Shown one piece after another: positions 1 through 41,604 of a DNA stretch of 41,604 nt. Below the pieces are notes generated by a model, which saw only the letters and a program-made list of their open reading frames with translations, made no database searches and had not been told where the DNA came from. The position numbers and the translations under genes were made by a program. The stretch lies in the NCBI GenBank assembly GCA_944351765.1, contig CALVPR010000011.1, positions 1 to 41,604 on the forward strand, read 5' to 3'. The DNA is from an uncultured Bacilli bacterium (GTDB lineage: Bacteria; Bacillota_I; Bacilli_A; RF39; UBA660). The first letter of the stretch is position 1. The number at the start of each line of letters is the position of its first letter.

Positions 1-20
1 ATAAAACATAAACATTCGTT

Positions 21-26
21 TGTCAA
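21..26 (-). promoter_or_regulatory. possible -35 box of a gene beyond the left edge
   Basis: On the minus strand TTGACA lies at 21-26, and the edge falls where the -10 box would be (17 bases on the sequence reads toward TTTTAT). The gene it would serve is outside the window. Nothing else is seen in 1-106, which follows the nrdG stop. Confidence 0.3.
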
Positions 27-106
27 TGACTTTGGTAAACAAATAATACAAAAGTCGAACTTTCCTTATAAATAAAATAATCAATAAATTTATAAACAAA
101 AAGAAA

Positions 107-667
107 CTATATATACATACGGTCTCTTTTCAAAGGATTATATTTTTTATTTTCTTCATAATATTTTTCTACTAAAGATACTTTATTTTCTTTTAAACTT
201 TTAGGAACATCAATTATTCTTTGATTTCTAGAGCCTCTAAATAATATATCTAAACTTTTTTGTTCTAATATAAATTTGCCATCTACTAAAACATCTACTT
301 GTTTTAATAGTTCCATTATTGCAGAATTCTTCTTACTTTTTTCAATTAATGCTTCATAAGTAAATCCTGTGTAACACCAAATATCTAGTCCCTTACTTTT
401 AGCATATTTAGCGATTTCTGCACATTCATGAGGTTGAAAGAAAGGGTCACCTCCAGATAAAGTAATTCCTTGGTGCCCTTCTAATTCATCTATCCAAGAT
501 TTAACCTCTTCAAAGTCAATTAATGCTCCTCCATCAAAAGAATGTGTTTGTGGATTATGGCAACCTTTGCAATTATGGGAACACCCTTGTGTCCATAATA
601 CTGCTCTTACGCCTTCTCCATCAACAATACTATCCTTTTGAAGTTCTGCCGCTAATCTAATTTGCAT
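107..667 (-). CDS. nrdG: anaerobic ribonucleotide reductase activating protein (radical SAM)
   Basis: NrdG is the radical-SAM activase that uses a 4Fe-4S cluster and S-adenosylmethionine to make the glycyl radical on class III ribonucleotide reductase, letting the cell make dNTPs without oxygen. The 186-residue protein has the cluster motif CX3CX2C at residues 29, 33 and 36, followed by HNPQ, and the SGGDP motif near residue 72. These are typical of NrdG rather than of pyruvate formate-lyase activase. Its ATG shares one base with the stop codon of the preceding small glycyl-radical gene (TAATG), and there is no strong ribosome site of its own, so translation is probably coupled. It is the last gene of the nrdD operon on this strand. 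Confidence 0.93.
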   Translation of the reverse strand: MQIRLAAELQKDSIVDGEGVRAVLWTQGCSHNCKGCHNPQTHSFDGGALIDFEEVKSWIDELEGHQGITLSGGDPFFQPHECAEIAKYAKSKGLDIWCYTGFTYEALIEKSKKNSAIMELLKQVDVLVDGKFILEQKSLDILFRGSRNQRIIDVPKSLKENKVSLVEKYYEENKKYNPLKRDRMYI

Positions 668-846
668 TAGGCTATCTTTTCATCAAAAATACCTTTAGTA
701 CTATGTTTTACTCTATCTCTTTCTTCAGCTCTTTTACCATTATTGAAACGATCTACAGTTCCTACTAAATAACCTGTAATTCTTCTAATTCTTTCAAATT
801 CAACGCCTTCCCCAACTTTTTTTGCTTCTCTTACTTCTTCTTTCAT
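667..846 (-). CDS. separate glycyl-radical polypeptide of class III ribonucleotide reductase
   Basis: This 59-residue ORF lies between nrdD and nrdG. It contains RRITGYLVGTVDRFN and then KRAEERDRVKH, which matches the C-terminal glycyl-radical loop of class III reductases (RxCGYLG...RFN...KRxEVxxRVKH). The likely radical glycine is in TGYL, about residue 26. The neighbouring long NrdD lacks this loop, so the radical domain is on its own chain. The start has a good ribosome site (AAAGGGAGATAAAAATG), and nrdD has already stopped 20 bases earlier, so this is a designed gene rather than a frameshifted tail. The cysteine usually before the radical glycine is threonine here. I believe similar short proteins are annotated beside nrdD in other anaerobic Firmicutes, but this was not checked. 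Confidence 0.8.
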   Translation of the reverse strand: MKEEVREAKKVGEGVEFERIRRITGYLVGTVDRFNNGKRAEERDRVKHSTKGIFDEKIA

Positions 847-865
847 TTTTATCTCCCTTTCTTTT

Positions 866-3166
866 TTATCTACAGCATTCGTTAATACTGTTTATCTTTT
901 CAATACTTACACCTTCTCCTGAATGTCTACCACAACCAGGACAAACATCTCCAATTACCCCTACATATCCACATACAGGATCTCTATCTACTGGATGGTT
1001 AATTGCTGCATATCCCATATTGTTTTCTTTCATAAGTCTTACAATTTGTTCAAATGCTTCAACATTATTAGCAGTATCTCCATCTAATTCAATATAACTT
1101 ATGTGTCCAGCATTAGTAAATGCATGATATGGAGCTTCCTTCTTTATTTTATCTACTACTGATATATTGTAATATACTGGAACATGGAATGAATTAGTAT
1201 AATATTCTCTATCAGTTACTCCTTTAATTCTTCCATATATTGCTTTATCAATACTAGTAAATCTTCCAGATAGTCCTTCTGCTGGTGTTGCTAAACAAGT
1301 AAAGTTTAAATTATATTGTTTGCAATATTCATCACATTTTTCACGCATAAATTTAACTATTTTAAGCCCTAATTTTTGAGCTTCTTCACTTTCTCCATGA
1401 TGTTTACCAATAAGTGCCTTTAAACATTCAGCAAGTCCAATAAATCCTATACTTAAAGTACCATGTTTAAGTATTTTTCTAAGTCTATCATTAGGCTTTA
1501 ATTTCTCACTATCTAACCATACACCTTGTCCTAGTAAAAATGGAAAATTATACATTTTACGACTACATTGAATTTCAAATCTTTCTAATAATTGATCTTT
1601 AACCATATCCATTAAATTACCAAGTTCTTCAAAGAAACCGTTTAAATCAGTTTTTTCATTAGTAATAATTCCATGTTTTATTCCTAATCTTGGCAAATTA
1701 ATTGTTGTAAATGATAAATTACCACGTCCTGGAGTTACTGCCTTATTAGGATCTGCCACATTAGCAAGTACTCTTGTACGGCATCCCATGTAACCTACTT
1801 CAGTAGTAAAGTCTCCTTCTTTATAATATTGCTTATTAAATGGTGAATCAATAAATGAGAAATTAGGGAATAACCTTTTAGCAGACACCTTACAAGATAA
1901 CTTAAACAAATCATAGTTTGGATCTTCTTTATTATAATTAACTCCTTCTTTAACTTTAAATATTGATATTGGAAATATTGGAGTTTCTCCCTTACCAAGT
2001 CCTGCATCTACTGATAATAAATAGTTTTTAGTAACCATTCTTCCTTCAGCAGAAGTATCAGTTCCAAAATTAATTGATGAAAACGGTACTTGAGCACCTG
2101 CTCTTGAATGCATTGTATTTAAATTATGAACAAATGCTTCCATTGCTTGATATGTCGCTCTATCTGTTTTAGCAAGTGCTGTTTCATAGGCTTTCTCAAA
2201 AATTCTCTTTACCTCTTTTGAATCTTTATAAATACTTTCAAACGTATCTATATCTAATTCAATACTAGTTAATTTATCTATTTCTTTAGCAACCTTATCC
2301 ATATTTACAAAACTAATAAAATCTGTAAAATCTAATAACTCATACATTGATTGCTTAAATTGCTTTTTAAATGTCATTAGTACGCCCGGTGCTAAATAAT
2401 AATCAAAAGCCGGTATACTTTGACCACCATGTTGATCATTCTGATTAGATTGAATTGCAATTGCAGCAAGTGCACTATAAGACATAATATCTTTCGGTGG
2501 TCTTAAATGTCCATGTCCCGTTGAAAAACCATTTTTAAATAATTTATTCAAATCTATTTGCATACATGTTGTTGTACCCATTGGCAAGAAATCCATATCA
2601 TGAATATGAATATCTCCAGAATCATGTGCTTCTGCATATTTTTTCTTCATTAAGTATGCTTTAGCAAATTCTTTAGATACAGTTGAACCATATTGCAACA
2701 TTGTTCCCATTGCAGAGTTTCCATCAATGTTAGCATTTTCTCTTTTACTATCTTCTTCACTAGCACTCTTAAGTCCTAATCCTTCAATTGACTTTAAGAA
2801 TTTATGCATTTTCTTTTCGTCTGCAAAAGCTTGTCTTGATGCCGCTCTTCTTTCTCTATATTCTGAAAAAGATTCATAAACATCATCATAATTATTTTTC
2901 TTAAGTTCATCTTCAATTAAATCTTGAATCTCTTCAATTTTAATTTTATCTATATTATTTGAAACAAATTCTTTATCAATTCTTTTAATTACTTTTTGAT
3001 AAATCTTTTGAATATCTTTCTCATTATATTTTTTTTCTTCTTCCGTAATTACACTGTCAAAACCTTTTTTAATAGCTACTGCTATTTTACTGCCATCAAA
3101 ATCTACTTTTTTTCCATTTCTTTTAACAACAGTAATTGCTAATATTTTTTCTTCAATATCAACCAT
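866..3166 (-). CDS. nrdD: anaerobic ribonucleoside-triphosphate reductase, large chain without its radical loop
   Basis: NrdD reduces ribonucleoside triphosphates to deoxy forms by glycyl-radical chemistry. The 766-residue protein starts with an ATP-cone (about residues 10-100, VVKRNGKKVDFD), followed by the NrdD barrel with conserved stretches such as TTTCMQIDLNKLF and GMGTTT-like loops. It ends in a zinc-ribbon-like tail with Cys732, Cys742 and Cys745 (CPGCG) and a terminal CC. The RxxGYL radical motif is absent from this chain and is found in the next small gene. The start at 3166 has the ribosome site AGAAGGAGTGAAATT. A sigma-A-type promoter sits just upstream. The order nrdD, radical polypeptide, nrdG forms one operon. 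Confidence 0.93.
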   Translation of the reverse strand: MVDIEEKILAITVVKRNGKKVDFDGSKIAVAIKKGFDSVITEEEKKYNEKDIQKIYQKVIKRIDKEFVSNNIDKIKIEEIQDLIEDELKKNNYDDVYESFSEYRERRAASRQAFADEKKMHKFLKSIEGLGLKSASEEDSKRENANIDGNSAMGTMLQYGSTVSKEFAKAYLMKKKYAEAHDSGDIHIHDMDFLPMGTTTCMQIDLNKLFKNGFSTGHGHLRPPKDIMSYSALAAIAIQSNQNDQHGGQSIPAFDYYLAPGVLMTFKKQFKQSMYELLDFTDFISFVNMDKVAKEIDKLTSIELDIDTFESIYKDSKEVKRIFEKAYETALAKTDRATYQAMEAFVHNLNTMHSRAGAQVPFSSINFGTDTSAEGRMVTKNYLLSVDAGLGKGETPIFPISIFKVKEGVNYNKEDPNYDLFKLSCKVSAKRLFPNFSFIDSPFNKQYYKEGDFTTEVGYMGCRTRVLANVADPNKAVTPGRGNLSFTTINLPRLGIKHGIITNEKTDLNGFFEELGNLMDMVKDQLLERFEIQCSRKMYNFPFLLGQGVWLDSEKLKPNDRLRKILKHGTLSIGFIGLAECLKALIGKHHGESEEAQKLGLKIVKFMREKCDEYCKQYNLNFTCLATPAEGLSGRFTSIDKAIYGRIKGVTDREYYTNSFHVPVYYNISVVDKIKKEAPYHAFTNAGHISYIELDGDTANNVEAFEQIVRLMKENNMGYAAINHPVDRDPVCGYVGVIGDVCPGCGRHSGEGVSIEKINSINECCR

Positions 3167-3198
3167 AATTTCACTCCTTCTATTTTTTTTACATTCTC

Positions 3199-3228
3199 AT
3201 TGTATTACAAATGCCATACATATGTCAA
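3199..3228 (-). promoter_or_regulatory. sigma-A promoter of the nrdD operon
   Basis: On the minus strand a perfect TTGACA (3223-3228) is followed after 18 bases by TACAAT (3199-3204), 33 bases before the nrdD start. No clear pair of NrdR boxes was recognised. The T-rich stretch at 3229-3466 on the plus strand carries an open frame of low-complexity sequence that I do not regard as a gene. Confidence 0.7.
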
Positions 3229-3466
3229 CACTTTTGTTCGTATTTTTTTATTTTTTTATTTTTTTGTTTTTTTATAAAAACTTTAAAAATGTAAAAGTTT
3301 GTTTCTTAAAAAAATACACATTTTCAAAAACGCATATATTTATTGATTTTCTTTATTTTTCAATGTATTCATTAATTATTGTTATTGTTTCTTTTTTCAT
3401 TTTTTATCATTTTTTTATTTTACATTTATTGTCATTTTATATTTTTAACCATCTTATACAAATGTT

Positions 3467-3504
3467 AAAAAGCAAGAAAACCGAACAGTTTATCTTGCTT
3501 TTTT
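3467..3504 (-). terminator. hairpin terminator after the 3563-5167 gene
   Basis: An 11-bp perfect stem (AAAAAGCAAGA with TCTTGCTTTTT) around a 15-base loop ends in a T run on the minus strand. It separates the membrane-protein gene from the nrdD promoter. T runs on both sides mean it could act in both directions. Confidence 0.8.
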
Positions 3505-3562
3505 ACCAATATACATCTATATATTATATACAATTTATAAATTACACGAACTAATATTTGTT

Positions 3563-5167
3563 CTAATTTATTTTCAATATATCAATAATTTCTTCTTCTT
3601 TAGCATAGCTAATATTTATTACACTACCATTATCAAGAAATGGTAATATATCACTACCAACATTAATTAAAGCCTTATACTTTTGTCCATTTGTATCTAT
3701 TATATAATAGTAACTATTCCCATTAATTAATGCCATATTAATTTTAAATATAGTAATATCTTTATTTACTAATGTATCTTCAGAATATTCACCAATAGTA
3801 GTAGTTAAATAATTATTAGCAGCTGTTTCTATTCCTAATGATGAATCAGTTACTACCACTTTTTGATAATCTGCAACATCTACAAATGCATACATTTTAA
3901 CTAGCCCAGCATTATCTTTTAAACTCATTAAATATGTTGGTTTTCCATTTAAATTAATTAAAAGTGGGAATGATGATTCATACTTCATTTGTTGAACTTG
4001 ACCTTCTGCAGAATCCATTGCTGAATATTCTTTTGCACCCGCTACTGAATAAAAGTGTGTCTCTTTTGTTCGCATATTACATAATATAAATCCAATATTA
4101 GATTCATCAGACACAACCGAAGTAATACCTGTATATAAATATACATCATCATTCATTACAGTATAATTATACCCTTCAGTAGTCATTACTACTCCTTTTT
4201 GTCCAAAAATAGAATTTAAATATCCATCTTGATATTGTCCCCAATCATCTACTTGTTCAATAATTAAATCAGCTTTATATACATGATCTACCCATGTAGG
4301 AACATCTTCTACTTTGTATTTTTTACTACTTCCTGTTATTGGATCTAATATAATAACTCCTGTTATTTCTTTTTTAACTCCTACCCCTTTATAAGTAACT
4401 GTAGGAATTATCCAATAAGGATTTCCTTCATTATCTATTTCAAAGTTTGCTTCATCAAATATTTCTGTTGGATAACTAAACCTTAATTTTCTTTCTAATT
4501 TTTCATTAAATAGAGCACTAGGCATATATTTCATACCTTTATCTAATTTTATTAAATTAGCTTCTCCATTTACAGAATTTACAGTAATATATCCTTTAAC
4601 ACCATCACTTCTATTAGTAAACCACTTAATTATAGAAGCATACTCTAATGGAGTAACCCTAATAATGTCATTATTATAATTTATTTGTGTATACAAATCT
4701 GATACACTAAACTGGCTTACAAGTTCAGGCATTTGACCCATTACCCTATCTCCTAGTTTCTGACTAGAATCTTTATCTAAAAGAGGTAATGCATTAAAAT
4801 TAACTTCACTTATATCATCAACAAAGTTTTTACTCTCATCAATTGTAATTCTTTTAGAATAACTTTTAGCATTAAATAATGGTGATACGATTATATTAGT
4901 AAGTACTATTAATACAAATATACCCATTACTACTAATACTGATATACTTTGTTTTCGAAAATCATTAGTATTAGTAACAATAAAATCTCTTACACTAGTT
5001 ATATTAGCAAGTCCTATAAACTTATAAAATACAAATATAAATAATAAATAAAACCAAAAACTAGCATCATGTATATTTAACGGTGGTAATGTAATATAAA
5101 ACACTATTAATGCAAATATAATTGTTAAAACAATTCTAATAATCAATTGCTTATTCTTATCTTTCAT
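3563..5167 (-). CDS. membrane-anchored protein with a large exported domain, function unknown
   Basis: A 534-residue protein. Three hydrophobic helices at the N terminus (about residues 9-27, 37-54 and 73-95) are followed by about 430 residues of soluble, beta-rich, repetitive sequence (for example YITVNSVNGEANLIKLDKG and GVIILDPITGSSKKY) that should lie outside the membrane. I do not recognise the family and no catalytic motif stands out. The tail domain has aromatic-rich beta strands of the kind seen in PepSY-like or lipid-binding extracellular domains, but this is only an impression. The start is the ATG at 5167, six bases after AGAAGG. A TTG two codons earlier lies in the spacer. It has its own promoter and terminator, so it appears to be a single-gene transcript. 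Confidence 0.75.
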   Translation of the reverse strand: MKDKNKQLIIRIVLTIIFALIVFYITLPPLNIHDASFWFYLLFIFVFYKFIGLANITSVRDFIVTNTNDFRKQSISVLVVMGIFVLIVLTNIIVSPLFNAKSYSKRITIDESKNFVDDISEVNFNALPLLDKDSSQKLGDRVMGQMPELVSQFSVSDLYTQINYNNDIIRVTPLEYASIIKWFTNRSDGVKGYITVNSVNGEANLIKLDKGMKYMPSALFNEKLERKLRFSYPTEIFDEANFEIDNEGNPYWIIPTVTYKGVGVKKEITGVIILDPITGSSKKYKVEDVPTWVDHVYKADLIIEQVDDWGQYQDGYLNSIFGQKGVVMTTEGYNYTVMNDDVYLYTGITSVVSDESNIGFILCNMRTKETHFYSVAGAKEYSAMDSAEGQVQQMKYESSFPLLINLNGKPTYLMSLKDNAGLVKMYAFVDVADYQKVVVTDSSLGIETAANNYLTTTIGEYSEDTLVNKDITIFKINMALINGNSYYYIIDTNGQKYKALINVGSDILPFLDNGSVINISYAKEEEIIDILKIN

Positions 5168-5189
5168 AATCAACCTTCTTTCTATATAT

Positions 5190-5218
5190 ATTATAAATTA
5201 TTTATCTATATATTACAA
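5190..5218 (-). promoter_or_regulatory. promoter of the 3563-5167 membrane-protein gene
   Basis: TTGTAA (5213-5218) and TATAAT (5190-5195) on the minus strand are separated by 17 bases, 22 bases before the ATG. The 30-bp palindrome at 5218-5247 abuts the -35 box, so it may be both the upstream terminator and a binding site. Confidence 0.55.
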
Positions 5219-5247
5219 TAACCAATACATAATTATGTATTGGTTAT
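5218..5247. repeat. 30-bp perfect palindrome
   Basis: ATAACCAATACATAA is followed directly by its exact reverse complement. It lies downstream of the surface-protein gene and touches the -35 box of the next gene. It could be a rho-independent terminator with a weak T tract or a dimeric operator; the sequence does not decide. Confidence 0.6.
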
Positions 5248-5274
5248 CTTATATTTAATTATCCACATGGCTTT

Positions 5275-5339
5275 CCTAGAGAAGTATTTCATACTTCCCT
5301 AGGATGAGGAATAGAAGACTTACGCCTTCTATATTCCTC
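5275..5339 (-). terminator. two tandem hairpins after the variable surface-protein gene
   Basis: Just downstream of the stop at 5358 the minus strand can form two stems. One is at 5306-5339 (GAGGAATA...GAAG, with a 2-base bulge and 8-base loop). The other is at 5275-5303 (CCTAGGGAAGTAT with ATACTTCTCTAGG around the loop GAA, one G-U pair). Neither is followed by a real T tract, so simple termination is uncertain. Structured elements downstream of DGR variable regions are known to assist mutagenic homing, which is why their position is noted. Confidence 0.5.
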
Positions 5340-5357
5340 TTTTGTTTTTATTGTGTC

Positions 5358-6914
5358 TTATCCCAAAGTAAATGGATTTCCAGAAGTCCCATCTCCTCCA
5401 GTAATTTCTACTGTTGATTTTAGATAAAGGACTGGGGAAGCGGAGTTGCGGGAGCTGCTCGCGCCGTTGATGTTAACGAGACCCGTCGTGCCCACATCAA
5501 AGACGCGATACGAGTAACTGGAGATCGGAGTAAGAGTCCACTGATATAAACTAGAATTATATAAATAATCATTATTTTTACAATCACTATAACTGGAACT
5601 ACTCCATCTAAATAATTCTTTTGCTAAACAAGATGCTCTATTTGTGGTTGTTCCTCCACTTGTTGCATAGCCATAGTCAGATGGATACATTAGTCCTATT
5701 TTACCTACCCAATAGGTTGGACGACCACTATATACTTTTGTTCCTCTTTCATATCCGTAAAAGTGACTAGCTAGTCCATTGGATGCGCTTGTAAATGATG
5801 CAGTTCCTCCTAGGTTCCAGACAGCATCTCCTATTAAAGATTTTGCTTCCTCTGTAAGCCCCGTTGCACTAAAATCACAACTCTTTGTAGCACCATTTTG
5901 TCCACTTGGACAAGTACCACTTGTTCTATTCCAGTATGCACCATTATTTAACACTTCCATTAATGCACTATCAGTCCAGTCATTACTTCCATATTCTGAA
6001 GTAGAAGATCCAGTTCCTAATGGTTTGTTATCCCAAGACATAGTACCTATTCGCTCATTTCTTATTATTTTAAGTCTTTTTTCTAATTGACCATTCTCAC
6101 TAGACTTTACATCAAATACTCCGATTATTCTCCATAATTCATTATTAAATGATACATAGTTATTAGGATCCGCTCCCATATATCTTACATTACCATCTGG
6201 ATCATCATTATTCATTGTTTCTGGATTTTTCACTAGTAATGATTCTATATATTCTGAAGCATTCATTCCTACTTCTCTTATTAAAGCTTCTTTACCTTTT
6301 GTATACAATACAGTCTCTATCTTACCAGAAATGCTTTTATTTAACATATTAGATTGATCCATATCTTCTGTACAAGTAGATATATCTCCTGGGCATGATT
6401 CACTTATCCATATTCTAAATTCATAACTATCTGGAGTGCTACTATTATTAGGTAAATCTTGTTGTATTTCAGTAAGCCATAATTTACCATCTTTCATAGA
6501 GTCAAACCATGGTGAAAAACTACCACTAGATATTACCACACCATTCTTTTCTAATTCCCATTTTAAATACTCACTTTTTAGTTCACTATCTATTTGTAAA
6601 TCAGATAATATTACATCATATATTATTGGAATATCTGGATTACTACTAGATCCTTTTACTGTAAAATTAATACGCATTACATTTTCATTATTAGTATCTA
6701 CTGAATCATCTGTTATAGGCATTAAATTTGCTGTAGGTAGAGTTAAACTTCCTGTATAATCGACTGCCAACTGTGCTGTATCTACATTTACATTAATACT
6801 ATCCATAACATAACTAACGGCAAATGTAACTCCTATTATTCCTAACATAATAACTATTATTTCAAATATAATAAACTTTGTATTATTCTTTTTTATATTA
6901 TCTATATTATCCAT
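5358..6914 (-). CDS. membrane-anchored surface protein with a DGR-like hypervariable C terminus
   Basis: A 518-residue exported protein. One hydrophobic helix (about residues 14-36) is followed by a beta-rich region (about 40-205) and then a C-terminal domain (about 220-518) with many Trp, Ser, Tyr and Gly residues. That domain resembles the DUF6273/FGE-like domains found in bacterial surface proteins (ends in SPVLYLKS). Function is unknown; a ligand-binding or attachment role is a guess. Codons 463-496 (5427-5528) are about 59% GC by hand count and rich in NNC codons, in a gene otherwise using A/T-ending codons. This is the pattern left by adenine mutagenesis of an AAC-rich DGR template. No reverse transcriptase or template is in the window, so the DGR would act from elsewhere. 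The ATG at 6914 is preceded by GGAAGAGGGATATC. It has its own promoter. Confidence 0.8.
   Translation of the reverse strand: MDNIDNIKKNNTKFIIFEIIVIMLGIIGVTFAVSYVMDSINVNVDTAQLAVDYTGSLTLPTANLMPITDDSVDTNNENVMRINFTVKGSSSNPDIPIIYDVILSDLQIDSELKSEYLKWELEKNGVVISSGSFSPWFDSMKDGKLWLTEIQQDLPNNSSTPDSYEFRIWISESCPGDISTCTEDMDQSNMLNKSISGKIETVLYTKGKEALIREVGMNASEYIESLLVKNPETMNNDDPDGNVRYMGADPNNYVSFNNELWRIIGVFDVKSSENGQLEKRLKIIRNERIGTMSWDNKPLGTGSSTSEYGSNDWTDSALMEVLNNGAYWNRTSGTCPSGQNGATKSCDFSATGLTEEAKSLIGDAVWNLGGTASFTSASNGLASHFYGYERGTKVYSGRPTYWVGKIGLMYPSDYGYATSGGTTTNRASCLAKELFRWSSSSYSDCKNNDYLYNSSLYQWTLTPISSYSYRVFDVGTTGLVNINGASSSRNSASPVLYLKSTVEITGGDGTSGNPFTLG
5427..5528 (-). other. candidate DGR variable region
   Basis: The 34 codons here hold 60 G/C in 102 bases, against well under 35% around them. 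About half are NNC: ATC, TAC, CGC, GGC, CTC, AAC, AGC, as expected if template AAC codons had their adenines replaced. Interspersed codons without A (TCC, GTC, GTG, GTT, GCG, GCT) would be the fixed positions. It lies near the C terminus, the usual place. Alternatives are a recombined cassette or a recently acquired segment. Confidence 0.6.
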
Positions 6915-6935
6915 GATATCCCTCTTCCTATTATT

Positions 6936-6973
6936 ACTAATATAAGTATAATATATATTAGTATTAAAATCAA
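6936..6973 (-). promoter_or_regulatory. promoter with an operator-like inverted repeat over its -10 box
   Basis: TTGATT (6968-6973) and TATACT (6945-6950) on the minus strand are 17 bases apart and drive the variable surface-protein gene. ACTAATATA (6936-6944) and TATATTAGT (6954-6962) form a 9-9-9 inverted repeat that covers the -10 box, a position where a bound repressor would block transcription. Confidence 0.5.
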
Positions 6974-6976
6974 TAG

Positions 6977-8218
6977 TTATAAATCTAAACTATTTTTATT
7001 TAATAAAAATTCTTGAATACCCATAATTACTATTCCTTGATCATTTCTCCATAATTTTATATTATCTTTAACTACTATTATTTTTTTAAAACTATCCCCT
7101 ATATTATTTAATGATTTAGTTTCTTGTAATGTTTTTTCTGGTGTATCAATATTTAATGCTGATTGCACATAATATCTTTTACTGCCTAAATTACAAACAA
7201 AATCAACCTCTAATTGTTTTCTAACATCTCCTTCTCTTACTTCTACAACACCAACATCTACATTATAGCCTCTTATTAACAACTCGTTATATATTATATT
7301 TTCCATAATATAATTTTCTTCTTGTTGTCTAAAATTAAGTCTTGCATTCCTAAGGCCAACATCCGCAAAATAATATTTTTGGGGTGTTTGGATATATTTT
7401 TTACCTTTTACATCATACCTATCAACTTTTTCTATTAAAAAAGAATCTAATAAATAATCTAGATATGAAGTTATAGTATTTTTTGATAAATCTGTTACCC
7501 CATTGCTAATAAATGTATTATAAATTTTTTGGGGATTTGTTAAAGATCCAACTGATGAAGATAATATATTAATTAAACTATCTAATATGTCAATCTTTGT
7601 TATAGTATTTCTTTCTATAATATCTCTTTTATATGTTAATTCAAATAAATTCATTAAATATTTACTTTTTTGTTCATCAGTCTTTTGACTTAATATCAAT
7701 GGCATACCACCATAAGTTAAATATTCATTCCACGCTAATTCTTTTTCTCCTTTATAAGCAGAATAGAACTCTAAAAATGATAATGGAAATATTCTAATTT
7801 CATCTCCTCTTCCTCTAAATTCCGTTATTATATCACTAGATAAAAATTTTGAATTACTTCCTGTTACATATACATCTAAATTTCTTTGAGACAAAAAGCC
7901 ATTTAAAACCGCTTCAAAATTTCTAACTTTTTGTATTTCATCAATTAATATATAATACATATCATTATCTTTTATTTTACTTTTTATATAATTGTTTAAT
8001 TCATGTGGATCTAAATATTTTTCATTTTCAATATTATCTAAATCAACTTTAATTATATGATTTTCTTTTATCCCCTCTTTTAATAAATAATTTTTAAAAA
8101 TTGGATCTAACATAAATGACTTACCACATCTTCTTATTCCCGTAATTATCTTAATCATTCCATTTTCTCTTCTAGATATTAACTTATTTAAGTAATCATC
8201 TCTATTAATAAATTCCAT
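6977..8218 (-). CDS. AAA_14/DUF4143-family ATPase
   Basis: A 413-residue ATP-binding protein of the common AAA_14 plus DUF4143 family, whose cellular role is not settled. Walker A is GIRRCGKS (residues 27-34), Walker B is YILIDEIQ, a sensor-like VTGSNS follows, and the C-terminal half (about 250-413) has DUF4143 features (YYFADVGLRNA, then EVDFVCN, a PD-(D/E)XK-like D...E...D-x-V pattern). The start is taken as the ATG at 8218 because AAAGGGTGA lies seven bases upstream, although an in-frame ATG exists at 8236. A second member lies on the other side of glmS at 10410-11618. It has its own promoter and a large palindrome upstream. Confidence 0.85.
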   Translation of the reverse strand: MEFINRDDYLNKLISRRENGMIKIITGIRRCGKSFMLDPIFKNYLLKEGIKENHIIKVDLDNIENEKYLDPHELNNYIKSKIKDNDMYYILIDEIQKVRNFEAVLNGFLSQRNLDVYVTGSNSKFLSSDIITEFRGRGDEIRIFPLSFLEFYSAYKGEKELAWNEYLTYGGMPLILSQKTDEQKSKYLMNLFELTYKRDIIERNTITKIDILDSLINILSSSVGSLTNPQKIYNTFISNGVTDLSKNTITSYLDYLLDSFLIEKVDRYDVKGKKYIQTPQKYYFADVGLRNARLNFRQQEENYIMENIIYNELLIRGYNVDVGVVEVREGDVRKQLEVDFVCNLGSKRYYVQSALNIDTPEKTLQETKSLNNIGDSFKKIIVVKDNIKLWRNDQGIVIMGIQEFLLNKNSLDL

Positions 8219-8251
8219 TATTTCACCCTTTCTCATATACTATTTAATATA

Positions 8252-8280
8252 ATTGTATGTCATTTTTCATTAAAAGTCAA
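8252..8280 (-). promoter_or_regulatory. promoter of the 6977-8218 ATPase gene
   Basis: TTGACT (8275-8280) and TACAAT (8252-8257) on the minus strand with a 17-base spacer, 34 bases before the start codon. Confidence 0.6.
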
Positions 8281-8286
8281 TTATGT

Positions 8287-8328
8287 TCATTGAACTTTTC
8301 TGCCGTTTTCGGCAAAAAAAGTCAATGA
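8287..8328. repeat. 42-bp interrupted palindrome between divergent promoters
   Basis: Two 19-base arms, from TCATTGAAC...TGCCG to CGGCA...TCAATGA, pair with three mismatches around a TTTT loop. It lies just upstream of the ATPase promoter and opposite the glmS promoter. There is no T tract after the stem on either strand, so a protein-binding site is more likely than a terminator. Confidence 0.55.
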
Positions 8329-8363
8329 TATTTATATATATAATTTCTTTTATTAAAGATAGG

Positions 8364-8392
8364 TTGTCACAAATAAAAAAATACTATATAAT
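8364..8392 (+). promoter_or_regulatory. promoter of glmS
   Basis: TTGTCA (8364-8369) and a perfect TATAAT (8387-8392) with a 17-base spacer. Transcription would start near 8399, just before the ribozyme. Confidence 0.7.
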
Positions 8393-8424
8393 AAAGTAAA
8401 AGATAGTATAAGAAAGGAGTAATA

Positions 8425-8516
8425 CATCTTTAGCGCCTGCTTCTACTGGAAGGACGAGGATTAGTAGTTATCGAAATATTCGGCGGATGCTACTACGGGA
8501 AATCGTTAGATATATT
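8425..8516 (+). ncRNA. glmS ribozyme (glucosamine-6-phosphate-activated)
   Basis: The glmS leader carries the conserved ribozyme blocks in the right order: TAGCGCC (8431-8437), GGACGAGGA (8452-8460), TTATCGAAATATTCGGCGGATG (8468-8489 region, the ATTCGGCGGATG core) and a final paired segment CTACTACGGGAAATCGTTAG. Cleavage is expected between A8432 and G8433. Stems CTTC/GAAG and AGTAG/CTACT are visible. In this riboswitch class glucosamine-6-phosphate acts as a cofactor for self-cleavage, which destabilises the mRNA and lowers GlmS. The 3' part appears short compared with the Bacillus version. Confidence 0.92.
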
Positions 8517-8572
8517 TTAAAAAGTAAAATCAAAATTATAACAAAGAATATATCATAAGAAGGAGAAAAATT

Positions 8573-10306
8573 ATGTGTGGAATAATCGGATACGTAGGTA
8601 AAAATAAATGTATGAGTATCCTTATAAACGGAATTAAATCTTTAGAATATCGAGGATATGATTCAGTTGGTATTGCCTACTATTTGGATAATTTAATAAA
8701 TATAAAAAAAGATACAGGAAGAATAAAAGATTTAGAAAAAGAATTAGATATAAATACTGATAGTTATATTGGTATAGGTCATACTAGATGGGCTACTCAT
8801 GGTGGTGTTACAAAATATAATGCGCACCCACATAGAATTAATAAAATAACATTAGTCCATAATGGTATTATTGAAAACTATTTAGAATTAAAAAAAGAAC
8901 TAATAAATAATAATTATAAATTTATAAGTGATACTGATACAGAAGTAGCATGTGCTTATATAGATTTTCTATATAATAAATACAACGATATGTATACTTG
9001 TTTAGAAAAAATTAAAGATATATTTATAGGTAGTTATGCATTATGTATATTATGTGATGATGATCCTAATACTTTGTATGTTACTAAAAAAGGAAGTCCT
9101 ATGATTATTGGAATATCTAATGATGGTAATATTATTGCATCAGATATATCCGCTATTGTTAATTATACTAAAGAATATATAATACTTGAAGATAATGATA
9201 TAGGTATTATTAATAAAGATAAATATATTATATATAATAATGGTAATACTATTAATAGAGAAATACTTACTTTCGATAAAAATATTGATAGTATTAGTAA
9301 AAATGGATATGATCACTATATGTTAAAAGAAATATATGAACAAGATAATTTAATTACTAATACTATTAGGCATTATATTGATAATAAATTACCTGATATT
9401 AGTAAATATAAACATATTTATATTGTTGGTTGTGGTAGCGCTTATCACGCTGGACTTGTTGGGAAATATTATATAGAGAATTTTTTAAATATACCAGTAA
9501 CGGTTGAAATAGCAAGTGAATTTAGATATAAGAAATTATTTATAAACAATGATGATTTAGTTATTGCCATATCCCAGTCTGGTGAAACTGCTGATACTAT
9601 TGAAGCCGTTAAAATAGCTAAAAAATATAAAGCTAAAGTTCTGGGTATTGTTAATACTTATAAAAGCACTATTGCAAGAATTAGTGATGAAGTAATATAT
9701 ATTAATGCCGGTATTGAAGTTGCAGTTGCTACTACTAAAGCATATAGCTTGCAAGTATTATATTTAATATTACTTTCATTAAATAATAAAATTAATATAA
9801 ATAATATTAGTAATGATATAAAGAAAATATATGATATAGATTATTCTAAATATGTAAATAGTATATATAATAAAGAACATGTATTCTTTATTGGAAGAGG
9901 AATAGATTATTATTTATCTTTAGAAGGAAGTTTAAAATTAAAAGAGATATCTTATATACATGCTGAAAGTTATGCCGCTGGAGAGCTTAAACATGGAACT
10001 ATTTCTTTAATTGAAGAGGGCACTCCAGTTATTGCTATTATTACCGATAAAAGTCTTGCTAGTAAAACAATTAGCAATATTAAAGAAGTTCTTGCAAGAG
10101 GAGCTTATGTAATACTTATATGTAATGAAAATATTAATGTAGATAATGATATATATAATGAATTAATAACTATACCTGATAATAATTATTTAACACCAAT
10201 ACTTGCAATTATCAGTATGCAACTACTTTCTTATTATGTTGCTAAAAAAAGAGATTGTGATATTGATAAACCAAAAAATCTGGCTAAATCAGTTACAGTA
10301 GAGTAA
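8573..10306 (+). CDS. glmS: glutamine-fructose-6-phosphate aminotransferase
   Basis: GlmS makes glucosamine-6-phosphate from fructose-6-phosphate and glutamine, the first step toward UDP-GlcNAc and peptidoglycan. The protein is 577 residues, slightly short of the usual 600. It starts MCGIIGYVG with the catalytic Cys2 of the N-terminal glutaminase domain, followed by GHTRWATHG. Two SIS sugar-isomerase domains follow (for example ISQSGETADT and the second domain with LKEISYIHAE), and it ends KPKNLAKSVTVE as in other GlmS. The ATG has GAAGGAG nine bases upstream. It is preceded by a glmS ribozyme in the same transcript, so it should be under product feedback. Confidence 0.97.
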   Translation: MCGIIGYVGKNKCMSILINGIKSLEYRGYDSVGIAYYLDNLINIKKDTGRIKDLEKELDINTDSYIGIGHTRWATHGGVTKYNAHPHRINKITLVHNGIIENYLELKKELINNNYKFISDTDTEVACAYIDFLYNKYNDMYTCLEKIKDIFIGSYALCILCDDDPNTLYVTKKGSPMIIGISNDGNIIASDISAIVNYTKEYIILEDNDIGIINKDKYIIYNNGNTINREILTFDKNIDSISKNGYDHYMLKEIYEQDNLITNTIRHYIDNKLPDISKYKHIYIVGCGSAYHAGLVGKYYIENFLNIPVTVEIASEFRYKKLFINNDDLVIAISQSGETADTIEAVKIAKKYKAKVLGIVNTYKSTIARISDEVIYINAGIEVAVATTKAYSLQVLYLILLSLNNKININNISNDIKKIYDIDYSKYVNSIYNKEHVFFIGRGIDYYLSLEGSLKLKEISYIHAESYAAGELKHGTISLIEEGTPVIAIITDKSLASKTISNIKEVLARGAYVILICNENINVDNDIYNELITIPDNNYLTPILAIISMQLLSYYVAKKRDCDIDKPKNLAKSVTVE

Positions 10307-10309
10307 AAA

Positions 10310-10353
10310 TTCATTTGCAAAAAATATCAAATTTAAGAAGTTTTGCAAATGAA
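10310..10353. repeat. 13-bp inverted repeat upstream of the second ATPase
   Basis: TTCATTTGCAAAA (10310-10322) and TTTTGCAAATGAA (10341-10353) are perfect inverted copies with an 18-base gap. They lie between the glmS stop and the promoter at 10364. There is no T tract, so it is not an obvious glmS terminator. It could be an operator. Confidence 0.55.
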
Positions 10354-10363
10354 CTTGCAAAAC

Positions 10364-10392
10364 TTTACAAAATAATGTTTTTATGATACAAT
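10364..10392 (+). promoter_or_regulatory. promoter of the 10410-11618 ATPase gene
   Basis: TTTACA (10364-10369) and TACAAT (10387-10392) are 17 bases apart, with the ATG at 10410. Confidence 0.6.
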
Positions 10393-10409
10393 TTTAACAG
10401 GTGATAAAA

Positions 10410-11618
10410 ATGATTTTAAGAGAAAATTACTTAAAAAAGTTAATTGATGCAAAAGATACAGAATTTATCAAAGTAATAACAGGAGTTAGAAGAAGTGGAA
10501 AATCTACATTATTACTTATGTTTAAAGATTATTTAATTAATAATGGTATTAAAAATGATAATATAATTTATATTAACTTTGAATCCGCTATATATGATGA
10601 TATAAAAAATTATAAAGATTTGTATAATTATATTAAAGATAAAATTAAAAATGATAAAGTTTATGTTTTATTAGACGAAGTACAAAATGTAGAATCTTGG
10701 GAAAAAGCAATAAATTCTTTTAAAGTTGATTTTGATGTAGATATATATATAACAGGTTCTAATGCTTATTTATTATCATCAGAATTATCAACATTACTTT
10801 CAGGTAGATACATAGAAATAAAAATGTATCCATTATCATTTAAAGAATATTTACTATTTAACAATTATGATAATAATAACATTGATGATAAATTTAATGA
10901 ATATTTAAAATATGGAGGACTTCCTGCGATAACATTAATAAAGAAAAATAATGAATTAGTTTTATCATATTTAAATGATATCTATAACACAATTGTAAAA
11001 AAAGATATAATTGATAGAAATAATATAAAAGATACAGCTCTTCTAGAAAACATAATAAAATATTTGTCTAATAATATAGGGAGTCCTATATCAGCATCAA
11101 AAATAAGCGACTATTTAAATAGTAATAAAATAACCACAAAATCTAATCATCAAACAATAGATAATTACTTAAACATGTTAGAAAAGTCATTTATTATGTA
11201 TAAAGCTGATAGAACTGATATTAAAAGTAAAGCTTTACTTAAAACACTTGGTAAATATTATATATCAGATACTGGTATAAGAAATATAATATTAGGGTTT
11301 AGAAATATTAATGAAGGACATTTACTTGAAAATGTTGTTTATCTAGAATTATTAAGAAGAGGATTTAAGGTAAATATAGGAAAAACAAATGATTATGAAG
11401 TAGATTTTGTTGCTGAAAATCCTAATACTATTAAATATTATCAAGTAACTAGAACTTTAGCGGATGAAAAAGTTAAAACTAGAGAATTAAGAAGTTTAGA
11501 AAGTATTGATGATAATTATGAAAAAACTATATTAACTATGGATAAAACAATTAATAACGATTATAATGGTATAAAAGTTATTAATATAATAGATTGGTTG
11601 TTACAAAATGAAATTTAA
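10410..11618 (+). CDS. AAA_14/DUF4143-family ATPase, second copy
   Basis: A 402-residue paralogue of the ATPase at 6977-8218. Walker A is GVRRSGKS (residues 25-32), Walker B is YVLLDEVQ, then ITGSNAYLLS, and a C-terminal DUF4143 region with YYISDTGIRN and YEVDFVAEN. The best start is the ATG at 10410, with AGGTGA six bases upstream. A GTG at 10401 lies inside that ribosome site. It is transcribed from its own promoter and ends at a strong terminator. Two such ATPases on either side of glmS, on opposite strands and each with an inverted repeat in front, suggest an old duplication or independent insertions at this spot. The role is unknown. Confidence 0.85.
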   Translation: MILRENYLKKLIDAKDTEFIKVITGVRRSGKSTLLLMFKDYLINNGIKNDNIIYINFESAIYDDIKNYKDLYNYIKDKIKNDKVYVLLDEVQNVESWEKAINSFKVDFDVDIYITGSNAYLLSSELSTLLSGRYIEIKMYPLSFKEYLLFNNYDNNNIDDKFNEYLKYGGLPAITLIKKNNELVLSYLNDIYNTIVKKDIIDRNNIKDTALLENIIKYLSNNIGSPISASKISDYLNSNKITTKSNHQTIDNYLNMLEKSFIMYKADRTDIKSKALLKTLGKYYISDTGIRNIILGFRNINEGHLLENVVYLELLRRGFKVNIGKTNDYEVDFVAENPNTIKYYQVTRTLADEKVKTRELRSLESIDDNYEKTILTMDKTINNDYNGIKVINIIDWLLQNEI

Positions 11619-11655
11619 AGGAACTAATTAATTTGTTAGTTCCTTTTATTTTTTT
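11617..11655. terminator. hairpin terminator between converging genes
   Basis: AAAGGAACTAA pairs with TTAGTTCCTTT around an 8-base loop, followed by TTATTTTTTT on the plus strand. It ends the ATPase gene and probably also serves the converging pncC gene, whose stop is at 11654. Confidence 0.85.
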
Positions 11656-12136
11656 ATCGTTTTATAATACTCATTAACATATTGATAATTAATGAAATAA
11701 CTAATTCTTTGTTTTCTTTTCTACTTTGTTTTGTTACTTCAATACTGCCATTATAAAATTTATCATTATCTTTATCATAGATACTTACATAAACAATGTT
11801 ATCTTGTCCATATAAATTATTTTTATCTACTCTATTTAATTTACCAGTAATACCTATCCCATAATTAGAGTTAGCAAAAGCACTTATATTTCTACTCATT
11901 TCTTCTGCTGTTTTTATACTATAAACAGAATACTTATCAATTATATCAGCATCTACTCCCATTTTTATCTTATATTCATTTGAATAAGTTACAGCACTAA
12001 ATTTAAGGACTTCACTAGCACCTTCAATATTCGTAATAGCATTGGCTACTCCACCGCCAGTACAAGACTCCATTGTTGATATTGTCTTATTCTTTTCTGT
12101 TAATATTTTTATTATTTCTTTTAACTTATTATCCAT
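11654..12136 (-). CDS. pncC: CinA C-terminal family nicotinamide-nucleotide amidase
   Basis: A 160-residue stand-alone CinA C-terminal domain. In characterised members (PncC) this domain deamidates nicotinamide mononucleotide to nicotinic acid mononucleotide, recycling NAD breakdown products. The family signature TMESCTGGGVANAIT is at residues 20-34, with the catalytic Ser in ESCTGG. SAVTYSNEYK and GIGITGKL follow. The usual GPxG after TGI is altered (GITGKLNRVDKNN), so it may be a divergent member. The start has GTAGGAGGATTTT. It is the last gene of the run beginning at hrcA, 53 bases after the preceding gene. Confidence 0.8.
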   Translation of the reverse strand: MDNKLKEIIKILTEKNKTISTMESCTGGGVANAITNIEGASEVLKFSAVTYSNEYKIKMGVDADIIDKYSVYSIKTAEEMSRNISAFANSNYGIGITGKLNRVDKNNLYGQDNIVYVSIYDKDNDKFYNGSIEVTKQSRKENKELVISLIINMLMSIIKR

Positions 12137-12189
12137 AAAATCCTCCTACATACACTATAATAAAAAATATATAAATTAATATATATTTT

Positions 12190-12933
12190 CTATAAACTAC
12201 TTCTAAAAGACTTTAATTCTTTAATAAAATCTACTGTTTCTTCTTCATCTGTTATATTATAAAGTCTATCCTTATTAGTTTTTAATAATTCTTGGTAGCT
12301 AATAATAGCCTCTTCTTCTTGCTTCTTTTCATAATCAGTAAGTTCTATTGTTTGAGGTTTTAACTCTTCTTCCATTTTTTTAGATATTTCTTCTGCAAAT
12401 GATATTTTTTCTGGTTTTGGTTCTTCCTGTACTTTATCTGGTTTATTTATTTCATCTTTACTAATACTTACTATGTTTACCATATCTTTATTTTCTTCCT
12501 TCTTAATACTAATTGGAGAAGTTTGATATCTAGTAGATATTTCTCTTAAAACATTTTTAGAATATGGTCCTTCAACTTGTTTAGAAACAATTTCTTTTTC
12601 TTGCACTACTTCCTCTTTTTGAGGGACTTCTTCTTTCTTTACTGCTATTACTTGTTCTATTTTTTTCTCTTCTTTAATATTTGATGGCTCAACTACTTCT
12701 TGTTTAATTTCTGGGTTAGTTTCCACTTTAGGTTTATCAAGTTCACTTTTAACGGTATCTCTTAAATTCTTTTTTAATTCTTCTATTACAAAAACTAATT
12801 GTTTATTTTTTTTATACAAATTAACTGATAATATAATCAAAAAGAAAAAAGCAAATATTGCTGACCAAAACATAACCAAACTAACTGTACTTAAACTATT
12901 ATAAAATTGTCCAAAAGTATCTAATAAACTCAT
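12190..12933 (-). CDS. single-span membrane protein with acidic Lys/Glu-rich cytoplasmic tail
   Basis: A 247-residue protein with one hydrophobic helix (about residues 17-37). The rest is highly charged, low complexity and rich in Glu, Lys, Gln, Val and Pro (about residues 60-200), and is probably disordered or coiled coil. It ends with a short conserved-looking stretch (about 215-247). I recognise no family. The start is the ATG at 12933, preceded by GGAGTGA, which is also the end of rsmE. The in-frame ATG at 12951 lies inside rsmE. Close linkage to rsmE implies one transcript. A scaffold role at the membrane is only a guess. Confidence 0.7.
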   Translation of the reverse strand: MSLLDTFGQFYNSLSTVSLVMFWSAIFAFFFLIILSVNLYKKNKQLVFVIEELKKNLRDTVKSELDKPKVETNPEIKQEVVEPSNIKEEKKIEQVIAVKKEEVPQKEEVVQEKEIVSKQVEGPYSKNVLREISTRYQTSPISIKKEENKDMVNIVSISKDEINKPDKVQEEPKPEKISFAEEISKKMEEELKPQTIELTDYEKKQEEEAIISYQELLKTNKDRLYNITDEEETVDFIKELKSFRSSL

Positions 12934-12938
12934 TATAA

Positions 12939-13646
12939 TCACTCCATACAACTGTAATTTATAACGCTTGCAACATATATTGCGGCTGTTTCTACTCGAA
13001 GAACCCTACTACCTAATGAAACACTAATAAAATCATTATTATTTAAAAATTCTTCTTCCTTATCTGACACTCCACCTTCAGGCCCTATCACTATTATCAT
13101 TTTAACATATTCATCTTTAAATTGTAAATACTTATTGATAAAGTTATCCTTTTGTTTGACACTACAAACAAGTTTTTTATCATAATTTAATTTTACTAAT
13201 TCATTTAAAGTCATCGGTAAACTAACTTTAGGAATAATATTCCTTTTAGATTGTTCACTAGCTTCTTTACAAATAGAATTCCATCTTTCTACTTTTTTAT
13301 CTATTTTAGATTTGTCTAACTTTATAATGCTTCTTTCCATTACTAAAGGTATTATTTCTTTTACGCCCAATTCTGTTAATTTTTGAAGAATTAAATCAAA
13401 TTTTTGTTCTTTCACCATACCTATGGCAACAGTAACATCAACATTTAATTCATTATCTTCATTTATTTCATTAACAATTTCTATATCATAATTATCAATA
13501 ATTTTACATAAATATAATTTTTTATCATATATAACTTCAATATTATCATTAATATTCATACGCATTACTTTTTTTATATGATGAATATCACTATCTAACA
13601 ATATTATTTTATTATTAACTTTATCTTTAGCAAAATATCTTTGCAT
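12939..13646 (-). CDS. rsmE: 16S rRNA m3U1498 methyltransferase
   Basis: RsmE methylates N3 of U1498 in 16S rRNA using S-adenosylmethionine. The 235-residue protein has the N-terminal PUA-like domain (MQRYF... HHIKKVMRM) and a SPOUT methyltransferase domain with the knot signatures IIVIGPEGGVSDKEEEF and SLGSRVLRVETAAI, which are diagnostic. It starts at 13646 with AAAGGAAG upstream. RsmE next to dnaJ is the usual order in Bacillota (there often with prmA between), and a short AT-rich gap at 13647-13708 separates the two genes. Confidence 0.95.
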   Translation of the reverse strand: MQRYFAKDKVNNKIILLDSDIHHIKKVMRMNINDNIEVIYDKKLYLCKIIDNYDIEIVNEINEDNELNVDVTVAIGMVKEQKFDLILQKLTELGVKEIIPLVMERSIIKLDKSKIDKKVERWNSICKEASEQSKRNIIPKVSLPMTLNELVKLNYDKKLVCSVKQKDNFINKYLQFKDEYVKMIIVIGPEGGVSDKEEEFLNNNDFISVSLGSRVLRVETAAIYVASVINYSCME

Positions 13647-13708
13647 ACTATCTACTTCCTTTGCTATTTAGTATTATATACGAAAAAAAAAGAAAAGAAA
13701 AGAATATT

Positions 13709-14824
13709 TTAGTTATTTAAAAATTTTTTTATTTTTGATAATATTCCTTTATCTTCTTTCATTGTATCTTTTAAATTTTCAAATATTTTTTTCTCATCTT
13801 TAGTAAGTTTAGTAGGTATTATTACTTTTATAATTACATACATATCACCTTTACGATGTGATATAACATTTTCAACACCTTTACCTCTTAATTTTAACTT
13901 ACTTCCACTTTGAGTACCACTAGGTATAGTTAAATCAACTTTACCATAAATTGTAGGTACTTCTTTAACGCATCCTAAAACTGCATCAGGAATGTTTATT
14001 GGAAGTTCAATATATATATCATCTTCAACTCTTTGATATAATTCATGGTCTTTAACAGTAAACTCTATATATAAGTCTCCTGCTGGTCCCCCATTTATTC
14101 CTGCTTCTCCTTTTCCAGATAATCTTATTCTATTTTCGTTATCTACACCCGCAGGAACCGTTATAGTTATTGTTTTATTCTTTTTAACTTGACCTGTTCC
14201 ATTACATTTAGAACAAGCTTTTTCAAATGTAGTTCCTTTTCCTTTACATCTAGGACAAGTAGTTTTAGTTAAAAATGTTCCAAACATAGTTCGTTGTTCT
14301 GCAGTAATTGTTCCACTTCCATGACAATCAGGACAAGTTTTAGAATTAAAACCTCCTTTACCATCACATTCAGGACATTCATCAGTTATATCTAAATTAA
14401 TATCTTTTTTACATCCATGAACAGCTTCATCAAAAGTTATTGTCATGTGATATAATACATCATTACCACTTCTTGCTCTATTAGAACTTTTTCTTGAAGA
14501 TGATGAAAAGCCAAAGCCCATACCCCCTAAAATATCTTCGAATATATCTGACATACTTCCAAAATCAAAACCATCAAAACCAGAGAAACCGCCACTTGGA
14601 TTAGTAAAGGCACTATGGCCAAATTGATCATATTGACGTCTTTTATTTTCATCAGATAATACAGCATAAGCTTCTTGAGCTTCTTTAAATTTTTCAGCAG
14701 CATTAGGTTCTTTAGATACATCTGGATGATATTTTTTAGCAAGTTTTCTAAAGGCTGATTTTATTTCATCTTGACTAGCAGTTTTAGATACTCCTAAAAC
14801 TTCATAATAATCTCTTTTTTCCAT
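13709..14824 (-). CDS. dnaJ: chaperone DnaJ
   Basis: The Hsp40 co-chaperone that delivers unfolded proteins to DnaK and stimulates its ATPase. The 371-residue protein has the J domain (residues 5-70, HPD at 33-35), a Gly/Phe-rich linker (about 75-110), four CXXCXGXG zinc motifs ([32 protein letters not shown]) and the C-terminal peptide-binding domains. This is a full type I DnaJ. The start at 14824 has GGAAAGGAG upstream. Unusually, tldD and tldE lie between dnaK and dnaJ, and tldE ends three bases before this start. Confidence 0.97.
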
Positions 14825-14827
14825 ATT

Positions 14828-16099
14828 TTACTCCTTTCCAACAATTGTAATATTGTCAAACAATATTGATGGAGATCCTCCAGTTACACTAAACATTTCT
14901 AAATCATTACCAACACATATTACATTATTAAATAATTCTTTTAAAGCAGTTTGCATAATTATTAATTTAAGAGACTTACTTATTTTACCATTTATAACTT
15001 CATATCCTGTAGCTTGAAGAGATAATTCTCCTGTTATTACATTTGCACCAGCATGAAGTCCTTCTAACGAATCTATAATTATTCCATTATTCATCTTTTT
15101 AATTAAATCTTCATAACTATCACTACCTGGTACTATATACATATTTCTAACACCACCACTTGTACCAGTTGGCTTTTTTCCCTCAATTATTGCATTTTTA
15201 TTATCATATAATTTAGTAATAAACTTCCCGTCCTTAACTAGTTCTTTATAATAAGTGGCATTACCTTCCATATCAAAAAGTCTAGTTCCTACTAAATTAT
15301 TATTTGTTGGATCTTCTACAATAGTTATTTTATCTGAAAATATTTTTTTATTATAATCTTTAGTAAGTGGCGATAAATTATTTCTTATTTGTTCAGCATC
15401 ATACATATCTTTATATCGATTTAATATTTTAAATACTTGTTCATTTTTAATAATTACATTATATTTATTGGTTTTACATGATACTGCTTTTATTTTTGCT
15501 TCTACATCTTTTATAGTTTCAATAAATTTTTCTTCTATTTTTGAAAAATCATATTTAAGACTAATTAAATTAAACCATCCAGTTTGATTAATTCCTTCTT
15601 CTTTCCAAACAATCTCTCCATAAATATAATTAATATTACTAGTATCTATAAGTTCTACATCCTTATTAACAATACTAATTTTGTTATATTTATCAGTGTA
15701 ATACATATTAATATTCTCAATATTTGGATACTTTTCTTTATATTTATTCAAACTGATTAAATCATTTATAATTTTTTTATAATCTTTATCTTCTTTTTCT
15801 TTTGCATTATTTCTTATGTCTATATTACGAGCAAAAGTTGTATCTTCTTCTTTATCTAGTGCATTAGTAAAATCAATAATATTATTAATGATTGTTTCTG
15901 GGTTACTTATATCTTCCGTATTTATTGTTACTATCTTATTATTATATAAAGCTTTAATTCGATATGAATTAGTAGAAGAACTTTCATATTTTTCTAATTT
16001 ATCATTCATAGTTTCAATAGAGGTAGTAATGTCTTCATCCACAAATACTTCTATTTTAATATTTTTACTATTTGCTAGTTTTAGTAATTCATCTATCAT
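14828..16099 (-). CDS. tldE: TldE/PmbA-like metalloprotease subunit
   Basis: The TldE (PmbA) partner of the TldD/TldE protease, known for maturing the peptide antibiotic microcin B17 and degrading the CcdA antitoxin in E. coli. In E. coli the metal site is in TldD and TldE has a structural role. The 423-residue protein shows the family C-terminal features, such as GTRLFDMEG, LHAGANVITGELSLQATGYE and the terminal TGGSPSILFDNITIVGKE. There is no HExxxH motif, as expected for TldE. It starts one base after the tldD stop with GGGAGG inside the tldD end, so the two are translationally coupled and surely form a complex. Confidence 0.88.
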   Translation of the reverse strand: MIDELLKLANSKNIKIEVFVDEDITTSIETMNDKLEKYESSSTNSYRIKALYNNKIVTINTEDISNPETIINNIIDFTNALDKEEDTTFARNIDIRNNAKEKEDKDYKKIINDLISLNKYKEKYPNIENINMYYTDKYNKISIVNKDVELIDTSNINYIYGEIVWKEEGINQTGWFNLISLKYDFSKIEEKFIETIKDVEAKIKAVSCKTNKYNVIIKNEQVFKILNRYKDMYDAEQIRNNLSPLTKDYNKKIFSDKITIVEDPTNNNLVGTRLFDMEGNATYYKELVKDGKFITKLYDNKNAIIEGKKPTGTSGGVRNMYIVPGSDSYEDLIKKMNNGIIIDSLEGLHAGANVITGELSLQATGYEVINGKISKSLKLIIMQTALKELFNNVICVGNDLEMFSVTGGSPSILFDNITIVGKE

Positions 16100-16100
16100 T

Positions 16101-17474
16101 TTAATTGCCTCCCACTAATATTTTGGACACTTTAATAGTAGGTTCTCCAATTGTTACTGGAACATTTCCACTTTTAGAGCCACAAAAACCTGTATCAAAA
16201 CGTAGGTCATCACTAACCATTTCAACATTTTTTAATATGTCTATTGTATTACCAATAAGACTACCACCTAAAACCATATCTGTTACTTTTCCATTTTCAA
16301 TTAGATATGCTTCATTTACAGAGAAATTAAAGTCACCAGTTACTGGATCAACACTTCCTCCACCCATATTAGTAGCATATATTCCATAATCAATACTTTT
16401 TATCATGTCTTCAATTTTATCAGTAGAAGGTGCTAAATAAGTATTATTCATTCTAGAAGTTGGTGCATATTTATAATTTTCACGTCTTCCAGAACCAGTA
16501 ATATTCATATTCATTTTACGATTATTTAATTCATCTATTAAATATCCTTTTAGTATTCCATTTTCAATTAATATATTTTTTTGTGGTTGATTTCCTTCAT
16601 CATCAACATTAGTGGTACCCCAATAATTATTAAGTGTCCCATCATCAATAATAGTTACTTTATCACTAGCAACTTTTTCTCCTAATTTACCTGATAATAC
16701 CGATGTTCCTAACGCTACTGTTGTTGCTTCCATCGAATGACCACACGCTTCATGAAAGATTACAGCTCCAAAGCCTGGGCCAATAATTACCGGCATTTCA
16801 CCACTTGGGCATGGTTTAGCACTTAACTTTTTAACAGCAGATTCTGCTAATAATGTTACTTCTTTTTCAATGTCAATAGTATCCACTAATTCATATCCCC
16901 CACTTAATCCAAAAGTCTTCATACTATTAGTTTGTTTATCATTAGATTCTGCTACAACATTTATAATGAGTCTTGTAAGAACCCTATTATCTTCTACATA
17001 ATTTAAACTATTATTAGCAATAGTAACTTTCCCATCATATTCATAAAAACTAGCATCTACTTGAACTATTTTATCACTATAGCTTCTTGCTATCTTATCT
17101 ATTTTATATAGATATTCTTTCTTCTTATCATCAGATAATTCGTCATGTGTAGTTTTAACTTTTGTTTTATAAACTTTTAAATCATTTAATGCTATATTAG
17201 ACATCTTTTTATTATCACTAAAATTTTTAGTTAAATTATCTACTAAATTATTAATACTATTATTATCAAGTTTATTAGAATATCCATATACTATATCATT
17301 ATTATTAGCAATTCTAATACCTATTCCCTTTAAATAATTATAGTTTATTTTATCTAACTTACCATTTAATAATTTATATACTTTTGTAATAGATTCTTCT
17401 TCAAAAGTTTCACAAAAGTCTACTTCTTTACTCAAAATTTTGTTAATTATACTTTCTAGTGTAACTTTGTTCAT
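16101..17474 (-). CDS. tldD: TldD metalloprotease catalytic subunit
   Basis: The catalytic subunit of the TldD/TldE zinc protease, which trims unfolded peptides in the cytoplasm. The 457-residue protein has the metal motif HEACGH at residues 241-246 in the context FHEACGHSMEAT, then the C-terminal metal-binding TGFCGSKSG and GGNP-like loops. It starts at 17474 with AAGGGAG upstream and is followed by tldE after one base. The pair is inserted between dnaK and dnaJ. A hairpin at 17499-17520 lies between dnaK and tldD. Confidence 0.93.
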   Translation of the reverse strand: MNKVTLESIINKILSKEVDFCETFEEESITKVYKLLNGKLDKINYNYLKGIGIRIANNNDIVYGYSNKLDNNSINNLVDNLTKNFSDNKKMSNIALNDLKVYKTKVKTTHDELSDDKKKEYLYKIDKIARSYSDKIVQVDASFYEYDGKVTIANNSLNYVEDNRVLTRLIINVVAESNDKQTNSMKTFGLSGGYELVDTIDIEKEVTLLAESAVKKLSAKPCPSGEMPVIIGPGFGAVIFHEACGHSMEATTVALGTSVLSGKLGEKVASDKVTIIDDGTLNNYWGTTNVDDEGNQPQKNILIENGILKGYLIDELNNRKMNMNITGSGRRENYKYAPTSRMNNTYLAPSTDKIEDMIKSIDYGIYATNMGGGSVDPVTGDFNFSVNEAYLIENGKVTDMVLGGSLIGNTIDILKNVEMVSDDLRFDTGFCGSKSGNVPVTIGEPTIKVSKILVGGN

Positions 17475-17498
17475 ATATTCTCCCTTAGATTAAACATG

Positions 17499-17520
17499 AG
17501 CAATGCCCTAAGGCATTGCT
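17499..17520 (-). terminator. hairpin between dnaK and tldD, weak terminator or processing site
   Basis: AGCAATGCC pairs perfectly with GGCATTGCT around a four-base loop, 10 bases after the dnaK stop. Only scattered Ts follow on the minus strand, so it probably attenuates or protects the dnaK mRNA rather than fully stopping transcription. Confidence 0.6.
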
Positions 17521-17529
17521 TCATATTAA

Positions 17530-19610
<2,081 letters not shown>

Positions 19611-19617
19611 ACAACCT

Positions 19618-20160
19618 CTATTCATTTACCTTGACCATTGCAGGTCTAATAACTCTATCTTTATATATATAACCTTTTTGGAAAACTTCAAGAACTATTC
19701 CTGATTCTTTATCTGGATTACTTTCTTTCATAACAGCTTGATGATAAGTTGGATCAAACACTTTTCCAAAAGCTTCTATTTCTTTTACTTCAAATTTATC
19801 AAGCATATTCTTAATTTGTGTATATACCATTTTAAATCCTTCTAAAAATTTAGAAACATCATCATCTAAATTATCATCATCCATCTTAATAGCTCTTTCA
19901 AAATTATCTAATATTGGAAGAAATTCTCTAACAATATCTTCTTCTGAATATTTAAGCATTCTACTTACTTCTTCTTCTTTTCTTCTTTTATAATTCATAA
20001 GTTCTGCCTGATTACGAAGTAATGCTTCTTCTAATTTTTTTACTTTATCTTCTAAAATACTATTATTATTTATTTTTTCTTCAGTTTTTATTTCCTCTTG
20101 TTTTTGTTCTTTTAATTCTTCTTGTACACTTTCATGCTTATCTTCTTTATTCTTCTTCAT
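19618..20160 (-). CDS. grpE: nucleotide exchange factor GrpE
   Basis: GrpE releases ADP from DnaK. The 180-residue protein has a charged disordered N terminus and a long coiled coil (about 35-85, including LMNYKRRKEEE). The C-terminal head has the family motif FGKVFDPTYHQAVM and ends KGYIYKDRVIRPAMVKV. The start overlaps the end of hrcA by 14 bases, with GGAGGCG upstream supplied by the hrcA coding sequence, so translation is coupled. Confidence 0.96.
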   Translation of the reverse strand: MKKNKEDKHESVQEELKEQKQEEIKTEEKINNNSILEDKVKKLEEALLRNQAELMNYKRRKEEEVSRMLKYSEEDIVREFLPILDNFERAIKMDDDNLDDDVSKFLEGFKMVYTQIKNMLDKFEVKEIEAFGKVFDPTYHQAVMKESNPDKESGIVLEVFQKGYIYKDRVIRPAMVKVNE

Positions 20161-21154
20161 GGTCGCCTCCTATATTAGACTTGATATAATCTAGAAGTGA
20201 AACTACTCTATCATATTCCATTCTTTTAGGTCCAATTATTGCAATTGTTCCTTCTTCACCATCTATATTATAATGAGTTTTTACAACTGATACTTCATCT
20301 GATAATTCACTATCACTACCTACATATACATTAATACCATTTTTATCTTCCGCTATTTCTCTAATACAATTAGCATCTTCAAATTTACTAAATATTTCTT
20401 TTATTTTTTCTATATCACTAAATTCTGGTTGTTTCAAAAAATTGCTTCTTCCTACAAAATGCACATCACTTTCTTTATTAGTAATTTCACTAAATGCATC
20501 ATAAAAAGTATTATAAATAAGTTCATGTTGACGCACATATTTACCTATTATTGGTTTTACCGAATATTCTAATTTTTCACTTATTTCATCAAGTGGCGTA
20601 CCTACAACCAACTTATTTATTAAATCTACTGTCTTTTTTACTTCTTCGGTAGATACATTTTTAGGTAAAAATAAATTTTTATGTTCCACAAATCCTTTGT
20701 CGGTTATTACCATAGTTAATATTTTATTATCTTCAAGAGGAACTACTTCTACTTTTTTTAATCTATTATCTTTTGCGCCACTTCCTAATACTACCGTAGT
20801 ATAATTAGTAATTTCTGAAACTATCTCAATACTTCTTTTAATGGTATCATTCAAATCCAACGTATTATTGTGAAATATCGTTTGTAATTTAAGCATATCT
20901 TCACCAGTCATATCTTTTGGTTGCATTAAATTTTCAACATAATATTTATAACCTTTTTCACTAGGAATTCTACCTGATGCAAAATGATTTTTCTCTAATA
21001 ATTTTAATTCTTCTAAATATACCATTTCATTTCTTATTGTAGCACTAGAACACTCTAATTTATCACATATCTGATGTGAGCTAATTGGTTTAGCACTTTT
21101 TATATATTCTTCTACAATAAACTTAAGTATATTTTCTTGTCTATTACTAAGCAT
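20147..21154 (-). CDS. hrcA: heat-inducible transcription repressor HrcA
   Basis: HrcA binds CIRCE inverted repeats and represses chaperone operons until heat stress. The 335-residue protein has the N-terminal winged helix (NRQENILKFIVEEYI; HQICDKLECSSATIRNEM) and the C-terminal sensor domain, ending VVSLLDYIKSNI. The start has AGGAAGTGATGAG. A CIRCE lies 13 bases upstream between promoter and start, so the gene represses itself and the following chaperone genes. Confidence 0.96.
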   Translation of the reverse strand: MLSNRQENILKFIVEEYIKSAKPISSHQICDKLECSSATIRNEMVYLEELKLLEKNHFASGRIPSEKGYKYYVENLMQPKDMTGEDMLKLQTIFHNNTLDLNDTIKRSIEIVSEITNYTTVVLGSGAKDNRLKKVEVVPLEDNKILTMVITDKGFVEHKNLFLPKNVSTEEVKKTVDLINKLVVGTPLDEISEKLEYSVKPIIGKYVRQHELIYNTFYDAFSEITNKESDVHFVGRSNFLKQPEFSDIEKIKEIFSKFEDANCIREIAEDKNGINVYVGSDSELSDEVSVVKTHYNIDGEEGTIAIIGPKRMEYDRVVSLLDYIKSNIGGDHEEE

Positions 21155-21167
21155 CTCATCACTTCCT

Positions 21168-21194
21168 TTAGCACTTCCATTATATGACTGCTAA
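21168..21194. promoter_or_regulatory. CIRCE operator (HrcA-binding site)
   Basis: TTAGCACTT, nine bases, then GACTGCTAA on the plus strand, against the consensus TTAGCACTC-N9-GAGTGCTAA. It matches at 16 of 18 arm positions and lies downstream of the hrcA -10 box, the classic repressor position. Confidence 0.92.
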
Positions 21195-21198
21195 AGTA

Positions 21199-21227
21199 AT
21201 TATATTACTATCATTTAGCAAAGTCAA
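21199..21227 (-). promoter_or_regulatory. promoter of the hrcA-grpE-dnaK operon
   Basis: TTGACT (21222-21227) and a perfect TATAAT (21199-21204) on the minus strand with a 17-base spacer, immediately upstream of the CIRCE. Confidence 0.8.
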
Positions 21228-21241
21228 CACCTTTTTGCTAA
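21215..21241. promoter_or_regulatory. degenerate second CIRCE-like element
   Basis: TTAGCAAAG, nine bases, TTTTGCTAA: the same 9-9-9 layout as CIRCE, with the outer halves TTAGCA/TGCTAA intact and the inner triplets changed. It overlaps the -35 region of hrcA and lies between the two divergent promoters. Confidence 0.5.
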
Positions 21242-21252
21242 ATTTTAAAAAA

Positions 21253-21281
21253 TTTACAAATCTTTTAAATTATGATACAAT
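21253..21281 (+). promoter_or_regulatory. promoter of the 21300-21866 gene
   Basis: TTTACA (21253-21258) and TACAAT (21276-21281) with a 17-base spacer. The leader is very short, and AAAGGAGG follows directly. Confidence 0.65.
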
Positions 21282-21299
21282 GCTAAAAGGAGGAATTTT

Positions 21300-21866
21300 A
21301 TGGTTATAGATGAATTAAGAAAATTAAAAAATAATTTTGAAACAACATATTATTGTTGTTATGGTGTACATGCCGAGGAAGATGAACTTTCTTATTTTGA
21401 AATTCAAAATAGTATTAATACTGAACAAGCATTACTAGATATTATTAAATTTATAAAAATATTAATGTACACTTTAGGGGAAAACAAAATTCCCTATGAT
21501 CAATTAGGGTTAAATTTAGAACTAGGAATCCTTGTTAATATTAACCAATGTGATGAAAACGGATTAATAAAAAGTAATTTGAGTAGTTTTAACGACTATC
21601 TTCAAGACATAATTGTTATAAATTGGTATAATTGGTCTTTTACAAACGAAGGTAATGAAATTACCAGAACAATTGAAGATATAAAAAACTATAAGCCTTC
21701 AACATACTATGTTAATTTTAACAAATTCAAACTTCTTCTTAACCAAGAAGGGCTAGATATAGATGTTGATTCTTACCAAGAAATAAAAAATAATATTATT
21801 AATGACCAAAAAACAGTAGGAAAAGTCAGTGTTATTTTTAATCAAGAAAAAAAACACACAAAATAA
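21300..21866 (+). CDS. uncharacterised cytoplasmic protein divergent from hrcA
   Basis: A 188-residue soluble protein with no signal or membrane segment. Features are a twin-Cys YYCCYG near residue 18, a Trp/Tyr-rich centre (INWYNWSFTNEG), and a lysine-rich end. I do not recognise a family. The gene is well formed: a promoter at 21253-21281, AAAGGAGG just before the ATG, and a strong terminator at its end. It shares its upstream region with hrcA, including a CIRCE-like repeat, so it may be part of the heat-shock response, but that is inference from position only. Confidence 0.75.
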   Translation: MVIDELRKLKNNFETTYYCCYGVHAEEDELSYFEIQNSINTEQALLDIIKFIKILMYTLGENKIPYDQLGLNLELGILVNINQCDENGLIKSNLSSFNDYLQDIIVINWYNWSFTNEGNEITRTIEDIKNYKPSTYYVNFNKFKLLLNQEGLDIDVDSYQEIKNNIINDQKTVGKVSVIFNQEKKHTK

Positions 21867-21897
21867 AAAAATGGAGTATAAACAAATCCATTTTTTT
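21865..21897. terminator. bidirectional terminator
   Basis: AAAAAAATGGA and TCCATTTTTTT form an 11-bp stem around an 11-base loop between converging genes (ends at 21866 and 21896), with A/T runs suited to both strands. Confidence 0.85.
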
Positions 21898-22810
21898 ATT
21901 TTATACAATAATTTAACATACTTTTGTATAATTCTCTATCCTTTTCAGGAAAAGCCATTAATATATTTTCATTTAATAAATCATCTAGTTCTATTTTGGG
22001 TTTATAACTATTTAATAGAATTATTTGTCTTAAGATATTATTAAAAGTCTTATAATCATCCAAACTAAATTTTTTATTTTCTATATTTTCTACAATACTA
22101 TTCTCTATAACTACTTGTTTAGGTTCTTCTTTTTCAATATAAGAATAAGAAACTTGATTATTAAATTCAGGAAATGCTTCTTTTCTTAATTCATTAACAC
22201 TAACCCCAACATTATCATTAACAGAAACTGTTTTTACTTTTAATATATATGCATACACACTATTACTAATCCAATTAATAACAGTAAATACAATCCATAG
22301 TATAAATACTAACATTGATAATTCCAATAATGAAACAACTTCTTTATCTGTATAAATACTACTAGCAGTAAATATGTCTATATTATTAGTAGATATCACA
22401 TAGAGAATCATTAAAAAGAAATAAAAGATAGAAAAGAAAGCAATTATATTAATATTTTTATAACTTTTTTTCATTTTAAAATTACATAAAGTTACTACCA
22501 ATATTACAGCCATAAATATTAGTACAAATAAATACATTTCAATTGATGGGAAATAAATATTTAAAAATATTCTATTTACTATCTCATCAAAAGTATTAAA
22601 CAAATAATCATTATGTAAAAATAGTGTTATTAAAAATGCCAATATATTTATTAAAAGAATTTTAACAACCATATTTTTTTTTGTTATATTTTTGTTAACA
22701 AACAAGAACAAAGTTATTAGTATAAATATAATAGTTCCTACTAAAACTCTTGATGAAAATATAACATTCATAGCAATTTCTATTTTATCACTAATATTAA
22801 TATAATTCAT
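21896..22810 (-). CDS. polytopic membrane protein of the sortase operon
   Basis: A 304-residue protein with about six hydrophobic segments in the first 190 residues (near 22-40, 47-65, 90-110, 122-142 and 162-187, plus a short one), followed by a cytoplasmic tail of about 110 residues. No family is recognised. It begins 13 bases after the sortase stop with GGGGGGAT, so it is probably co-transcribed with the adhesin and sortase. A role in export or assembly of the surface protein is possible from context only. Confidence 0.7.
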   Translation of the reverse strand: MNYINISDKIEIAMNVIFSSRVLVGTIIFILITLFLFVNKNITKKNMVVKILLINILAFLITLFLHNDYLFNTFDEIVNRIFLNIYFPSIEMYLFVLIFMAVILVVTLCNFKMKKSYKNINIIAFFSIFYFFLMILYVISTNNIDIFTASSIYTDKEVVSLLELSMLVFILWIVFTVINWISNSVYAYILKVKTVSVNDNVGVSVNELRKEAFPEFNNQVSYSYIEKEEPKQVVIENSIVENIENKKFSLDDYKTFNNILRQIILLNSYKPKIELDDLLNENILMAFPEKDRELYKSMLNYCIK

Positions 22811-22823
22811 TTTTATCCCCCCT

Positions 22824-23459
22824 TTATATTCTTTCTAGTATATATATTGTATGTGTAGATTCATCATCTTTGGTACAAGTAATTAATGTTAAAACACTTT
22901 TACTAGGACTTCTTTTAATTATAACACTTCCATCTTTTGAATCTGTGTATATATTAGTTATTTTGTAGGTGTATTTAACATTATTATAATGAATATATGC
23001 CAAATCTCCTTTTTCTAATTTCCATAAATTGCCAAAATAACTATTATAATAGTTCCCTGAATGACCAGCTAAAATAACATTCCCATTAGTTTCATCAGGA
23101 TATGATGATTCCTTTAACATTTTAATATTATTAGTTAAACTATTTAAAGATGAACTTTTATCATAAAAACCTCGTGACAAATTTATTTTAGGTATCTCTA
23201 AAGTTGCTAAATAATATTCGTATGTAGTGTTTTCTGTAACATTTTCATTGTCTGACTCATCATTTACAACATTTTCATTATCATCACTAGTTTCAACATT
23301 TACACTTTCTTCTTCTTTTTTTTCTTCTAACAGAGACAAATTAATTGTACTAAAAACTTCATCTCTTTTAGTAGTAATAAAATTTATACTAATTAGTGTT
23401 ATTCCTAAAAATATAAGAATAACACTAATAGTAATTGTAAAATGTAAATTATTTTTCAT
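22824..23459 (-). CDS. sortase
   Basis: A transpeptidase that anchors surface proteins. The 211-residue protein has an N-terminal membrane anchor (about residues 8-30), an acidic linker rich in Glu, Asn and Asp (45-78) and the sortase domain. The catalytic triad candidates are His133 (ILAGHSG), Cys195 (LTLITCT) and Arg210 near the very end (ILERI). The subclass cannot be assigned with confidence; the short domain with terminal Arg resembles class D or E. The ATG lies inside the end of the adhesin gene (11-base overlap), so its substrate is almost certainly that adhesin. Confidence 0.9.
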   Translation of the reverse strand: MKNNLHFTITISVILIFLGITLISINFITTKRDEVFSTINLSLLEEKKEEESVNVETSDDNENVVNDESDNENVTENTTYEYYLATLEIPKINLSRGFYDKSSSLNSLTNNIKMLKESSYPDETNGNVILAGHSGNYYNSYFGNLWKLEKGDLAYIHYNNVKYTYKITNIYTDSKDGSVIIKRSPSKSVLTLITCTKDDESTHTIYILERI

Positions 23460-24744
23460 TTGTTTTTACATTTTTATATATAAATATTGATCCTAGTGCA
23501 ATTATAACTATTCCTGCAATACTTAATCCCATTGGAGCAAAAGATGATGTAGGTTCTACAGGAACTTCTATCTCTTCATCCGGCTCATCTGGAATTTCAG
23601 GAACTTCTGGTGTTTCTTCAACACGATTATACATTATAACTGACTTTTTAACACCATTTTCTATTATTTCAAAAGTAATTGTTTCCGTAGAAAGTTCATA
23701 ACCTTCTGGTGCTTTTGTTTCACTCAAAGTGTATTTACCAACAGGTAAATTATAAATTATATGTGGTTCATCAGTAGAAACCCAAGTTTCTATAACATTA
23801 CCTTTAGAATCTTTTAATACTAAAGTAGCACCTGGTAATTCCTTTTTAGTGGTAATGTCTTGTTTAGATATAGAAATAATAGTAGTTTCCACATTTAATC
23901 TTACATTAACATTATCTTCTACTGTTATATTATTCGTATAAGGAACAGCTACTGGTTGATATTTTGAATCACTAGCTTTATAAATATAAGTTTCATATTC
24001 TGTACCTACTCCTGATACATTAATATTAAAGTTTGCATCAACTTCATTATATTTGTCAGCCGGAATATAAACCATTAATTTATTATTGTTTTTTGAATAT
24101 AATAACCCTTCTGGTGCATTTTCAAATCTTACAGTATAATCACTTAAATTTGTATCAATTTCTATTACATTTGAAACATAACCTTTTTTGTCTGAAGTTA
24201 ATTGAAAAGATATGTTTTTGTTTTTAATATTTATATAAGGTTTTTCAATTGTTTTAGCAGCTTTTGCATCAGACACTAATTGTCTAATTTTTAATGCAAC
24301 TTGATTATTATTATTAGACGCACTATATACAGCTTGTCTTATAGCATCTACAGTTCCATTTTTATAATCTTGCATCCCGTTAGTATCATCTAAATATAAC
24401 CATAATGCTGATTGTGTTATAAAATAATCAGTTTCCGTTTTATTGTTATATCCCATATTAACTATATATGCAATACCCTTGTCTGCAGTTGCAGATACTT
24501 TAGTATAAGTTTTACCATCTGGTCTTTTTAACATATAATCAATACAGTAAACATATTTACCATCTGCTGTATGTTTAATATGTAAAACTTTAGGTACGTT
24601 TAATGGATTATCATTAGCTTTTTTTGTATAATGATTAATAACTAATTGACTTGGTGCATTAACTACAGCACTAGCAACATAAGTACCTACGAAAAAAGTT
24701 GCTATAACCATAACAAATGCCAATAAAATGTTTTTCCTTTTCAT
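23449..24744 (-). CDS. cell-surface adhesin with thioester and CnaB domains
   Basis: A 431-residue secreted protein. It has a signal peptide (about 1-26) and a thioester-type domain with the Cys/Gln pair Cys67 (YVYCIDY) and Gln111 (TQSALW) expected to form the internal thioester that binds host surface amines. A middle beta domain follows, then a CnaB/SpaA-like domain (about 290-374) with the isopeptide residues Lys294, Glu342 (LSETKAPEGYE) and Asn373. The end is a Pro/Glu linker, a hydrophobic span (about 404-424) and a short basic tail. There is no LPXTG; the region before the span reads VPVEPTSSFAPMG. The start is at 24744 because AGGAGATATTAT precedes that ATG, while the upstream frame has no ribosome site. 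Downstream genes are the sortase and a membrane protein. Confidence 0.85.
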   Translation of the reverse strand: MKRKNILLAFVMVIATFFVGTYVASAVVNAPSQLVINHYTKKANDNPLNVPKVLHIKHTADGKYVYCIDYMLKRPDGKTYTKVSATADKGIAYIVNMGYNNKTETDYFITQSALWLYLDDTNGMQDYKNGTVDAIRQAVYSASNNNNQVALKIRQLVSDAKAAKTIEKPYINIKNKNISFQLTSDKKGYVSNVIEIDTNLSDYTVRFENAPEGLLYSKNNNKLMVYIPADKYNEVDANFNINVSGVGTEYETYIYKASDSKYQPVAVPYTNNITVEDNVNVRLNVETTIISISKQDITTKKELPGATLVLKDSKGNVIETWVSTDEPHIIYNLPVGKYTLSETKAPEGYELSTETITFEIIENGVKKSVIMYNRVEETPEVPEIPDEPDEEIEVPVEPTSSFAPMGLSIAGIVIIALGSIFIYKNVKTNEK

Positions 24745-24776
24745 ATAATATCTCCTCCCCCTTGAAAAGTACCTAT

Positions 24777-24805
24777 ATAATAACACTTTTTTTACTAATT
24801 GTCAA
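24777..24805 (-). promoter_or_regulatory. promoter of the adhesin-sortase operon
   Basis: TTGACA (24800-24805) and TATTAT (24777-24782) on the minus strand with a 17-base spacer. The insertion sequence begins about ten bases upstream of the -35 box and leaves the promoter intact. Confidence 0.7.
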
Positions 24806-24814
24806 ACTTTCACA

Positions 24815-24823
24815 AACATTTGT
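24815..24823. repeat. target-site duplication, left copy
   Basis: AACATTTGT here is repeated exactly at 26195-26203, immediately outside the other end of the insertion sequence. Confidence 0.85.
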
Positions 24824-26194
24824 CAGGATAAACGCATGAAAAAATTTTATATAAATCTATGCTTAAGCATCTAGCATAGATTTTATTTCTTTTGTATTAA
24901 TAATTTTAAATATTTTTTCTAATTCTTCTTCTGTATTCATAGATATTTTATATCTAATTAATTTTAAACTAATATTATAAAAACATTGAACTATTTTAAT
25001 TATATTTAATGCAATTCTTTTTAATATACTTAAATTTTTTGCACCATTTTTTTCTAGGGTAGTATTATCATCTTCCCTAAAAACAATATCTAATGGTGCA
25101 TGCAAATTATTTTCAACTCCCCAATGTTTTCTTACTGCATCTGCAAACATTTTTATATCATTTTCAAAATTTATAATAAAGAATCTCTCTTCGATTATCT
25201 TTTTATCGTTATTTATAAATTCTATAGTTTTCTTTTCATATCCTATTGATTTTAAATTTTTCCATTCTTTATAATTTGTTATCCAATTTATATTATTAAT
25301 CATATAATATTCTCTTTTAATAAATTTACTATGCGATTTTTCTGTTTCGGAATAATATTCTGTTTCTTTTAATAAGTCATTATCGTGGAAATATTCGCTT
25401 ACTTCTTGATAAATTGTACCTTGGTTTGCTTTTAATGCTAAAACATAATCTCCTTTGGCTTTAACAACTGCTTTTACTGTTTCTTTTTGTGTATTTAATG
25501 CGTCTGCAGTTATAATTGAACTACTTAAGTTAAGTTGTTTTATTAATTCTGGTCCCATTGGTATTTCGTTAGATTTTTCGCCTATAAAATCTTGAATTAT
25601 GGACATTCCATAATCATGAGAGTATATACTCATTACATTAGTGGGGGAAATTTTATCTGTTGTTAATTCACTTCTTGAACTTCCATTTATTGTTTTTCCA
25701 TCCATACTTTTTACGTCTTTGTTATTTGATGGTTTTGCTAAATTATCAATTAAATTCATTAAATATTTAACAGTACTAGTATATAATGTGGATGGATTAA
25801 TAATAGAAATAACTCTTTGAATCGTATCATGTGATAGTATTCCAGATGGCAATTCTAAAAATGTTTTTAACCATTTTTCATGAGATACAGCAAAACAATG
25901 AATTTCAATCCAATTATTCGCGTTAGCAAGTATCCCTAGCAAAGTAATGATTACTATATCACTCATATTATGTTTTACTTTATATTGAACTCTTTTATCG
26001 TCTAATTTTTTAGTGATTGTTACAAAATTATTTAATACACTTAAATCTATTTCTTCGTAATTTATATTTAATTTTTTTACCATTTCTCTTATTTCCTCTA
26101 ACTTTTTTGATTTTTTCGCCATTATTATCACCCAATTTATCCTTTTATTAAAGTATAACACAAAAAACGCATAATTTCTCATGCGTTTATCCTG
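24824..26194. mobile_element. complete ISAs1-family insertion sequence
   Basis: A 1371-bp element bounded by perfect 16-bp inverted repeats (CAGGATAAACGCATGA at 24824-24839 and its complement at 26179-26194). It carries one intact transposase gene and is flanked by a 9-bp duplication. The CAGG ends, length and duplication size fit ISAs1. Intact ends and duplication point to recent insertion. It sits between the adhesin promoter and the end of the U32 gene, interrupting neither. A hairpin at about 24853-24883 (AAATCTATGC with GCATAGATTT) overlaps the transposase stop and may terminate it. Confidence 0.92.
24863..26122 (-). CDS. ISAs1-family DDE transposase
   Basis: A 419-residue transposase. 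The N-terminal part (about 45-110) has the DUF4372/H-repeat type region (DIVIITLLGILANANNW, HDTIQRVISII). The catalytic residues lie in MDGKTI (first Asp), ITADALN (second Asp) and the WGVENNLHAPLDIVFREDDN region (Glu), matching the ISAs1 signature. The ATG at 26122 has GGGTGA seven bases upstream. An earlier in-frame ATG reads back toward the inverted repeat and is less likely. The reading frame is intact, so the element may still be active. Confidence 0.93.
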   Translation of the reverse strand: MAKKSKKLEEIREMVKKLNINYEEIDLSVLNNFVTITKKLDDKRVQYKVKHNMSDIVIITLLGILANANNWIEIHCFAVSHEKWLKTFLELPSGILSHDTIQRVISIINPSTLYTSTVKYLMNLIDNLAKPSNNKDVKSMDGKTINGSSRSELTTDKISPTNVMSIYSHDYGMSIIQDFIGEKSNEIPMGPELIKQLNLSSSIITADALNTQKETVKAVVKAKGDYVLALKANQGTIYQEVSEYFHDNDLLKETEYYSETEKSHSKFIKREYYMINNINWITNYKEWKNLKSIGYEKKTIEFINNDKKIIEERFFIINFENDIKMFADAVRKHWGVENNLHAPLDIVFREDDNTTLEKNGAKNLSILKRIALNIIKIVQCFYNISLKLIRYKISMNTEEELEKIFKIINTKEIKSMLDA

Positions 26195-26203
26195 AACATT
26201 TGT
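26195..26203. repeat. target-site duplication, right copy
   Basis: AACATTTGT, identical to 24815-24823, directly after the right inverted repeat. The stop codon of the U32 gene begins two bases later, at 26205. Confidence 0.85.
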
Positions 26204-26204
26204 A

Positions 26205-27410
26205 CTAAAATGTTTTAATACGCATTATGTCATCTTTATAAACTTTATTATCTAGTTTAAATTTTATAGTTTGTTCAGGATGATTTGCTACCTCTAATAT
26301 ATTACCTTCTTCATCATAAATATCAGGTATTTCAAAAGAAAATGTAAGAATATTTGGGCCAAACATTTCTACTTTTGTTCCCTTTTTAAAGTAATTTTTT
26401 TGAGTTACTGTTACTGTATGTGTCTCATCATCATAATCAGTTACAATACCAAGAAAATCTTGATTAGAAACTTCTTGTCTTCCTAAATAATATTGACCAT
26501 CAACTTCAGGAAACTTATTAAAGAATTGTGCTATACTTTCCCTATTAGCTACTCTATTTAAGATATTACTATAATATTCTATTTTATCTTCTGTTAAATT
26601 ATTATTATAATAAGCATCAATTGCTTCTCTATAAGCACTAATAACTGTTGCAATATAATAGTTAGAACGCATTCTTCCTTCTACTTTTAGACTAGTTATA
26701 CCTATGTCTATCATATCACTAATATATCTAATTAAAGATAAATCTTTGGTAGACATTGTAAATTCAGTGTCAGATTCTACTAACTTTTTATTTTTATCAT
26801 ATAATGGGAAAGTCCATCTACATATTTGAGCACATCCTCCACGATTAGCATCTCTTCCTGTGAAATAATTTGATAAAACACATCTTCCTGAATATGAAGA
26901 ACACATTGCTCCATGAACAAAACATTCTATCTCTATTCCTGTTTTATCTATTATTTCTTTTATTTCTTCTTTAGAAGTTTCTCTTCCTAATACTACTCTT
27001 TCACACCCAATTTTCTTCCAAAACAACACATCTTCATAATTTAATGATGATATTTGAGTAGATATATGTAAAGGTATATTTATATTATTATTTTTAACTA
27101 CATCTATTACAAGTGGATCAGATACAATTATTGCATCTACCTTACATTCTTCTAACTTTATTAAATATTCCTTTAAATTATTTACATCTTCATTATGAAA
27201 GACAATATTAACTGTTACATAAACTTTTTTACCTAAATTATGAGCATAATTACAAGCTTCTTTTATTTCTTCAATACTAAAATTTTTAGCATTAGCTCTT
27301 AAAGAGAAATCACACCCACCAATATAACAAGCATCTGCTCCATATAAAAATGCTATTTTTAATTTTTCTAAATTGCCCGCAGGACTTAATAATTCAATTC
27401 TCTTACTCAT
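26205..27410 (-). CDS. U32-family protein, TrhP2-like tRNA uridine-34 hydroxylation factor
   Basis: A 401-residue member of peptidase family U32. In B. subtilis the homologous pair YrrN/YrrO (TrhP1/TrhP2) is needed to hydroxylate wobble uridine 34 of certain tRNAs, after which TrmR methylates it. The U32 signature ECFVHGAMCSSYSGRCVLSNY is visible around residues 167-187, together with NRGGCAQICRWTF, giving the cluster of cysteines seen in YegQ/YrrO. The N terminus ELLSPAGNLEKLKIAFLYG is also typical. The start overlaps the end of the upstream fusion gene by eight bases, with AAGGTGAAG in front, so both form one operon. Its stop is close to an insertion sequence but the gene is complete. Confidence 0.9.
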   Translation of the reverse strand: MSKRIELLSPAGNLEKLKIAFLYGADACYIGGCDFSLRANAKNFSIEEIKEACNYAHNLGKKVYVTVNIVFHNEDVNNLKEYLIKLEECKVDAIIVSDPLVIDVVKNNNINIPLHISTQISSLNYEDVLFWKKIGCERVVLGRETSKEEIKEIIDKTGIEIECFVHGAMCSSYSGRCVLSNYFTGRDANRGGCAQICRWTFPLYDKNKKLVESDTEFTMSTKDLSLIRYISDMIDIGITSLKVEGRMRSNYYIATVISAYREAIDAYYNNNLTEDKIEYYSNILNRVANRESIAQFFNKFPEVDGQYYLGRQEVSNQDFLGIVTDYDDETHTVTVTQKNYFKKGTKVEMFGPNILTFSFEIPDIYDEEGNILEVANHPEQTIKFKLDNKVYKDDIMRIKTF

Positions 27411-28797
27411 TATTCTTCACCTTATATATTGTTTTAGTATTAAAAAATCCTATATACTCATTATTATTAGTTTTCGTTTTGTTAACAAAGTTATCTAATA
27501 CATTCATAAATTTACTATTATCTATATTAAAACTATCCATAACTATATAATCAATACTATTTATTTTATCTAAGTTATTTATTAAATTTACAGGTTTACT
27601 TGTATAGATAATACTTCCATTACTACTTTCTAAAACTGGATAATCTTCATCATTATGTCTCATATAATATAAATTATCTTTTTTAGTTTTATTAATATAG
27701 TTAAAATAATTAGTAGTTAAATATCTTCTTGAATAAAAAATTGGTAAATATCCATAACCCATAAACATTATTTCCATATTAGTATTGTTTTTTATTTCTA
27801 ATAGTTCTTCTTTAGTAATATCAGAAGAGATAAAAGCTCCTTTTACTCCATTATTATAATAAAAATTATTACTATAAATACTACTATTTAAATGTTCTTG
27901 CATGATAACTAAATCCTTTGTTATTCCAAGTTTTTTAGCAATATTAATTACTCCTACATTATAAAATAATATCTTACTGATTTTTAGCTTATTAAGTTCC
28001 ATTAAAACTTCTTCTAAATATGGAATATCTTTGTTATGAATCATTTTATTAATTGATACTATTATTTCTTTGGAAGTAGAATTGATTATCTCTTTTAACT
28101 TATCTATATCTAGTTGTAAACTAGGAAATACAGATAAATCTTTTATTCCTATGATTATTCCATCTATATTAGTTTTTAATACTTCTTCTAGATTATAGGC
28201 AGTAGGACATACTACCAACTTACTTTCTTTTCTTTTAGATATAGAAATAGTATCCCCTAGAGGTATATATGTAGTTATAAACTCTTTATTATTATTTAAA
28301 AATTCAATATATTCTTTTATATGTCTAACTATTCCTCTTTGATTTTTAGTTTTTACTAAAGATTCATCTTCAACAAGTCCATGAAAAGATAAATTATCAG
28401 TAATAATTACTCCATTATTATCTAAATTATCTTTAAACTTGTTAAAGAATTTAATATTTCCTCCTTTAGAAGCATCTATAAAGATTAAATCAAACTTACC
28501 TTCAATAGATACATCTATTGCATCTTTATTTATAATCGTTATTCTATTATCTAAATTAAACTTTTTAATATTAGATACTGCTATATTATATCTATCTATA
28601 TCTCTTTCTATTGTAGTTATTTTTATATCGTCACTTACTTTAGCCATTCTAATTGCAGAGTATCCAATAGCACTACCTATTTCTAATATATTTTTAATAT
28701 TATGTTCTTTTATATAATTACATAAAAATTCTATACCATCAGGTAGCATTATTGGTATATTGTTTTCTTTGGCATATCTCTCTATTTCTTCTATCAT
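27403..28797 (-). CDS. fusion of a TrmR-like O-methyltransferase and a TrhP1/YrrN-like U32 domain
   Basis: A 464-residue two-domain protein. Residues about 1-205 are an S-adenosylmethionine O-methyltransferase like TrmR/YrrM (ILEIGSAIGYSAIRMA, LIFIDASKGGN, VIITDNLSFHG, IPLGDTISISKRK). TrmR converts 5-hydroxyuridine to 5-methoxyuridine at tRNA position 34. Residues about 206-464 resemble the YrrN/TrhP1 half of the hydroxylation pair (CPTAYNLEEVL, ILFYNVGVINIAKKLG, MFMGYGYLPIFYSRRYLT). In B. subtilis these are separate genes yrrM, yrrN and yrrO. Here the first two are joined and the third follows with an overlap. The ATG at 28797 is chosen because GAAGGG lies five bases upstream and the -10 box at 28820 would put the transcript start at or after the earlier ATG (28818). 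Confidence 0.82.
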   Translation of the reverse strand: MIEEIERYAKENNIPIMLPDGIEFLCNYIKEHNIKNILEIGSAIGYSAIRMAKVSDDIKITTIERDIDRYNIAVSNIKKFNLDNRITIINKDAIDVSIEGKFDLIFIDASKGGNIKFFNKFKDNLDNNGVIITDNLSFHGLVEDESLVKTKNQRGIVRHIKEYIEFLNNNKEFITTYIPLGDTISISKRKESKLVVCPTAYNLEEVLKTNIDGIIIGIKDLSVFPSLQLDIDKLKEIINSTSKEIIVSINKMIHNKDIPYLEEVLMELNKLKISKILFYNVGVINIAKKLGITKDLVIMQEHLNSSIYSNNFYYNNGVKGAFISSDITKEELLEIKNNTNMEIMFMGYGYLPIFYSRRYLTTNYFNYINKTKKDNLYYMRHNDEDYPVLESSNGSIIYTSKPVNLINNLDKINSIDYIVMDSFNIDNSKFMNVLDNFVNKTKTNNNEYIGFFNTKTIYKVKNNE

Positions 28798-28819
28798 ACT
28801 ATCCCTTCTTCTTGCCATA

Positions 28820-28848
28820 ATTATAGCATATTACTTATCTTTTTTAAA
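28820..28848 (-). promoter_or_regulatory. promoter of the tRNA-modification operon
   Basis: TATAAT (28820-28825) with a weak -35 TTTAAA (28843-28848) 17 bases upstream on the minus strand. The predicted transcript start is very close to the coding sequence. Confidence 0.5.
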
Positions 28849-28852
28849 GTAT

Positions 28853-28880
28853 AGAAAAAGATATCCTACAAGATACCTTT
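28853..28880 (-). terminator. terminator after gmk
   Basis: AAAAGGTATC pairs with GATATCTTTT (one G-U pair) and is followed by TTCT on the minus strand, five bases after the gmk stop. Confidence 0.7.
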
Positions 28881-28885
28881 TCTAA

Positions 28886-29536
28886 TTATTGTTCTAAATC
28901 TACTAATAATTCATGAATATATTCTTCTTCATTACTTAAAAGCACTTCTTCGATTCTATCTACTCTGCATTTTTCAGCTTTGATAATAGCTTGTATTTTT
29001 CTAACCGCATTATTTACTTCATCATTAACTACTACATAGTTATATTTAGATACTTCATTTATTTCTTTGTATGCAATTTTAAATCTTTCAATTATTTTTT
29101 CCTTACTATCAGTGTTTCTTCCTACAAGTCTTCTTTTTAACTCTTCTAAAGTCGGAGGCATAATAAATATAAATATGCTTTCCGGAATTAAATTCTTTAT
29201 TTGCATTGCTCCTTGTATTTCTATTTCTAATATAACGTCTATTCCTTCATTTAATTTTTCTTCTATGATTTTTTTAGGAGTCCCATAATAGTTTCCTGCA
29301 TATTCTGCATACTCCAAAAAATATCCTTCTTTTATTTTATTTTCAAATTCTTCTTTACTATAAAAATAATAAGTTTCACCTTCAATATCATTTGTTCTAG
29401 GAGCCCTACTAGTAGCAGACACAGATAACCATAAATTATTTTCTTTTTCTAATAAATTGCTTATTACTGTCCCTTTACCTGCCCCTGAAGGAGCTGATAT
29501 AACTATTAAAGTTCCACGTTTTTTTGTCCTTATCAT
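28886..29536 (-). CDS. gmk: guanylate kinase
   Basis: Phosphorylates GMP to GDP with ATP in purine nucleotide supply. The 216-residue protein has the P-loop SAPSGAGKGT (residues 14-23), the GMP-binding stretch SATSRAPRTNDIEGETYYF, the FLEYAEYAGNYYGTPK block and LEIEIQGAMQIK. Length is about normal for the family. The start is the ATG at 29536 because GGGGA lies six bases upstream. Two upstream in-frame ATGs lack such a site. Confidence 0.96.
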   Translation of the reverse strand: MIRTKKRGTLIVISAPSGAGKGTVISNLLEKENNLWLSVSATSRAPRTNDIEGETYYFYSKEEFENKIKEGYFLEYAEYAGNYYGTPKKIIEEKLNEGIDVILEIEIQGAMQIKNLIPESIFIFIMPPTLEELKRRLVGRNTDSKEKIIERFKIAYKEINEVSKYNYVVVNDEVNNAVRKIQAIIKAEKCRVDRIEEVLLSNEEEYIHELLVDLEQ

Positions 29537-29592
29537 AATATTCCCCATTTCTTGTATATGGTAGTTTATCATCAATTATTTAAAAAAGCAAT

Positions 29593-29625
29593 AAAAAAAT
29601 TGGAAAACTATCCAACTTTTTTCTC
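29593..29625 (-). terminator. terminator after the GH13 gene
   Basis: TTGGA and TCCAA with flanking A/T runs form a hairpin (AAAAAAATTGGA with TCCAACTTTTTT). Read on the minus strand it overlaps the last codons of the 29608 gene and ends in a long T run. Confidence 0.75.
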
Positions 29626-30519
29626 TAATATTTTTGCTTTTTTATGAGCTTCTTTTATTTCACTACTTTTCCAAGTGTCATCAAATGGTCTTGTATAAAA
29701 TAAACTATTTTTATATTGCATTATCATATCTTTATACCATTTTAAAATTTCTTTACTTGAAGCACTTTTTGTATATCCTAGTTTATCTTCACTCAAATAT
29801 GTATCATGAGTTTCCACAAACTTTATCATCATATCTTTGTTACTTCCATCATAGTTTCCCAAAACATGCATATATTGGGTATATTCATCTATTATTTTCC
29901 TATTTTCTTCAAAAATTACTTCTCCATATAAAAACATGCCATATTTTTTTAACCTATATATTAAATTAGGCCAAAAGTTATATCCTTCACTTGGAAGACC
30001 AATAGACTTTGCTGCATCAAATCTAAATCCTGTAATACCACAGTCGATTAATTCATTTAAAAAGTTAACGATCATATCTTCTATATCTTTATTATAAACA
30101 TTTAATCCAGGCAAATCAATACAATGATGAATCACATCTTGTCTATCTTTCCAATTTTTAACTTTTACTTTTTCTTTCCAATAATTGGGATTATTCCTTA
30201 TTTTCTCATTTACTTTAATATGAGGTTTAAAATTATCTTTAGGATCTGCTCCCATATGATTAATTACAGCATCAGCATATACCCTAAGCCCTACTTCATT
30301 ACATTTATTACATAAATTAATTAAATCTTCTTTTGTTCCAAATACATTTCCTATTTTAAAATCTATTGGTTGATATGACATCCACCACTCTTTTATCCCA
30401 TCTTCTTTTAATGGTTGAATTGGATTTATTTGAACAGCATCAAATCCCTGTTCTTTAATAAGTTTATAGTTTTGGCAGATATCATTTAATTTCCAATTAA
30501 AACAACTTATTATTCGCAT
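29608..30519 (-). CDS. short GH13 (alpha-amylase family) glycoside hydrolase
   Basis: A 303-residue intracellular (no signal peptide) alpha-amylase-family protein. The four GH13 regions are present: I, DAVINH (residues 83-88); II, GFRFDAAK with the nucleophile Asp168; III, YGEVI with the acid/base Glu200; IV, FVETHD with Asp239. So all catalytic residues are intact and it should act on alpha-glucans or oligosaccharides. It is much shorter than usual, stopping about 65 residues after region IV, so the last barrel elements and C-terminal beta domain are reduced or missing. The stop is followed by a terminator, so this does not look like a recent truncation. The start is at 30519, with GGAG further upstream than usual (12 bases). 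Confidence 0.82.
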   Translation of the reverse strand: MRIISCFNWKLNDICQNYKLIKEQGFDAVQINPIQPLKEDGIKEWWMSYQPIDFKIGNVFGTKEDLINLCNKCNEVGLRVYADAVINHMGADPKDNFKPHIKVNEKIRNNPNYWKEKVKVKNWKDRQDVIHHCIDLPGLNVYNKDIEDMIVNFLNELIDCGITGFRFDAAKSIGLPSEGYNFWPNLIYRLKKYGMFLYGEVIFEENRKIIDEYTQYMHVLGNYDGSNKDMMIKFVETHDTYLSEDKLGYTKSASSKEILKWYKDMIMQYKNSLFYTRPFDDTWKSSEIKEAHKKAKILEKKVG

Positions 30520-30544
30520 ACTACATCACTACTCCTATAATATA

Positions 30545-30573
30545 AATATAGCAAAATTTTAATGATGTTACAA
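30545..30573 (-). promoter_or_regulatory. promoter of the GH13 gene
   Basis: TTGTAA (30568-30573) and TATATT (30545-30550) with a 17-base spacer on the minus strand. Confidence 0.5.
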
Positions 30574-30594
30574 GGGAATTTAACTATTAATATA

Positions 30595-31059
30595 TTATAT
30601 TTCTATAAAGTTATGATCTAATTTTTCAATAAATTTTATTAAATCTTGATATTTAATAGATATTGTTGCCGTATTTCTATTTGGATGCACTAATACTTTA
30701 TTTTGAGTTAACTCTTTATCTAATAATACTGTTACTTTATTTTCGGTATCATTAACAATACCTAAAGGAGTTACTGAACCTGGAATTAATTTTAATATAT
30801 TCATTAAATCTTCCTTTGAAGCAAAATGAAAACTTGATACATGTAAAACTTTGGCTAATTCTTTTAAATTAACTTGTTTGTCTTCTGGTAACGTATATAA
30901 AAAATACCCTTTTTTCTTTCCTTTTAAGAATAAATTTTTACACCCTATTCCTTCAATATATGGGACTTTTTCTTTTGCTTCTTCAACTGTATATGCAGCT
31001 TCATGCTCAACTATTTCATAATCTATATTTAATTCTTTTAGCTTATCTTCAATTATCAT
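30595..31059 (-). CDS. PrdX/YbaK-type aminoacyl-tRNA deacylase
   Basis: A 154-residue trans-editing protein of the YbaK/ProX family, which removes wrongly charged amino acids (typically Ala) from tRNA(Pro). Family features include the conserved core KNLFLKGKKKGYFLYTLPEDK, HVSSFHFASKEDL, the diagnostic GSVTPLGIVND (about residues 94-104) and HPNRNTATISI near the end. Length matches stand-alone PrdX. The start has GAGGAATTATA upstream and a promoter at 31083-31111. Confidence 0.88.
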   Translation of the reverse strand: MIIEDKLKELNIDYEIVEHEAAYTVEEAKEKVPYIEGIGCKNLFLKGKKKGYFLYTLPEDKQVNLKELAKVLHVSSFHFASKEDLMNILKLIPGSVTPLGIVNDTENKVTVLLDKELTQNKVLVHPNRNTATISIKYQDLIKFIEKLDHNFIEI

Positions 31060-31082
31060 TATAATTCCTCTTTCTTAATTTT

Positions 31083-31111
31083 AGTCTAACAATAATAAAA
31101 ATTATTGTCAA
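31083..31111 (-). promoter_or_regulatory. promoter of the deacylase gene
   Basis: TTGACA (31106-31111) and TAGACT (31083-31088) on the minus strand with a 17-base spacer. Confidence 0.6.
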
Positions 31112-31138
31112 CACATTTAAATACATAATATATTTAAC

Positions 31139-31167
31139 TTTACCTTAAATAAATTTTAATATATAAT
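31139..31167 (+). promoter_or_regulatory. promoter of the frame-broken gene at 31185
   Basis: TTTACC (31139-31144) and a perfect TATAAT (31162-31167) are 17 bases apart, 18 bases before the ATG at 31185. This supports 31185 as the true start. Confidence 0.65.
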
Positions 31168-31184
31168 TAATGTGTGGTGATTAT

Positions 31185-32584
31185 ATGAAGTATGATAATT
31201 TCTTACGAGTTATAAAAAATTTTAAAAATGGTTTAGTTAGTGAAGTAAATGGTTATATACCATTAATTGTTGTAGAACAAGTACTAAAAAAAAGATAACC
31301 GAACTTAATGATAAACTTACAGAATACGGAAAATATTTGGCCACTTTATTTGAAAAAGAATGCTTGATAGAATTTGATAAAAATAATTCTAATTGGATTA
31401 ATATTAAATTTAGTGAAGGAATATTTTCACAATATAACAGTATTATTTCCCTTGATATTAGTAAAACTATAAATCCAATGATAATCTATAGTAAAGATAA
31501 TAAACATATTATTACTACATCTTTAAAAGATAACAATTCAACCAACTATTATATTAATCTATTAAGAAATGATCATAAAACTAAAGAATTTCTCATTTAT
31601 ATAAAAAAATGGAAAAATTTATATTTAAAAAACTATCTTGGAATAAAAACAGATATTGGTTTATACGTTAATATTTTTCAAAGCATTAAATCAATTAGAA
31701 CATTAATTGGAGATAAAGATTATAATGTCGAATATACTTATGGAAAATGGTTAAGTTTTTTACCGGATCAGATTTCCTTTGATCGAACAAATTCTAAAGC
31801 TCCTGTTACTTTTGAATTGCCATATCATCATGGAGATAAAAATAAATACATTGAAGAATTACTTAATGAAAAAAGTCACTTTTATTACTATAAAGACGAT
31901 TCTACAAAAACTTATAAAATATTTTGGGGAAATGATGAATTAAAAAATATTTTAAATGAAGTAGACATCGGAAAATTATACTCATCTTTAACGGTAGATA
32001 CTTCCTATTTTAGTCCAGAATTACAAGAAGAATTTAAACAAGTATATTTAGCAAATTCAATAGGGTTAGAAGAAGCTAAACAAAAAGAAATTAATAATCT
32101 TAAGCAAAAACAAGTTGAAAGGATTAAAGAAGCATATAAACTATTTAAAGAATTAGCAGAACTTTTAAATAATTCTAAATTAGATGATTTAAATTTAGAA
32201 AAAATTAAATTAGATGATATTAAAAAAATATTTTTTAAAAACAATGGATTACCCAATGAAAAAGGATATATTGAAATTAGTGAGTTTTTTAGAAACAATA
32301 TGATACTTAGAATGATAGATTTAAGTGCTATTGATTTAACTAATGCAGACATTAGAAATATGGATTTTTCCGGTACTAACATTCAAATTAATCCTCAAAC
32401 TATTTATAATAAAGATATGACTAATGTTAATGCTAAAGGTGTTCATTTTCCTTTTTATTATAGTTTTGAAAATACTATAATAGACGGATGTATTATTGAT
32501 GATTGGGAAGCAATGATAGATTTAGATAAAGTTAAAAGTTACAATAACAGTACATATATTAATAAATCAAATAAAAAGAAATAA
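31185..32584 (+). pseudogene. unknown gene with a pentapeptide-like tail, broken or frameshifted at an A8 tract
   Basis: The ATG at 31185 (GGTGAT upstream, promoter in front) opens a frame of 37 codons that stops at 31296-31298. The frame one base back continues from the same place (KITELNDKLTEYGKYLATLF...) to 32584. The switch point is a run of eight A at 31286-31293, and in the first frame it reads A AAA AAA, a -1 slippery heptamer. Joined, the product is about 466 residues. It has a novel N-terminal region, a lysine-rich coiled coil (about 275-320 of the joined protein) and a C-terminal stretch of pentapeptide-like repeats (DLSAIDLTNADIRNMDFSG). It may be a pseudogene, a phase-variable gene, a programmed frameshift, or a homopolymer sequencing error. 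Function is unknown. Confidence 0.7.
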
Positions 32585-32620
32585 GTTATTTGCTATATTT
32601 ACTTATTTCTTTATTTTTTT
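32575..32620 (+). terminator. terminator after the frame-broken gene
   Basis: AAAGAAATAAGT and ACTTATTTCTTT form a perfect 12-bp stem around a 14-base loop, followed by ATTTTTTT. It overlaps the stop of the gene and the end of the converging small gene at 32611. Confidence 0.8.
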
Positions 32621-32835
32621 CCGTATTGGTTACCATTTCCATTGTTATTTCCCTGATTATTACCATTATTATTTGAGTTTCCATTAGTTATATCTTCATA
32701 CTTTTTATACTGATTATTCAAAACTTGTTTCAAATTTTCATCTTCTACTTTATCTAATACAAAATGTATTGCATCCATTCCCATACAAGCCCCTTTATTT
32801 AATTCGTCTAATACATTCATTTCATTTTCATCCAT
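32611..32835 (-). CDS. small protein with an Asn/Gly-rich tail
   Basis: A 74-residue protein. Residues 1-48 are predicted helical and hydrophilic (ELNKGACMGMDAIHFVLDKV), and 50-74 are almost only Asn and Gly with Gln (NNNGNNQGNNNGNGN). No membrane segment. The N-terminal half resembles the start of longer four-helix-bundle proteins of Bacillota, so it may be a shortened relative, but I cannot name it. The start has TTGGAGG. It follows ftsW/spoVE by 58 bases on the same strand. Confidence 0.6.
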   Translation of the reverse strand: MDENEMNVLDELNKGACMGMDAIHFVLDKVEDENLKQVLNNQYKKYEDITNGNSNNNGNNQGNNNGNGNQYGKK

Positions 32836-32893
32836 ATTTTATACCTCCAATTATAATTTGGACTGAAAGTATAAAACTATGTATAATTTATTA

Positions 32894-33979
32894 TTATTTT
32901 TGATATTTACTTATATTTAAAAGTATTCCCATTGATACTAAAGTAATTAATAATGATGAACCACCATAACTTAAAAATGGAAGTGTAACTCCTGTTACTG
33001 GTATTAATCCTACTACCACCATTAAATTTAAAAGTGCTTGAAAAGAAAGTCCAAAAGTTATTCCAAAAGCTAAAAATTTACCAAATTTATCTTCCGAGTT
33101 TATAGCTATTTTAAATCCCCTATATATAATGGTAATAAATAAAGATGCTACTATTAATATTCCCACAAAACCAAATTCTTCACTAATAATTGAAAAAATA
33201 AAGTCTGTTTGAGGTTCTGGTAAATAGAAGTGTTTTTGGATGGAGTTGCCAAATCCTAATCCAAGTAATCCACCTGGACCAATAGAATATAAAGATTGTA
33301 TTATTTGGAATCCACTTCCTAAAGGATCAGTCCAAGGATTTATAAATGATAATATTCTTTTTAATCTATATGGAGCCATTATAACTAAGATGACTACTCC
33401 AATTAAACCTAATATTCCTATTTTTACAAAAAATCCCATTTTTACTCCACTTACAAAAAGCGATACAATTATAGTCATAACTATTACTACACCAGTTCCA
33501 AAGTCTGGTTGTAACATAATAAGTCCAAATACTAATAATAGTATTCCAAGTATTGGAAACACTCCCTTTTTTATATCTTTTAATAACTTTTCATTATGTG
33601 CTAAATACTTCGAAGTAAATATTATTAAAGCTAGTTTTGTAAATTCACTAGGTTGTATTCCTAAAGAACCTATACCAAACCAACTTCTAGAACCATTTCT
33701 TATTGTTCCTATTCCCGGTATTAATACTAATATAAGAAGTAAAAAGCAAACACCAAAAATTATGTTTGCTTTGTTTAAATACTTTATATAAGGTATATTT
33801 GCTACTATTATCATTATTACATATCCTACTATTAAAAATATTGCTTGTGATTTCAAAAATTTATATGGATCATTAAATTTATATTCTGCCCAAACATATG
33901 AAGAAGAATATATCATAAGAAGTCCAAATAAAGAAATTATAATTATGGCTATTAATAATAGATAATCTACCTTTTTCAT
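32894..33979 (-). CDS. FtsW/SpoVE-type peptidoglycan glycosyltransferase (SEDS)
   Basis: A 361-residue SEDS-family polytopic membrane protein that polymerises lipid II into glycan strands with a partner class B penicillin-binding protein. It shows about ten hydrophobic segments and the family motifs, such as NGSRSWFGIGSLGIQPSEF, LLQPDFGT-like MLQPDFGTGVV, GLGFGNSIQKHFYLPEPQTDFIFS and the terminal PVTGVTLPFLSYGGSS. It could serve division (FtsW) or sporulation (SpoVE); sequence alone does not decide. The start at 33979 has AAAGGGGGAT upstream, 11 bases after the mraY stop. The order penicillin-binding protein, mraY, ftsW/spoVE is a compact dcw cluster. Confidence 0.93.
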   Translation of the reverse strand: MKKVDYLLLIAIIIISLFGLLMIYSSSYVWAEYKFNDPYKFLKSQAIFLIVGYVIMIIVANIPYIKYLNKANIIFGVCFLLLILVLIPGIGTIRNGSRSWFGIGSLGIQPSEFTKLALIIFTSKYLAHNEKLLKDIKKGVFPILGILLLVFGLIMLQPDFGTGVVIVMTIIVSLFVSGVKMGFFVKIGILGLIGVVILVIMAPYRLKRILSFINPWTDPLGSGFQIIQSLYSIGPGGLLGLGFGNSIQKHFYLPEPQTDFIFSIISEEFGFVGILIVASLFITIIYRGFKIAINSEDKFGKFLAFGITFGLSFQALLNLMVVVGLIPVTGVTLPFLSYGGSSLLITLVSMGILLNISKYQK

Positions 33980-33990
33980 ATATCCCCCTT

Positions 33991-34983
33991 TTATAACCAA
34001 ACTCCATATATAAGAGCCATTAAACATAAGATAAATCCTACTATCCAAAATAGTTTTACAATATCTGTTTCACTCCATCCCAATCTTTCAAAATGATGAT
34101 GAATTGGAGTCATTAAAAATACTTTTCTTTTAAATATTACTACTGAAGTTATCTGAATTATTACTGTTAGTGTTTCTATTACAAAAACTCCTCCAATAAC
34201 GGCTAACGATAATTCATGAGAAGTAAGAATTGCTATTGTCGCTAGCGTTGCTCCTAAAGTTAAACTTCCGGTATCACCCATAAACACTTTTGCTGGATGG
34301 GTATTATATACTAAAAATCCCATTATACATCCTACTAATATAAAACAGAAAATACCAATATCTTGATAACCTACTATCCAACTACTTCCCCAAGCCATTA
34401 AGCCAAATGCTACAAATCCTATAGCAGATAGTCCACCCGCAAGTCCATCTAATCCATCAGTTAAATTAACAGCATTAGAAGCTCCGACTAATAAGAAAAG
34501 TATTAAAACTCCATAAAACCAGTTTAAATCCCATTCTAAATTTAGTAAAGTTACACGAAGTACAGAATCTCCACTTCCAAATTCTCTATACAGTATATAA
34601 AATACTAATGCCACAATAAATTGTAATATTAACTTTTGAAATTGGGTTAGTCCTTTATTTCGATTCTTCTTTAGACTGATGTAATCATCTAAAAAACCAA
34701 TGCCACAATATGAGATAAAAACAAATAATATAATAAGTAAATTTACCGAATGTTCCATTTTATTTGTAATCAAAAGAGCAAATACAGTAATTAATGTAGG
34801 GATTACAAATATAAGTCCTCCCATTGTAGGTGTTCCTGCTTTAACTCTATGAGCATCTACATACACATTTATGTTTTGCCCACATTTAATTTTTTTTAAT
34901 AAAGGTATCATTATAAGGCCAAAAATTACTGTTATAATAAAACCAATCATTAAAGCAAATAAAGATTTTGTAAGTGTTAACAT
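33991..34983 (-). CDS. mraY: phospho-N-acetylmuramoyl-pentapeptide transferase
   Basis: MraY transfers phospho-MurNAc-pentapeptide to undecaprenyl phosphate, making lipid I at the inner membrane face. The 330-residue protein has about ten transmembrane helices and the active-site motifs AGTPTMGG, FLDDYI (Asp pair), NAVNLTDGLDGLAGG and the MTPIHHHFE loop. The start has GGAAGTGA upstream, with an extended -10 promoter nearby, so it can be transcribed even though the upstream penicillin-binding protein gene is interrupted. Confidence 0.97.
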   Translation of the reverse strand: MLTLTKSLFALMIGFIITVIFGLIMIPLLKKIKCGQNINVYVDAHRVKAGTPTMGGLIFVIPTLITVFALLITNKMEHSVNLLIILFVFISYCGIGFLDDYISLKKNRNKGLTQFQKLILQFIVALVFYILYREFGSGDSVLRVTLLNLEWDLNWFYGVLILFLLVGASNAVNLTDGLDGLAGGLSAIGFVAFGLMAWGSSWIVGYQDIGIFCFILVGCIMGFLVYNTHPAKVFMGDTGSLTLGATLATIAILTSHELSLAVIGGVFVIETLTVIIQITSVVIFKRKVFLMTPIHHHFERLGWSETDIVKLFWIVGFILCLMALIYGVWL

Positions 34984-35009
34984 ACGTTCACTTCCATTTC
35001 TACATGTAC

Positions 35010-35018
35010 ATTATAACA
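35010..35018 (-). promoter_or_regulatory. extended -10 promoter of mraY
   Basis: TGTTATAAT on the minus strand: a TG motif one base before TATAAT, 26 bases from the mraY start. No good -35 box is seen, which is common for extended -10 promoters. Confidence 0.5.
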
Positions 35019-35068
35019 TATTTTAATACAACTACCAAAAATAATTTGTCATATTTTACATTAGCTTG

Positions 35069-35746
35069 TCAATTACCAAGCATAAGTCTTACTGTACTTC
35101 CTTCAGCAATTTGACTATCAGCTTCAGGTGACATCGATTTTACTATATCTCCACTACCAGTATATTCAATTTGAAAGTTTTTTAGCTCTTTTTTAGCATC
35201 ACTTACATTCATTCCTACTACATTAGGAAGACGATAATATTTTTGTTCATACCATTGATATATTTTATCAAGTCCACCTTCTGGTTTTTCTATATCAAGA
35301 GCAGTTATTGCATCTGTTAGTATTGCTTTTGCTATTGGGGCTGCTACTGTACCACCAAATTGTGTTACTCCTTTAGGATTATCTATTGCTACATACACTA
35401 TTACTTTAGGATCATTAGCAGGTAAAAATCCAATAAATGATACAATATAGTTTCCTACCATATAAGCCCCATTATCAACTTTTTGAGCTGTTCCAGTTTT
35501 ACCTCCTACTCGGTATCCTTCTATATAAGCATTTCTTCCAGTACCTAATGCAACAACACTTTCAAGTGCCATTCTAACAGTTTGGCTAGTATTCTCACTA
35601 ATAACTTTTCTCACTTCTGTTTTTTCATTTAATTTTATTATCTCTCCTGTTTCTGGCTCAGTTATACTTTTTACTATATATGGCTTATATAAAGTACCAC
35701 CATTAATTGCTGCACTAACTGCTGTTATTTGTTGTGAGGTACTCCT
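35069..35746 (-). pseudogene. 3' fragment of a class B penicillin-binding protein gene (spoVD/ftsI type), split by the mobile element
   Basis: About 225 codons remain, beginning at the junction (RSTSQQITAVSAAINGG) and reading to a normal stop. The fragment has the transpeptidase motif KTGT (VGGKTGTAQKV) and a C-terminal PASTA domain (RLPNVVGMNVSDAKKEL). The conserved SxxK and SxN motifs and the whole N-terminal half are missing and occur nowhere else in the window. A single PASTA domain and the position before mraY and ftsW/spoVE suggest SpoVD or a SpoVD-like FtsI. In family alignments the stretch just before the break is the FGQGIS-VTP loop, so the insertion point is inside conserved catalytic-domain sequence. 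The frame is otherwise intact, so excision of the element could restore the gene. Confidence 0.88.
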
Positions 35747-37370
35747 CTAAATGATACTTTTTGCCTAAATTATTACTGGATGCTTTTAATGTTGTTCCAG
35801 TTTTAAAAATAATATCTAATTGTATTTTTTTAGGATTATCTTCATCTTTGTTAACGATTATTTTTTCTACTAAAGAATTAAATACATCACTTAAGCATAA
35901 TTCATCTTCGATTGAATGTTCTAAATTTTCTCTTATGCTATTTATTTCTTTTTCAATTAAGTATTCATCAAACTTATTATTTTTTAAATTGTCTATTTTA
36001 TCTAAATATTCATTTAACTCTAAATTTAAACTATCTACTTGTTTTTTATAATCAATATTTTCTAAGTATCCATCCATTACAAGTTCTAATAACTTATCTT
36101 TTTTATTTTTTATAACTTCACATTTAGATTCTAAAACTTTTATTTCATTATCACTATTTTTAGATAATAAATAGCTTTTACATTCTTTAATAAGACTATC
36201 AAAGATTATTTTTTTATCAAGATATAGTTTAGATATGATACTTTTAAATAATTCATCTAACTCATGTTCAAATACTCTATTATTCGTACACCCTTTTAAA
36301 CTTTCTTTTCGATAAACCTGACATTCCCATACAGGATTATTTTTTCTTTTACCAGCACTATTCCTATGATAAGTAACATTATGAACACCACAATATATTT
36401 TTCCTGAATAAGTATAACGATTATGAAATATTGTTTTATCTTCTATTTTATTTAAATAACTTTTTTGTCTTTTTCTTAATTTGATATTGGCTCTTTCCCA
36501 TAATTCTTCTGATACAATTGGAGGTACTTTATCATAATCTTTATAAACAACCCAATCATCTTTATCTAATTTCTTTTTCTTTTTAGTTCGATAATCTAAT
36601 ACTTTTGTTTTATTACCACAATAATATCCTTTGTATTTAGGATTTTCAATTATTCTAGTAATAATAGTAGTATCTAATCTTTTACCAGTTTTCGTTTTAA
36701 ACCCACATTCATATAAATACTTTGATATTTTAGATAAACCATCATTTGTATTCGCATATCTATCATAAATTATTTTAATCATTTCAGCTTCTTTTTCATT
36801 AATAACTAATTTCCCATTATCTTTTTCATAGCCATAAATATTAGAGCATCCCAATACATTACCATTATCAATACTTCTTTTCATACCAAATGATACTCTT
36901 TCTGATAATTTTCGCACCTCATCTTGGGCAACACTTGCCATAATAGTAAGTCTTAGTTCGGAATCTGGTAGTATTGTATTAATATTATCATTTAAAAAAT
37001 ATACTCCAACTCCACTAGCAAGTAATTCTTGGGTAAATTTAATACTATCTAAGGTACTTCTTGAAAACCTTGATATTTCTTTTGTTAAAATTAAATCAAA
37101 CTTACCATTTTTAGCATCACTAATCATTTTTAAGAATTCTTCTCGTTTAAAAACTCTAGTGCCACTAATACCTTCATCGATATATGAACCTGCAAATTCC
37201 CATTTAGGAATTTTATTTATATAATCATTAAAGAAAGTTATCTGATTTTTTAAAGAATTTATTTGTTCATCTTTTTCAGTAGATACACGAGCATAAAAAC
37301 AAACTCTTAAATTTAATTCTTGAAGTGGTATTCCTTTCATTATATTATTCCTAACTGTATATAGATCCAT
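35715..37370 (-). CDS. large serine recombinase (integrase of the element)
   Basis: A 551-residue site-specific recombinase that integrates and excises the element through a serine-DNA intermediate. The N-terminal resolvase domain (about 20-165) has the catalytic Ser30 in YARVSTEKDEQ, then EGISGTR and the helix with SRFSRSTLD. Next come the recombinase domain (about 185-290, NPKYKGYYCGNKT), a zinc-ribbon-like domain (Cys near SGKIYCGVHN and WECQVY, GCTNN) and a coiled coil (about 400-470). The start has AGGGAGGGAAG upstream. The last eleven or so codons and the stop lie in the penicillin-binding protein gene, so the tail of the protein depends on where the element sits. Confidence 0.93.
   Translation of the reverse strand: MDLYTVRNNIMKGIPLQELNLRVCFYARVSTEKDEQINSLKNQITFFNDYINKIPKWEFAGSYIDEGISGTRVFKREEFLKMISDAKNGKFDLILTKEISRFSRSTLDSIKFTQELLASGVGVYFLNDNINTILPDSELRLTIMASVAQDEVRKLSERVSFGMKRSIDNGNVLGCSNIYGYEKDNGKLVINEKEAEMIKIIYDRYANTNDGLSKISKYLYECGFKTKTGKRLDTTIITRIIENPKYKGYYCGNKTKVLDYRTKKKKKLDKDDWVVYKDYDKVPPIVSEELWERANIKLRKRQKSYLNKIEDKTIFHNRYTYSGKIYCGVHNVTYHRNSAGKRKNNPVWECQVYRKESLKGCTNNRVFEHELDELFKSIISKLYLDKKIIFDSLIKECKSYLLSKNSDNEIKVLESKCEVIKNKKDKLLELVMDGYLENIDYKKQVDSLNLELNEYLDKIDNLKNNKFDEYLIEKEINSIRENLEHSIEDELCLSDVFNSLVEKIIVNKDEDNPKKIQLDIIFKTGTTLKASSNNLGKKYHLEEYLTTNNSS
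35730..35750. other. attachment-site junction between element and host gene
   Basis: Host coding sequence for the penicillin-binding protein can be followed up to 35746. The next in-frame codon outward is TAG, and beyond it the sequence belongs to the recombinase gene only. The crossover is therefore at or near 35735-35746 (GAGGTACTCCTCTA on the plus strand). The exact core needs the other end or an empty site. Confidence 0.7.
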
Positions 37371-37387
37371 ATATCTTCCCTCCCTAC

Positions 37388-37516
37388 TTAAACTTTAATT
37401 AATTTATTCATAACAAAAGAGTACATTTCTTCATTTATAAATTTATTTCGTTTTAAATACTCTATTAATTTTATTTTAATTTCTATTTCAATAGATTTAT
37501 TAATTATATTTTCCAA
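37388..37516 (-). CDS. SHOCT-like small protein before the recombinase
   Basis: A 42-residue ORF 17 bases upstream of the recombinase start. The TTG at 37516 is preceded by a strong AAGGAGG eight bases away. An in-frame ATG at 37537 lies before that site and is less likely. The sequence (IKLIEYLKRNKFINEEMYSF) resembles SHOCT-type helical pairs often encoded next to serine recombinases in Firmicutes. It may help control recombination direction, but this is inference from position. Confidence 0.65.
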   Translation of the reverse strand: MENIINKSIEIEIKIKLIEYLKRNKFINEEMYSFVMNKLIKV

Positions 37517-37551
37517 TATCTTATCCTCCTTCTTCATTTTATTTAATTAAA

Positions 37552-37581
37552 TAAAAAAAAGAACTTAAGCCCTTAAGTTCT
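37552..37581 (-). terminator. strong terminator upstream of the recombinase unit
   Basis: AGAACTTAAG and CTTAAGTTCT form a perfect stem with a two-base loop, followed on the minus strand by eight T. It ends the transcript of the 37645 gene and isolates the small protein and recombinase. Confidence 0.88.
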
Positions 37582-37591
37582 ACAAAATATC

Positions 37592-37634
37592 TGAAAACCT
37601 AAGTAGCTTAAAAAAATAAGATATTAAGTTTTCA
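37592..37634. repeat. inverted repeat next to the terminator
   Basis: TGAAAACCTAA (37592-37602) and TTAAGTTTTCA (37624-37634) are near-perfect inverted copies, 21 bases apart, between the terminator and the stop at 37645. The role is unknown; a recombinase or regulator site is possible. Confidence 0.4.
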
Positions 37635-37644
37635 AATAACAAAT

Positions 37645-38064
37645 TTAATTATTTTGATAATTCATAATATTTCTAGCAATAATATAACCATCAATATTAT
37701 CTGGTAATAAATTATTTTGTTCTAAAAACAAGAATAATTCCTTTAAAAAGATAATTTTATCTTCATAAGATAACTTTTCAAAATTAGATAACACATCTTC
37801 TATACCTTTTTGATAAAAACTATAAAATGAATTGTAATTATAATTTAGATAACATTTAATATCTTTAATTAAATTATTAGAATATCCAATTAGTAATGGA
37901 TTAAATATTTCTATATTAGTATTTTCTAAATTAGTATTACATGTATTTAAACTATTTATTAAATTGTTATCCCAAGAATCTAAAACATAACATATAAATT
38001 TCATTTGATTTTTCTTTTCTAAATTATCTAAACTTTCTATTAATTTTTTAATCCTTGCATTCAT
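37645..38064 (-). CDS. unknown element protein
   Basis: A 139-residue, Asn- and Leu-rich, probably all-helical protein without signal or membrane segments. No family recognised. It has a good ribosome site (GGAGG eight bases before the ATG at 38064; another in-frame ATG at 38079 overlaps it) and ends at a strong terminator. It lies between the recombinase unit and the helix-turn-helix gene. Confidence 0.65.
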   Translation of the reverse strand: MNARIKKLIESLDNLEKKNQMKFICYVLDSWDNNLINSLNTCNTNLENTNIEIFNPLLIGYSNNLIKDIKCYLNYNYNSFYSFYQKGIEDVLSNFEKLSYEDKIIFLKELFLFLEQNNLLPDNIDGYIIARNIMNYQNN

Positions 38065-38100
38065 TTTTATTACCTCCATTTAAACTATATTTAATGGCTA

Positions 38101-38162
38101 TTTAAGAAACATTATTTTTTAGTATTAATAACTATTCAAAAGAACATATAAAGTTTCTTAAA
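38101..38162. repeat. inverted repeat in an AT-rich gap
   Basis: TTTAAGAAAC (38101-38110) and GTTTCTTAAA (38153-38162) are perfect inverted copies. The surrounding gap 38065-38319 is extremely AT-rich and has no gene. An origin or regulatory region near the helix-turn-helix gene is possible but not shown. Confidence 0.4.
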
Positions 38163-38319
38163 ACCTAAATTACATATAAATAACACTATTTTCTTGTTTA
38201 ACTATTAATCACTTAAAAAAATAATTTTTGCAAGCATTTTTTATTAATTTTTTTACTTTTTGGTTTTATCGTTTTTATCAATTATTTTTAGTTATTAATA
38301 ATTAAGTTATTTATTACAT

Positions 38320-38649
38320 CTACTTATCCGTAAATGGTAAATCTATATTGCCTAACTGGGTATGTGGATTTTCATAAACTTCATAATCATAATAAAATTT
38401 ACCTAAAGAATTTTGTTTTCTAATAAGTTTTAAATATCCATTATATTTTAATTCTTTAATAGCAGTATCTACTGCCATTTTACCTTCCTTGCATAACGAA
38501 CATAATCCTTCATTACTAAAATGCCAATTATCAGGTAAACTTAAGATAATAGAAAATAAACCTTTAGCTTTTAAAGATAAATTCTTATCTTTTAAATGAT
38601 AGTTACTCATCTTAGTATAATTAAATAGTTTTTCTTCTCTATAAAACAT
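38320..38649 (-). CDS. helix-turn-helix protein, replication-initiator N-terminal type
   Basis: A 109-residue protein. The first 95 residues match the helix-turn-helix domain common in phage and plasmid replication or DnaD-like proteins (NYHLKDKNLSLKAKGLFSIILSLPDNW, then FSNEGLCSLCKEGKMAVDTAIKELKYNGYL). Such proteins normally go on for 100-200 more residues. Here it ends soon after the winged helix (YENPHTQLGNIDLPFTDK), so it is a short regulator or a truncated initiator. The start has AAAGGAGAAAGATT. Confidence 0.8.
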   Translation of the reverse strand: MFYREEKLFNYTKMSNYHLKDKNLSLKAKGLFSIILSLPDNWHFSNEGLCSLCKEGKMAVDTAIKELKYNGYLKLIRKQNSLGKFYYDYEVYENPHTQLGNIDLPFTDK

Positions 38650-38683
38650 AATCTTTCTCCTTTCTGCTAATTAATTTAAGACA

Positions 38684-38711
38684 TAAAAAAAAGCAACTAT
38701 TTAAAGTTGCT
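38684..38711 (-). terminator. terminator of the defence operon
   Basis: AGCAACT and AGTTGCT form a stem with a six-base loop and are followed on the minus strand by eight T. It lies 50 bases after the stop of the third operon gene and separates the operon from the helix-turn-helix gene. Confidence 0.88.
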
Positions 38712-38760
38712 CAATAAGTTCAAAACACTTTTCAATTTTCAATTGTACAATCAGATATAC

Positions 38761-39468
38761 CTATTTTTTTTGAGATTCGTTTATAGAACATTTATCCAGT
38801 TCTTTTATCAACAAATCAACATAGGAACAAAATTTAATTGCATCTTCTCTTGTACATTCGAATTTTAAACCATGATGTGTTGAATTTCTATAAACACCAA
38901 TTATTCCCTTAAATAATGCAGCCCATGCTTCTTGTTCTGCTTCATCTTTGCTAAACACTAATATTGTTTGTTCTAATTTAGAGTGAATTGCTTTAGAAAC
39001 TAAATTCATCCCTATCATTTTTGTATTTGTTAAATTAGCTTTCTCTTTTATACAATTTTCAAGAACTTGTGTTGCTTGATTAAATACCCTATCATAATGA
39101 TTGTCTGCCGATATTAAATCAACACATCTTTCTTTTAAATTTGTATCAGTTAATGAATTATATAAACCATTAATTTGATTATCACTTATTTTCTTAGAAA
39201 TATATTTTTTTTCTAAATATCTTTTTAATGGTTTGATGAGCATAATAATTTCTTTTTTTAAACAACCTGTAAAACAATATGAGTAAGTAGCAATCATATT
39301 GTTTTGAATTTTGTATCTCTCAAAGAATTGGTCATTTGTTAAGACAATTATATCGTCAATAATTCTATTGTATTGTTGTATAAATAAGACATCTATTACA
39401 TCATCTTGATATTCTATTGATTCTTCTATTCCCAATAAAACTTCATACAATTCTGAAATATTATTCAT
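38761..39468 (-). CDS. Ymh-family (TIGR02391-like) protein with a HEPN-like RX4H motif
   Basis: A 235-residue soluble protein. The N-terminal half (about 1-110) is helical and unrecognised. The C-terminal half (about 112-230) resembles the Ymh/TIGR02391 family: RCVDLISADNHYDRVFNQA, KEKANLTNTKMIGMNLV, then EQEAWAALFKGIIGVYRN. The segment R194-N-S-T-H-H199 fits the RX4-6H motif of HEPN ribonucleases, proteins that cut RNA in many toxin and defence systems. It starts 17 bases after the thsB stop, with GGAGTTGG upstream, and ends before its own terminator, so it is the third gene of the Thoeris-like operon. Whether it is part of the same system, an added effector or an unrelated Abi protein is not known. 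Confidence 0.7.
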   Translation of the reverse strand: MNNISELYEVLLGIEESIEYQDDVIDVLFIQQYNRIIDDIIVLTNDQFFERYKIQNNMIATYSYCFTGCLKKEIIMLIKPLKRYLEKKYISKKISDNQINGLYNSLTDTNLKERCVDLISADNHYDRVFNQATQVLENCIKEKANLTNTKMIGMNLVSKAIHSKLEQTILVFSKDEAEQEAWAALFKGIIGVYRNSTHHGLKFECTREDAIKFCSYVDLLIKELDKCSINESQKK

Positions 39469-39485
39469 TTACCAACTCCTATATA

Positions 39486-40007
39486 TTATGAATATATTTC
39501 AACAATTCCTAATTCTTCATACACTTCATCTTTATATATATAAGCACCTGTATCTTTTTTGTGTTTATGAATATTAAATTGTGATTCCCAATTTTCTAAA
39601 GCATACTGCATTATTTTGGAATTATAAGGAATATTTATAGTTAAATAATCGCCGAGCGTATTTTTTGGATATCTATCATTATCTACTTTTTTACTTTTAT
39701 TCAAGTTTACTACTATTATAGGTAAATTTAATGACATTGCTTGTTCCATTTCCCATTTTACAAATTTAGTTAAATATTTGGTATGTTCTCCTAATAAAAT
39801 TACAAATATTTTTGTATTTAATAGTCTTTCTCTTAATTGCCTTTTAATTGATTCTTCTTTACTAGAATCATATGCAGTGTTTAAATCATGAGCATCGTAA
39901 AAATTAAAATCCGTATTATCATTTTGTTTCCATGCTTTCATTAAATTGTAATATTTTATATCTGTGTCTCCATCAAAACACACATAAGTTTTGTTTCTAT
40001 AAGCCAT
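39486..40007 (-). CDS. thsB: Thoeris ThsB-like TIR-domain protein
   Basis: A 173-residue protein with the TIR-like (DUF1863/MTH538) fold of ThsB. Beta strand A is KTYVCFDGDTDIKYYNLMK, followed by FNFYDAHDLN, RLLNTKIFVILLGEHTKYLTKFVKWE and LNLPIIVVNLNK. Glu86 in KWEMEQA sits where TIR NADases have their catalytic glutamate. ThsB senses phage infection and makes a nucleotide signal from NAD; in the type II system the product reported is a histidine-ADP-ribose conjugate. Its ATG overlaps the end of the upstream thsA-like gene by 11 bases, so the two are co-translated. A short C-terminal extension (HKHKKDTGAYIYKDEVYEE) follows the fold. Confidence 0.85.
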   Translation of the reverse strand: MAYRNKTYVCFDGDTDIKYYNLMKAWKQNDNTDFNFYDAHDLNTAYDSSKEESIKRQLRERLLNTKIFVILLGEHTKYLTKFVKWEMEQAMSLNLPIIVVNLNKSKKVDNDRYPKNTLGDYLTINIPYNSKIMQYALENWESQFNIHKHKKDTGAYIYKDEVYEELGIVEIYS

Positions 40008-40833
40008 TTTTATACATCTCCTTTATTTTATATAAATTTATTTTCTTCACTAGTTCATTTGATAATATCATTGTTATTTTTGTTGGATATTTAAATTTAA
40101 TTTTACTAATCTTAAATGTCCAAATAATAATTTCAATTAATTCTTGATCATTAATTTCATATGCATCCGTAAATCTTGTTAATGAACTACTGCCAAACAA
40201 TGTAATAGACACACATCTATTTGCATAAATTTTATCTAAATTATCCCAAAAGTTCATTAAGAATTCTAAATATTCTTTTAATGATAAAATTGCCCTATTA
40301 TCATCAGTAAACTTTGTTAATGAAGTTAATAGGTAATCATCATATTCAACAATTTCACCAAGATTATATTGTTTTTTCTTTCCTGATTTTCTATTTTGAT
40401 TAATTGAAATTATTTTTTCTTCTAGTTGTTTCTCTATTTCGTCATCAAGTTTTTTCGTTTCATTTTTCAATATATTTTGAATAAATTTACCATTTAATGA
40501 ATTTTCAGCAATTAATTTATTATCAACTTTCGTATCAAAATATTCATTAAAATTTATAACCTTTAAATCATTACTATCAAAAATATTTCCAGATTTTATT
40601 TCAAATGTTGAACCATGAATAGATAAAGTAATATTTTTTATAGTATTCATTGTTATTAACGTATAACAATAGTAAATAATTGTTAATCCTAACCAAGTTA
40701 ATAATACGCTTATTTTATTATTACATATAAATTCACTATCAAATAAGGCAATTAAACTCAAAAAGCTACCAACCAGCATAAAGAAAGAACCAATTTTTTT
40801 TAATAATATTTTATCATAAAATTTTATTTTCAA
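39997..40833 (-). CDS. thsA: Thoeris type II ThsA-like effector: two membrane helices plus macro domain
   Basis: A 278-residue protein. Two hydrophobic helices (about 15-33 and 41-63) are followed by a macro-type domain with GNIFDSNDLKVINFNEYFDT (about 82-101), AENSLNGKFI, the KKQYNLGEIVEYDDYLL block and SITLFGSSSLTRF. This matches the ThsA macro domain of type II Thoeris, in which the TIR-made signal binds the macro domain and the protein disrupts the membrane, stopping phage growth. The TTG at 40833 is preferred as start, with GGGAAGTGA six bases upstream. The GTG at 40848 would lie almost at the transcript start. It is the first gene of the three-gene operon. Confidence 0.82.
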   Translation of the reverse strand: MKIKFYDKILLKKIGSFFMLVGSFLSLIALFDSEFICNNKISVLLTWLGLTIIYYCYTLITMNTIKNITLSIHGSTFEIKSGNIFDSNDLKVINFNEYFDTKVDNKLIAENSLNGKFIQNILKNETKKLDDEIEKQLEEKIISINQNRKSGKKKQYNLGEIVEYDDYLLTSLTKFTDDNRAILSLKEYLEFLMNFWDNLDKIYANRCVSITLFGSSSLTRFTDAYEINDQELIEIIIWTFKISKIKFKYPTKITMILSNELVKKINLYKIKEMYKNGL

Positions 40834-40858
40834 GCTATCACTTCCCACTTCATACGTT

Positions 40859-40867
40859 ATTATAACA
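40859..40867 (-). promoter_or_regulatory. extended -10 promoter of the Thoeris-like operon
   Basis: TGTTATAAT on the minus strand, 26 bases before the TTG start of thsA. No convincing -35 box is seen. The gap 40868-41088 shows no gene. Confidence 0.5.
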
Positions 40868-41088
40868 TTAAATTACTATAATTCGGCATTTAGTTTACAC
40901 AAAACATTAAAATTCGACTTATTTTTGACTAAATATTGGTTTATATTTTGTTTATTTTAAATAATTTTAATTATTGTAATAATCCTATTAATACATTTTT
41001 ATCATATTTTGATTATTATTATATTCAATTTTTTACCTATATTCCAATAAACATAAATAATATAGCTATTAATTTATTGAACTAAATT

Positions 41089-41154
41089 TTATCTTGTATT
41101 ATTATCTAATTCATCAATCTCTTTAATCGTTTTATCATTTACTTTTTCTAACAT
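41089..41154 (-). CDS. 21-residue ORF with a strong ribosome site, upstream of the defence operon
   Basis: MLEKVNDKTIKEIDELDNN and two more residues, preceded by a near-perfect AAAAGGAGGATATA. The ribosome site is among the strongest in the window, yet the frame is very short and charged. It could be a real micropeptide, a leader peptide, or the remaining start of a longer gene cut by deletion. It lies about 255 bases before thsA on the same strand. Confidence 0.4.
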   Translation of the reverse strand: MLEKVNDKTIKEIDELDNNTR

Positions 41155-41519
41155 TATATCCTCCTTTTGAATTCTTTAGACCCTTTTGAAGAATTACTCT
41201 AATGACAGTATAACTGCATATTTTGGATGGAATAAACCTAATTATATTCTCATACGAATCATTGAATTACATAATCACTAACTTTAAAATTTGTATGTAT
41301 ATACTCATTTTTTTAGCAAAAAATATATTCATAACAATTCAATACTATAAATTATAAACTTGTTATTAATTATTATTTTATCATTTATTTATGCTTCTGT
41401 TTTCATATTATAATTAGCTTTTTTATCTAGTATTGATTTAAATAATGATGCACTTTTAGGGTATTTTTAGTTTTTTTATATCAGAAATAGATACTTTTTC
41501 GAATGGGCATAAGAAGAAT

Positions 41520-41570
41520 GACACCACAATATAATTAATTGCTTATAATATATAGCAAATTAATGGTGTC
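41520..41570. repeat. large imperfect hairpin at the right edge
   Basis: GACACCA (41520-41526) and TGGTGTC (41564-41570) enclose a second inverted pair, ATTAATTGC and GCAAATTAAT. A further small palindrome, TTTTGCA/TGCAAAA, follows near 41578-41595. In the rest of 41155-41604 no gene is recognised. The pattern could be an old transposon end, a terminator or part of an element boundary. Confidence 0.45.
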
Positions 41571-41604
41571 TTACTATTTTTGCACTTGCAAAAATGATGC
41601 GCAT

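Follow-up and report, generated by a model that had tools for sequence, protein, structure and literature searches.

Why should a recombinase gene lie inside the coding sequence of a penicillin-binding protein, and can a gene divided in this way still serve its host? The question is raised by positions 35069–37370 of the DNA analyzed here (the window), a stretch of 41,604 nucleotides from an uncultured Bacilli bacterium. The window constitutes an entire contig, ending at position 41604, of a genome bin (G000) comprising 1.29 Mb in 64 contigs with 92.7% completeness; the right attachment site of any inserted element is therefore not visible within it. A class B penicillin-binding protein (PBP) is represented on the minus strand by its final 224 codons, which extend in frame from position 35069 up to a recombinase gene at 35715–37370. 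A sequence-only reading of this DNA had described the same arrangement and proposed that a serine-recombinase element splits a SpoVD/FtsI-type gene; both statements were borne out, with the gene resolved to spoVD and a large serine recombinase (LSR) placed at the junction.

The identity of the gene rests on profile comparison. The fragment (35069–35732, minus strand) encodes the 3' third of the gene, with the C-terminus of the class B PBP transpeptidase and the PASTA domain, and is cut at the QQITAVSAAINGG codons. It aligned to the C-terminal third of the SpoVD model TIGR02214 (positions 411–636), and an intact orthologue in a relative (L020) scored 745.6 bits against the cut-off of 688, meeting the criterion for SpoVD; the gene is thus spoVD and not ftsI. 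Identification as FtsI was rejected on the same match and because G000 carries a separate, intact ftsI-type gene of 728 aa on contig C21; the split gene does not meet the test for the sole or orthologous division class B PBP (FtsI/PbpB). The suggested count of class B PBPs accordingly revealed a second, distinct and undivided gene, and the interruption need not be lethal, as had been feared for a sole division protein. In three relatives of the same class (G046, G057, G059), a PBP of 719–754 aa and another of ~640 aa lie ~2–4 kb apart, an arrangement that resembles the proximity of ftsI (pbpB) and spoVD in Bacillus subtilis. The host flank in the window contains, directly downstream of spoVD in gene order, an mraY-type gene (33991–34983, minus strand; named by resemblance and position, with the same order in G003 and G026) and a spoVE-type SEDS gene (32894–34048, minus strand) that is intact here and split in relatives.

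The visible part of the intervening element spans 35735–41604 and runs on past the contig end. At its junction with spoVD lies the attachment core dinucleotide CA (TG on the plus strand; 35733–35734, minus strand), inferred by comparing the junctions of G002, G003, G026 and G028. The adjoining LSR (551 aa, minus strand) contains Resolvase, Recombinase and Zn ribbon domains and belongs to the site-1 type defined below. Its last six codons and stop (35715–35734) are supplied by host spoVD DNA, so the C-terminus of the recombinase would differ in an excised circle. Directly upstream is a 49-codon open reading frame (37388–37537, minus strand), aligned but diverged in the G003 and G026 elements, which is an untested candidate accessory or directionality factor. 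A 144-aa protein of unknown function (37645–38079, minus strand) and an HTH_36, phage replication-initiation-like protein (38320–38649, minus strand) are common to the G003 and G026 elements and, together with the LSR, form the core genes of site-1 elements. The cargo consists of a Hypoth_Ymh-domain protein (38761–39468, minus strand) and the Thoeris anti-phage pair, the TIR-like ThsB (39486–40007, minus strand) and the macro-domain ThsA (39997–40848, minus strand), whose adjacency and PADLOC scores (1.4e-89 and 1.6e-77) satisfy the test for this system. Compared with the G003 and G026 elements, the Thoeris pair (39486–40848) separates the HTH_36 gene from the region upstream of it (41472–41597). 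Cargo varies among elements, with AbiEi-like and metabolic genes in G003 and a Fic protein in G026. Apart from the integrase and the replication-like protein, no phage genes, and in particular no structural genes, were recognized by PHROGs and Pfam in the visible part of this incomplete element. A tRNA was considered as the target of the element and rejected.

The sequence-only reading further placed the 5' half of the gene beyond the element and named its absence from the genome as a refuting observation. Searches of the G000 bin with the Pfam dimerisation domain and an N-half profile indeed failed to find it, but in the sister species G002 the 5' half lies at a contig end, and the missing half in G000 is on this basis likely an assembly gap. 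The ftsZ neighborhood differs in G000 (ftsZ–rpsB) and therefore gives no help in placing that gap. What the window lacks is supplied by its relatives, which provide both flanks. In 60 relatives searched with the spoVD fragment, several genera were found to be truncated at the identical codon, while others encode an intact spoVD of ~640 aa; the N-terminal half, sought by profile, was recovered in most interrupted genomes. Both halves reside on one contig in G003, G026 and G025, separated by 13.8, 7.9 and 13.7 kb, respectively. Since the same codon is broken beside a related recombinase or element end in eight other family genomes, the split in the window is not a chance event.

Across the family, 35 of the 37 genomes contain spoVD (G011 and G015 do not); the gene is interrupted in 15, intact in 19 and, in G007, broken by overlapping contigs. 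The G007 break and a frameshift-like break at L103 were not counted as splits. Contig overlap was rejected as the source of the splits, given that single contigs span the elements of G003, G026 and G025 as well as the cotE element of G000, and that the G059 genome is itself one contig. Interruptions fall at three fixed sites: site 1 at VT[PA]I/QQITA, site 2 at SCN/PGF in the SxN motif, and site 3 at STFK in the SxxK motif. All three sites are occupied in G029, for which three of the four expected gene pieces were recovered. All seven genomes of the window's genus are interrupted, five at site 1 and two at site 2. A GTDB scan detected nine GenBank contigs from uncultured Bacilli cut at the same sites: CALVHX010000047.1, CANQGH010000028.1, CANQYA010000008.1, CASFCU010000060.1 and CADBYH010000010.1 at site 1; CANRBQ010000035.1 (with a 2.65 kb element) and CANQFH010000005.1 at site 2; and CALVZF010000022.1 and CANQRA010000003.1 (with a 2.8 kb element) at site 3. 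Among loci L112–L172, mostly from cultured Bacillus- and Paenibacillus-type species, the gene is uninterrupted for at least 380 codons upstream in 58 of 61; the remaining three are the site-1 contigs CASFCU and CADBYH and one frameshift-like break (L122). The smallest spoVD elements, ~2.7 kb in length, contain little beyond the recombinase (L097, 6790–9445; L105, 6877–9635).

Where both flanks are available, the attachment sites can be compared directly. At site 1, the core common to both junctions is CAACAA in G003 and TACAACAA in G002, and G026 and G028 narrow it to CA; the cores of G026, G028 and spoVD site 2 were read by eye. Crossover at this core would yield ...SVTAIQQITAVSAA... in frame, restoring the conserved sequence. 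Together, the two ends of the element make up an imperfect palindrome (GACAAC...GTTGTC), a feature usual for LSR attP sites. In spoVE, frame-restoring cores of 13 bp (GTAACAGGTGTAA), 11 bp (ACAGGTGTAAC) and 7 bp (CAGGTGG) were identified in G029, G059 and G014, respectively. For spoIVA, cotE and dacF, the automatic search did not single out one core, which was assigned by eye or not at all. Of the features used to define sporulation-gene intervening elements, insertion within the coding sequence of a sporulation gene and a site-specific recombinase adjoining the junction are both met in the window; a short core at both ends with frame restoration is met in relatives with both flanks, the window having only one. 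Contigs of G002, G005, G006, G008, G012 and G029 stop 34–70 bp past the att junction, as expected if the element ends are also present in another setting, for instance in a circle, although other repeats could have the same effect.

A divided gene may simply be a dead one, in a lineage that is losing sporulation and in which insertions are neutral. The complete absence of spoVD from G011 and G015 and the small size of these genomes could be read in this way. The split halves, however, are under purifying selection. Comparison of close interrupted genomes gave dN/dS values for the 3' half of 0.02 (G000–G001), 0.04 (G000–G002) and 0.14 (G000–G004), and for the 5' half of 0.04 (G002 at site 1 versus G005 at site 2); no stop codons occur in the halves compared, and reading frames are open in all recovered pieces. 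With dN/dS of 0.02–0.14 and no stops, the interrupted gene remains functional by the selection criterion. Exact restoration at the att sites and conservation of spoIVA, spoVAD, cotE and spoVE likewise count against decay, which we regard as very improbable and as already contradicted. The fragment is therefore not the relic whose demonstration would have overturned the sequence-only reading, and the resemblance it drew to skin-type elements holds by anatomy and selection, excision itself not having been seen. The halves might alternatively be made separately and function as a split protein, or the 3' piece might have a role of its own, and the fragment does possess an in-frame GTG start. This explanation is scarcely credible, because the cut falls inside the transpeptidase fold and the three sites used across genomes would give different pieces.

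The preference for sporulation genes extends beyond spoVD. Five gene families, namely spoVD, spoVE, spoIVA, cotE and a dacF-like gene, are split in 33 of 151 copies. Splits in family genomes affect spoVE in six, spoIVA in five (with two sites in G002), the dacF-like S11 gene in five and cotE in two, including a complete single-contig cotE element in G000; the spoVE of G013 and the spoIVA of G016, which lies at a contig edge, were excluded as ambiguous. The S11 gene that is split is inferred to be dacF-like since intact copies of that paralogue lie near spoVAD in relatives. In the same genomes, with contig edges set aside, all control genes were unsplit: ftsI-type (36/36), the two other SEDS paralogues ftsW/rodA (68/68), other S11 genes (33/33) and spoVAD (27/27). 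Comparison of the 33 splits in 151 copies with none in 137 vegetative paralogues (ftsI, ftsW/rodA and other S11) gave a Fisher p of 9e-11, which serves only as a guide because the counts were made by hand and the genomes share ancestry and are not independent. The LSRs are closest to same-site LSRs of other genera (70–85% for site 1, 77% for cotE, 76% for dacF and 68–100% for spoIVA); same-site similarity is 46–48% for spoVE even across families and 50% for site 3. G000 itself contains ten LSRs, five of which abut a gene fragment at their 3' end, the fragments belonging to spoVD, spoIVA, cotE, a D-Ala-D-Ala carboxypeptidase and a Ca-type P-ATPase. Some LSRs adjoin genes not known to be sporulation-specific, such as those for a Zip transporter, a SWIM-like protein and the Ca ATPase, which weighs against the reading favored below.

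Taken as a whole, we consider it probable, short of being established, that the spoVD elements are skin-type intervening elements excised by their LSR when the host sporulates, with spoVD rejoined in frame. A mobile element bearing a site-specific LSR would have integrated into a fixed attachment site inside spoVD, at little cost given that spoVD is not needed in growth. At sporulation, the LSR and an as yet unidentified directionality factor would recombine attL and attR, releasing the element as a circle and rejoining the gene; this would presumably occur in the mother cell, with the element thereby retained in the spore. With sister elements at fixed sites in spoVD, spoVE, spoIVA, cotE and dacF-like genes of relatives, several excisions would probably be needed to sporulate, compared with only one or two in the hosts known so far. 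Excision, its timing and its cell type are inferences here, as is sporulation of the hosts, which is predicted from the presence of SpoIVA, SpoVAD, CotE, SpoVD and SpoVE in the family and has not been observed. No sigmaE-like (mother-cell) promoter was recognized upstream of the LSR, and four search patterns did not find the attP circle in IMG/VR. That database yielded one close LSR relative, beside a dacF fragment; on this contig (3300022660_002863, L280), the dacF-type fragment lies between two serine recombinases at 2451–6134. In B. subtilis, dacF is a forespore gene, which would fit poorly with excision confined to the mother cell if the split S11 gene is dacF.

The lack of any direct sign of regulated excision leaves room for ordinary integrative elements that occupy a conserved attB in growth-dispensable genes, excise rarely or upon other induction, and render their carriers non-sporulating while element-free cells keep the genes under selection. 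Sites in conserved codons would suit any integrase, and defence and metabolic cargo and movement between species are also in keeping with this explanation. Between G000 and G002, identity reaches 99% over the spoIVA element, compared with 82–85% for adjacent host DNA, a difference that points to recent horizontal transfer. Against such elements, however, stands the window's genus, in which each of the seven genomes has an interrupted spoVD yet retains spoIVA and spoVAD, and six retain cotE. Furthermore, cells free of elements would be rare where a genome carries several of them, and the forespore gene spoVAD is not used as a site. We therefore judge ordinary integration unlikely, though it retains appreciable weight beside developmental excision. 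A stronger form of the latter, in which spore formation in this lineage depends on a prior set of independent excisions that assemble the sporulating genome from pieces, with recombinase families specialized on single codons of spore genes, is in our view evenly balanced between true and false. Its extent is indicated by at least four split sporulation-type genes in G000 and, in a relative, by as many as three elements within a single gene.

Comparable systems are known. The skin element in sigK of B. subtilis and Clostridioides difficile likewise carries a serine recombinase, splits a sporulation gene and restores its frame upon excision (PMC4191935, PMC5025042); its target is a sigma factor gene, whereas here a late enzyme gene, spoVD, and many other genes are involved, with several sites per gene. 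The gin element in gerE of Bacillus cereus ATCC10987 is a non-phage element with serine recombinases and a short att core (PMC5595907), residing in another gene and lineage; the elements described here usually have one LSR at the junction and defence cargo. Site-specific recombinase elements also occupy yabG of Clostridium botulinum (yin), spoVFB (vfbin), spoVR (vrin) and spsM (SPbeta), each a single element in a single gene, unlike the present ones (PMC10747680, PMC4191935). ICEBs1 has similarly been found inside spoVD, as a laboratory-selected secondary site from which excision was undetectable (PMC3715440), but it is an unrelated element. With this laboratory case excepted, no report of elements in spoVD, spoVE, spoIVA or cotE was found in the literature searched, which did not cover subscription papers and preprints. 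New features are the targets, the presence of multiple elements within one genome and even within one gene, and the host lineage, which is probably order RF39. In heterocystous cyanobacteria, the fdxN element is excised by the LSR XisF, and the genes so restored serve only terminally differentiated cells. XisF is among the NCBIfam matches of the window LSR, far below the cut-off; phylum, genes and development all differ, and the extent would be comparable to that of heterocyst excisions if sporulation needs a set of them.

RF39, an uncultured Bacilli order, has been predicted to sporulate, with spoVD, spoIIE, spoIIAB and others reduced or absent (PMC10868615). If the present genomes belong to RF39, an order assignment inferred from their class, size and lack of cultured members, split genes would explain the spoVD part of that reported reduction or absence, a warning that split genes are undercounted when spore genes are scored as present or absent. 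If true, programmed excision would be a general sporulation feature of an uncultured gut lineage and not a peculiarity of a handful of genes in Bacillus and Clostridium. The elements additionally provide a rich set of LSRs whose natural target sites are precise to the codon, and an example of how reduced genomes can accommodate mobile elements that bear defence cargo.

Several other arrangements were observed around related recombinases. In G059, a single contig of 2.5 Mb from another family, the spoVE halves are ~47 kb from each other and point in opposite directions, and an LSR lies at one end (L290, C1 861835–862848; L291, C1 908301–910033), so recombination would invert the intervening DNA, not excise it, yet restore spoVE. 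The Ca-type P-ATPase is cut just before its phosphorylation motif by near-identical LSRs in two species (L198, G000:C2 13.7–15.5 kb; L273, G004:C41). LysM domains are cut at one shared motif by related LSRs in three genera (L231, L250 and L258). Finally, a collagen-like GPT-repeat gene of the exosporium BclA kind lies near an LSR in G000 (L010, C21 3048–4085), and a similar gene abuts an LSR in G012 (L249).
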